Positions 1-40,846 of a stretch of DNA of 40,846 nt are shown piece after piece. Numbering within the stretch: the first letter of the stretch is position 1; each line of letters opens with the position of its first letter. The position numbers were made by a program, and so were the translations under genes. This DNA is from a bacterium. GTDB lineage: Bacteria; Blakebacterota; Blakebacteria; Blakebacterales; Blakebacteraceae. Location of the stretch: assembly GCA_025774615.1 (NCBI GenBank), contig JALGVQ010000008.1, positions 1 through 40,846 on the forward strand, in the 5' to 3' direction. The notes under the pieces are model-generated. The model saw only the letters and a list, made by a program, of their open reading frames with translations. It was not told where the DNA came from and did no database searches.

Positions 1-522
1 GGCGGTCCAGCTGTGGTTGTCCCTCATGGAGATCATCTCGAAGCTGCCCGTGTCGGGGTCTACCCGGGTGAGGCGCTGGGTCATCCCGTCGGTGATGAGG
101 ATCTTCCCGTCAGGAGTAAGACTGTGATCCATCCTGGGATCTTCGAACTCACCGGGTCCTTCACCCTGTCTCCCAATGCTGAACCGGAGGGAACCATCAT
201 CATTGTACACTTTCAGGGATTTGCTACCGTCGTCGAAGATGGCTAGTCCTCCCGGCACCTCGACATATCCCCCTGGGGACATCAGTATCGCGGCTTCCCC
301 TTGCGCGGGATCGCCGAATACGACCTCCGGTTCCAGCCGGAAGGGAGGTGAGTCGTGCAGCGGCCCTCCGGTCGTTCGAGCCACGATGACGCCACCCTCT
401 ATCTCAGACACGAAGGTATGTCCGCTCCTGCTGCAGGAAGCAGCGGTTATCAGCACGCACAGGAGCCAGAGGTGGAGGCGGAGACTGAGGATCCGGGACA
501 TATGGTGGCGATGAGGTCTCAT
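1..522 (-). CDS. 6-bladed beta-propeller lipoprotein, C-terminus cut by window edge
   Basis: The frame stays open from an ATG at 522 to the left edge, giving about 174 residues without a stop. The N-terminus has a signal peptide with a lipobox ending ITAASC, so the product is probably an outer-membrane or periplasmic lipoprotein. The motif GRQGEGPGEF and phrases such as DGKILITDG are typical of NHL-like 6-bladed beta-propellers. The same GEGPGEF motif occurs in the intact paralogue at 6479-7786. The start lies one base after the TGA of the upstream cupin gene, so the two are probably translationally coupled. A second in-frame ATG at 501 would still leave an intact signal peptide. The ligand is unknown. 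Confidence 0.75.
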   Translation of the reverse strand, partial: MRPHRHHMSRILSLRLHLWLLCVLITAASCSRSGHTFVSEIEGGVIVARTTGGPLHDSPPFRLEPEVVFGDPAQGEAAILMSPGGYVEVPGGLAIFDDGSKSLKVYNDDGSLRFSIGRQGEGPGEFEDPRMDHSLTPDGKILITDGMTQRLTRVDPDTGSFEMISMRDNHSWTA

Positions 523-523
523 C

Positions 524-886
524 TCAATAAAGACGCTCTGGTGAATCGACTGTTCTGTCATTTCTCACCTCGCCGGTGTTCAGGGTTGTCCCCGGCTCGA
601 ATACCAGCAGGTGAGCTTCCTCATCAGCCACGGGCAGGTGTTCGACACCCCGCGGAACGATCATCAGTTCCCCCTCTTCCAGATCGACATCACGATCTCT
701 GAACCTGAGCGTGAACCTGCCTTTCACGACCAGGAAGAGTTCATCCTCCTCTTCGTGCCGGTGCCAGACGAACTCGCCCTTCACCTTCGCGAGTTTCACC
801 TGACAGTCATTCACCTCTCCGATGATCTTTGGACTCCACAATTCCTCGAACCGTCCGAACGCTTCCGACAGATTGATCTTCTGCAT
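524..886 (-). CDS. small cupin-domain protein
   Basis: This 120-residue protein is one conserved beta-barrel cupin domain. Cupin motif 1 is visible as GEFVWHRHEEEDE, with two His and one Glu as metal ligands. Motif 2 is GELMIVPRGVEHLP, carrying the third His. Single-domain cupins of this size resemble the mannose-6-phosphate isomerase-like group, but the substrate cannot be read from the sequence. A strong AAAGGAG ribosome site precedes the ATG. The gene is followed after one base by the propeller lipoprotein, and it diverges from the phzF pair across about 118 bp. Confidence 0.82.
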   Translation of the reverse strand: MQKINLSEAFGRFEELWSPKIIGEVNDCQVKLAKVKGEFVWHRHEEEDELFLVVKGRFTLRFRDRDVDLEEGELMIVPRGVEHLPVADEEAHLLVFEPGTTLNTGEVRNDRTVDSPERLY

Positions 887-1004
887 GAATACGACTCCTT
901 TCTTACCCCCCTTTAACTTGCCACCGGGAACACCTATGATTCATCAAAATTCGTCCGGCAGTCGTTGAAAGATAAAAGATCACTCAGGTGAAAGACGAGA
1001 GTGC

Positions 1005-1928
1005 ATGAGAGAGTTCGAATTCTATCAGATGGACATCTTCACCTCAGAACCGTATCGCGGGAACCCCGTGGCGGTGGTGCCTGACGCGGGGGAATTGACG
1101 ACGGTTGAGATGAGGCAGATATCGAGAGAGATGAGTCTGCCCGAGACCGCGTTTCTTGTGCTGCCTGAATCCAACACTGCGCTCTTCAGTATGCGGAGCT
1201 TCACTCCAGAGAGCGAACTCCCCTTCACCGGTCATCCGGCGCTCGGTGTGCTCTGGCTCATGGCCCGGCTCGGGAGAGTGGAACTAAGAGAACCGGTAAC
1301 CACAGTCACGTATGAACAGGGAATCGGACTGCTGGAGGCGGACATCCATGTGGTGGACGGCCAGGTGGACCATATCATGATGGACCAGTGTCCACCTGAC
1401 TTCATCACCGATCTGGACGACATGCAGAATCTCGCGAAGGGGCTGGGGATCAATCCAGTAGAGATCACCGGGACGGGACTGCCGGTACAGGTAGTCTCCA
1501 CCGGAATACCGCAACTGATCGTCCCTGTCCGGTCACTGTCGGCTGTCAGGCGTATCGAACCATCCGAACTCGACCTTGCCGCTCTCAACCGGGCTCTGAA
1601 CTACCTCGGCATCAATTTCGTTCTGGTGTTCACCACCGAGACCGAATCGGCCGATGTTGATTTCCATGCGCGGGGGTTCGGACATCTGTTGGGCATCCCG
1701 GAAGACCCTGCCACGGGGACCGCCAACGGTGCCCTGGGCGCCTATCTGGTCAAGAATGGGGTCTTGCCCACTTCTGAACCAACAGTACGATTCACCGTGG
1801 AACAGGGCATCGAGATGGGCAGACCGGGTACCATCATGGTGGAAGTCAATCACGAGAACGGTGTACCGACTTCAACAAGGATCGGTGGACAGGTAGTAGA
1901 GGTTCTGAAGGGTGTGATTCAGTTCTGA
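1005..1928 (+). CDS. PhzF-family isomerase/epimerase, paralogue 1
   Basis: This 307-residue protein is a full-length PhzF-family enzyme with the two-lobed diaminopimelate-epimerase-like fold. The N-terminal signature MREFEFYQMDIFTSE, the central FTGHPALG and the C-terminal DPATGTANGALGAYL are all present. The catalytic glutamate of the family lies in the LPETAF motif at residue 47 (codon 1143-1145). Family members catalyse proton shifts on small metabolites; only phenazine PhzF is well defined and there are no phenazine genes here, so the substrate is unknown. A closely similar gene follows 58 bp downstream in the same orientation. Confidence 0.85.
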   Translation: MREFEFYQMDIFTSEPYRGNPVAVVPDAGELTTVEMRQISREMSLPETAFLVLPESNTALFSMRSFTPESELPFTGHPALGVLWLMARLGRVELREPVTTVTYEQGIGLLEADIHVVDGQVDHIMMDQCPPDFITDLDDMQNLAKGLGINPVEITGTGLPVQVVSTGIPQLIVPVRSLSAVRRIEPSELDLAALNRALNYLGINFVLVFTTETESADVDFHARGFGHLLGIPEDPATGTANGALGAYLVKNGVLPTSEPTVRFTVEQGIEMGRPGTIMVEVNHENGVPTSTRIGGQVVEVLKGVIQF

Positions 1929-1986
1929 GCTGGAGCAGATCAGAAATTCATCCAAGGGTTTTTCAGGAAGGGTGGAAAGGCGATTG

Positions 1987-2910
1987 ATGAGGGAATACGA
2001 ATTCTACCAGGTGGATGTCTTTACATCGGAGCGATTCAGCGGTAATCCCCTGGTTGTGGTACCCGATGCTGATGACCTGACTTCCCGGGAGATGAAGATG
2101 ATCGCGGCGGAGATGAGTGTCCCGCAGACTGCTTTCGTTATTCCTCCTTCCATCGAAGGGTCTCTCTACAAGATGCGAATCCTCACACCCACCACGGAAC
2201 TCCCCTTCACCGGTCATCCGGCGATCGGGGCGCACTGGGTGATGGCAGAACTGGGGAGGGTCTCTCTCGAGGAGCCGGTAACGACCGTACGATACGAACA
2301 GAGTGTCGGCCTCCTGACGGCCGACTTCCACGTCAAGGATGGCAGACTCGATCACATCATGCTGGAGCAGTGTCCGCCGGTCTTCCTGGCCGTGCTGAAG
2401 GATGTCCGCGAACTGGCCAGAGGACTCGGAGTCAACGCGGATGAGATCACCGGTACGGGACGGCCGACCCAGGTGGTTTCGACCGGCATGCCGCAGTTGA
2501 TGGTACCGATGCGTTCACTGGCGGCCGTGCAGCGGCTCGATGCCTCTGAGATGTCCCTTTCCTCACTGTCGAAGGTGCTGAGTAGTCTCGGTTCGAACTT
2601 CATCCACGTATTCACCACTGAAACAGGGAAACCGGGAGTGACCGTTCACGCCCGCGGATTCGGGCATTTTGTCGGCATCCCGGAGGATCCGGTGACCGGT
2701 AACGCCAATGGCGCCCTTGGCGCGTATCTCGTCCAGAACGGGATCATTCCCATCAACGAACCGACGGTCCGGTACATCGCCGAACAGGGCAGTGAGATCC
2801 AGCGACCGGGCACGTTGATGGTGGAGGTCGACCATGATTATGGTCGGCCGAGAATGGTACGGGTCGGTGGACAGGTTGTTCAGGTGATGAAGGGGACCTT
2901 CATGATCTGA
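1987..2910 (+). CDS. PhzF-family protein, paralogue 2, catalytic Glu replaced by Gln
   Basis: The ATG at 1987 was chosen over a GTG at 1972 because GGAAAGG lies six bases upstream of it and because the protein then has 307 residues, exactly like paralogue 1, aligning from the first residue. FTGHPAIG and DPVTGNANGALGAYL are conserved. At residue 47 the motif reads VPQTAF, with codon CAG at 2125-2127, where paralogue 1 has Glu. Glu at this position is the essential acid/base in characterised PhzF. This copy may therefore be inactive, act as a heterodimer partner, or bind ligand without turnover. The pair looks like a tandem gene duplication that has since diverged. Confidence 0.85.
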   Translation: MREYEFYQVDVFTSERFSGNPLVVVPDADDLTSREMKMIAAEMSVPQTAFVIPPSIEGSLYKMRILTPTTELPFTGHPAIGAHWVMAELGRVSLEEPVTTVRYEQSVGLLTADFHVKDGRLDHIMLEQCPPVFLAVLKDVRELARGLGVNADEITGTGRPTQVVSTGMPQLMVPMRSLAAVQRLDASEMSLSSLSKVLSSLGSNFIHVFTTETGKPGVTVHARGFGHFVGIPEDPVTGNANGALGAYLVQNGIIPINEPTVRYIAEQGSEIQRPGTLMVEVDHDYGRPRMVRVGGQVVQVMKGTFMI

Positions 2911-2964
2911 GCCGATATCAACCGGGCATCCGACCCGGGAACTCCCCTCCATCTCATTCGTTCA

Positions 2965-2976
2965 TATAAATGAGCT
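2965..2976 (+). promoter_or_regulatory. possible leaderless promoter of the 2977 gene
   Basis: TATAAA at 2965-2970 ends six bases before the ATG, and there is no convincing Shine-Dalgarno sequence, so the transcript may begin at or next to the start codon. No clear -35 box is visible. A 6-bp inverted repeat, CTCATT at 2953-2958 and AATGAG at 2969-2974, overlaps the element. Confidence 0.35.
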
Positions 2977-3450
2977 ATGGAATCACTCAATAAATCCGGG
3001 AACACCCCTCTCTTCGTATTCGGGATCGTTGCGACCTGCTGTCTGATCTTCAACATGATGATGATACTGCTTCGACATGAGATCTATTTCACTTCTGGTG
3101 GCGTTCCCGATCCGACCGGATGGGTGATCCTGGCAGGATTCCTGCTGGTCGTCGTATTCACCCTGTCATCTCAAATATGGATACTGACCAGATTGAGCGG
3201 GAAACGCGTGCTCACGATACGTGAGGTGATCACCCTGATCTGGGGTATCGCCTGCCTCATCTTCCTGGTCGGCGAGAAGGTAATAATCGATGAGATCGCC
3301 CGTGAGTGGCGTATGGGATGGGAGACGATGGGTGAGGGGGTAATCCTTTACGGATTTTTCACGGTTCAGCTCGGATTCAACCTCTTCATGCTCGCTCAAC
3401 TCAGGCAGGCTGGTCAGTCAGCGGTCACCTCTCCCGGTCAGATTCCCTGA
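2977..3450 (+). CDS. four-helix integral membrane protein of unknown function
   Basis: The 157-residue product has about four hydrophobic segments, near residues 12-33, 47-68, 82-102 and 119-140, with short polar loops. I do not recognise a family and see no catalytic motif. It follows the phzF pair after 66 bp but may have its own promoter. Its 3' end overlaps the convergent nucleotidyltransferase gene by 26 bp. Confidence 0.65.
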   Translation: MESLNKSGNTPLFVFGIVATCCLIFNMMMILLRHEIYFTSGGVPDPTGWVILAGFLLVVVFTLSSQIWILTRLSGKRVLTIREVITLIWGIACLIFLVGEKVIIDEIAREWRMGWETMGEGVILYGFFTVQLGFNLFMLAQLRQAGQSAVTSPGQIP

Positions 3451-3898
3451 TCACGATGAGGACATCTTTGAGGATCGGCACCGTCAGTCTGTCCTTCTCC
3501 CTTCCAGTCGCCTCCTTGCTCACGATGATTCTTTCCAGTCTTAATACCTGAACCTTGATACGACCGAGCCGGATCTTCAGAGTATTGCCGGCTTCCTCCT
3601 CGAAGGTGCCGAGACCATGCATCTGGGTAACAATATCAAACAGTTTTACCGCCTCACCTGCAAACATGGGCGGATTGATCGTGATCGGGGGTATATACAC
3701 GCCACCCACACTCTGCAGAGCCTTCAAGATGCCGGGATCGGTGAGATCCCTGAACCAGAGATCGATATCCTGGGTGACGACCGGTGCGCCCTGAAGGGTC
3801 GCGGCTGAGAGTCCCACAATCATGAAATCGACATGTTCCCGGTTCAGTTCACCGAGGAATGCGATCTCCTTACTGCTGAATATCGATGCTTCCGGCAC
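3425..3898 (-). CDS. nucleotidyltransferase-fold protein (AbiEii/DUF6036-like)
   Basis: The 157-residue protein has the minimal nucleotidyltransferase signature. A VGLSAATLQG segment near residue 28 is followed by TQDIDLWF, whose DxD pair would bind metal and nucleotide. Near the C-terminus is IIVSKEATGREKD, a motif common in small NTases of the AbiEii/DUF6036 type. Its ATG lies inside the 3' end of the HTH regulator gene, a 29-bp overlap, so the two form one transcriptional unit. An HTH protein paired with a small NTase resembles type IV toxin-antitoxin modules such as AbiE, but the proteins are too short and divergent to assign that activity. Calling it a toxin is inference only. Confidence 0.7.
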   Translation of the reverse strand: MPEASIFSSKEIAFLGELNREHVDFMIVGLSAATLQGAPVVTQDIDLWFRDLTDPGILKALQSVGGVYIPPITINPPMFAGEAVKLFDIVTQMHGLGTFEEEAGNTLKIRLGRIKVQVLRLERIIVSKEATGREKDRLTVPILKDVLIVIRESDRER

Positions 3899-4263
3899 GC
3901 CTCAGTGCCCTCCTCAATCGCTCAACCGGTTCCTCCTGGAGAAGGATCAGCGTGTGGCGGATGGTATCACGGTCAGCCTTCCTGTGACGGAGCGCGATCT
4001 CTTCGACCCTCTTCTGCAATGCTCTTCCCTTCTGGGAAAGCGAACCCTCATCGACCAGGAACTCCGAGGGCGGGATCTGGAGGTATTCGGCGATGGCATG
4101 GATCGAACCTGGCAGGACTATGGATCGAACCTGGCAGGACTGATTCTCTGCGGGTGAGCGAATAGAAAGCATTCCGGCTGACCCCGGCGGCTTCGAGCAT
4201 GGCCGACAGACTCATGCTCCGTGCGGTGCACAACCGTTTCAACGGTTTCAGATCGATCTTCAT
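3870..4263 (-). pseudogene. XRE/Cro-C1 HTH regulator, frameshifted by a 22-bp tandem duplication
   Basis: Two overlapping frames encode the halves of one protein. The first, from the ATG at 4263, encodes an HTH region (SLSAMLEAAGVSRNAFYSL) and runs to VLPGSIH. It then enters a wrong frame at an exact 22-bp duplication (4098-4141). The second frame continues AIAEYLQIPPSEFLVDE and an Arg-rich helical tail to a stop at 3870. Deleting one repeat copy gives a continuous 123-residue protein with the usual Cro/C1 helix order. The next gene, an NTase, overlaps the end. An inverted repeat over the promoter suggests autoregulation. As written, the gene gives only a 71-residue truncated product. Confidence 0.8.
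4098..4141. repeat. exact 22-bp tandem duplication in the HTH gene
   Basis: Positions 4098-4119 and 4120-4141 are identical. The bases on each side do not extend the match, so there is no microhomology at the junction. Because 22 is not a multiple of three, it shifts the reading frame of the HTH gene. Removing either copy restores the frame. Confidence 0.97.
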
Positions 4264-4269
4264 GGAGAT

Positions 4270-4298
4270 AATGTACCATAATTTGGTACATTAAACAA
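4270..4298 (-). promoter_or_regulatory. promoter and overlapping palindromic operator of the HTH/NTase module
   Basis: A perfect inverted repeat with 9-bp arms, AATGTACCA (4270-4278) and TGGTACATT (4284-4292), surrounds a 5-bp spacer. On the minus strand TTGTTT (4293-4298) and TACATT (4270-4275) sit 17 bp apart, as -35 and -10 boxes. The operator thus covers the core promoter. The -10 box ends six bases before the ATG and there is no Shine-Dalgarno sequence, which suggests a leaderless transcript. The arrangement is typical of autorepression by a Cro/C1 regulator. Confidence 0.6.
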
Positions 4299-4341
4299 GA
4301 AGAATGCCGGCTCCGGACCGCTCACACGACCTTCGGAGGCG

Positions 4342-5301
4342 TCAGCGCTCCCGCAGTACCCTGACGACATCGCCCTGGATATCGAGCACCCGTACCTGGT
4401 TGCTCCCGTAATGGGCCGCCATCCCGACGTCGATGCACCAGATCCTGCCATCACAGAAGGAGGTTACTCCGCCTCTCTGGATCGAGTGGCCGAGGATCAT
4501 CCGATCCACATCCAGACGGTCCAGCACCTCCGTGAGCATCTCGGTCTCAGTCGAGTCGATCCCGTCGGAGAAATGCCTGCTCCAGATCGGACTGCGACTG
4601 CCCCGGCTCCAGTCCGGCCGGAGGATCTCATCCCTCAACCAGGCCCGGATCTCCGTATTCATCCTCTCCAGGCCGTAGTCGACGTGTTCGGGCAGGATGC
4701 CACCATGCACGAACAGGTTCTTCCCGACGATGACGGCCGTGTTCCTCTCAGCCAGGATACGCGCGTACGGTCCGCCGGGACGGAACGCAGCTCCCCGGGC
4801 ACGCCGCTCCGGCGGCAACGCCATGACCAGGGAATCGGAGACATCGATCGTCACCAGGTCCTCGAAATCCCGGAAGCCCTCTTCGGTGACGTATCTGAAA
4901 TCGAATGCCACATTGATCAGTTCATGGTTCCCGTTCAGGACATGAACGGCACCACCGGCTTCCCGGGCTTCCCCGGTCAGGCGGGTCAGGAGCTCGGTTA
5001 TCTCCGGTTCTTCCCCTCCCCGGTCGAGCTGATCACCGGTCTGCACGACAACGAGCCTGCCACCGATCCAGTGATCATCCTCATCGATGGCACCGGCGAG
5101 GCGAAGCGCCCTGCGGGTCGCGTCCAGATCGGCATGCAGGTCGCCGATCGCCACGACCCGTTCAGCGGCAGGGAACCGGGTGGGTAATTCACCAATGGCG
5201 TTCGGTTCACGAGAACATCCTGCCGCCAACAGAACGGTCAGAGCAAACAGGATCAGACCTGAACGGAGCGAGTCGCGATGATTCAAACTGAATGCATTCA
5301 A
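4342..5301 (-). CDS. lipoprotein metallophosphatase (Shewanella-like PPP type)
   Basis: The 319-residue protein starts with a signal peptide and lipobox ending LLAAGC. The calcineurin-type metal motifs follow in order: GDLHAD near residue 53, GDQLDRGG near 88 and NGNHE near 122, with later His motifs VHGG and LGHS. The spacing and the ARRALRLAGAID-like segment match the Shewanella-like protein phosphatases. The likely activity is phosphomonoester or phosphoprotein hydrolysis outside the cytoplasm with two divalent metals. The start is a TTG at 5301 overlapping the TGA of the upstream serine hydrolase (TTGA), with AAAGG eight bases upstream; no ATG or GTG precedes the signal peptide in frame. 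Confidence 0.8.
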   Translation of the reverse strand: MNAFSLNHRDSLRSGLILFALTVLLAAGCSREPNAIGELPTRFPAAERVVAIGDLHADLDATRRALRLAGAIDEDDHWIGGRLVVVQTGDQLDRGGEEPEITELLTRLTGEAREAGGAVHVLNGNHELINVAFDFRYVTEEGFRDFEDLVTIDVSDSLVMALPPERRARGAAFRPGGPYARILAERNTAVIVGKNLFVHGGILPEHVDYGLERMNTEIRAWLRDEILRPDWSRGSRSPIWSRHFSDGIDSTETEMLTEVLDRLDVDRMILGHSIQRGGVTSFCDGRIWCIDVGMAAHYGSNQVRVLDIQGDVVRVLRER

Positions 5302-6413
5302 TTCTGATGCCTTTCTGTCCTGGCCTGAAGAAGCCGTTCGATGATCCCCCGGAAGCCCTGCCAGCCGGTCTGATTGTCAGGCACGGTCTTATGGGCGATC
5401 ACCATGTCAAGAGCTGGGATGACCGTGATCCACTGGCCGTATGCGCCCTGTCCCGTGTACCCGCCGAGCAGTTCCTCCTCCACATTCGGGCCGTCCCAGA
5501 CCCACCACATACAGCCATAGCCGAACTCCCCTCCCCGTCTGGAATCGGGATGCATCTCCTCTGATGGAGTGACCACACCCGAAATGGTGTGGGTCCATTC
5601 ACGGGGTACCACCTGGACACCGTTCCAGTTCCCTTCCCGGAGCATGAGGTATCCCACCCGGGCCATGTCACGGGTTGAGAGGTGCATGTGATAGGAGGGG
5701 TACAACGACCGGCTCATGTCTCCACCCTTCCGGTGCCGGCGCCGTTCGAAGTCACGTGCCCCGACCGGCTCCATAATGTCGCTCTGGAGAGCATCGAAGA
5801 TGTCCACACCGGTCATCCGTTCGAACGCAGCGCCGGCGGCGTTGAAGTCCCAGTTGCTGTAGAGCATGTAGGTTCCCGGTTCCTGGGAGCCGCGAGGCGG
5901 CGCGTCAGCCAGGTTGTCCCCCGAATTGGAGGCAGGGTGGTAGACCCCCGAACGAGCCGTGATGAGGTCCCAGACCTTTGCCCGGCGTTCGATCGGCAGG
6001 AGACCGCCGACATCATCCATATCGAGACCGGTGAGGGTCTTCTGCAGGTCGATGGTGCCGTCCTCGACGTAATTCCCGTAGAGCATGGCAAGGATCGACT
6101 TCCGGACCGAAGCGAGATAACTCACCTGTTCGACATCACCATGCTCGAAGAGGACCCGCCCGCCCACGATCACCATCAGGCCGGTCGTGTTCAGCCTTTC
6201 GATGTAGCGATGGAGCGCATCGAGCCGGCCGGCGTCGTAACCGACTGAATCCGGATCCTCGATCCGCTCCCACCGTTCACCGGGGAAGACGTGCTGGGCC
6301 GAGATTGGACCGACAGAGAGCAACAGGAGCAGGAGGCTGAAGGCAGCGGTGGAGAAACGGTATCCCCGATATCGGGGCAACAATCGCTGTCTGGTCGATG
6401 ATCTTGACGTCAT
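5298..6413 (-). CDS. secreted serine hydrolase, class C beta-lactamase fold
   Basis: The 371-residue protein has a cleavable signal peptide ending near PISAQ. The active-site SxxK is SVRK near residue 103, and the second motif is YSN within MLYSNWDF. A conserved N-terminal segment (DAGRLDALHRYIERLNTTGLMVIVGGRVL) is typical of the beta-lactamase/transpeptidase-like serine hydrolase family. The third motif is HKT, in place of KTG, near residue 350. Such proteins include esterases and D-amino peptidases, so antibiotic hydrolysis should not be assumed. The gene ends in a 4-nt overlap with the metallophosphatase, suggesting co-expression. Confidence 0.78.
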   Translation of the reverse strand: MTSRSSTRQRLLPRYRGYRFSTAAFSLLLLLLSVGPISAQHVFPGERWERIEDPDSVGYDAGRLDALHRYIERLNTTGLMVIVGGRVLFEHGDVEQVSYLASVRKSILAMLYGNYVEDGTIDLQKTLTGLDMDDVGGLLPIERRAKVWDLITARSGVYHPASNSGDNLADAPPRGSQEPGTYMLYSNWDFNAAGAAFERMTGVDIFDALQSDIMEPVGARDFERRRHRKGGDMSRSLYPSYHMHLSTRDMARVGYLMLREGNWNGVQVVPREWTHTISGVVTPSEEMHPDSRRGGEFGYGCMWWVWDGPNVEEELLGGYTGQGAYGQWITVIPALDMVIAHKTVPDNQTGWQGFRGIIERLLQARTERHQN

Positions 6414-6478
6414 GTCATCCTCGTTCGCTGAAAAGTTTCAGAGACACGTATGGTTCTACCCGTGATCTCCGGTCCCGG

Positions 6479-7786
6479 TCAACGCCGGGGTGGCCCTCCG
6501 GGGTAACGCAGGCCCTTAACCGCCGGTCTGATACGATAGAGGACCGGGAAGGATTCGCCTGTCTCCTCGTCGTCGACCCAGAATGCCAGATGACCGTGGG
6601 TTACCCAGCAGTTGGCTCTGGTCGTCGGCCATCGCGTATCGCCGAGGTACTCACCCTCGGGGCTGAGCACCCGCCAAAGTATCCCGCCGGCTTCACGCCG
6701 ATCGACGTTACTCTCGGTGACCTGCAGCCAGAAGAACCCGTGATCATCTACCTGCAGGCGGGTCCAGAAGCTTTTCTCCTCCGCGAACCGGAGGTTTTCC
6801 TTCCGGGCCTGAAGGTCTGCAACCCTGACCTCCCTGGCCACGGCGATCTGTCGGTCCATATCATCGACGATCCGTCCCCGCTCGGCAGTGGTCACCCGTT
6901 CCGGGGTCAACTCGATCCTGATCCGGCGTGAGATCTCGCCGTCGAGATCGTAGACGGTCAGTTCCGGTCTATCGCCGTCACTCACGACGAGACCGCAGAC
7001 CGGCGCGTAGACAATGAACGGTTGCGGACCGTACTCGATCGGGACGAGCATGCCCGCCGTCCTGCCGGCTGACGACAGGCTGACCTCGTATCGCGACTGC
7101 AGACTCGGCGTCGATACGGTCCATAGGGTATCGAACTCTGCCCCGACCACCATGGCCCGGGACTGCATCGTCCCGTCACCGCGATACCCCTCCCGCTTCA
7201 CCAGCACTCGGTGACCGCTGTCCTCCAGATACATACCGGTCATCATCTCAGCCCCGAATGTGCGTCCCTCATAGGGGATGGTGGTGACATCCAGCATCGG
7301 CCCGTCAACCCCGAACCGGGTCGTGCGGTTCAGCCTCATATCCCAGGCCGAGATGATGCCGTCGCACACGTCCAGAATATCCACCCAGCGGAACTCACCC
7401 GGCCCTTCCCCCTCCCGTCCGAAACCGCGAACGAACTCTCCTTCCCGGTCGAACATGGCGATGCGGCCGTTACCCCGGTCGGCGATGAAGAGATTGCCCT
7501 CTTCATCGAGCCTGAGACCCAACCCGTTGTATATCAGAGAAGCCTCGTTCGTAGTATCACCCCTGACTTCCCTGACCTTTTCATAGGTGAAGATCTCCCC
7601 GTCGTATTTCGGACCGCCGGTCGTAATCGCCATTTCGATCCCATCGACATCGGCGACGGTGAAACGGTGTCTTGCGCCGGCATCCGAACCGGAACAGGCG
7701 CCTGACAGGCAGATGATGGTGAGGATGAGGAGGAGGGGCCGGGAGGCGGTCGGGAACAACCCGGGCCGGATACGATTCTCAAACAT
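6479..7786 (-). CDS. 6-bladed beta-propeller lipoprotein
   Basis: The ATG at 7786 is preferred because AGGGTGG lies five bases upstream; an ATG at 7804 would add six residues. The product of about 435 residues begins with a lipoprotein signal ending LSGAC. Repeated propeller phrases follow, such as DEEGNLFIADRGNGRIAMFD and GREGEGPGEF, typical of NHL-like repeats. It is a paralogue of the truncated lipoprotein at the left edge. Proteins of this kind are common as single exported lipoproteins in Gemmatimonadota and Bacteroidota; their ligands are mostly unknown. Confidence 0.78.
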   Translation of the reverse strand: MFENRIRPGLFPTASRPLLLILTIICLSGACSGSDAGARHRFTVADVDGIEMAITTGGPKYDGEIFTYEKVREVRGDTTNEASLIYNGLGLRLDEEGNLFIADRGNGRIAMFDREGEFVRGFGREGEGPGEFRWVDILDVCDGIISAWDMRLNRTTRFGVDGPMLDVTTIPYEGRTFGAEMMTGMYLEDSGHRVLVKREGYRGDGTMQSRAMVVGAEFDTLWTVSTPSLQSRYEVSLSSAGRTAGMLVPIEYGPQPFIVYAPVCGLVVSDGDRPELTVYDLDGEISRRIRIELTPERVTTAERGRIVDDMDRQIAVAREVRVADLQARKENLRFAEEKSFWTRLQVDDHGFFWLQVTESNVDRREAGGILWRVLSPEGEYLGDTRWPTTRANCWVTHGHLAFWVDDEETGESFPVLYRIRPAVKGLRYPGGPPRR

Positions 7787-7921
7787 GATTGCCACCCTGC
7801 GCATCAGATAATAAGAGGCCGCGTGTCCCGCTGATGATAGCAGAACAGGCGGCCCCTGTTACAGTGATCAGTCCGTTACAAGGACTGTATGGTGATCATA
7901 CTGTCTGCTCTCCCGTCAGGA

Positions 7922-10831
7922 TTATTTCTCCTTCTCCCAGGCCTGGATGCCATTCTCCATCCAGTCGGGCATCGGCGCGCCCTTCAGGTAGTGATCGAAG
8001 AACTCCTGCATGCGGATGGTGAAATCCTCCTGGTTCACCCGCTGGCGCAGACCGTGGGCCTCACCGTTGTAGTTGAACATCCAGGCGGGCTTCTCCAGCC
8101 GCCTCAGGGCCATGATCAGTTCGATCCCCTGGTACCATGGCACCGCCCCGTCCTCGTCGTTGTGGATGATCAGCACCGGGGTGTTGATATTGTCGGCGAA
8201 GAAGACCGGAGAGTTCTCGATGTAGCGCATCATCCCGCCATCCCAGAGGGTGCGGCCGAGACGGCTCTGGGTGTGCTCATACTGCATCTGCCGCACGAGA
8301 CCGCTCGCCCACCGGATACCGCCGTACGCGCTGGTCATGTTGGAGACCGGCGCGCCCGATTCGATCGCGGCGAAGATATCGGTCTGGGTGATCATGTAGG
8401 CGCCCTGGTAGCCGCCCCACGAATGACCCTGCAGGCCGATCCGTTCGGGATCCACGAACCCGAGCGAGATGATCTTCTCGATACTCGGTACCACGCAGTC
8501 GACCGCGTCACGTCCAGGATGGCCCGTGCCGTAGTAGATGTCCGGCTGCCAGATGATGTAGTCGTTCGAGACGTAGTAGGAGAGGTTGATCGAGGTGCCC
8601 GGCGAGGGGTTCCGGAACCTGTGAACCCCGCTGGTGAGCGTCTCATAGATGTAGACCAGCATCGGGTACTTCTTCGCCGGATCGAAGTTTTCCGGCTTGA
8701 TCAGGATCCCCTTGTATTCGGCTCCCCAGGCATTGACATAGGGAACGAGTTCAGCCTTACCCCAGATGAACTGGTCCCTCTGGGCACCGACATCAGAGAT
8801 CATGTTCCATTCATCGAACTTCATGTCGGTGATCCACAGGTCGGGGAACTCATAGAAGGTCTGCCGGGTGGTGAGGATCGTGTCGGTGTCCTCAGCCTTC
8901 TGCGGCCGGCCGAAACTGTAGTCACCCATGTGGAGCATCTGCGGTTCACGCGTGCCCGCGATCCGATCGCGATACGCACCCGAGGCCATCGTCTCGACAT
9001 TCGTGGTCGACAGCATCAACCACTCACTCGGAGCATAGGTCCGCGCGTCGGGGTCCATCCGCGTGATCCGGAACCGCAGGTCATTGGCACGCCCGTAACC
9101 CTCGGTGATGCAGCGGGCATCTGAACCGTCGGGCTTCATCTCCCAGATATCGTAGTGGTCGTACACCAGGATCGTTGCTTCATCGTCGGTCCAGCCGGCG
9201 ATCCCATAACTGCCCCTGGCCGTCGGTGAGTCATCCTCCCGGTTCCAGACGGGAACGGGAAGGTCGTAGGTGAGGTTTGTGGTAGTGCGCGCAGCCACAT
9301 CGTAGACATACCAGTGTCGATCGTATCCCCACCAGTAGAGATAACCGGCCAGCGGCGAAACACTGATCCGGTTGTAATTCTCCTCCACCACCAGGGTACG
9401 CTCTCCGGTCATCGGGTCGATCAGGTAGAAGTCGTAGAAGGATGTGTTGAACGACTCCCGCTTTGTATAGGGCAGGTCGGTCTGTGCATACGCGATCTTC
9501 CCGCTCCAGTGCAGGCTCACATCGGGCAGGTCTTCGTCTGCCAGCTGCACGAAATGGCCGTTGTTCACATGGTAGACCGACTCGTATGTCTGGTTGTTCC
9601 ACCGATCGGCAACGAGCTTCTGCTTCGGATAGGGGTAGGGATCGTTCCATGACCACAGTTCGAACTCGGCTACCTCTTCCTCTTCTTCATCATCGGCCTC
9701 TTCACCTTCAGCCGGTTCTTCCTTCGGTTCCGGCTTCTCCTTGATACCGAACATCACGATCGAACCATCCTCGGTGAAACTGAGACCGGAGAGATCGCTC
9801 ACCGACATGCCTGCCGGGAACCCTGAAGTGGAGGTGTGGGAGACCCACAGTTCAGCGGCCGTGTCTCCGACCTTCCAGCCGTAGAGATTGTATGTCGACG
9901 GATCGGCTTCGTAATCGTCGCGGTCGGTAAGGAATGCCAGGTGGGTCTCATCTTTGTTCATCACCCATCGCTCATAGTTCCCGACACCGGTCACGAGCGC
10001 CCTGCTCTCTCCCTGGCCCGGCTGCATCGCGTAGATGCCGTCAGAAGTGGAGTCCTCTTTGCTCGATACGATGTAGAGGAACCAGTCGGCCTCCTCGGTA
10101 AAGCGATAACTGAGGACCGACTCGAACGAAGTGTCGGAACCGTCAGCCAGAGACCGGAGAACCAGTTCGGTGCCATAACTCTTATCGCCGTTCCCGCCGC
10201 CGCCACCCGCACCACCGCGCTGGGGCCTTCCCCTCGCTCCCGGGCGTCCGGCAGGCCGCTGTTCCGCAGCGGGTTCTTCTGCGCTCTCTGTGCCCTCTTC
10301 CCCCTCTTCACCCTCAGGGGTCGGCTCTTCCTCCAGCAGGTAGGCCAGCCATCCGCCGGCTTCATCCGGCATCTGGAAGCTTCGCACCCGGGGGATCGAG
10401 ACCTGGGTACCATCACCCAGATTCAGGATGACCATCTCACTCTTTGGCAGGTCGGCCCCCTTCTTGTCCGCGTCCTCGGCAGCCTTGGTCGAGTCCTCAT
10501 GCGGTGTCACCCGGAACACAACGAAGCGGCTGTCACGGCTGAATTGCGCGCCTGTGCCCCGTTCGAACCGACGCTCAGTCGCGTCCCTGAGGGACCGGAT
10601 GACAAGCTCACCGTCACCGTCCTGTGGAGATATCTGATACATGACCCACTGTCCGTTGGCCGATATCTGCTGACTGCGGATGCTCTTCCAGTCATCATAA
10701 TCTTCGTGGGTCAGTGGACGCTTGCCGCTCTGGGCCAGCGCCCCGGCGGGGTTGAGCAGGAGGATGGCGACCGTGGTACACAGCGCGTACCGGAGCCATC
10801 TGCTCCCGGTTCTTTCGACTGATCGATTCAT
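7922..10831 (-). CDS. exported S9-family prolyl oligopeptidase-like peptidase
   Basis: The 969-residue protein has a signal peptide ending near GALAQ, a large WD40-like beta-propeller region and a C-terminal alpha/beta hydrolase. The nucleophile is in GHSWGG at Ser804. Asp894 (HNDEDGAVPW) and His926 (GEAHGLR) complete the Ser-Asp-His triad, all spaced as in dipeptidyl aminopeptidase/acylaminoacyl peptidases. Two low-complexity insertions interrupt the propeller: an Arg/Gly-rich stretch near residues 195-220 and an acidic Glu/Asp stretch near 370-395. A GAGG ribosome site precedes the ATG. The likely role is cleavage of small peptides in the periplasm or outside the cell. It diverges from the DUF5916 gene. 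Confidence 0.88.
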   Translation of the reverse strand: MNRSVERTGSRWLRYALCTTVAILLLNPAGALAQSGKRPLTHEDYDDWKSIRSQQISANGQWVMYQISPQDGDGELVIRSLRDATERRFERGTGAQFSRDSRFVVFRVTPHEDSTKAAEDADKKGADLPKSEMVILNLGDGTQVSIPRVRSFQMPDEAGGWLAYLLEEEPTPEGEEGEEGTESAEEPAAEQRPAGRPGARGRPQRGGAGGGGGNGDKSYGTELVLRSLADGSDTSFESVLSYRFTEEADWFLYIVSSKEDSTSDGIYAMQPGQGESRALVTGVGNYERWVMNKDETHLAFLTDRDDYEADPSTYNLYGWKVGDTAAELWVSHTSTSGFPAGMSVSDLSGLSFTEDGSIVMFGIKEKPEPKEEPAEGEEADDEEEEEVAEFELWSWNDPYPYPKQKLVADRWNNQTYESVYHVNNGHFVQLADEDLPDVSLHWSGKIAYAQTDLPYTKRESFNTSFYDFYLIDPMTGERTLVVEENYNRISVSPLAGYLYWWGYDRHWYVYDVAARTTTNLTYDLPVPVWNREDDSPTARGSYGIAGWTDDEATILVYDHYDIWEMKPDGSDARCITEGYGRANDLRFRITRMDPDARTYAPSEWLMLSTTNVETMASGAYRDRIAGTREPQMLHMGDYSFGRPQKAEDTDTILTTRQTFYEFPDLWITDMKFDEWNMISDVGAQRDQFIWGKAELVPYVNAWGAEYKGILIKPENFDPAKKYPMLVYIYETLTSGVHRFRNPSPGTSINLSYYVSNDYIIWQPDIYYGTGHPGRDAVDCVVPSIEKIISLGFVDPERIGLQGHSWGGYQGAYMITQTDIFAAIESGAPVSNMTSAYGGIRWASGLVRQMQYEHTQSRLGRTLWDGGMMRYIENSPVFFADNINTPVLIIHNDEDGAVPWYQGIELIMALRRLEKPAWMFNYNGEAHGLRQRVNQEDFTIRMQEFFDHYLKGAPMPDWMENGIQAWEKEK

Positions 10832-11044
10832 GAGAATATCCTCGGTGTTGTTGACGGTTCGGGTGCAGGGAGCAGACTAGGCCAATCCGCTGCGCATGGC
10901 AAGAAAATGCACACGCGGGAACACCCTCCCTCCACCATGGCTGTGCTCCACACACAATGTCCGCAACATTCCCGCGACCGGGACCGTTTATTGATGAACA
11001 ACGGAATGGACATCAGCCGTTACACACAACCGGGAGCCGGCCTC
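10832..11044. other. divergent intergenic region between the S9 peptidase and DUF5916 genes
   Basis: These 213 bp should hold both divergent promoters. I see no convincing -35/-10 pair. The only structure is an inverted repeat with 8-bp arms, CGCGGGAA (10914-10921) and TTCCCGCG (10969-10976), separated by 47 bp. An open frame in phase with the DUF5916 gene extends back to 10907, but its codons do not look like a signal peptide. Confidence 0.4.
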
Positions 11045-13354
11045 GTGGGGATGCACCGCCTCAATCTGTACTGCCTGACCATCCTGTTCTCAATCACTCT
11101 TCCGGCAACACCTGCCCTGGCCCAGGACGCGACCGGAGGACTTGGCGACAGGCCCGATCGGACTCTCTGGACGGTCAGGAAGGCATCGACACCCATCCGC
11201 GTGGATGCTGTTCTGGATGAGCCGGCGTGGCAGGAAGCCACCGTGATACCGATTCCTTATGAGTGGATGCCGGGTGACAATACCCCCGCGCCGGTCGATA
11301 CCGAGGTCCGGATCACGTGGGATGACCGCTCCTTCTATATCAGTTACGTTGCCCTCGATCCGGAACCCTCCCGGATCCGGGCCCATATCCGTGACCGGGA
11401 TACTGCCTTCACCGACGATCATATCCTCTTCATGCTCGACACCTTCGATGATGAACGGCGGGGTTTTCAGTTCAGGGTGAACCCGCTCGGTGTCCAGATG
11501 GACGCCTCCTTCAGTGAACTGGAAGGGTTCGAGGACTGGTCGTGGGATACCATCTGGGACTCGGCCGGCAGGATCACCGACGATGGCTACATTGTCGAGG
11601 TCGCGGTCCCCTTCAGTTCTCTCCGATTCCCCAACACTGAAGATGTTCAGACCTGGGGTGTGATCCTCGAACGATCATATCCCCGATCGGTGAGGCACCG
11701 TCTGAAGTCGAGCCGTACCGATCGTGATTTCGCGAGCATCCTTGCTCAGGGTGACCGCATCACCGGTCTACAGGGGATCTCCCCCGGCCGGAACATCGAG
11801 ATCGCGCCTACCGCCACTGCCGTGCGCACCGATGAGGCACCTGCCGGAGGCCTTTACCAAGACCCGCCCGATACGGACCTCATCCGTGGTGATCCCGAAT
11901 CGGATGCAGGGGTGACCCTGAAGTGGGGGATCACTCCCAACCTCATCCTGAACGGGACGATCAATCCTGATTTCTCACAGGTCGAAGCGGACGTCGCACA
12001 GCTGGCAGTGAACAACCGATTCGCTCTCCAGTTCCCCGAGCGCCGGCCGTTCTTCCTGGAGGGCGCCGATTTCTTCGCAACACCACTGAACGCGATATTC
12101 ACCCGCACGATCGCCGATCCGACCGCAGGCGTGAAACTGACCGGAAAGGAAGGCCGGCACGCTGTCGGATTCTTCGGGGCCAGGGATCGGGTGAACAACC
12201 TGCTCTTTCCATCCAATCAGGGCAGCATGAGGGACCAGATCGATCAGACCGTCGACAGCGCGGTCCTGCGGTACCGGTATGACCTGGGCAGCAATTCGAC
12301 GGTCGGTGTCCTTGCCACGTCCCGGGAGGGTGATGGTTATCACAACAGGATGGCAGGGGTCGACGGATTCCTCCGGGTCACCCCCACCAAGACGGTCAAC
12401 TTCCAGTTCCTCTATTCCGACACCGCCTATCCCGACAGCCTGGCTGCCAACAACGGGCAGCCGGCTGGATCGTTCGGCGATTTCGCGCTCCAGGCGAATT
12501 TCCAGCATACCGCGAGGAAATGGCTTTACGGAGTGACCTTCCTGCAGATGGAGGATGGTTTCCGGGCAGATACCGGGTTCATACCTCGCGTGGACGCCAG
12601 ATCCCTCTCCGGCTTCCTCATCCGTCAGATCTGGGGAGGACCGGACAGCTGGTACGACAAACTTATGCTCATACTGGGATCGACCCGGACCGAGAATCTC
12701 ACCGGGGATCTGCGGGACCAGGATCTCACCCTGATAGGCGTATATTCCGGTCCCCTCCAATCGAATCTGGAGGTCATGTTCACCCGCTGGCGGGAGTGGT
12801 ACCAGGGTACACTCTTCCACTATCCGGTGTACCGGGTCACCCTGGGCCTCCAGCCATCCGGGTCCCTCAACCTGGGTCTCACGTGGATAGGCGGCGGGGG
12901 GGTCGACCTCATCAATGTCAGGAAGGCGGACCAGTTCATCCTGGCGCCCAACGCTGGTATCAGCCTCGGACGAAGAGTGGACCTTAACGTGACATATATG
13001 CTGCAGCGGCTCTCGACCGAAGAGGGCCGGCTCCTGACGGCGCACCTTCCCCAGCTCCGGTTCCTCTATCACTTCAACGTGCGGACCTTCGTACGGGCGA
13101 TCGTGCAGTACCAGGTACTCGACAGGGATCTCACCAGCTACCTGCCGTCTGTCGCGCCCTTCCTCACCCCGAAGAGTGAGAACCTCTTCGCGCAGTTCCT
13201 CTTCTCCTACAAGGTGAACCCGCAGACGGTGCTCTTCCTGGGGTACTCCGACAATCACATGGGAGGGGAATTCGGGGATATGATCGGCGTGCGGGATCTC
13301 ACGCGTCTGAACCGGACCTTCTTTATGAAGGTGGGATACGCGCTGGTGTTATAG
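11045..13354 (+). CDS. DUF5916 outer-membrane protein with N-terminal CBM9-like domain
   Basis: The mature part begins after a signal peptide (LTILFSITLPATPALAQ). A CBM9-like sandwich follows (VDAVLDEPAWQEA, then TEVRITWDDRSFYISYVALDPEPS and VEVAVPFSSLRFP). The rest is a DUF5916 region with the hallmark NPDFSQVEADVAQLAVNNRFALQFPERRPFFLEGADFF, and a C-terminal half rich in alternating aromatic beta-strands ending in VGYALVL, suggesting a beta-barrel. The GTG at 11045, with GGGAG eight bases upstream, gives about 769 residues and a compact signal; ATGs at 11051, 10994 and 10907 are alternatives. The function is not established. It may bind glycans or a secreted substrate at the outer membrane. 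Confidence 0.8.
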   Translation: MGMHRLNLYCLTILFSITLPATPALAQDATGGLGDRPDRTLWTVRKASTPIRVDAVLDEPAWQEATVIPIPYEWMPGDNTPAPVDTEVRITWDDRSFYISYVALDPEPSRIRAHIRDRDTAFTDDHILFMLDTFDDERRGFQFRVNPLGVQMDASFSELEGFEDWSWDTIWDSAGRITDDGYIVEVAVPFSSLRFPNTEDVQTWGVILERSYPRSVRHRLKSSRTDRDFASILAQGDRITGLQGISPGRNIEIAPTATAVRTDEAPAGGLYQDPPDTDLIRGDPESDAGVTLKWGITPNLILNGTINPDFSQVEADVAQLAVNNRFALQFPERRPFFLEGADFFATPLNAIFTRTIADPTAGVKLTGKEGRHAVGFFGARDRVNNLLFPSNQGSMRDQIDQTVDSAVLRYRYDLGSNSTVGVLATSREGDGYHNRMAGVDGFLRVTPTKTVNFQFLYSDTAYPDSLAANNGQPAGSFGDFALQANFQHTARKWLYGVTFLQMEDGFRADTGFIPRVDARSLSGFLIRQIWGGPDSWYDKLMLILGSTRTENLTGDLRDQDLTLIGVYSGPLQSNLEVMFTRWREWYQGTLFHYPVYRVTLGLQPSGSLNLGLTWIGGGGVDLINVRKADQFILAPNAGISLGRRVDLNVTYMLQRLSTEEGRLLTAHLPQLRFLYHFNVRTFVRAIVQYQVLDRDLTSYLPSVAPFLTPKSENLFAQFLFSYKVNPQTVLFLGYSDNHMGGEFGDMIGVRDLTRLNRTFFMKVGYALVL

Positions 13355-13361
13355 CGGAGGA

Positions 13362-13769
13362 TCAGGCCCGCTTCGGCCAGTTCTTCACGATCTGCAGTAC
13401 CTCCCGGACGAAGGCGCACTCGCAGGTTGCAGTGCATTTCCCGAGTTCTTCCTCGTAGAGACAGTACGTGGGGCACTCTTCAGAACCTGTCTTCCGTTCA
13501 GTGAAGACAGGGCCGTCATAGAGGTCGGTGAACTGTATTGCCCTCAACGCGAGGGTCGTCTGACAACCCACGACATCATGCTGGAAGAGGAGAAGCCCCG
13601 CTTCGAGTACTTTAAAGTTCACCTGGTAGCCGACAAGCATCAGGTTGGGATCGGAGAGGAAGGCGTCCCGATCATTCCAGATGTGATAGCACGTCGTGCA
13701 TTTCTTGAACGTCACTGATGCGGTCCCCCTGGAGTCATTACGATCAAGTTCGTGCACAATGTGTACCAT
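13362..13769 (-). CDS. small cysteine-rich protein of unknown function
   Basis: The product is about 135 residues and contains eight cysteines. One cluster is KKCTTCYH near the N-terminus. A dense C-terminal cluster (CPTYC, then KCTATCEC) lies within 20 residues. This spacing suggests metal or Fe-S binding, but it matches no ferredoxin or zinc-ribbon pattern I know. The start is uncertain: an ATG at 13769 and a TTG at 13787 both lack a good ribosome site. It converges on the DUF5916 gene with seven bases between and diverges from gnd. It has no obvious partner. Confidence 0.55.
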   Translation of the reverse strand: MVHIVHELDRNDSRGTASVTFKKCTTCYHIWNDRDAFLSDPNLMLVGYQVNFKVLEAGLLLFQHDVVGCQTTLALRAIQFTDLYDGPVFTERKTGSEECPTYCLYEEELGKCTATCECAFVREVLQIVKNWPKRA

Positions 13770-13815
13770 TTCCGGTAATCGGGTCAACTGTAAGAAAGGA
13801 TGGAGTCTCGAGACT

Positions 13816-13860
13816 TACCGGTTACAATACATCTGGTATACAGTGTCGGTTCGATCCGAC
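13816..13860 (+). promoter_or_regulatory. candidate gnd-zwf-pgl promoter
   Basis: An extended -10 element, TGGTATACA, lies near 13835-13843, about 85 bp before the gnd start. A weak -35-like TTACCG precedes it with 16-bp spacing. The transcript would have a leader of about 75 nt. The support is only the hexamers. Confidence 0.3.
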
Positions 13861-13926
13861 CCGGTACCTCCCTGGTGTACCGCTCCGTGAACGCGGCGTA
13901 CCAGGTCAACACAAGAAGAGGTTGGC

Positions 13927-14856
13927 ATGAAACTTGGCATGGTAGGTCTCGGTCGCATGGGGGCCAATATGACCGAACGTCTCCTGACCGGTGGTCATGA
14001 GATTGTCGGATTCGATTTTAACGCCGACAGCCGGAAGCGCGTGGTGGATAAAGGAGCCGAGGAGGCTGATAAAGGAGCCGAGGAGGCTGGTTCACTCGAG
14101 GATATTGTCGAAAAACTCGTCATGCCGCGGGTGATCTGGTTGATGATCCCGGCCGGGGAACCGGTTGATCAGACCATCCGATCTCTGATACCGCTTCTCG
14201 ATTCCGGGGATGTGATCATCGATGGGGGAAATTCGTGGTACAAAGACACTCTCCGACGATCGGAAGAGTTGAGGGAAACCGGTATCTATTTCGTTGATGT
14301 CGGCACCAGCGGCGGCATCTGGGGCCTGACAGAGGGCTACAGTCTGATGGTGGGAGGTCCCGACAAGGTCATCGAACATCTTGGTCCGATCTTCTCGACA
14401 CTGGCGCCGGTACCCGACAGGGGCTGGGGACATGTGGGGCCGACCGGGTCGGGTCATTTCGTCAAGATGATCCACAATGGAATCGAATACGGGATGATGC
14501 AGTCACTGGCAGAGGGCTTCACGCTGTTGGCGAATAAAGATGATTTCGGTCTCGACATCCATCAGATCGCCGAGATCTGGCAGCACGGGAGTGTGGTCCG
14601 ATCCTGGCTTCTCGACCTTACCGAGAAGGCGCTGAGTGACAATCCCACCCTTGAGGGGATCGCGCCTCATGTGGCCGATTCAGGAGAGGGACGATGGACC
14701 GTCTTCGAGGCGATCGACCAGAATATCGCTGCGCCGGTGCTCACCCATTCACTGCTGCAACGCCTGCAATCACGCGACGAGGAGGGCATGGCGTACAAAC
14801 TGCTTGCCGTGATGCGTCGTGAGTTCGGTGGACACGCAATCAGAGAGACAGAGTGA
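13927..14856 (+). CDS. gnd: 6-phosphogluconate dehydrogenase, decarboxylating (short GndA-like type)
   Basis: The 309-residue enzyme oxidises 6-phosphogluconate to ribulose 5-phosphate and CO2. The Rossmann motif GLGRMGANM is at residues 7-15. Active-site motifs are IIDGGNSWYKD, DVGTSGGIWG and GHFVKMIHNGIEYGMMQ, with the catalytic Lys and the conserved HNGIEYG. The length fits the short, usually NAD-dependent type rather than the 470-residue form. Residues 41-54 consist of a 7-residue unit, DKGAEEA, present twice because of an exact 21-bp in-frame duplication at 14047-14088. The extra unit lies after the nucleotide-binding beta-alpha-beta and could be tolerated. It is the first gene of gnd-zwf-pgl. 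Confidence 0.93.
   Translation: MKLGMVGLGRMGANMTERLLTGGHEIVGFDFNADSRKRVVDKGAEEADKGAEEAGSLEDIVEKLVMPRVIWLMIPAGEPVDQTIRSLIPLLDSGDVIIDGGNSWYKDTLRRSEELRETGIYFVDVGTSGGIWGLTEGYSLMVGGPDKVIEHLGPIFSTLAPVPDRGWGHVGPTGSGHFVKMIHNGIEYGMMQSLAEGFTLLANKDDFGLDIHQIAEIWQHGSVVRSWLLDLTEKALSDNPTLEGIAPHVADSGEGRWTVFEAIDQNIAAPVLTHSLLQRLQSRDEEGMAYKLLAVMRREFGGHAIRETE
14047..14088. repeat. exact 21-bp in-frame tandem duplication in gnd
   Basis: Positions 14047-14067 and 14068-14088 are identical. Only one base of microhomology is seen at the right junction. It adds seven residues, DKGAEEA, without breaking the frame. Confidence 0.97.
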
Positions 14857-16334
14857 TGACGTCAGAACACGAGATCGAACCCCATATCTTCGTCATTCAC
14901 GGCGGCAGTGGTGATCTGGCGCGACGGAAACTCTTTCCCGTGCTCTACCAGTTGTTGACCGAAGAGGGCGCAAAGGGATCATGCCACATACTGGGCGTGG
15001 GCCGGCAGGACCTGGGTGATGACGGTTTCCGTGAGATCGTAAAGGAATCATTCATCGAAGCGGGATTACCGGTCGATGATGACGATTCATGGAGTGATTC
15101 ATGGTGCAGAGACTGCATCCATTACCAGCAGATGGCGGATATCGACAGGGAAGGACCAGCACTCGCGCTGCGTATCCGGGAGATCGAAGAGACCTATTCA
15201 CTTCCCGGTAACAGGATATTCTATCTCGCCCTGCCACCCCGGGCATTTCCCGGTACGATCCGGAGCATCGGCAGGGAGGGATTGAACAACAGTCCGGGAT
15301 GGGTACGGCTCGTGGTGGAGAAGCCGTTCGGAACCGACCTGGACTCGGCCCGTGAACTGAACCATCTCGTCCACGAATATTTCGATGAATCGCAGGTGTA
15401 CCGGATCGATCACTACCTGGGTAAGGAGACGGTGCAGAATCTCTCGGTCCTGCGGTTCGCCAATACCGTATTCGAGTCGATATGGAAGCGTGACCGGATC
15501 AGAAGTGTTCACCTCACCGTCTCAGAATCACTCGGCATCGGGCAACGGGCCGGCTACTACGAATCATCCGGCGCCATCCGCGACATGATCCAGAACCACC
15601 TTACCCAGCTGGTAACCCTTCTGGCGATGGAACCACCGGCCAGATTCGACGCCGATTCGATCAGGAACGAGAAGGTCAAGGTAGTGCGGTCGATCACGGC
15701 GATAAAACCGGATGAAGTGGTACTCGGTCAGTACACGGCCGGGGATATGGATGATGAGCAGGTTCAAGGATACCTGTCAGAGAACGGGGTCGCGGCGGAT
15801 TCGACAACACCGACCTTCGTGAACCTGAAACTTGCTATCGACAACTGGCGCTGGAAAGGGGTGCCCTTCTTCCTGAGAACCGGAAAGCGCATGCCGAGGC
15901 GGATGACCCGCATCGTGATAGAATTCCACCGACCGCCGATCGCAATGTTCGGGTCACGCAACCCGGTCGAGACGAATCCCAACCGGCTTGTCATCACGCT
16001 GCAGCCGGATGAGGGCTTCCATCTCCTGTTCGAGGTGAAAGAGCCTGGAGATGAGATGCGTCTCAGAACTGAAGAACTCCATTTCCATTACCGTGATTCG
16101 TTCGAAGCCCTGCCCGACGCTTACAAGACTCTCATCGCCGATGTCATCCAGGGGGATCAGACACTCTTTGTACGCGCTGATGAAGTGGAAGCCTCCTGGG
16201 CGCTTTACGATCCGATTTTGGAAATGGACCTGCCGATCCACCCTTATCCAGCCGGTTCGTGGGGTCCTCCAGAATCAGACGAGCTACTGGCGAGAGACGG
16301 CACCGCATGGATGAACGATTACGACCCCGAGTAG
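14856..16334 (+). CDS. zwf: glucose-6-phosphate 1-dehydrogenase
   Basis: This protein of about 492 residues, close to the usual length, converts glucose 6-phosphate to 6-phosphogluconolactone. The coenzyme motif GGSGDLARRKLFP is near residue 17. The substrate-binding active site is RIDHYLGKETVQN near residue 180. VVEKPFG and FFLRTGKRMPRR are also conserved. The ATG at 14856 shares its A with the gnd stop (TGATG); a GTG at 14853 is an alternative. The next gene, pgl, starts 28 bp before the zwf stop, so the three oxidative pentose phosphate enzymes are translationally coupled. Confidence 0.95.
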   Translation: MTSEHEIEPHIFVIHGGSGDLARRKLFPVLYQLLTEEGAKGSCHILGVGRQDLGDDGFREIVKESFIEAGLPVDDDDSWSDSWCRDCIHYQQMADIDREGPALALRIREIEETYSLPGNRIFYLALPPRAFPGTIRSIGREGLNNSPGWVRLVVEKPFGTDLDSARELNHLVHEYFDESQVYRIDHYLGKETVQNLSVLRFANTVFESIWKRDRIRSVHLTVSESLGIGQRAGYYESSGAIRDMIQNHLTQLVTLLAMEPPARFDADSIRNEKVKVVRSITAIKPDEVVLGQYTAGDMDDEQVQGYLSENGVAADSTTPTFVNLKLAIDNWRWKGVPFFLRTGKRMPRRMTRIVIEFHRPPIAMFGSRNPVETNPNRLVITLQPDEGFHLLFEVKEPGDEMRLRTEELHFHYRDSFEALPDAYKTLIADVIQGDQTLFVRADEVEASWALYDPILEMDLPIHPYPAGSWGPPESDELLARDGTAWMNDYDPE

Positions 16335-17077
16335 AGATCTTCTCCGATCTGGAGTCGTTGAGCCGCGCGGCTGCGATCTTTATCGGTGAACGTCTCCTGC
16401 GGGCAGTCGATGAACGGGGGCGGGCATCGCTGGCACTCTCCGGCGGCAGTACACCCCGGCGACTGTATCAGCTCCTGGTTTCCGACTCAGCCCCGATACT
16501 GCCGTGGGAGCAGATCCATCTCTTCTGGGGCGATGAGCGGTGGGTCCCTGCCGACGACCCCGAAAGCAATGTTGCCCTGGCCACGGAAACGATTCTTCGT
16601 GAGGTCGATCTGCCGCCGGAGAACATCCACCCTGTGCCGACCGGCAGTGCAACGGTCGAAGAGGGAGCCCTCAGGTACGAGGAGGAGGTGCGGGCATTCT
16701 TTGCGTCTCCAGATGGTACTGGAGGATTACCCACCTTCGATCTGATACATCTGGGTGTGGGTGAGGATGGTCACACCGCTTCCCTCTTCCCTGACGACCA
16801 GGCTCTCCTGGAGACCGACAGGTGGGTCGTGCCGGTAACTTCGCCCCCCTGGCGTCCTCCGCGGGAGCGGGTGACATTCACACTCCCCCTGATCAATACC
16901 GCCAGAACGATCGTGTTCACAGCTTCCGGTCGCGCCAAGCGCAAGGTCGTCAGATCGATCGCGCTCGATCAGGAGAGTGGAGAGAAACGCTACCCTGCCG
17001 CGATGGTGAACCCGACAGAGGAACTGGTCTGGTATGTGGATGAGGAGAGTGCCGGATCATCAACGATCGATGGCTGA
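16307..17077 (+). CDS. pgl: 6-phosphogluconolactonase
   Basis: The product is about 256 residues of the DevB/SOL family, hydrolysing 6-phosphogluconolactone. Motifs in order are LALSGGSTPRRLYQLL, FWGDERWVPADDPESN, GVGEDGHTASLFP and FTASGRAKRKVV. The ATG at 16307 begins MDERLRPRVEIF. An upstream ATG at 16259 would add sixteen residues with no family match, inside zwf. The gene overlaps the end of zwf by 28 bp and converges on nikR with one base between the stop codons. Confidence 0.93.
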   Translation: MDERLRPRVEIFSDLESLSRAAAIFIGERLLRAVDERGRASLALSGGSTPRRLYQLLVSDSAPILPWEQIHLFWGDERWVPADDPESNVALATETILREVDLPPENIHPVPTGSATVEEGALRYEEEVRAFFASPDGTGGLPTFDLIHLGVGEDGHTASLFPDDQALLETDRWVVPVTSPPWRPPRERVTFTLPLINTARTIVFTASGRAKRKVVRSIALDQESGEKRYPAAMVNPTEELVWYVDEESAGSSTIDG

Positions 17078-17078
17078 C

Positions 17079-17483
17079 CTACACGGTCGCGACCCTGGCG
17101 ACCGAACAGTGGCTGACACCTTTCTGGCTCTGCAGTTGATCTGCCAGCTTCTGGATCGCTCCTGCTGATCCCCTTACCACGATCACCTCGAGACAGTGGT
17201 GATGACTCAGATGCACATGGAGATTGGATACCACGATGTCGAGCGCGTCATGCTGGATATCGACCAGTCTCTCAGAAAGTTCCCGCCTGTGGTGATCATA
17301 GACCAGCACGATCCCGCCGGCCGCCTCACCCCCCTCTTCCCATTCACGCTCCGCGGAGTACCCCCTGATCAGGTCCCGGATCGCCTCTGAGCGGTTCGAA
17401 TAACCTTTCGTCCTGATACGGGTATCGAACTCCTCCAGCAGGTCGTTCTCGATCGAGACACCGAATCTGACCAGATCAGACAT
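17079..17483 (-). CDS. nikR: nickel-responsive transcriptional regulator NikR
   Basis: The 134-residue protein has an N-terminal ribbon-helix-helix (VRFGVSIENDLLEEFD, then GYSNRSEAIRDLIR) and a C-terminal ACT-like nickel-sensing domain. The high-affinity nickel ligands are recognisable: a His in YDHHRRE, the pair HVHLS, and the Cys of HHHCLEV. The ATG at 17483, preceded by GGAG seven bases upstream, is preferred over the one at 17495. Its first eight bases overlap the end of nikO, so it is the last gene of the nickel transporter operon. It probably represses that operon when nickel is sufficient. Confidence 0.92.
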   Translation of the reverse strand: MSDLVRFGVSIENDLLEEFDTRIRTKGYSNRSEAIRDLIRGYSAEREWEEGGEAAGGIVLVYDHHRRELSERLVDIQHDALDIVVSNLHVHLSHHHCLEVIVVRGSAGAIQKLADQLQSQKGVSHCSVARVATV

Positions 17484-18258
17484 CGTTTGCTCCATTCATT
17501 TCACTCAAACTCCTGCATATCTCACAATAGAAATGGAAGTCGAGACCGCATTCCCGCAGAAGTTCCCGCTCGGCGGCGATCTCGGCCACCGGGCCCACCG
17601 CAACGATCGCACCCTCGTTGAGTACCGCGACCCGCTCACAGGCGGCCAGAACCGGAATGATCGACTGAGATACGATGATGACGGTGGCCTCCAGCCCCTT
17701 CACGATCCCGATCAGTTGCTCGACCATCGCCGGATTGAGGTTCGAGAATGGTTCATCGAAGGCAACGATCTCGGGCCGCATCGACAGGACGGTGGCCAGC
17801 GCTACCCGCTTGCGCTCACCGTAGGAGAGGTGATGGGAGGAGAGTTTTTCGAATCCCTCCAGGTTCATCGCTCGAAGCGCTTCCCTGACCCTCGTCGCAG
17901 ATTCTTCACCCCGCAACCCCATATTCAGCGGACCGAACGCGACATCCTCTTCCACGGTAGGATTGAAGAGCTGGTCGTCGGGGTTCTGGAAGACGAGCCC
18001 CACCTTCTGCCGGATCGAAGGGAGGGTCTCTTCCTCGACGACCATGTTCCCGATCTCAACGCTCCCCGACTGACCGCGCAGTATTCCGTTCAGGTGGAGC
18101 AACAGAGTCGATTTCCCTGCTCCTGAGGGCCCTATGATCCCGAAACGCTCACCCCGCCGGATATCCAGATCGATCCCGGTGAGGACATCCCTGCCTTCCT
18201 CGTAGGAAAAACTCAGATCTCTGATCGAAACCGCCACGCTCTCTCCACCCGACATCAC
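17476..18258 (-). CDS. nikO: nickel ECF transporter ATPase (NikO/CbiO-like), H-loop His missing
   Basis: The 260-residue ATPase of the energy-coupling factor transporter has Walker A GPSGAGKST, Q-loop FQNPDDQLF, signature LSYGERKRVALA and Walker B EIVAFDEP. The D-loop reads SNLNP where SGLDP is usual. The switch histidine normally found in a VxxxTHD motif is replaced: the segment reads VIIVSQS with Gln at residue 198. That residue normally positions the nucleotide for hydrolysis, so activity may be reduced. A C-terminal extension of about 40 residues carries Cys and His residues (LDFHFYCEIC) that might bind metal. AAGGAG precedes the start; GTG 18258 and ATG 18255 are both possible. Confidence 0.88.
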   Translation of the reverse strand: MMSGGESVAVSIRDLSFSYEEGRDVLTGIDLDIRRGERFGIIGPSGAGKSTLLLHLNGILRGQSGSVEIGNMVVEEETLPSIRQKVGLVFQNPDDQLFNPTVEEDVAFGPLNMGLRGEESATRVREALRAMNLEGFEKLSSHHLSYGERKRVALATVLSMRPEIVAFDEPFSNLNPAMVEQLIGIVKGLEATVIIVSQSIIPVLAACERVAVLNEGAIVAVGPVAEIAAERELLRECGLDFHFYCEICRSLSEMNGANDV

Positions 18259-18301
18259 TTTACGATCTCCTTTCCAGCATACTCACACCATTCCGACATG
18301 T

Positions 18302-19051
18302 TCACACCATCAGCCTCCCGACCAGGAACATCGCGGGCACGAGTACCATAAAGAGCATATCTCCCCCACCCAGCCGCAGATCACTCGTCAGTGGAAACTC
18401 ACCGGTAAAGCCCCTCGCGCACATGGCGTTGTAAACGGTCTGCGACCGCTCCCAGCTCCTCAGGAAAACAGTCGCCGCCTGGTTCCCGTATGTCCGGAAC
18501 CGCCCCACGCGCAATGAGCCCGGAGTCCGGCTCAGACGGGCCCGCGATGTCCGCATCACCTCATCGGAGAGGATGAAGGCGTACCGGTACATGAAAGCTG
18601 AGAGTACACCGAGCAGTGGCGGCATTCTGAGCGCCCTCATCCCTTCCAGCAGGCGGTGGAATCGTCCGGTGGAAGTGAGCAACGTGAGGAGGATCACGGC
18701 GGCATACGCCTTCAACATGATGGAGATCGCCGCACCGGTTCTTGCGTCTATCACGGCGTTCCGCATTGGAGCCTGGTCGGTTCCACCGGTCAGCATCATC
18801 ATCCCGGCCGCCATCAGCGCGAAGGGTGTGATCACTGCGCATCGTCTGAGGATGTACGCGAAAGGGACGCGGCTGAGCATCACAAGGATGCAGATGAAGG
18901 GATAGAAGAGAAGAAACGGGATCAGATCACCTGGCGGCACCGACACAACGATCAGAAGAGCCAGGGTGAAAGTCACAATCCTTGTCCGGGGATCGAGTCG
19001 ATGGATCAGTGAATCGATATCTCCGTATCTGTCGAGAAAGGTGTGCTGCAT
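18302..19051 (-). CDS. nikQ: nickel ECF transporter transmembrane subunit
   Basis: This 249-residue, multi-helix protein is the T-component (CbiQ/NikQ family) coupling the ATPase to the substrate-binding NikM. The N-terminal DPRTRIVTF motif and the coupling-helix motif ARGFTGE near residue 218 are both present, with SWERSQTVYNAM before it. It ends 43 bp before nikO and starts 14 bp after nikL. Confidence 0.88.
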   Translation of the reverse strand: MQHTFLDRYGDIDSLIHRLDPRTRIVTFTLALLIVVSVPPGDLIPFLLFYPFICILVMLSRVPFAYILRRCAVITPFALMAAGMMMLTGGTDQAPMRNAVIDARTGAAISIMLKAYAAVILLTLLTSTGRFHRLLEGMRALRMPPLLGVLSAFMYRYAFILSDEVMRTSRARLSRTPGSLRVGRFRTYGNQAATVFLRSWERSQTVYNAMCARGFTGEFPLTSDLRLGGGDMLFMVLVPAMFLVGRLMV

Positions 19052-19065
19052 CCGTCACTCTGCCA

Positions 19066-19512
19066 TCAGTCTTTTCGCCTGAGAGTGATGACCACCACTA
19101 TCACGACCAGACAGGCCAGAGCGACGATGCCCACGGTCGGTAGAACACCTTTATTCTCCGGTTGTGGAACAATGATCGATACCTGGTCCCTGAAATCGGG
19201 AGGGAGGGAGAACACGCTCTCTTTCCGATGCCCCATCCCGTCATCCACCACGAACCGCCACTCCCCCGCCCTGTCGGGCACGAAGGCAAACAGTCCGTTC
19301 GTGTCGGTCTCCCCGCTTTGCCATGTCTCCTCGCTCTCGTCGGGAGCGAAAATATCCACCGACACACCGGCGGCCGGCACCCCCCCCGAATAGACACACG
19401 TTCCGATGAGCGCAGGGGCATTCCACGCTATCTCGACCTCGATCCCGTGCCGGGGAGCCGAAGCAACAAGAAACAGGACCGTAACACAGAACAACGGCCA
19501 TCTGGTCATCAT
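19066..19512 (-). CDS. nikL: nickel transporter accessory protein NikL-like
   Basis: The 148-residue protein has an N-terminal signal or anchor, a periplasmic Ig-like/carboxypeptidase-regulatory fold (GVPAAGVSVDIFAPD, DTNGLFAFVPDRAGEWRFVVDDGMGH) and a C-terminal helix before RRKD. This layout is known for the NikL/CbiL component that stabilises NikM. Its ATG overlaps the stop of nikM by four bases (ATGA). Family assignment rests on fold features and position rather than strong motifs. Confidence 0.72.
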   Translation of the reverse strand: MMTRWPLFCVTVLFLVASAPRHGIEVEIAWNAPALIGTCVYSGGVPAAGVSVDIFAPDESEETWQSGETDTNGLFAFVPDRAGEWRFVVDDGMGHRKESVFSLPPDFRDQVSIIVPQPENKGVLPTVGIVALACLVVIVVVITLRRKD

Positions 19513-20090
19513 CGTGCCTCCAGGAGTTCAGGTTTCACCTTCTGAAAGTAATTCACGATGCTCAGACAGAGTCCCCCCTCGATCACGGCGACGATCGCGT
19601 AGATGGAGAGGATGAAGAATGCGCCCCGTCCGTAACCGGTTATCTCGAACTCCAGCGCCATAAGAAACGCGGGCAACATGATGCCCAGGAATCCGGCTGT
19701 GAAAGCTCTGACACCCGTCGGAACGCGAGGCATACGCCATGCCCCCCACGCCAGCAGCGCACCTGCTCCCATATTGATCGAGTTGAGTCCGAGTGTGATC
19801 AGTCCCCCATGCTGGAGGATCAGCGACTGGAACAGAAGAGCCGTGAGAATGACAGGGAAGGCCCTGATACCGAGCAGGATACCCGCTATGCCGATGAGGC
19901 CGAGGTGGACCGAAGTTCCCGCCAGGGGGAAATGAATGAGTGATACAGCGAAAAGCGCCGCTCCGACGAATCCCATGCGGGGGATATCGTCAGGCCTCGT
20001 GCGACGACCAAAGGCATAGAGCGCTCCGACTGAAACTACATCGGCGACGACACAGATTTCGGTGGCGATGATGCCATCCGCGATATGCAC
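19509..20090 (-). CDS. nikM: nickel ECF transporter substrate-specific subunit
   Basis: The GTG at 20090 is chosen because AGGAGG lies nine bases upstream and because CbiM/NikM proteins must begin M-H-x-A/P-D-G; the product then begins MHIADGII. His2 is part of the metal site in this family, so a longer start at 20150 would bury it. The protein has 193 residues in six or more helices. A second conserved His cluster (HFPLAGTSVHLGL) completes the metal site. The co-encoded NikR favours nickel over cobalt. It heads the operon nikM-nikL-nikQ-nikO-nikR. Confidence 0.9.
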   Translation of the reverse strand: MHIADGIIATEICVVADVVSVGALYAFGRRTRPDDIPRMGFVGAALFAVSLIHFPLAGTSVHLGLIGIAGILLGIRAFPVILTALLFQSLILQHGGLITLGLNSINMGAGALLAWGAWRMPRVPTGVRAFTAGFLGIMLPAFLMALEFEITGYGRGAFFILSIYAIVAVIEGGLCLSIVNYFQKVKPELLEAR

Positions 20091-20153
20091 CTGCTGGATC
20101 CTCCTGATCTCGCGGGTCGACCTTCTGGACCAGGAGAGAGAATAGTGCAATAA

Positions 20154-20182
20154 CGTGCTACGTCTATAAAATTCGTGTTACG
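20154..20182 (-). promoter_or_regulatory. direct repeats upstream of nikM, possible operator
   Basis: On the minus strand CGTAACACG and CGTAGCACG occur 20 bp apart around an AT-rich AATTTTATAGA segment, 64 bp before the nikM start. The GTAACAC half resembles half-sites described for some NikR regulators, but those are inverted rather than direct, so the assignment is weak. The repeat also covers the stop codon of the upstream gene. Confidence 0.3.
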
Positions 20183-22022
20183 GTATGCCTCCGAGCAGTC
20201 CGCTTCCGATCGCCTGCTGAAGCGATGTCGGCTCCGGCAGATCTTCGATCACGTATGCCTGCCGGTTCCCCATGCCGAGGGCAAAGGTGATCTCCTCCTC
20301 GGTGAGCATGCGCCGAATCCTCAGGGTGATGATGTCATCGGGTCTGGATACAGCGACGATATCCTGAAGATTGCCTACCAGAAAGGAACCGTTCACGGCC
20401 AGGATACGATCACCCGGGCGCAGGCCGACACGGGCTGCCGGCGAGTGATCCTCGATTGCCGTTACCACAAGCGATTGCGAACCTTCCGCTTCGGTGCGGA
20501 ATCCGGTGGCGGCCACTTCCTCTACCACCATCCGGAGATCCCAGCCGGCCAGAGCCAGTATCCTCTCGAAGGGGAGTTCTTCGGTTCCGTTCACATATCG
20601 CTCCAGGATCGGATCGAAGTTCGATTCGACCAGGGCTCCAGCGGTCTGCACGATCGCCTTCGATCCCTCGTACTCCCTGCCCCCTCCCCCGTACCAGCGC
20701 GTCAAAAATGCCATGAGATCATCGAGTGACTGTCTGTTCTCGGTTGCGCCGCGCATCTCCAGATCGAGGTAGAGAGAGAGAAGAAATCCCTTGTTGCGAT
20801 GATTGACGCTTCTGGCTGGCGAGCGATACCAGTCACCATCACGGTACCACACCTCCTCGGAGGCGCGGGCGAGGGACTGAGAAGTCCGGGCCGGAGTGTT
20901 CTGCAGTTGAGTGATCTCGGAGGCGATCCGCGCGAGGAAATCCCCGGAGGGCTTGAGTCCCGTACGGATCATAAGCAGTTCGGCGTAGTACGCGGCCGCG
21001 CCGTCAAGGAACCAGAGGCTCTCGTCAACAGGCGGCGTGGTGAAGTCGATCTCCCCATCCAGATCCGGCTTGATCATGCCGCCCAGCCAGGAGTGCAGGA
21101 AGGCTTCTATTGAAGCCTGCAGGATCGATTCCACGCCTGTATCACGGGAGTGCAGTCCCCAGTGAATGGCAGCCGAAGATGGATATCCGACCGCCTCGTT
21201 CACAATGGCTTCGCTGAAGTGAACCGTAAAGAGGTAGGAATCGCTGGGGCGGATACCGAACAATTCGATACACTTTTTAACGAGCCGTTCCAGTCCCTGC
21301 TGATATCCACGTACGTTGAATCCGGGAAGCGCCCCATCGAGGACGACTCTGACATTCATCTCATCGGCCGTGAAGAACAGTTCCTGGAAGTGGGAGGCGA
21401 GGATGGGGGACTGGACCAGCTGTATCCAGGAATCGGCGCGGAATACCGCCGGATCGAAGGTTGGCTCAAGCGAAGAGGTTACGCTCCAACCGGGCGGCAT
21501 CTCCAGACCAACCGTGACCGGCATATCCATCAGATCGGGCAGGTACATGAGTACCGCAGCCGGATTGATGAAGGCGTGGGAGCCATCAAGCTGAGCTGCA
21601 TACGGTGTGGGTTCATTTGCATAAACGGTGTAGCGGATGAACGCCTCTGCCACATCCTGTGTTGAGATCAGCCACTCACCCAGCGCCGGCTGGCTCACAT
21701 CGAGGACTTCACCCTCATCACTTTCGGCCGAGATCTGCATGATATATCGGCCGAAGTGGCGAACCCGGTGGCGCATGGTCCAGGAGGGCATCACGAGTCG
21801 AACGTCACGACGATTCAGACCGGTCAACCTCACGGTCACTTCCATCAGATGAGAGTCGCTCTGAGTGAGATCTACATCATAGATGATATCGATCGGTCCA
21901 GCCTGCATCGGCAGTATCGCGCCCTCGGATGGGGCCATAACTGGATTCTGTGACCATGCTGGTTGCGCGAGCGCGACCAGCAGGAGCAGGGCAGATCCGC
22001 TTATTCGTATTCGGCGATTCAT
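20178..22022 (-). CDS. exported M61-like peptidase homologue with PDZ domain, zinc site degenerate
   Basis: The 614-residue protein has a signal peptide ending QPAWSQ, an N-terminal beta-domain, a helical M61-like central region and a C-terminal PDZ domain near residues 500-585 (SPAARVGLRPGDRILAVNG). In M61 peptidases the zinc motif reads HExxHxW. Here it is EAFLHSW with only His310 and the Trp kept; the first His and the catalytic Glu are replaced by Glu306 and Ala307. The downstream aromatic LWFLDGAAAYYAELL, the region of the third ligand, is partly retained. It is probably non-catalytic, perhaps a chaperone or binding protein. Confidence 0.72.
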   Translation of the reverse strand: MNRRIRISGSALLLLVALAQPAWSQNPVMAPSEGAILPMQAGPIDIIYDVDLTQSDSHLMEVTVRLTGLNRRDVRLVMPSWTMRHRVRHFGRYIMQISAESDEGEVLDVSQPALGEWLISTQDVAEAFIRYTVYANEPTPYAAQLDGSHAFINPAAVLMYLPDLMDMPVTVGLEMPPGWSVTSSLEPTFDPAVFRADSWIQLVQSPILASHFQELFFTADEMNVRVVLDGALPGFNVRGYQQGLERLVKKCIELFGIRPSDSYLFTVHFSEAIVNEAVGYPSSAAIHWGLHSRDTGVESILQASIEAFLHSWLGGMIKPDLDGEIDFTTPPVDESLWFLDGAAAYYAELLMIRTGLKPSGDFLARIASEITQLQNTPARTSQSLARASEEVWYRDGDWYRSPARSVNHRNKGFLLSLYLDLEMRGATENRQSLDDLMAFLTRWYGGGGREYEGSKAIVQTAGALVESNFDPILERYVNGTEELPFERILALAGWDLRMVVEEVAATGFRTEAEGSQSLVVTAIEDHSPAARVGLRPGDRILAVNGSFLVGNLQDIVAVSRPDDIITLRIRRMLTEEEITFALGMGNRQAYVIEDLPEPTSLQQAIGSGLLGGIP

Positions 22023-22298
22023 CGACCTGTGATTGTAGATGTGGTATCGGGAAGGAACAAGGTACCTTCATACAACAACGCCGGCCCGCGTTATGCAGAC
22101 CGGCGTCGTTCTCATAACGAAGACTGATCCCGCGGTCAGGGAGTGAAGGAGAGATCGCGAGCGGTGAGTAATTTTAATTCTCACCGGGGGTCGTCTTCTC
22201 CTCACTGACGCAGTCTGCAGAAACCCTGTTTACATCCCCCCCTTATATTTCCTCCTGCTCTCTGATACATCCGGCAACCGGGTTGGTTCCTCCGGTCG
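22023..22298 (-). other. leader and intergenic region of the M61-like gene with competing hairpins
   Basis: This 276-bp gap separates the second WYL regulator from the M61-like gene. It holds a stem of arms 22074-22084 and 22100-22110 (10 of 11 pairs). A second perfect 7-bp stem, 22089-22095 with 22113-22119, overlaps it, so both cannot form at once. Further up, CGGTGAG and CTCACCG flank an AT-rich loop near 22163-22188. No T-tract follows any of them. I see no coding sequence here. Confidence 0.4.
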
Positions 22299-23264
22299 TT
22301 ATTCTTTGTACGATTCCGCCATCCCGGCCAGCAGTTCGACGAGTGAGTGCCGGAACTGAAGCGGTTCGATGATCTCGGCGGCTTCCCCATATGACAGCAC
22401 ACGCTGCAGAAGCCACCGTGGACTGGAAGTATGGTAGGAGAGTATGACCGATCCATCCTTCCCCACACGCCCCCTGCCCTCTTCTTCAACGACCAGCCGG
22501 GCAGCGGGTGGAAGATAGCGGATAACGATTTTTTCTTCCGACTCTGTCTCGACATAGACTCCATGTACGAAATGATCCTCGAGCCGGAAATCGTCGGGTA
22601 CCTCGAAATGCTCACCACCCAGTTCCGCCGATCGTACGTGATCGACCCGGAAGGTGCGAATACCGTCGGCACGTTCACAAAATCCCACCACATACCATTG
22701 CCCGTCACTATTCACCATCTTGTATGGAGCGATCATCCGTTCGGAGATCGCTTTCCTCTGTTCGGTGAAATAGCGGATATGCACTTTTCTGGTTTCGTGC
22801 ACACCCCGTTCGAAGGTGCTGAATATCTCTGCCGACAGCGCCGGCGACGAATCGACGCCGATCTTCCCCTTGAAGGCATCCGCCCACATGTCCTTGCCAT
22901 CCTGGACACCGGTAATGGTCCTGTGGGCACGTGCCAACGCTTTCGTTTCCTTTGCGTCGGTGTGTTCGAGCATCAGTGAGACCGCTGTCCGGAGGGCCAT
23001 CAGTTCACCGGGGGTGAAGGAGAGCGGACGTTTGAAGTGTTCTCCCGCCCAGATATGGACTCTGTCCTCTTCGATATAGGCATCCATGACTTCAGCCGAC
23101 CCGAAGGGCCCGTAACTGCAGTTCGAAAGAGCCTGCAGATCGCGCAGAAGTTCCGCCGGACGGATCTGAAATTCTTCCGAGAGTTCCACCAGAGACACAT
23201 CCTGGTGCTGCAGCAGGTAGGGTATCATGCCCAGGATGCGGTTCAGACGGTCGGCACTCGACAT
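22299..23264 (-). CDS. WYL-domain transcriptional regulator, PafC-like
   Basis: The ATG at 23264 shares its A with the stop of the upstream WYL gene (TGATG) and has AGGAGGTG eight bases before it; in-frame sequence further upstream lies within that gene. The 321-residue protein has an N-terminal winged-helix-like segment (LSEEFQIRPAELLRDLQAL), a WYL domain (VHIRYFTEQRKAISERMIAPYKMVNSDGQWYVVGFCE) and a WCX C-terminal extension (SSPRWLLQRVLSYGEAAEIIEP). The pairing of two WYL proteins in tandem resembles the DNA-damage regulators PafB and PafC, which sense single-stranded DNA. That role is inferred from order and domains only. Confidence 0.8.
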   Translation of the reverse strand: MSSADRLNRILGMIPYLLQHQDVSLVELSEEFQIRPAELLRDLQALSNCSYGPFGSAEVMDAYIEEDRVHIWAGEHFKRPLSFTPGELMALRTAVSLMLEHTDAKETKALARAHRTITGVQDGKDMWADAFKGKIGVDSSPALSAEIFSTFERGVHETRKVHIRYFTEQRKAISERMIAPYKMVNSDGQWYVVGFCERADGIRTFRVDHVRSAELGGEHFEVPDDFRLEDHFVHGVYVETESEEKIVIRYLPPAARLVVEEEGRGRVGKDGSVILSYHTSSPRWLLQRVLSYGEAAEIIEPLQFRHSLVELLAGMAESYKE

Positions 23265-24301
23265 CAGCTGGTCACCTCCTCTCTGGGGGCATGACGATCG
23301 ATCACCCTGTTGATAAGGGCACGCATCTCCCTGCGGAGTCTGCGGGGCGACAGGATCTCGACGTCCCCCTGCTGTGAAAGGACCCACCGGCAGAACGCGG
23401 CGTCATCCCGCACCTTCATGATCACGACATTCCGGCGCTTCGACGGGAAGGTCACATCGTCACGATCCGACCATCGCGCTCTTGCCTGCTGGTACTGCGC
23501 ACCCGGCATCTTCACTTCGACGTTCGTGGGCCGCGCATTCGAGTAATCCCATGTCTCCTGCCCCATGTAATCCTTCAGGGAGAAGTCGTTCGGGATCGTG
23601 TAGTCGGGCGTATCCAGATCGTTCCGGTTCATCTGGAGTGACTTGATCCGTTCAAGACGGAATTGCCGCAATTCTTTGCGGAGACAGCACCATGCCACCA
23701 TGTACCAGCGGCCCCGCCGCTGAACAAGAGCATACGGGTGGACTTCCCGGTCGCTCACCGAATCGCTGTGCAGGCTGTAGTAGGTCATCTTGAGGCGTTT
23801 TTTGAACATGAGGGCATCCGCTACCGTCTCCAGTTCGGGAGAGGAGTAGTGCCCCGAGTAGAAGAATGCCAGCGAACCGTCCGCCTCCTCGCCGCAGGGT
23901 GAGTCGAAGACCAGTTTCCGCAGAACCGATTTCGCCTCGCGGGCCATGCTGAAGCCCTTCATCTCAGCCAGACGCCTGACCGCGACCACAAGGGCCCAGA
24001 TCTCCTCATCGGTGAAGGAGAACCTCGGCAGGTAGAACCGGGAGCGGTCGAGCCGATACCCCATCAGGACCTCACTGTCGATGGGAACGGTGTCGATCGG
24101 CACTCCCTGGTCGCGCAGTTCCTCCTTGTCCCGTTCGAACTTGCGCAGGATCGACTTCTCATCTACTCCCCCGACCGGCTGATATCCGGGCACCTTCTGC
24201 CGGATCTCATCCCACGTCACGGGAAAGCGATGGTTCAACAGGTAAGCGATGAGGTTGAGCTGCCTCAGATCCTTGTTGGTTTTTTCGGTCATCTCCATCA
24301 T
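23264..24301 (-). CDS. WYL-domain transcriptional regulator, PafB-like
   Basis: The 345-residue protein has an N-terminal winged helix (LRQLNLIAYLLNHRFPVTWDEIRQKV, then ERDKEELRDQGVPI), a WYL domain with PYALVQRRGRWYMVAWC and RLERI, and a C-terminal WCX-like extension ending CRWVLSQQGDVEILSP. The ATG at 24301 overlaps the TGA of the DUF2007 gene (ATGA), and its stop overlaps the next WYL gene. Tandem WYL genes usually form a heterodimer. The DNA target is unknown; a palindrome search upstream of the operon gave nothing clear. Confidence 0.82.
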   Translation of the reverse strand: MMEMTEKTNKDLRQLNLIAYLLNHRFPVTWDEIRQKVPGYQPVGGVDEKSILRKFERDKEELRDQGVPIDTVPIDSEVLMGYRLDRSRFYLPRFSFTDEEIWALVVAVRRLAEMKGFSMAREAKSVLRKLVFDSPCGEEADGSLAFFYSGHYSSPELETVADALMFKKRLKMTYYSLHSDSVSDREVHPYALVQRRGRWYMVAWCCLRKELRQFRLERIKSLQMNRNDLDTPDYTIPNDFSLKDYMGQETWDYSNARPTNVEVKMPGAQYQQARARWSDRDDVTFPSKRRNVVIMKVRDDAAFCRWVLSQQGDVEILSPRRLRREMRALINRVIDRHAPREEVTS

Positions 24302-24579
24302 ATCGAACTGCCATCCTGCCCGTCCGCATCATCCCCGGGAGGGTCCAGAAAATCCCAGACCTTCTGAAGGAGCTGAATTGCCCGGTCCCGATCGGCTTCC
24401 GGAACGAAAATCGCTTCCGGTTCGATCCCTGATCCGACCACCTCATTAAATTCCTCGGCCGGAATCAACACGCGAATCCCCTCCTCTGATAGAACTTTTC
24501 GGATGAGCGATGATTCAAGCGTATTTCGCGCGGTGTAGATCTTTGTCAGACTGCCTTTGGCGTCACCGGTATGTGACAT
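24298..24579 (-). CDS. DUF2007-family small protein
   Basis: The protein has about 93 residues from the ATG at 24579, which has GGAG seven bases upstream; the ATG at 24600 has no ribosome site. It matches the DUF2007 pattern: LTKIYTARNTLESSLIRKVLSEEGI, then a hydrophobic IFVPEADRDRAIQLLQ segment and an acidic tail. These ferredoxin-like domains are described as putative signal-transducing proteins related to PII, without an established ligand. It leads the operon with the WYL pair. Confidence 0.7.
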   Translation of the reverse strand: MSHTGDAKGSLTKIYTARNTLESSLIRKVLSEEGIRVLIPAEEFNEVVGSGIEPEAIFVPEADRDRAIQLLQKVWDFLDPPGDDADGQDGSSI

Positions 24580-24695
24580 CACCGCTCTCCGATCGATCAT
24601 CTGGAACTATGGTGTGCAGATTACGTTAGCGAGCACTCCCCCTCAAGCCGATTATCCTTCCTTCCGTACCCCTCCTGATCTAGTCTTTTGCGATT

Positions 24696-24869
24696 ATGTA
24701 CGAATGTCTCTATTGCAGCTTCTGTTACGATCCCCGGGAGGGGGCCGCTCAGCAGGGGATCAGTGCGGGAACAGCGTTCGATGACCTGCCTGATGACTTC
24801 ATCTGCCCCTCCTGCGAAGGACCTCGTGACGGGTTCAGCCCCGTTTCCCCGGGGAGATCAGGCCCCTGA
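24696..24869 (+). CDS. rubredoxin
   Basis: A 57-residue frame begins MYECLYCSFCYDPREG and continues GISAGTAFDDLPDDFICPSCEG. The four iron ligands Cys4, Cys7, Cys37 and Cys40 have the rubredoxin spacing, and the GTxFxDLPDDxxCPxC core is diagnostic. The usual Gly-Tyr after the second Cys is Ser-Phe, and an extra Cys10 stands where Tyr or Val is usual. No Shine-Dalgarno sequence precedes the ATG, although a TAGTCT element lies nine bases before it, so a leaderless mRNA is possible. A one-electron carrier, it is followed after 30 bp by a membrane protein and diverges from the DUF2007 gene. Confidence 0.88.
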   Translation: MYECLYCSFCYDPREGAAQQGISAGTAFDDLPDDFICPSCEGPRDGFSPVSPGRSGP

Positions 24870-24899
24870 CAGAACATATCGATCGAGGAGGAGACTTCA

Positions 24900-25607
24900 G
24901 TGGCACAGAATGAGTGGAAGGATGTTGGCGGATACGATCTCGACGGCGGGGATGAGGGGCTTGAAATAATCGGTGATGGATATCGGAAATACCGTCGACC
25001 CGATGCCATCGATCCTGAAGAGAAGGCTGCCAAACAGGCAAAAGCCCGCCTCCGGCTCATCCTCACCATCATAGTCATCGGCGCCTTCTTTATCGGGCTT
25101 ATCCTGATCAACCCGGGGGGCGGCGGCGAATCTGATGAAGAACGCCTGGCGGCGATCACGACCCTTGATGAAGCCGACTACCTCTTCGCGATGGAGGACA
25201 CATTCGCGGTAGGACACATCCAGAGGCAGTTCAGGGGAGTCGGTGATCAGCTCCAGTTCGATGATGGTGTCGTCGTCAATTACCTCTTCCTCTCGCGCCC
25301 TGTCGAAATCTGGGTCGGCATATCACTCCTGCAGGAACTGGCAGCTGAAGCGTTTTCACTGCTTCTCGAAGCGACCGACCCCGATTTGAATCCCGAATCT
25401 GGCTGGCGGGCGCAGTCGCAGTTCCAACGGTCCGGGCGAACGATCACCCAGGTCGTCGGCAAAGGACAGCGGCACTATTTCTACAACGACAGCAATATGG
25501 TCATCTGGGTCGCGGCCGACTCCATAGCAGGCACCTATGCCCTCAATGCCGTGATGAACACCAATATCAGGAACTGGCTCGACAGCGTCAGGCAGGGCGG
25601 CAGGTAA
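24900..25607 (+). CDS. single-pass membrane protein of unknown function
   Basis: This 235-residue protein starts at a GTG with GAGGAGGAG just upstream. It has a charged cytoplasmic N-terminus of about 50 residues, one transmembrane helix near 52-71 (LILTIIVIGAFFIGLILIN) and a C-terminal domain of about 160 residues. I recognise no family in that domain. Its position 30 bp after the rubredoxin gene suggests co-transcription. A strong hairpin terminator follows. Confidence 0.65.
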   Translation: MAQNEWKDVGGYDLDGGDEGLEIIGDGYRKYRRPDAIDPEEKAAKQAKARLRLILTIIVIGAFFIGLILINPGGGGESDEERLAAITTLDEADYLFAMEDTFAVGHIQRQFRGVGDQLQFDDGVVVNYLFLSRPVEIWVGISLLQELAAEAFSLLLEATDPDLNPESGWRAQSQFQRSGRTITQVVGKGQRHYFYNDSNMVIWVAADSIAGTYALNAVMNTNIRNWLDSVRQGGR

Positions 25608-25624
25608 ACTATCCCTCTGGAATT

Positions 25625-25658
25625 AAACAATCCCCGCCCGGTTCTCCGGACGGGGATC
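25625..25658. terminator. bidirectional rho-independent terminator
   Basis: A 12-bp GC-rich stem with one mismatch (25630-25641 with 25646-25657) and a TTCT loop lies between the membrane protein and the tRNA. On the minus strand it is followed by TTGTTTAATT, so it should terminate the tRNA transcript. On the plus strand it follows the membrane protein but lacks a clear T-tract. Confidence 0.75.
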
Positions 25659-25664
25659 ATGTAA

Positions 25665-25741
25665 TGGTGGAGATAACGGGGCTCGAACCCGTAACCTCCG
25701 GCATGCGAAGCCGGCGCTCTCCCAAATTGAGCTATATCCCC
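25665..25741 (-). tRNA. tRNA-Ala (anticodon CGC)
   Basis: The 77-nt sequence folds into a complete cloverleaf: 7-bp acceptor stem, 4-bp D stem (GCTC/GAGC), 5-bp anticodon stem CCGGC/GCCGG, 5-nt variable loop and 5-bp T stem with TTCGAGC loop. The anticodon loop TTCGCAT gives CGC, reading codon GCG. The G3-U70 wobble pair that identifies alanine tRNAs is present in the acceptor stem. The CCA end is encoded. A promoter is visible upstream and a terminator downstream. Confidence 0.95.
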
Positions 25742-25763
25742 AAATCGAATCGTTACTCACCCG

Positions 25764-25792
25764 AATATGACTATGACCCTGCCCGCTGTCAC
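25764..25792 (-). promoter_or_regulatory. promoter of the tRNA-Ala gene
   Basis: On the minus strand GTGACA (25787-25792) and CATATT (25764-25769) are separated by exactly 17 bp, matching -35 and -10 boxes at 5/6 and 4/6 positions. The start point would be about 16-18 bases before the mature tRNA. Confidence 0.55.
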
Positions 25793-25836
25793 TCCTATTA
25801 TCGCATGTCGGATCAACAGAGCCGGGGACAACCGTT

Positions 25837-25865
25837 TTGACGCCGGTCTGTTGGCACAATATGTT
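25837..25865 (+). promoter_or_regulatory. sigma-70-type promoter of the dsbD-like gene
   Basis: TTGACG (25837-25842) and TATGTT (25860-25865) are separated by 17 bp, upstream of the dsbD-like gene at 25957. The rest of 25742-25956 contains only this promoter and the divergent tRNA promoter. Confidence 0.55.
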
Positions 25866-25956
25866 GCACGGTGACATGACACCAGGTATGTCCAGCCGTC
25901 GCAGGAACAGGTAATACTCAAGCGACAATTAACCGTGACACTCCGGAGGAAGAGCT

Positions 25957-27474
25957 TTGTACTTATCTGTCAGACGCAGGAATCTCAGAACCGCCGGGCT
26001 CAAGGTATCCCTGGCAGTTCTCGCCATCGCTGCAATCCATCTCACCGGCGTCATCCCGACCATCGGGGAGGCACTGGCCTCACCGGCAACGGATGTTGCC
26101 ACATTCCAGGCAGGCCCGGAACAGGCCGAGACTGCTGCACCGACTGAGGGTGGACTCGTTGACTTCGATCTGGCGAGGGAGAAGGGCCTCATCTGGATGT
26201 ACCTGGCCGCGTTCCTCGGAGGGATCCTGGCGAGTCTCACTCCCTGCGTACTGCCCATCATCCCGCTGACCATCACGGTGATCGGTGCCCGCGCAGCGTC
26301 GAGCCGCGCGAAGGGATTCAGTCTCAGCCTGGTCTATGTGATGGGGATCGCGCTGATGTATTCGACCCTCGGGGTGGTCGCAGCCTCTACCGGAGCGCTC
26401 TTCGGCAGCCTTTTCCAGAGCAAGCTCTTCCTCGCCCTGGCCATAGCGCTGTTCACCCTGCTGGCCTTCGGCCTCTTCGGCGCCTATGAGTTGCAGCTCC
26501 CGGCGGGTATCCGGAACCGGCTTATGTCGAAACAGGGCCGGGGATGGTTCGGTGTGTTCATCATGGGAATAATCGCCGGACTCGTGGCAAGCCCCTGCGT
26601 GGGTCCCATCATCGTAGGCATCCTCGCCTTCATCGCCCAGACCGGCAGCGCGATGTTCGGGTTCACTCTCCTCTTCACGTTCTCGATGGGGATGGGTCTG
26701 CTCTTCCTTGTGGTCGGTACCTTCTCGGGTGAGATAAAGAAGATGCCGTCGGGCACCTGGATGACCGCGGTGGAGAACTTCCTGGGTGTGCTGATGATGG
26801 TCGTCTCCTTCTACTATCTCTCGATTCTGCTTGAGCCGTTCACCTTCGCCCTGGCCCTTGGCAGCACGCTGGTCATCGGGGGCACCTTTACGGGAGCGTT
26901 CCTGCAGTTGACGGAAGAGAATGCGGGCTGGTTCGCGAAGGTACGAAAAGCGGTGGGTATCCTGCTGGTTGCTTCCGGACTCTACCTGTTCGTGGGAGCA
27001 CTGATGACCAATGGCACGTTCCTTCCCGCGATGAACAGTGTCGGGATGTCAGGCGGTGCCGGTGGTGAAGAAGCGGGCAGAGGCCTGACTTCAGCCGAGG
27101 CGGGGATCGAATGGGGTGATGATATCGAAGCAGCCCTGATCCTGAGCGAGATCGAAGGTAAGCCGGTAATGATCGACTTCACCGCCGACTGGTGTGTGGC
27201 GTGCAAGGAGCTCGACCACTTTACCTTCAGCGATCCGGCCGTAGTGGAGGTGTTGAAGGGATTCATCCTGGTTCGCGTGGACCTGACCAACAACAACGAT
27301 CCGAAGAACCAGGAGTACTATCCGCGGTATGAAATATACGGTCTGCCGAGCGTGACATTCATCACGCCATCGGGTGAATTACTGAGTGACCTGAAGGTCG
27401 TCGGATTCGTCAAGGCGGACCGGTTCCTCGAAACACTCAATGCCGTTCTGGAGGCATCAAAGATCCTCGATTGA
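25957..27474 (+). CDS. dsbD: DsbD-type thiol:disulfide interchange protein
   Basis: The 505-residue protein passes electrons from cytoplasmic thioredoxin to periplasmic thiols. The eight-helix beta domain carries the two redox cysteines in LTPCVLP near residue 96 and ASPCVGP near 212. The C-terminal gamma domain is thioredoxin-like with DWCVACK near residue 409. There is no N-terminal alpha domain, so it resembles the shorter DsbD/CcdA-thioredoxin fusions; a separate partner must accept the electrons. A TTG start at 25957 is supported by GGAGGA six bases upstream; no ATG precedes the first transmembrane segment in frame. Confidence 0.9.
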   Translation: MYLSVRRRNLRTAGLKVSLAVLAIAAIHLTGVIPTIGEALASPATDVATFQAGPEQAETAAPTEGGLVDFDLAREKGLIWMYLAAFLGGILASLTPCVLPIIPLTITVIGARAASSRAKGFSLSLVYVMGIALMYSTLGVVAASTGALFGSLFQSKLFLALAIALFTLLAFGLFGAYELQLPAGIRNRLMSKQGRGWFGVFIMGIIAGLVASPCVGPIIVGILAFIAQTGSAMFGFTLLFTFSMGMGLLFLVVGTFSGEIKKMPSGTWMTAVENFLGVLMMVVSFYYLSILLEPFTFALALGSTLVIGGTFTGAFLQLTEENAGWFAKVRKAVGILLVASGLYLFVGALMTNGTFLPAMNSVGMSGGAGGEEAGRGLTSAEAGIEWGDDIEAALILSEIEGKPVMIDFTADWCVACKELDHFTFSDPAVVEVLKGFILVRVDLTNNNDPKNQEYYPRYEIYGLPSVTFITPSGELLSDLKVVGFVKADRFLETLNAVLEASKILD

Positions 27475-27561
27475 TTCGGGGTGCCTCGATTGATGTAGCG
27501 TGGTTGTAGACAGATAACGGAGGGCATCCGTCATTCCTGTGAAGCGAAACAGATCGCGTTC

Positions 27562-28158
27562 GTGACCACGACGCCCGAGCATGAGCACGCCGCCCTGCCG
27601 GCATCCTACGAGGAGCTGGTGCAGGAGTATGGCAAACGCGTTCTGTCGATCGCCTACGATTATGTCAAGGATTACGATGCCGCTCAGGACGTGGCTCAGG
27701 AAGTGTTCATCCGTGTCTGGAAGAAGGGAAGTGAATTCCAGGCCCGCGCGAGTGTCTTTTCCTGGATCTACCGGATCACCGTAAACCTTGCCATCGATCA
27801 TATCCGCAAGGCAAAGAGCCGCGGAAAACTGTCTGACAAGGACGGCGATTACAGGGATCAGTACCTGACAGAACAGGAAACAGGCTCGACCGACTCGGCA
27901 CCGGGGCTGGAGATAGAACGGACCAGCATCCGCGGCCGGATCGACGAGAGCCTCGTCGTGCTCTCTGGTCATCAGAAGCAGGCATTCATCCTCCGGTACT
28001 ACCAGGAGATGCCGATCGACGAGATCGCGGCCATCATGGGATGCAAGGAGAGCACCGTGAGGCAGCACCTGTTCCGGGCAACACACAAGCTGCAGGACGA
28101 ACTGAGTGACCTGGCGGAGAAATTTGGACTGGGCATCACAAAGGAAGAGAGCGGGTAG
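27562..28158 (+). CDS. ECF-type RNA polymerase sigma factor
   Basis: The 198-residue protein has sigma region 2 (AYDYVKDYDAAQDVAQEVFIRVWKKG, then SWIYRITVNLAIDHIRK) and region 4 (LSGHQKQAFILRYYQEMPIDEIAAIMGCKESTVRQHLFRA) joined by an acidic linker. Only the GTG at 27562 is possible, since an in-frame stop lies upstream at 27496 with no other start codon between. Ribosome binding is poor, which suggests low or coupled expression. It is directly followed by a membrane anti-sigma factor gene, the standard arrangement for stress-responsive ECF sigmas. The target promoters are not known. Confidence 0.9.
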   Translation: MTTTPEHEHAALPASYEELVQEYGKRVLSIAYDYVKDYDAAQDVAQEVFIRVWKKGSEFQARASVFSWIYRITVNLAIDHIRKAKSRGKLSDKDGDYRDQYLTEQETGSTDSAPGLEIERTSIRGRIDESLVVLSGHQKQAFILRYYQEMPIDEIAAIMGCKESTVRQHLFRATHKLQDELSDLAEKFGLGITKEESG

Positions 28159-28174
28159 AACCGCAAGGTAGAGA

Positions 28175-29029
28175 ATGAAGCACGTCGAGATCTACATGGA
28201 TGAGTATCTGAAGGGGGAGCTCTCCCGCGCTGAAGCTGAACGTGTGGCCGCTCACCTTTCCGGGTGCGACCAATGCCGGAGCTACTTCGAATGGGTGAAG
28301 GGCCTCGACATTCTTGCTGACGCCGCGCGGATCGAACCGCCCGCCGAAGTACTCGCCGAACTCGAGACCCGCCTTGCCGAGCTCCCCGGGGAGATCGATC
28401 GTGAAGTTGGAGAGGTCCTCTCTGAACGTGAGAGAATCACACCGTTCGTCAAAATGCCCACATGGCTCGCCTACCCTGGCCCCCTGCTGAAAACCGCCGC
28501 GGTACTTCTTCTGGGAGTATTCGTCGGATATGGCATATGGGGCGCGTCATCGCAGAGAGGTATCGATGTCGAACCTCCGTCAATCACGGAAGCAGGGAGG
28601 ATAGTTACACCAGGACCGGCGGGATCGGTTCCCGCAGTCATGCAGGCATCCCTGCGCAGTACCTCGACTGAAGAACTCGAGGAACAGATCTCCAAGCTTG
28701 AGAGAACCCTGCTGATCGCATACCTGGCAAGGGTCGAAGCGACGGTGACCCACTTTGTCTCCGGTACCTCGGAGGGTGTCATCGCCACTCTGCCTGCCGA
28801 GACAACCCGTGACCTGCTGGCGGCCACCGCCAACCTGAAGACCGATTCGAAGGCAACGGGGGACACCCGGATGGTGAATCTCTTCGGCCAGATCGAATCG
28901 GTCCTGACCGAGATCGAAAAGATCTCCTCAGAACGGGACCTGGAAAATGCCAGGTTCATCGCCGGAATCATCGAAGAGCAGGGTTTACTCAGCACGCTCC
29001 AACGTCTTAAAGTCGGTTTAGAGGAGTAA
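28175..29029 (+). CDS. zinc-finger anti-sigma factor with transmembrane helix
   Basis: The 284-residue protein begins with a zf-HC2/ZAS domain: the motif AAHLSGCDQCRSYFEW gives H-x3-C-x2-C. One transmembrane helix lies near residues 108-124 (TAAVLLLGVFVGYGIWG). The periplasmic part of about 160 residues is helical and Glu-rich. It starts 16 bp after the sigma gene and probably holds that sigma at the membrane until a signal arrives. I see no cleavage motif for a site-1 protease. Confidence 0.85.
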   Translation: MKHVEIYMDEYLKGELSRAEAERVAAHLSGCDQCRSYFEWVKGLDILADAARIEPPAEVLAELETRLAELPGEIDREVGEVLSERERITPFVKMPTWLAYPGPLLKTAAVLLLGVFVGYGIWGASSQRGIDVEPPSITEAGRIVTPGPAGSVPAVMQASLRSTSTEELEEQISKLERTLLIAYLARVEATVTHFVSGTSEGVIATLPAETTRDLLAATANLKTDSKATGDTRMVNLFGQIESVLTEIEKISSERDLENARFIAGIIEEQGLLSTLQRLKVGLEE

Positions 29030-29030
29030 G

Positions 29031-30356
29031 GTGAAACAGATGCAGTATGAGCATATCGGGAAAATCGGACACCTGCCGAAGAGGATGCTGATCCTCCTGG
29101 CGCTGCTGGTTGGAGCCGTCACCACGACGGCTACACCGGGCAGTGCGCTGTCACAACAGGAAGAGAGGGCATCCCAGGAGCAGGAAGTCTACCAGCGGGC
29201 CATCAGCCTGAACCTCCAGGGTGAATGGGCGCAGGCCCTGACGCTCTTTCAGCAGGTTGCTGGAAGTGACTCTCCCAGAGCCGCCGAGGCGGCCTTCTAC
29301 GTCGGCCTCTGCCTCGAGAACATTCCCGATCGGGATGTCGAAGCGTTCCAGGCCTTTGCCGAACTCAGAGGCAGATTTCCCGAGGATCCGATCGTACAGA
29401 AAGCGATCTCCCACCAGATAACCCTGGCCGGCATGCTGGGCAAATCCGACTCCTTCTATCAGGAATTTCTCGCGCGACAGATCGGGAACCCGGACCTGGC
29501 TCTGAAACGTGAGGCGGCACTCAGCCTCGCCAGGCTGGGAGATGAACGGGCCGTCGACGGGATTCTCGAGATCCTCAGGGAGGGAACTGCCGATCAGAAG
29601 ATCGTCGCGCTGGAACGGATATCCGATTTCGAGACCGGAATAGCAGGGGAACTGGTGAAAGAGGCCGTCACGATCATGACCGGCACTCCCCTCTCAGGAC
29701 GCGCCAGAACCCTGGAGCAGTCGTTCATCGCCCAGGAGGCAGAACGGGCACGGGACGCGGAGCTGCTCACCACCGATCGCCAATCCCTGATGGACCAGAT
29801 CAGGCGGCAGGGGGAGACCTGGACCGATGAGGAACTCCTCACGCAGGGACTCTACCTCGTCATGCCGCTCGATACGTTCGTCGGCTACCTGCAGGCTTCA
29901 TCCCGGCAGAAACAGCGCATCTATGATGAGTTCTTCGCCACCCGTGACACCGAACCGGCCACTCCGCAGAACGAGCTGGAGATCGAGTTCCGGAGACGGA
30001 TCGAGTACGCGGCCGAGTACTACAGTGAGCCGTACAGGGCGGCCAGAAGCCGCTTCGGAGCCAGCGACTGGCTGACGAAGGACAATGTGTACGCTCCCTG
30101 GGACGCCCGCGGTGAGCTCTACGTGAAGTACGGACAGCCTGATGATGTCTTCATGGTCCAGTTCAACGTCGAGGAGTGGAACTACTCGCGCTACCAGGTC
30201 GACTTCACCGTCCACAAATACAAGGTGAACTTCTATCGCAACGCGATCTACCCCGGTCGGGCGAGCCAGTGGGATTACGCCCCCGGTTTCGTACAGACCC
30301 ACTTCATCGACGCTCCCCGATTCGAGTACTGGCCCGGGAGAAGAGACGAGCAGTAA
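29031..30356 (+). CDS. exported TPR/HEAT-like protein with GWxTD-like C-terminal domain
   Basis: The 441-residue protein starts at a GTG one base after the anti-sigma stop, with AGGAG just upstream. A signal peptide ends near GSALSQ. Residues 40-250 are helical repeats of TPR or HEAT type (LQGEWAQALTLFQQVAGSD; EAALSLARLGDERAVDGIL). The C-terminal domain reads DNVYAPWDARGELYVKYGQPDDV, which resembles the GWxTD domain pattern GxxTDxGxxYixYGxPDxV but lacks the GW and TD residues. GWxTD proteins are mostly of unknown function. As part of the sigma/anti-sigma operon it may be the sensor or main target of that system. Confidence 0.7.
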   Translation: MKQMQYEHIGKIGHLPKRMLILLALLVGAVTTTATPGSALSQQEERASQEQEVYQRAISLNLQGEWAQALTLFQQVAGSDSPRAAEAAFYVGLCLENIPDRDVEAFQAFAELRGRFPEDPIVQKAISHQITLAGMLGKSDSFYQEFLARQIGNPDLALKREAALSLARLGDERAVDGILEILREGTADQKIVALERISDFETGIAGELVKEAVTIMTGTPLSGRARTLEQSFIAQEAERARDAELLTTDRQSLMDQIRRQGETWTDEELLTQGLYLVMPLDTFVGYLQASSRQKQRIYDEFFATRDTEPATPQNELEIEFRRRIEYAAEYYSEPYRAARSRFGASDWLTKDNVYAPWDARGELYVKYGQPDDVFMVQFNVEEWNYSRYQVDFTVHKYKVNFYRNAIYPGRASQWDYAPGFVQTHFIDAPRFEYWPGRRDEQ

Positions 30357-30415
30357 TCCGACGGCCGGTCGACAGCTGTTGACAGACACAGACGCACCTT
30401 TGGAATACAACGAAT

Positions 30416-30454
30416 AAAGCCCCGGTTGATGTCTCAACCGGGGCTTTCTTTTTT
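30416..30454. terminator. strong rho-independent terminator
   Basis: A perfect 13-bp stem (30416-30428 with 30435-30447), a 6-nt loop and CTTTTTT follow the GWxTD-like gene. On the minus strand the stem is followed by TTTATT, so it may also stop transcription from the pilin side. Confidence 0.9.
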
Positions 30455-30463
30455 CACCCGTCC

Positions 30464-30508
30464 CCGCGCGAAGCGCGGATCATGGTTACCACATGACTAC
30501 CACATGAC
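30464..30508. repeat. hairpin and 11-bp tandem repeat after the pilin gene
   Basis: CCGCGC-GAA-GCGCGG at 30464-30478 is a perfect 6-bp hairpin; read on the minus strand its loop is TTC, giving a very stable UUCG-like turn. At 30487-30508 the 11-mer TACCACATGAC occurs twice in tandem. Neither is followed by a T-tract. Both lie in the 3' region of the pilin transcript, between convergent genes. Confidence 0.6.
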
Positions 30509-30543
30509 GACAGCTATCCGCAGGCCGGATCCAGCCTGACCGG

Positions 30544-30999
30544 CTACCAGTCAACGAATGGATTTTCCGTTCCAGTGTAGCTGCTTATAAAGTCTGTGAT
30601 GGTGGTCACATTCACGACGACCGTACCAGTAGTTGGATTATAGATCCATCCACCGGCATTTGTTGAGGTGACATTGTCATCGTCTACCTGTGCATCCTCA
30701 ATCGCTGTATTCAGATTGGAAATCTTCTCGACGGGTATCCTCTTGCGATTAAAGTAATCTCTCAGATCACCCAGACTGTCCGGCATACCTCCCGTGGTCT
30801 GGTTCTTGGCCGCGTAGATCAGGATCGCGCTTCTGATCGTCTGCAGATTCTGCTTGGATGCAACCAGCTTTGCCTCAGGTGTGAGATCCTGGTACTTCGG
30901 CAGCATCACCGCCACCAGCACACCCAGGAGCGCCATTACGATCAGCAGCTCTATAAGCGTGAATCCCTTTTCTCTCTTTTCCTTCAACGTGCGAAACAT
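30544..30999 (-). CDS. prepilin/pseudopilin (type IV pilin-like)
   Basis: The 151-residue protein has the class III signal EKGFTLIELLIVMALLGVLV, with cleavage after Gly and a conserved Glu at +5 for assembly. The C-terminal part is beta-rich with GGWIYNPTTGTVVVNV and no cysteines. The ATG at 30999 has AGAGGAG six or seven bases upstream and is preferred over the GTG at 31017. It may be the major pilin of a type IV pilus or a GspG-like major pseudopilin; no other pilin is in the window. It follows gspF/pilC and may share its sigma-54 promoter. Confidence 0.9.
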   Translation of the reverse strand: MFRTLKEKREKGFTLIELLIVMALLGVLVAVMLPKYQDLTPEAKLVASKQNLQTIRSAILIYAAKNQTTGGMPDSLGDLRDYFNRKRIPVEKISNLNTAIEDAQVDDDNVTSTNAGGWIYNPTTGTVVVNVTTITDFISSYTGTENPFVDW

Positions 31000-31043
31000 A
31001 TTAATCTCCTCTTTCACGGTCGGGCGATCCGATCCCAGACCTC

Positions 31044-31109
31044 GTTTCTGCGGATTCTTGTCGTCCCTTTGTTTCTGACCTTTGTTTCTTTCGTTTCTTA
31101 CCCGTTTCT
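31044..31109 (-). repeat. five AGAAAC repeats in the pilin leader
   Basis: The hexamer AGAAAC occurs five times on the minus strand (plus coordinates 31044, 31071, 31084, 31093 and 31104), with spacings of 27, 13, 9 and 11 bp, from the stop codon of gspF/pilC to about 45 bp before the pilin start. Outside this stretch the motif is not clustered. The result is a purine-rich leader that could aid translation or bind an RNA protein. Confidence 0.55.
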
Positions 31110-32338
31110 TATCCTCGTGCTACCGACATCATGTCGAACATCGGCAGGAGGCATGCCATGATCATCCCGCTGACGATCAGTCCCACGGCAATGATCATTA
31201 TCGGTTCGAGCACGGTCGTCAGTCGGGTCACTTCGTGAGAGACCTCTTTGTCGTAGAATTCGGCCACTTCCAGGGCCATCTCATCGAGTGAACCACTCTC
31301 TTCACCCACGGAGAACATCTGTACAACCATGGGTGGTATCTCTTTGCTCTCAGCCAGCGGCTCCGAGAATGAACGTCCCTGCTTGATCTGCCGCTGAACC
31401 TTCTGGATCACCTCACGGATGATCCGGTTGCTCACCACGGTCGCCACGACATCGAGTGTCTCGACCAGCGGTACTCCCCTTGAGAGGAGTGACCCATAGG
31501 TCCTGGAGAACCGGGCGATGTTCAGCTTTCGGACCAGATCTCCGACCAGCGGCAGTCTCAACTGCAGCACATGCCAGTAGTACTCCCCCTTGTCGGTACT
31601 GATGAGAACCTTGATCCCCACGATGAAGAGGATCAGACCCGGGAAAACGAAATACCAGTTTCCCGCCATGAAATTGCTCGCTGCCAGAAGAGCCAGTGTG
31701 AGTCCCGGCAGTTCGACTCCCGCGTCTTCGAAGATCTCAACGAAGGAGGGGATGATGAAGGTCAGAAGAAAGGTCACGATGACGACCGCGACCAATGCCA
31801 TGATCGCGGGATACACCATCGCGTTCTTGATCTTCTGGGTGAGTTCCTTCTGTGACTCCAGGATCCCGGCCAGATAGAGCAGATTCTCCGGCAGCCCCCC
31901 TCCGATCTCGCCGACCTGAACCAGTGAGAGAAAGAGAGGCCCGAATACTTTCGGATGCCGTCCGAACGCTTCACTCAGCATCTCACCACCCTGGATCGAT
32001 CGTTTCACCTCACCCAGGATCAGTTGAAACCGATCGTTTTCGGTCTGGGCGATGATGACGTCCAATCCTTCGGTAAGCGGGACGCCGGCCTTGAGCATTG
32101 TGCCAAAGAGCGTGGTGAAGGTCGCGAGATCGTCATCTTTGATCGGTTTCTGAAAGAGCCTGTCGAGAGAGCTGAGATCGATCGTGAATCCCGATTTTCT
32201 CTTCGGCTCAACACTGACAACCGAGTAACCGCGTGAGACGAGCTGATCGTACACTACCTTCACGCTATCTGCCTGTGATTCCCCGGTAACGATACTCCCG
32301 TCGGCGGAGATCACTTTATATTCATAGAACCGGGCCAT
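31109..32338 (-). CDS. inner-membrane platform protein, GspF/PilC family
   Basis: This protein of 409 residues, the usual length, has two T2SSF domains, near residues 70-195 and 275-395. Conserved motifs include LFGTMLKAGVPLTEGLDV, LVQVGEIGGGLPENL, LLSRGVPLVETLDV and FSVGEESGSLDEM. Three transmembrane segments lie near 170-190, 220-240 and 375-395. It anchors the assembly ATPase at the inner membrane. It is preceded by a regulatory gap with a sigma-54 promoter, and it is followed by the pilin gene. Confidence 0.93.
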   Translation of the reverse strand: MARFYEYKVISADGSIVTGESQADSVKVVYDQLVSRGYSVVSVEPKRKSGFTIDLSSLDRLFQKPIKDDDLATFTTLFGTMLKAGVPLTEGLDVIIAQTENDRFQLILGEVKRSIQGGEMLSEAFGRHPKVFGPLFLSLVQVGEIGGGLPENLLYLAGILESQKELTQKIKNAMVYPAIMALVAVVIVTFLLTFIIPSFVEIFEDAGVELPGLTLALLAASNFMAGNWYFVFPGLILFIVGIKVLISTDKGEYYWHVLQLRLPLVGDLVRKLNIARFSRTYGSLLSRGVPLVETLDVVATVVSNRIIREVIQKVQRQIKQGRSFSEPLAESKEIPPMVVQMFSVGEESGSLDEMALEVAEFYDKEVSHEVTRLTTVLEPIMIIAVGLIVSGMIMACLLPMFDMMSVARG

Positions 32339-32360
32339 CTACAGGCGCTCCCTGAAAGAA

Positions 32361-32376
32361 TGCAAACTTCATGCCA
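32361..32376 (-). promoter_or_regulatory. sigma-54 promoter upstream of gspF/pilC
   Basis: The minus strand reads TGGCAT-GAAGT-TTGCA, with GG and GC exactly 12 bp apart as required at -24 and -12. Only the sixth base departs from TGGCAC-N5-TTGCA. The start point would be near 32350, about 12 bases before the start codon, which clips the AGGGAG ribosome site; that is a caveat. The gene just upstream encodes a sigma-54 activator. Confidence 0.72.
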
Positions 32377-32401
32377 ATGTTCCATTCATTTACGGCAATT
32401 C

Positions 32402-32519
32402 CTTGTAACATCCAGTCTACAAGATAGTTACGCGGAATGCTCTTCTTGCTGTCCTGTAACCATGTTACCAGATCGAACTGCATCCTGTTAATATTCATTA
32501 ACAGTCGGTCACTGACTGT
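32402..32519. promoter_or_regulatory. cluster of palindromes, candidate activator-binding sites
   Basis: Between the response regulator gene and the sigma-54 promoter are four inverted repeats: CTTGTA/TACAAG (32402-32423), GTAAC-CAT-GTTAC (near 32457-32469), CTGTTAAT-N4-ATTAACAG (32485-32504) and ACAGTC-N7-GACTGT (32501-32519). The last two lie 110-145 bp upstream of the promoter, where enhancer-binding activators usually sit. The 193-bp gap has no gene. Confidence 0.5.
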
Positions 32520-32531
32520 AAAAATGATTTA

Positions 32532-33932
32532 TCACTCCCGCGACGTGTTTCCGTTCTCGATCTCGTACTCGTTGATCTTCTGGTGGAGGTTGACGCGACT
32601 GATCTTGAGCATCCGCGCCGCCTCACTCTTGTTGCCTCCCGACCGTTCCAGCGCTTCTTCGATGAGCACTCGCTCGAATCGGGTACGCACCTGCTTGAGA
32701 GCATCAGGCAGAGACTGACCGGCCAGCTCATCCAGAGAGAGTGTCGCTGTGGATGGTGTACCGCCGATCATCTCCGGAACCGAAGTGAATGTAACGGTTT
32801 CGTGCCGCTCGAGGACTACCGCCCGCTGAAGCACATTCTGCAGTTCCCTCACGTTTCCGGGCCATGGGTACTCCAGGAACCGTGCCATCACCTCTTCATC
32901 AACGCCGGTTATCGATTTGTTGTATTTTTCGTTGAATTGCGCCAGGAACGAGTTCACAAGGATCGGGATGTCCTCCGGGCGCTTCCTCAGTGGAGGCAAA
33001 GGCATGCTCACGACATTGATTCGGTAAAAGAGGTCCTCACGGAAGCTCCCCTCTTCGATCGCATCCTTGAGGTTCTTGTTGGTCGCTGCCAGCAGTCGGA
33101 CGTTCACCCGGACACTGCTCGCACCACCGACCCTGTGGAAGTCGCCGGTTTCAATGACCCGCAGAAGTTTGGTCTGCACCATGGGGGTCATGTCCCCGAT
33201 CTCGTCGAGGAAGAGGGTCCCGCCATCCGCCTGCTCGAATTTACCATTGGTCCGTTGTGCCGCCCCTGTGAAGGCTCCCTTCTCATAGCCGAACATCTCG
33301 GTCTCGATAAGTGTATCGGGGATGGCAGCGCAATTGAGTGTAATGAATGGGCCACTCGCCCGGTTGCTCTGCAGATGGATCAGCTCCGCCACCAGTTCCT
33401 TCCCGGTTCCCGACTCTCCCAGGATCAGGCAGGTCACATCAGATTCGGCCACGGTCGCGATCGTATCCCTCACCACCTCCATCAGCGCGCTATCACCGAT
33501 CAGGCGGGGAGCATCGGCCTTCCTGCTCTCCTCCATCTGCTGGCGGAGATCCTCGACTTCCCTGACCAGCCGGGCGTTCTCAGCCGCCCGCCGGATCACC
33601 ACCCTCATATCCTCGAGTTCGAAGGGCTTGCTGAAGTAGTCGTAGGCACCTTCACTCAGCGCCTGGTGAGCGATCTGCTTGTTCCCGTGAGCGGTGATGA
33701 TAATCACCGGCACTGCCGGTTTCTGCGCGCGGAATGTCTTCATGATCTCCATGCCATCAGCATCCGGGAGCTTCAGATCCACTACTGCGACATCGAAATC
33801 CTCTTCACCAAAGAGTTCGAGCGCGCGTTCTCCCTTCCCGACGGTCCGCACATCGTACCCTTCCTTCTTCAGGGCCTCGGTGAAGAAGAATCGGATGTTC
33901 TCCTCATCATCCAGGACGAGAACCCGGGTCAT
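32532..33932 (-). CDS. sigma-54-dependent response regulator, NtrC/PilR type
   Basis: The 466-residue protein has a receiver domain with phosphoacceptor Asp52 (VAVVDLKLPD) and Lys near 102, an AAA+ domain with Walker A GESGTGKE, the sigma-54 contact motif GAFTGA and Walker B GGTLFLDEIG, and a Fis-type HTH near the C-terminus (NKSEAARMLKISRVNLHQKINEY). It is fully intact. It overlaps the kinase gene by four bases (ATGA). Its position 193 bp before a sigma-54 promoter makes the gspF/pilC-pilin unit its likely target. Confidence 0.94.
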   Translation of the reverse strand: MTRVLVLDDEENIRFFFTEALKKEGYDVRTVGKGERALELFGEEDFDVAVVDLKLPDADGMEIMKTFRAQKPAVPVIIITAHGNKQIAHQALSEGAYDYFSKPFELEDMRVVIRRAAENARLVREVEDLRQQMEESRKADAPRLIGDSALMEVVRDTIATVAESDVTCLILGESGTGKELVAELIHLQSNRASGPFITLNCAAIPDTLIETEMFGYEKGAFTGAAQRTNGKFEQADGGTLFLDEIGDMTPMVQTKLLRVIETGDFHRVGGASSVRVNVRLLAATNKNLKDAIEEGSFREDLFYRINVVSMPLPPLRKRPEDIPILVNSFLAQFNEKYNKSITGVDEEVMARFLEYPWPGNVRELQNVLQRAVVLERHETVTFTSVPEMIGGTPSTATLSLDELAGQSLPDALKQVRTRFERVLIEEALERSGGNKSEAARMLKISRVNLHQKINEYEIENGNTSRE

Positions 33933-35767
33933 TGGATGACCGCCTCGTCAATACGATATTCCTGAAGCACGATTCTGAACGTGGCGCCCTGCCCCAGCTT
34001 GCTCTCCACCTCAAGCCGCCCCTGATGCTCCCGCACGATGGTATGAGAGATACTCAGGCCGAGACCTGAACCATTCTCCTTCGTGGTATAGAAGGGATCG
34101 AAGATGTGTTCCAGAACATCGGGGGGGATGCCGGGACCGTTATCAGAAACCTCGATCACCACCCGATCACTGCCTGAGCGCTTTTCCCTGAACGTGGCGA
34201 CGGTCACCGCTCCATCCGTCCCGGCTGCCTGGAGAGCGTTCACGACGATATTGAGAAAGGCCTGCAGCAGGCGATTCCGATCCATGCGCAACGGCTGAAG
34301 TGTCAGATCGAGTTCCTGAAGGAACGTCGGCCCCCGCTCACCGATACGGAAGCGGGCCATCTCAAGACCTTCCTTCACGATCTCGTTGACATCGGCTGAT
34401 TCCAGTGTCAGGGGACGTCGCTGTGAGTATTCGAGAAGTTCCCCCACGATATTGCTGAGTCTGTCCACCTCCTGGACTATCCGCTCGAGATACTGGTACG
34501 GTTCACTCCCCTCTTCCAGTGATTCAAGGGCGAGTTGCCCTAACCCCTTTACCGATCCGAGCGGGTTCCGGATCTCGTGAGCTACCTTGGTGGCCATGCT
34601 GCCGAGTGAACTCATCCTGTCAGCTCGTCGCAGCCGGTCCTTCAGATCGATCATTTCGGTGAGGTTGATCATGACCACAACAGCGTTCAGTATCCCGCCG
34701 TCCTGATCGGGCACGAGGCTGGTAGCCACACCCAGCTGAATGGTTTCACCGCGTCCGTTCCGCAACTCGATCTCGCGGGTCCTGCCGAAGGTGATCTGCT
34801 CGACCAGCAGTTCATCCAGAATCGATATGAACGCCTGGTTCTCATCCGGTGAGGGGATGATCTGTCCGACCTGCTTCCCGATGAGTGTGCCCTCCAGACC
34901 CATGATCTGCCGCGCCGCCGAGTTCACATGCTGGATACACCCGTCAGAATCGAGCGCCAGAACACCTCCCTCCATCGACTCGACGATCCCGTGTATCGAT
35001 CGTTTCAGATCGACCAGTGCATTCAGCGACTGTTCGAGTGCCAGTGCAAGCGAGGCTACCTCCTCCGGCTCCTTCGACAATTCGATGATCTCATCCACTG
35101 CTTTCTGATCAAGAAGTTCGTTTTGCGCCAGTTCACGGGTTTTCTTCGCGAGTCGATGGAGTGGAGCGGTCATGATCCATGCGATGGTGAGCAGAGCAGT
35201 GGCAGTTATCAGGGTGATGATGATCGATATAGTAATGATCCACCTGCTGATATCCTGGATATTGCGGTATGGCTCGAGCGCAATGAGATAGTAGCCGTTC
35301 TCGATCGCCCGATGCGCGGTGGCCAGATGGCGCTGGGTCTGGAGTCCGATATCCAGAACCTGGGGTGTGGCAAGATCACTCGTCAGGTTCAGCAGCTGTG
35401 TCTGGTCTCTCTGCGTGATCTCGCCGGTGGGATCATACGGAAGGAATGGTGCCGCTGGAGGGGTTCTGAAGAGTACGAACCGGACACCTTCCTCGAGTCT
35501 TTTCTGCTCGTGGTAACCGACCTGGTCGCCGAGTGCTGCCAGCAGACTCACACCAGTCTCCTCTATCTGTCTCTCAGCAGCGAAGATGATATTTCTGGCC
35601 AGTTCGATGTGATAGTTGAGCGCCCGATCCTGCAGAACTCTGGTGGCATATCTGGACACGAATATCGTCACCGATATGGCGACGAGGAAAATCAGTATCG
35701 GCAGACTCACCACCAGCCTGAGACGAACACCCGATCTCCTTGGTTTCCTGGACGATCCAGCCATCAC
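33929..35767 (-). CDS. membrane histidine kinase (HAMP-PAS-HisKA-HATPase), PilS/NtrB-like
   Basis: The 612-residue sensor has a transmembrane helix near 14-34, a periplasmic region of about 130 residues, a second helix near 175-200, HAMP, a PAS domain near 265-375, and the HisKA phosphoacceptor His397 in VAHEIRNP. The HATPase has the N-box NIVVNALQAAG, DNGPGIP and GSGLGLSI. It overlaps the response regulator (ATGA) and begins in a 4-nt overlap with the ATPase gene. It probably phosphorylates that regulator. The periplasmic ligand is unknown. Confidence 0.93.
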   Translation of the reverse strand: MMAGSSRKPRRSGVRLRLVVSLPILIFLVAISVTIFVSRYATRVLQDRALNYHIELARNIIFAAERQIEETGVSLLAALGDQVGYHEQKRLEEGVRFVLFRTPPAAPFLPYDPTGEITQRDQTQLLNLTSDLATPQVLDIGLQTQRHLATAHRAIENGYYLIALEPYRNIQDISRWIITISIIITLITATALLTIAWIMTAPLHRLAKKTRELAQNELLDQKAVDEIIELSKEPEEVASLALALEQSLNALVDLKRSIHGIVESMEGGVLALDSDGCIQHVNSAARQIMGLEGTLIGKQVGQIIPSPDENQAFISILDELLVEQITFGRTREIELRNGRGETIQLGVATSLVPDQDGGILNAVVVMINLTEMIDLKDRLRRADRMSSLGSMATKVAHEIRNPLGSVKGLGQLALESLEEGSEPYQYLERIVQEVDRLSNIVGELLEYSQRRPLTLESADVNEIVKEGLEMARFRIGERGPTFLQELDLTLQPLRMDRNRLLQAFLNIVVNALQAAGTDGAVTVATFREKRSGSDRVVIEVSDNGPGIPPDVLEHIFDPFYTTKENGSGLGLSISHTIVREHQGRLEVESKLGQGATFRIVLQEYRIDEAVIQ

Positions 35768-37596
35768 GAACCTCCCGGCGCATCGGCCGAAGAGATCACG
35801 TTCTCCTCGACTCTGGTTTCGTTCTCCTCAATATCCTGAGTCACACGGAGCACTTCCTCGATCGTGGTGAACCCGTCCATTACTTTGTCGAGACCATCAT
35901 CACGCAACAGTTTCAGTCCCTGGGATCGGGCGATATCGGTGATGATCGCGCTATCAGCGCTGATGTTGATCTGGTCACGTATCTCGCGCGTGATATTGAG
36001 CAGTTCATAGATACCGATCCGGCCGGCGTACCCGGTATTCAGACATTCACTGCATCCCTTGCCGTGCGTGAAGGTGAAGCCGTCGAATGTAGCGGCATCA
36101 GCGAACTGGACGAGGATCTCCGGGTCAGGTTCATATTCGGTTCGACAGTGGGTACAGATCGTCCTCACCAGACGCTGGGCGAGCACACCGGTCACGGTAT
36201 TGGCGATGAGATAGGGAGGTATCCCCATATCCACCATACGAACGACTGCCCCAACGGCGTCATTGGTGTGGAGGGTCGAGAATACCAGGTGACCGGTCAG
36301 AGATGCCTGAACGGCGATCTGGGCTGTCTCGGCATCACGGATCTCACCGACCATGATCACATCGGGGTCCTGTCGTAATATCGATCGGAGACTCGCGGCA
36401 AATGTCAGGCCGGCCTTCGGGTTGGTCTGGACCTGATTGATCATCTCAAGCTGGTACTCGATCGGATCCTCGACAGTAACGATGTTCTTGTCAGGGCTGT
36501 TGATCTCGGAGAGCGCGGAATAGAGCGTGGTCGTCTTCCCTGATCCAGTCGGTCCGGTCACCAGGAGAACGCCGTTCGGCTGGCTGATGAGATGGCGGAA
36601 TTCCTTCAGCTGGGCCTCGGGAAAACCGATCCTGTCGAGACGAAGCTGATCCTTGTTCGTCTCAAGCAGCCGCATCACGATCTTCTCGCCATAGTAGGTG
36701 GGGAGTGTGCTTACCCTGATGTCCACCTCCATTCCATGGAGACGGACATGGAACCGGCCGTCCTGTGGTATCCGCTTCTCGGCGATATCCATGGCCGCAA
36801 GGATCTTGACCCTCGTCACTACCGCCGACTGGAGCCGCTTGGGCGGAGCCATACTCTCCTCCATGAGGACACCGTGGATCCGGTACCGGATACGGAGGTG
36901 GTGCTGTGCCGGTTCGATATGGATGTCTGAAGCGTTATCACGTAAAGCTTTCCCGATTACGAGGTTCACGAGCTTGACAACAGGAGCTTCCTCGGCGCTT
37001 TCGGCCATCTCCTGGATGTTGTAGTCGTCTTCGAACTCCTGGTCCTCTACCTTCACAAATTCGATCGATTCCTCATCACTCAGCTCGCCGAATTCGCGGA
37101 AGAACGCGCTCAGTCCGTAGAGGCGTTCGATCGCGCGCTCAATGTCATTGCGTGTGCCGATAACCGGCTCGATCTCCATCCCGGCGAGTCGCTTCAGATC
37201 GTCCAGTTTGGCTATATCGAGCGGATCGAGAACCGCAACCTGCAGCACCTCTCCATCCTCGGTGATCCTTATCGGAACGGCCCGTACCCTCCGGGCAACA
37301 TCCTCCGGGAATTTCTTGGCAACTTCCTCCTCGGGCTCGTAATCGATCAGATCGAACACTTCCACATTCAGCTGGTCAGCCAGAACTCGAACCAGATCGG
37401 TCTCGGGAACAAAGCGCATATCACGCACGATCTCACCGAAGCGTTTGTATTCTTTTCGCTGCTGTTCGATGACCTGTTCGATCTGGCTGTCGTTGATCAG
37501 TCCCCTCTCCTTCAGGATGTCACCGAGCTTGCGCCGACGCTCCTGCATCGGCTGTTCCCTGAGGGGATCCTCCTTGCCACGTTTGATAGCAGTCAT
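35764..37596 (-). CDS. assembly ATPase, PilB/GspE family
   Basis: The 610-residue protein powers pilus or pseudopilus assembly. An N-terminal T2SSE-N region (residues 25-170) precedes a catalytic domain with Walker A GPTGSGKTTT at 348-357, Asp and His boxes, and Walker B IMVGEIRDAETA. A four-Cys zinc module, CTHC and CSEC, near residues 475-515 is typical of PilB/GspE rather than PilT. No retraction ATPase is present in the window. Overlaps of four bases on both sides link it to the HD-GYP and kinase genes. Confidence 0.94.
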   Translation of the reverse strand: MTAIKRGKEDPLREQPMQERRRKLGDILKERGLINDSQIEQVIEQQRKEYKRFGEIVRDMRFVPETDLVRVLADQLNVEVFDLIDYEPEEEVAKKFPEDVARRVRAVPIRITEDGEVLQVAVLDPLDIAKLDDLKRLAGMEIEPVIGTRNDIERAIERLYGLSAFFREFGELSDEESIEFVKVEDQEFEDDYNIQEMAESAEEAPVVKLVNLVIGKALRDNASDIHIEPAQHHLRIRYRIHGVLMEESMAPPKRLQSAVVTRVKILAAMDIAEKRIPQDGRFHVRLHGMEVDIRVSTLPTYYGEKIVMRLLETNKDQLRLDRIGFPEAQLKEFRHLISQPNGVLLVTGPTGSGKTTTLYSALSEINSPDKNIVTVEDPIEYQLEMINQVQTNPKAGLTFAASLRSILRQDPDVIMVGEIRDAETAQIAVQASLTGHLVFSTLHTNDAVGAVVRMVDMGIPPYLIANTVTGVLAQRLVRTICTHCRTEYEPDPEILVQFADAATFDGFTFTHGKGCSECLNTGYAGRIGIYELLNITREIRDQINISADSAIITDIARSQGLKLLRDDGLDKVMDGFTTIEEVLRVTQDIEENETRVEENVISSADAPGGS

Positions 37597-39221
37597 ACCA
37601 CCGATTCCTCTACAGAAGGCTCCGGTGAGCGATCCGGGGCAGTTGCCGCCGGGAGTACGTCGATCGCCAACGGGACCAGGCTCGGATCGAACTGTGTTCC
37701 AGTGCAGTCACGGAATTCCTGAATGATCTCGGAGATACTCCTTGCACGCCGGTAGAACCTGTCGTGAGCCATGGCGTCCCAGGTGTCACCGAGAGCCAGC
37801 AGACGCGCCATGAAAGGTATCTCCTCCTGTGCGAGACCCTCGGGATACCCGTTGCCGTCCCACCGTTCATGGTGATAAAGGATGCCGTCGAGGGCCGAAC
37901 GCAGGAAACTGATCGGTTTGACGATCTCGTAACCGATCCCGGGATGCTGTTTGACGAGATTGAACTCCTCTTCGGTGAGCTTCTCCTTGGTGGAGAGGAT
38001 GTGCGTCGGGAGGCCGATCTTGCCGACATCGTGCAGCAGGGCCGAATACCTGATCATCTCCACTTCCGCGGTCGGCAGACCGACCGCGCGGGCAAGGTGT
38101 ACCGAGTTCCGCATGACTCGTTCCGAGTGTCCTCGGGTGTACGCGTCCTTGGCGTCCACAGCGGCCGCAAGGGCAGAAACCGTGTCGAGATAGGAAACTT
38201 CGAGACTGCGATAGAGCTGGGCGTTCCTCGCCGCGACCGACACATGGCTGGCCAGAGTCTTCAGAAAATCGATATCGTCCGCGCTGAACGATTCAGCGCT
38301 CTGCTCTGCGGTGAGGGTCAGTGATCCGAAGGCATGCCCCTCACTGAAGAGGGGAAGACCGAGCGTTCTGATCGACCGTTCACCGGTCCAGACACTCAAG
38401 GTGCGCACTTCGGTCTCACCGTCATAGACCAGGCAGAGGTTCTCACTCTGAAGGACTTTCCGGGCACACGTATCCTGAAGTTCTCTGACAGTCTCCCTGA
38501 CTCCTTCTTCAGCGCCCGCGCGCTTCAGATCCTCAGTGTTCATGTCAGGTTCGAGATCATCACTGTCGATGGTATAGAGGCCGACAATCGCCGGTTTCAC
38601 ATGCTGCCGCACGTTCTCTTCGACCGAACCTCCCAATTTTTCGAGAGAGAGGTGCCCTGAGAAAGCCTGGCCCGCCTGGTTCAGACTGGCCAGCTGGTCG
38701 ACCTTCCTGACCAGTGAACCGGTCATCGTGTTGAAAGAGTTGACGAGATCACCGATCTCGTCGTTCGAGGGATAGGATATCCGCCGGGTGAGATCTCCGC
38801 CGGCAATGGCATCAGCCACTTCTCCTGCATACTTGAGAGGGGCCACGACAGAGCGTGAGGTATAGAAGAGCATTACCAATCCAGCCGCGACCAGAGCGAT
38901 CACCGGTGTCCTGAGCAGGAAGAGCACCCCGGACAGTTGTTCCTTGAACGTCACCAGGTTCGTCAGGTCTATCTGTTTACCGCTGGCGAGTATTATGAGC
39001 TGCGGGCCGCTCTTCAATTCAAACCATGCGACCACAACCATGAGGAGCATGACCACGCCGAGGATCACGAAGGTGAATCGGCCCTGAAGTCCCAGCCTGA
39101 ACCAGGTCTTTTTGCCCGAGGCGTTCTCACCGGAATTGTTCACGCGTCGTTCGACTCCGGAGAGAGCCATGAGATCGGACGTCGACCCGTTTCCCGTCGG
39201 GACATTATTGAGCTGGTTCAT
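37593..39221 (-). CDS. HAMP-GAF-HD-GYP cyclic di-GMP phosphodiesterase-like protein
   Basis: The 542-residue protein has two transmembrane helices, near 50-70 and 97-118, HAMP near 120-175, a GAF domain near 190-335 and a C-terminal HD-GYP domain. The metal motif HDVGKIGLP begins at His397, HHERWDGNGYP carries GYP at 458-460, and the upstream HSERV and downstream LGDTWDAM motifs are intact. It should hydrolyse cyclic di-GMP. It sits between the secretin and PilB-type ATPase genes in the same operon with 4-nt overlaps, so it may tune pilus or secretion activity. The short periplasmic part between helices may sense a signal. Confidence 0.92.
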   Translation of the reverse strand: MNQLNNVPTGNGSTSDLMALSGVERRVNNSGENASGKKTWFRLGLQGRFTFVILGVVMLLMVVVAWFELKSGPQLIILASGKQIDLTNLVTFKEQLSGVLFLLRTPVIALVAAGLVMLFYTSRSVVAPLKYAGEVADAIAGGDLTRRISYPSNDEIGDLVNSFNTMTGSLVRKVDQLASLNQAGQAFSGHLSLEKLGGSVEENVRQHVKPAIVGLYTIDSDDLEPDMNTEDLKRAGAEEGVRETVRELQDTCARKVLQSENLCLVYDGETEVRTLSVWTGERSIRTLGLPLFSEGHAFGSLTLTAEQSAESFSADDIDFLKTLASHVSVAARNAQLYRSLEVSYLDTVSALAAAVDAKDAYTRGHSERVMRNSVHLARAVGLPTAEVEMIRYSALLHDVGKIGLPTHILSTKEKLTEEEFNLVKQHPGIGYEIVKPISFLRSALDGILYHHERWDGNGYPEGLAQEEIPFMARLLALGDTWDAMAHDRFYRRARSISEIIQEFRDCTGTQFDPSLVPLAIDVLPAATAPDRSPEPSVEESVV

Positions 39222-40112
39222 GGCCCACCTCCCGGCATGACCCCTGGAGGTGGATCCACAGTCAGGATCCGCGGTGATACAAGAATGATCAGTTCCCGCT
39301 TTTCCTTACGTATTGTCTGGCTTGAAAAGAGATATTTGAGAATGGGTATCTTGCTCAGGATAGGAATCCCGGTTCTGGTCACCGTTTCCTGTTCCCTGAA
39401 CAGTCCACCGATCACCATGACATCTCCATCCTGCACAATGACCTGGGAATTGGTGTTACGTGTGGCAATGACCGGGATACCGCTTGCTGTGGACGTCGTA
39501 GCGTTGGAAAACTCCGCGTTTATCATGAGCTGGATGGAAGAGGAGTCGAGGATCGTCGGTGTCACGGACATGACAATCCCGACATCGATGAATCGCGTTT
39601 GGAGTCCCGTGAAACCCTGTCCGAATATCGCCTCGGTGTAGGGAATCTGATCGGCGAGGTTGGTTGTGGCAGGTCTGCCATCAAGCACTACTGTTGTGGG
39701 CCTGCTCAGAAGATTGGCGTCTGAATAGGTCGCCAGCGCATTAAGCACCACATCCATATCCAGATTTCCACCCAATAACCCTCCTACGGCAAATCCAGCA
39801 ACACCAACCCGGAATCCCGACTGGCTGATACCAGGAAGCTCCAGTAAAGCACTCTCAACATCAACACCTGGAGACACTCCCAGCTGATAGTCGATCCCCT
39901 CGCTCTCATCTTCACTATGCACCACCTCCATCAGGGCAACCTGTATCTCAACCTGCCGTGGCCGCACATCGATCTGCTCGATGTACCAGACGAGACGCTC
40001 AACCTCCGGTACAAAGTCCTGTACGTAGATCGTCTGGCTCTGAAAATCGATCTTCAGTATCGCGTCTGGACTCAGGAGTTCCTTCAACTCTGTTTCCAAC
40101 AGCTGGGCACCA

Positions 40113-40222
40113 GCCGTTGCTCCACCCGCAGCACCTCCGGTCGCGCCACCTGTAGCGCCACCTGTCGCCCCACCTGTCGCCCCTCCACCTCCACTCTGGC
40201 CACCTGTCGCCCCACCTGCAAA
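40113..40222 (-). repeat. 12-bp minisatellite in the secretin gene
   Basis: A degenerate 12-bp unit encoding Gly-Ala-Thr-Gly is repeated five or more times on the minus strand, making a low-complexity linker between the N0-like and N1-like domains. Copy-number change would keep the frame and alter linker length. Confidence 0.8.
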
Positions 40223-40508
40223 CCGGGAAGCCAGATATTTGAACCTGATTATCCGCTCCTCGCGATTGGGCAGTATCTGTATGAAGTTCTCCTCCTGGTG
40301 GTATGTGAGCCCGAGCGGCTCCAGAATCAACATAAGCGCATCTGCCACCGAGATCTCCTGCAGGTGGAGATGCCCGATCTGGAGAGAATCCTGCTCGGTC
40401 CCGTACTTGGGGATGATATGGCTAAGTCCCGTACCCCGGATGATCGCAAAAAGTGCTTCCTGGAGCGACTCATCCACCAGGATCAGCTCAGGGATTATCT
40501 GTGTTGTC

Positions 40509-40558
40509 AGATCGACAGCCTGAGCATGGGTTGAGATCGACAGCCTGAGCATGGGTTG
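40509..40558. repeat. exact 25-bp tandem duplication in the secretin gene
   Basis: Positions 40509-40533 and 40534-40558 are identical, with one base of microhomology on the right. Because 25 is not divisible by three it moves the signal peptide out of frame with the secretin body. Confidence 0.97.
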
Positions 40559-40648
40559 ATTCAGGTGCTGACGCGATCAGACAAAGCGACAACAGCAACA
40601 CGGCTGAAAACGGCCGTTTTCGCATGGTTTCTCCTTCGTCCCGGAGGT

Positions 40649-40846
40649 TCATCGTTCTTCCTCCATCGACTGCATGCGGACATGTCTGTACCATGTGATC
40701 TCCCATCTGGTGGAGGTCTTCACTTCCCTCCTGATCACGATCACGAGTCTGCTTGCTTCTCTTAATACCCATTCCGTTCCCGCGATGTTGTTCCACCTGG
40801 TTCCTGTAATCTGCCCACCGACTCTCACTGACTGGCCGTTGAACTG
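40649..40846 (-). CDS. C-terminal end of an unidentified gene upstream of the secretin
   Basis: The frame is open from the right edge to a TGA at 40649, giving 65 residues. It contains FNGQSVRVGGQI and EWVLREASRLVIVIRRE, which could be the end of a small beta-rich periplasmic or inner-membrane component such as a PilP- or GspC-like protein; I do not recognise it with confidence. It overlaps the secretin start in the ATGA style of the rest of the operon, which supports it as a real gene of the same machine. Confidence 0.45.
   Translation of the reverse strand, partial: QFNGQSVRVGGQITGTRWNNIAGTEWVLREASRLVIVIRREVKTSTRWEITWYRHVRMQSMEEER

Follow-up and report, generated by a model that had tools for sequence, protein, structure and literature searches.

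A tandem PhzF pair with one altered catalytic site

Two adjacent genes in the window (the whole stretch of DNA analysed, 40,846 nucleotides) encode PhzF-family proteins, of which the first, c1, has an intact catalytic set and the second, c2, carries glutamine at the position of the catalytic glutamate. We propose that c2 is a natural PhzF-family pseudoenzyme that has been kept for another job, with c1 as the intact copy. This is the best supported of the readings that we considered, and we give it roughly an even chance of being correct. The family-level annotation (TIGR00654, 'isomerase', 215 bits) calls c2 an enzyme, which it probably is not. A natural paralogue that has a known inactivating substitution and lies beside an intact copy provides a ready test of the PhzF fold without catalysis, and the c1-c2 pair likewise provides a test of whether the PhzF family uses inactive partners.

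The gene for c1 lies on the plus strand at positions 1005..1928 and that for c2 on the same strand at 1987..2910, 58 bp downstream, and the two are probably co-transcribed and would then be co-expressed. Both proteins are 307 amino acids long if c2 is read from the ATG at 1987; the list of open reading frames starts it at a GTG at 1972 (312 aa). As claimed in a preliminary description of this DNA, the two proteins align from end to end, with 188 of 307 residues identical (61%) over 307 columns and no gap (MAFFT); a BLASTP comparison returned 179 identities over 288 positions (E 4e-133). Both score far above the cut-offs of PF02567 (c1 194 bits and c2 193.5 bits; cut-off 27) and TIGR00654 (212.2 and 215.2 bits; cut-off 76.2), and the second-best NCBIfam model, PRK10281, which points to the YddE-type isomerases, reached 210.6 bits, under its own cut-off of 386. 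No PF02567 match other than c1 and c2 was found in the source assembly (324 contigs, 82% complete). Scans for promoters and terminators did no better than chance, with one promoter found against 1.1 in shuffled sequences and one terminator against 1.6.

Active-site residues of the two copies

Residue 47 is encoded by GAG (Glu; positions 1143..1145, plus strand) in c1 and by CAG (Gln; 2125..2127, plus strand) in c2, a difference of a single base. It can be seen from the alignment with solved structures that residue 47 of c1 coincides with residue 45 of 1t6k and that the same column holds Q in 5iwe, an engineered E45Q form of PhzF. Position 47 is therefore the equivalent of PhzF E45, and the Glu-to-Gln change that had been noted at the catalytic position of the second copy is borne out. 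According to the sections of PMC5524880 that deal with this residue, E45 of PhzF shuttles a proton, and the E45A, E45Q and E45D variants are all inactive, in agreement with the earlier assertion that this Glu is essential in characterised PhzF and that Gln abolishes activity. The same sections describe a crystal structure of E45Q PhzF, in its open form, that contains the inert enantiomer of O-ethyl-DHHA as a ligand. Since that variant is inactive and yet is folded and holds ligand, we expect by analogy that c2 would be inactive in the PhzF-type reaction and yet folded. The glutamate at the E45 position that marks a catalytically competent PhzF-type isomerase is thus present in c1 and absent from c2.

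For the other catalytic positions, columns were mapped through the 1t6k alignments. Both copies have H77 and D234, the equivalents of PhzF H74 and D208. At the position of PhzF S213, c1 has Thr239 and c2 has Asn239; Asn is also found there in YddE, in a fragment of c2 from a sister species (described below) and in two more surveyed homologues (L016 and L021), and so N239 of c2 is unremarkable. A further substitution, S46P, is common to c1 and c2. Residue 66 is Phe in c1 (TTC) and Leu in c2 (CTC; positions 2182..2184, plus strand).

This last change bears on the possibility that Gln47 is a sequencing or assembly error, which has to be considered for a metagenome-assembled contig when only one base separates GAG from CAG and the assembly is as fragmented and incomplete as this one. 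However, with a second invariant codon also altered in c2, a lone error is unlikely, and we regard this explanation of Gln47 as very improbable.

Conservation of position 47 among homologues

Our survey alignment comprised 116 rows: three for c1, c2 and L013, a truncated fragment from a sister species, and the remaining 113 for other homologues. These 113 were mostly the best matches of c2 from a bacteria-wide sample of 386 genomes, from one phylum of 77 and from another phylum sampled at 386. With E-value limits of 1e-40 to 1e-20, the survey is weighted in favour of sequences close to c2 and stops short of the remotest branches of the family, and the phylum or class searches around the distant matches G050, G060 and G075 came to one, one and three genomes, respectively, and no more than that. 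Glu was present at position 47 in 113/113 of the other homologues with a letter there, which places Gln47 of c2 far beyond ordinary variation. The solved sequences of YddE and YHI9 likewise have Glu in this column. When viral contigs were scanned with c2 alone no relative was found; with an 18-row alignment as the query 11 were found, nine of which were aligned, and all eight of those with a letter at position 47 had Glu (8/8).

A similar pattern was seen at residue 66, which is Phe in 113/113 of the other homologues and in all nine aligned viral rows, and Leu in c2 alone. Among the 24 columns that are at least 98% invariant, c1 departs at one (S46P) and c2 at three (S46P, E47Q and F66L); with 21 of the 24 unchanged, c2 otherwise retains the conserved core. 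PhzF matches were also obtained on plasmids (46 records) and on phages (14 records).

We found no second PhzF beside the other surveyed homologues within the flanks that were fetched (up to 1.5 kb at loci from the genome searches and 0.1 kb for 39 stretches), and the c1-c2 pair is thus known from one genome. Genome G763 has two close PhzF copies (L070 and L089) on a single contig, separated by about 1.9 Mb; one copy has an in-frame TAA and appears to be a decaying duplicate.

Age of the duplication and constraint on c2

The phylum is represented in our collection by four genomes, which are 63 to 85% complete. Within it, G002 gave no PhzF match, G003 gave one diverged PhzF that has Glu and is 35% identical to c2, and G001 gave only a truncated c2. 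A scan of contigs with c2 alone as the query found only L013, the c2 fragment of a sister species (MAG Meg22_46_Bin_213), which was taken to be G001 and is the only same-genus relative found. This orthologue is 80% identical to c2, and its contig begins at residue 133, past residue 47. The genes downstream of it are of the same kinds as those in the window (nucleotidyltransferase-like, helix-turn-helix, metallophosphatase and beta-lactamase-like). Neither c1 nor the cupin gene upstream of it was found in the sister genome; as that genome is 85% complete and the contig ends at this very spot, c1 may nonetheless be present there.

A tree of the surveyed genomes places c1 and c2 in a clade of their own, in which c2 groups with the sister fragment (100/98) and c1 joins these two (100/100). 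Since c1 falls outside the grouping of c2 with the sister fragment, the duplication, on this branching order, took place before the two known species of the genus diverged.

Measurement of dN/dS, which the preliminary description had suggested as a check, was possible for 161 codons of c2 and its sister orthologue and gave dN 0.142, dS 1.105 and dN/dS 0.13 (NG86). For five neighbouring genes of the same species pair the ratio was 0.12 to 0.25 (NG86). The maximum-likelihood dS for c2 against its sister was higher (3.5), and the resulting dN/dS hence lower than the NG86 value; between c1 and c2 themselves dS is near saturation (1.95, NG86), so that dN/dS of that pair is only rough. Relative-rate tests against six outgroups found c2 to be evolving no faster than c1 (p 0.32 to 0.89). 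With a dN/dS of about 0.13 and no speed-up over c1, c2 appears constrained, and we conclude from these substitution patterns that, for this one species pair, it is under purifying selection over at least its C-terminal half.

Compared with both c2 and c1, the sister c2 lacks 42 nt in frame (junction near base 448), equivalent to 14 of residues 282-296. The deletion removes a conserved Gly-Gly; Gly295, a residue present in 109 of 113 homologues, is among those lost, and the deletion spans two strands predicted in the c2 model (276-284 and 287-295). If it is real, the sister c2 may be damaged, or its C-terminal edge may be dispensable; an assembly error is also possible. The preliminary description had taken the kept glycine-rich C-terminal motif as a sign of selection. 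If the motif meant is EDPxTGxANGALGAYLV, it is intact in c1, c2 and L013. The low dN/dS favours the argument from selection over the C-terminal half, whereas the loss of a second Gly-Gly from the sister c2 weakens it.

The deletion is also relevant to an alternative that sees c2 as a superfluous duplicate, under relaxed constraint and in the course of being lost, with E47Q and F66L as its first lesions here and the C-terminal deletion as a lesion in the sister species. The alteration in c2 of two residues that are at 113/113 elsewhere would fit such a course, as would the loss of 42 nt. However, dN/dS between the two c2 sequences lies within or near the range of the neighbouring genes, c1 and c2 have evolved at equal rates, c2 retains 21 of the 24 columns that are at least 98% invariant, and neither c2 sequence contains a stop codon or frameshift. 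Decay of the second copy in relatives, which the preliminary description named as a finding that would count against its reading, is seen in part, since the one relative has lost 14 codons in frame. We nevertheless consider it unlikely that c2 is simply a duplicate on its way out.

Predicted structure and comparison with known PhzF proteins

AlphaFold2 models of the two copies have nearly the same secondary structure, with pLDDT values of 93.9 for c1 and 92.4 for c2. The best Foldseek matches of the c2 model were YddE and PhzF-family structures, with 5iwe at rank 8, and c2 is thus confidently predicted to have the PhzF/DAP-epimerase fold, which c1, on its own model, would share. The closest solved structure is that of Escherichia coli YddE (1qy9, an 'uncharacterized isomerase'; E 3.2e-31), which differs in having Glu at column 47, and c1 and c2 differ in having Pro at 46. 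The fold of the c2 model is also like that of PhzF from Pseudomonas fluorescens, a DHHA isomerase (1t6k and 1u1w), with a TM-score by target of 0.90 for 1u1w at 27% identity. The equivalents of E45, H74 and D208 of this enzyme are all kept in c1, whereas c2 is without the catalytic Glu. The engineered E45Q protein (5iwe) has the same substitution in the same column as c2; however, 5iwe is a laboratory mutant, whereas c2 is natural and additionally carries F66L, S46P and N239.

A possible further difference from the Pseudomonas fluorescens system is that no match to PhzA/PhzB (PF03284) was found in any of the four genomes of the phylum, at their completeness of 63 to 85%; the control genomes also stayed below the cut-off, so that the test is a weak one. 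Likewise, no phenazine genes were noticed by eye among the listed open reading frames of the window. Literature searches on PhzF pseudoenzymes and on the active site of PBLD in relation to PhzF found nothing.

Proline racemase homologues with Thr in place of a Cys are dehydratases. There is some precedent for changed catalytic residues in this fold superfamily, in which proline racemase and DAP epimerase are described as using a Cys pair (portion of PMC5958127 on the superfamily) and some proline racemase homologues with Thr for a Cys are thought not to be racemases (portion of PMC2459174 on these homologues). A second alternative is thus that c2 is still an enzyme and performs some other chemistry without Glu47, for example with D234, H77 or water replacing the shuttle. 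The retention of H77 and D234 would suit this idea, and F66L might be a change in the active site that is paired with E47Q. However, we identified no new candidate acid/base in c2, and the Glu is kept in YddE, in YHI9 and even in the Apd5 branch, the members of which are thought to use another substrate (PMC5958127, in its treatment of that branch). We judge other chemistry in c2 to be somewhat less likely again than the loss of a redundant duplicate.

We therefore return to c2 as a pseudoenzyme. The course of events that we envisage is that both copies would have arisen by a tandem duplication before the two known species of the genus diverged. Thereafter c1 would have kept the full catalytic set. 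In c2 the proton-shuttling Glu (E47Q) would have been lost along with another invariant residue (F66L), whereas the fold and other pocket residues (H77, D234 and EDPxTG) would have been retained. By analogy with engineered E45Q PhzF, such a protein would fold and hold ligand without turnover. PhzF homodimers have been published. Most likely c2 would be a non-catalytic partner, paired with c1 in a heterodimer, or else it would serve to bind the substrate or product of c1.

The heterodimer is a hypothesis only, and the case for c2 as a partner of c1 would be weaker if c1 were truly absent from the sister genome. A stronger version would make c1 and c2 obligate partners in a heterodimer, a natural active/inactive pair within the PhzF family, with c2 as a dedicated regulatory or substrate-binding subunit whose site had been remodelled under selection by the paired changes E47Q and F66L. 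This version we think decidedly doubtful.

Genes flanking the pair

Upstream of c1 lies a divergent cupin gene (524-886, minus strand). Downstream of c2 is an open reading frame of 157 aa (2977-3450) that has no Pfam match; its product is hydrophobic and membrane-protein-like. It sits between c2 and the nucleotidyltransferase-like gene and is absent from L013, in which its two flanking genes are only 20 bp apart. Further downstream, positions 4098-4141 of the window hold a perfect 22-bp tandem duplication, which falls in the helix-turn-helix reading frame (3870-4172, minus strand), and the N-terminal part of this open reading frame is unlike the 122-aa HTH_26 protein encoded at 955-1323 of L013. 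Given the duplication and the N-terminal mismatch, the helix-turn-helix gene looks disrupted in the window.

Follow-up and report, generated by a model that had tools for sequence, protein, structure and literature searches.

The locus described here belongs to a conserved two-gene cassette, sparse and scattered among bacterial phyla, in which a small nucleotidyltransferase (NTase) is preceded by a two-domain partner and an operator is tied to the helix-turn-helix (HTH) domain of that partner. We consider it probable that this cassette is an autorepressed, mobile module of the toxin-antitoxin type, with the NTase as the presumed toxin. The window (the whole stretch of 40,846 nucleotides that was analysed) is a single contig from a metagenome-assembled genome of 3.3 Mb, which comprises 324 contigs and is 82% complete; its phylum is represented by only four genomes in the species-level collection. 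On its minus strand, a Cro/C1-type regulator (ATG at 4263, end at 3870) lies upstream of a 157-aa NTase (3898-3425). The coordinates of the features are given in Table 1. A preliminary description of this DNA had reported that the two genes overlap by 29 bp, that a 9-5-9 palindrome covers a promoter of 17-bp spacing whose -10 box lies six bases from the start codon, and that a 22-bp duplication breaks the regulator while the NTase stays open. All of these are readily seen in the sequence.

Table 1. Features of the HTH-NTase module in the window.
Feature	Position	Strand	Evidence
NTase gene, 157 aa, GTG start, open	3425..3898	-	sequence, family alignment, model, fold
First piece of the partner in the assembly: 71 aa from the ATG, then out of frame	4048..4263	-	HTH_26 match
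Second piece of the partner: frame of 100 aa opening at a separate ATG, 4172	3870..4172	-	open frame, domain profiles
Partner C-terminal domain (ADRDTIRHTLILLQEEPVERLRRAL...), always linked to the NTase	3876..4034	-	68/68 near-complete NTases
Overlap of partner 3′ end and NTase 5′ end, 29 bp	3870..3898	-	partner 3′ end over NTase 5′ end
22-bp perfect tandem duplication, frame-shifting	4098..4141 (4098-4119, 4120-4141)		absent in G001
Operator: 9-5-9 palindrome AATGTACCA-N5-TGGTACATT, conserved core 4273-4289	4270..4292		sequence and relatives
-10 box TACATT, 6 nt before ATG	4270..4275	-	TAC..T conserved in relatives
-35 box TTGTTT, 17-nt spacing (TTGACA-like in relatives)	4293..4298	-	TTG conserved 73-95%

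A profile built from three NTase sequences was run over approximately 85,000 species genomes and recovered 73 loci in many phyla, including Krumholzibacteriota, Latescibacterota, Aminicenantota, Lentisphaerota, Verrucomicrobiota, Nitrospirota, Spirochaetota, Omnitrophota, Acidobacteriota, Myxococcota and Thermodesulfobacteriota. Outside the genus of the window, identity to its NTase reached 60-66%. The preliminary description had proposed a search for co-occurring homologues of the two proteins, and the pair does recur: with profiles of the partner halves, the C-terminal domain of the partner was found immediately upstream of the NTase in 68/68 near-complete NTases, being interrupted in two of them (L058, L059). 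The HTH is joined to this domain in 39 loci and the C-terminal domain stands alone in about 30. Among the 68 near-complete NTases, the HTH profile was found in 38 (the window included) and not in 30. On the NTase tree the presence of the HTH changes approximately four times, and HTH-less partners with conserved NTases occur in Verrucomicrobiota, Acidobacteriota and Myxococcota. The partner and NTase genes typically overlap by 26-35 bp, with less in a few loci, and the NTase has a GTG start in most relatives; because the genes overlap, they are presumably co-transcribed. No recurrent third gene was found within ~3 kb of the pair. As in type II toxin-antitoxin systems, the genes are small, adjacent and conserved as a pair, and their distribution is sparse and scattered.

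This sparseness could also be approached from the side of the partner. In the phylum of locus L009, a partner homologue was present in 11/297 genomes, and a reverse search from the partner found a full NTase in 8/11. The partner domain is kept and the NTase core gone in L153, L157, L161 and an extra copy (L151) in genome G009. On these small numbers, it is the enzyme that is lost and the partner that is retained, as one would expect were the enzyme the harmful component. In L161 the partner domain is apparently joined in frame to an NTase tail. No relative was matched among phage records, and the viral contigs contained one distant relative. On plasmids, the only matches were distant DUF6036 NTases that form part of larger fusion proteins and lack this partner. 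On Spirosoma/Fibrella plasmids (L005 2980-4887, L006 3016-4914) there are proteins of ~635 aa with an N-terminal, distant DUF6036-type NTase domain, and the one in L005 adjoins an annotated AbiE pair.

A genome of the same genus as the host (G001) carries the pair between the same neighbours, metallophosphatase and PhzF-like genes. Its regulator is intact at 122 aa and free of the 22-bp duplication, its NTase is 75% identical to that of the window, and its operator core reads GTACCA-N5-TGGTAC. Between the two species, dN/dS was ~0.17 for the HTH, ~0.07 for the C-terminal domain and ~0.12 for the NTase when these were analysed as separate pieces, values that show purifying selection but are silent on the period after the duplication. 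A closer inspection of the G001 NTase (L003 1501-1974) revealed an Ala at the position of D88 in the window, a site occupied by Asp in at least 90% of relatives; this enzyme is possibly weakened. In the window, the module is adjoined by two adjacent PhzF-like genes in tandem (1005-1928 and 1972-2910). An empty insertion site was sought in the sister genus, where the flanking genes were not found together.

When intact, the partner has ~123 aa and consists of a Cro/C1 HTH (HTH_26) followed by a helical domain of ~55 aa with the consensus ...D-NVRHTLILL-E-P-ERLRRSL-RGR.... In the window the interrupted gene was searched as separate pieces. The first frame (71 aa) covers positions 1-50 of the 66 in the HTH profile (4263-4114), and the second (100 aa) covers HTH positions 39-65 and the entire C-terminal domain. 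The structural model of the partner is of low overall confidence (pTM 0.41). A fold search with it gave matches at the level of the HTH only, with E above 0.09, and the C-terminal domain had no relative among solved structures.

The operator follows the HTH closely. The motif GTAC(C/T)A-N5-T(A/G)GTAC was found with at most two mismatches 7-12 nt (mostly 9) before the start codon in 37/39 HTH loci, and with at most one mismatch in 36/39. By chance, a near-match at 7-12 nt from a start would be expected in ~4 per 100,000 shuffled upstream regions. The motif was not found within 600 nt of HTH-less loci, and among loci without a full HTH it occurs only in L071, where the HTH copy is decayed. In this decaying copy (2620-3309) the HTH partner has no obvious start codon, the operator is intact and the NTase is shortened. 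The core TGTACCA-N5-TGGTACA occurs only once in the whole 3.3-Mb assembly hosting the window. When relatives were aligned by their operators, the TTG of the -35 box (73-95%) and the TAC of the -10 box were conserved across a 17-nt spacer, as was the overlay of promoter and operator with its six-base gap to the ATG. The T in the last position of the -10 box, which falls outside the symmetric core, is kept in 35/37 loci. With six bases from the -10 box to the ATG, transcription should therefore begin on the A of the ATG or on an adjacent base, and the promoter geometry suggests that the mRNA of the module is probably leaderless. Taken together, the comparative evidence favours binding of the HTH to the palindrome, and autorepression through it is predicted with strong support from the comparison.

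Moreover, the recognition helix and the operator appear to covary. Loci with S-x-Asn in the helix have C at operator position 5 in 21/21 cases, and those with S-x-Thr have T in 15/16, giving agreement at 36/37 loci overall; the window pairs Asn with GTACCA. Of the loci found later, L153, L155 and L156 (Thr) fit the rule and L154 is mixed. There are three residue changes on the NTase tree, two with a concordant operator change, none with a discordant one and one without an operator change, and with only three changes a sign test on the covariation was not significant. A correspondence of one residue to one base is thus suggestive, with few independent changes behind it.

The NTase is predicted with confidence. 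AlphaFold2, run on the family alignment, returned an NTase model with a pLDDT of 93 and a pTM of 0.87. The residues T42-x-D44-x-D46 (3775-3761), D88, K128 (3517-3515) and R133-x-K135-D136 stand out; in family alignment A3, T42, D44, D46, S127 and R133 are invariant, and D88, K128, K135 and D136 are kept in at least 90% of sequences. The NTase fold is thus present together with the T/S-x-D-x-D, Lys and Asp residues of the active site, the Lys and Asp having been assigned by position and not by superposition. The closest solved folds were TM1012, ANT(2'')-Ia and MenT1, the last both alone and in the MenAT1 complex (query TM ~0.6, identity 15-19%), with LnuA also among them; the structural score of ANT(2'')-Ia, which modifies antibiotics, was as good as that of MenT1. 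The catalytic motif of MenT1, T39/D41/D43 (PMC10435456), corresponds to T42/D44/D46 here. The catalytic set of MenT1 that corresponds to the residues kept in this family comprises T39, D41, K137 and D152, and T39 is auto-phosphorylated upon antitoxin binding (PMC10435456, PMC11375011). Pfam gave weak matches to DUF2204/DUF6036, the window protein lying just under the curated cut-off, and weak matches of two family members to aminoglycoside adenylyltransferase. There was no DUF1814/AbiEii match in 48 members at E 0.01, no NCBIfam match for the NTase, and no match in PADLOC-DB 2.0.0 (5027 models for anti-phage defence). A search of the open-licence literature found no paper on DUF6036 or DUF2204.

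From these elements a mechanism may be proposed. The N-terminal Cro/C1 HTH of the partner, presumably as a dimer, would bind GTAC(C/T)A-N5-T(A/G)GTAC and silence the operon, since the palindrome covers both the -10 box and the spacer between it and the -35 box. The C-terminal helical domain would bind and restrain the NTase, a role assigned to it because its linkage to the enzyme is obligate and the domain is retained in HTH-less forms. Once freed, the NTase would add nucleotides to an essential RNA, for which tRNA, the substrate of MenT enzymes, is the most likely candidate. We infer that the NTase is the toxin, and its fold and active-site pattern suggest RNA as the target.

The 22-bp duplication bears on this mechanism directly. 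The preliminary description had seen a paradox in an NTase that stays open after losing its partner. The regulator is indeed broken; the partner, however, is not lost, as the frame of the C-terminal domain (3870-4172) is open. The paradox is softened because the constant companion of the NTase is the C-terminal domain and not the HTH, and because HTH-less partners are common. The truncated product in the window may therefore still work, and the NTase need not be assumed harmless to explain the broken regulator. If real, the duplication costs the module a complete HTH and, with it, probably autorepression, and no second copy of the module able to replace the broken HTH was found elsewhere in the assembly. 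The cell would then resemble a natural HTH-less form, provided that translation of the second frame takes place.

The duplication itself is doubtful. We give an even chance to its being an assembly artefact, with the living module intact and ordinary, which is compatible with the toxin-antitoxin reading. Tandem duplications were counted on a subset of contigs (~380 kb of the assembly and 95 kb of G001). This one 41-kb contig has three perfect two-copy duplications (21, 22 and 25 bp), whereas a single one turned up in ~380 kb from elsewhere in the assembly, a local excess. The 25-bp duplication (40509-40559) throws a conserved secretin gene (39218-40552, minus strand) out of frame close to its signal peptide, although the orthologue in G001 (L122) is a single continuous frame, as would suit an artefact. 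The 21-bp one (14047-14089) preserves the reading frame of the 6-phosphogluconate dehydrogenase gene that contains it (VVDKGAEEADKGAEEAGS). However, the other contigs carry no such excess, and because G001 holds three comparable duplications in its 95 kb, slippage in the lineage is a possible source. A real duplication might also represent a selected variant on its way to the HTH-less form, derepressed yet still kept neutral by the 100-aa product. The HTH-less partners of Verrucomicrobiota, Acidobacteriota and Myxococcota and the C-domain frame open from ATG 4172 fit such a state, but the operator is intact though unneeded, there is no clear ribosome-binding site ahead of 4172, and the event looks recent because the copies are identical; we regard it as decidedly improbable.

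The function of the NTase could also be read differently. It might modify a small molecule such as an antibiotic, the HTH partner being a dedicated repressor and anti-enzyme that lets go of it in the presence of the compound. Such an enzyme would sit well with ANT(2'')-Ia and LnuA among the nearest folds, with the aminoglycoside adenylyltransferase matches, and with the link of S. suis Xre-MNT to streptomycin resistance (PMC8406773). An anti-enzyme domain in every locus, even those without an HTH, and loci that keep the partner after NTase loss are, however, hard to fit to a resistance gene, and the hosts are mostly uncultured environmental bacteria, all of which makes this unlikely. Less probable still is an NTase that acts by regulatory modification, in the way that MntA acts on HepT, with the partner or a distant protein as the harmful component. 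In HEPN/MNT the role of antitoxin does belong to the MNT protein (PMC7641770), but here neither a HEPN gene nor any other third gene accompanies the pair, the partner stands alone at several loci, and nothing in a small HTH joined to a short helical domain points to an enzyme.

The toxin-antitoxin reading thus remains the one that we favour. Here, if the duplication is real, autorepression would be gone and the C-terminal domain frame open, like the HTH-less variant. Tentatively, the module might even be regarded as a distinct family, a doubtful proposition at present, in which a detachable Cro/C1 HTH sits on an NTase-restraining domain, the operator of an autorepressed leaderless promoter keeps a constant arrangement with the -10 box and the start codon in many phyla, one residue is read against one base, and the loss of the HTH is caught in the window. 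Comparison alone defines a widespread HTH-NTase module in phyla known mainly via metagenomes, one that is barely recognised by Pfam and NCBIfam models and not at all by PADLOC-DB. The partner resolves into a DNA-binding part that can be dispensed with and an NTase-linked part that is obligatory. The operator is precisely defined and brings with it a testable rule, by which Asn goes with GTACCA and Thr goes with GTACTA. The locus is also suited to asking whether the safety of an NTase toxin requires autorepression.

The preliminary description held that the pair does not exactly match a described system, and this was borne out, as the nearest systems, Xre-MNT, MenAT1 and AbiE, each differ. The closest solved structure, TM1012 (PDB 2ewr, 2fcl, 4hx0), is itself without known function, and DUF2204/DUF6036 are the nearest Pfam families. 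HEPN/MNT is likewise a mobile two-gene module with a small NTase, whereas here the partner carries an HTH or is HTH-less, there is no HEPN protein, and the overlapping genes run in the order partner-NTase. Xre-MNT of Streptococcus suis (XreSS-MNTSS), compared by the accessible part of its description (PMC8406773), has the same pair of domains, there as an Xre HTH antitoxin beside a nucleotidyltransferase toxin. According to the same text, the antitoxin alone and the complex both bind their own promoter, and the MNT, likened to kanamycin nucleotidyltransferase, is active only when exported. The shared C-terminal domain, the HTH-less forms and the leaderless operator-promoter seen here are not mentioned for it in that part. 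MenAT1 has the NTase fold and the Thr-x-Asp-x-Asp motif in common with the present module, and MenA1 (68 aa, without a DNA-binding domain) is resembled in size by the HTH-less partners of 60-80 aa (PMC10435456; PMC11375011). However, NTase identity is only 17%, the partner has no detectable relation to any solved chain, and most partners here carry an HTH and an operator. AbiE and MenAT3-4 (COG5340-DUF1814, type IV-like) combine an NTase toxin with an antitoxin that has an N-terminal HTH and a C-terminal neutralising domain and is autoregulated by inverted repeats, as is proposed here. In those systems, the toxin is an AbiEii/DUF1814 NTase, of which no match was found in this family, and the antitoxin joins a winged HTH to a large kinase-like domain, whereas the partner described here is a ~123-aa protein with a Cro/C1 HTH and a helical domain of ~55 aa.
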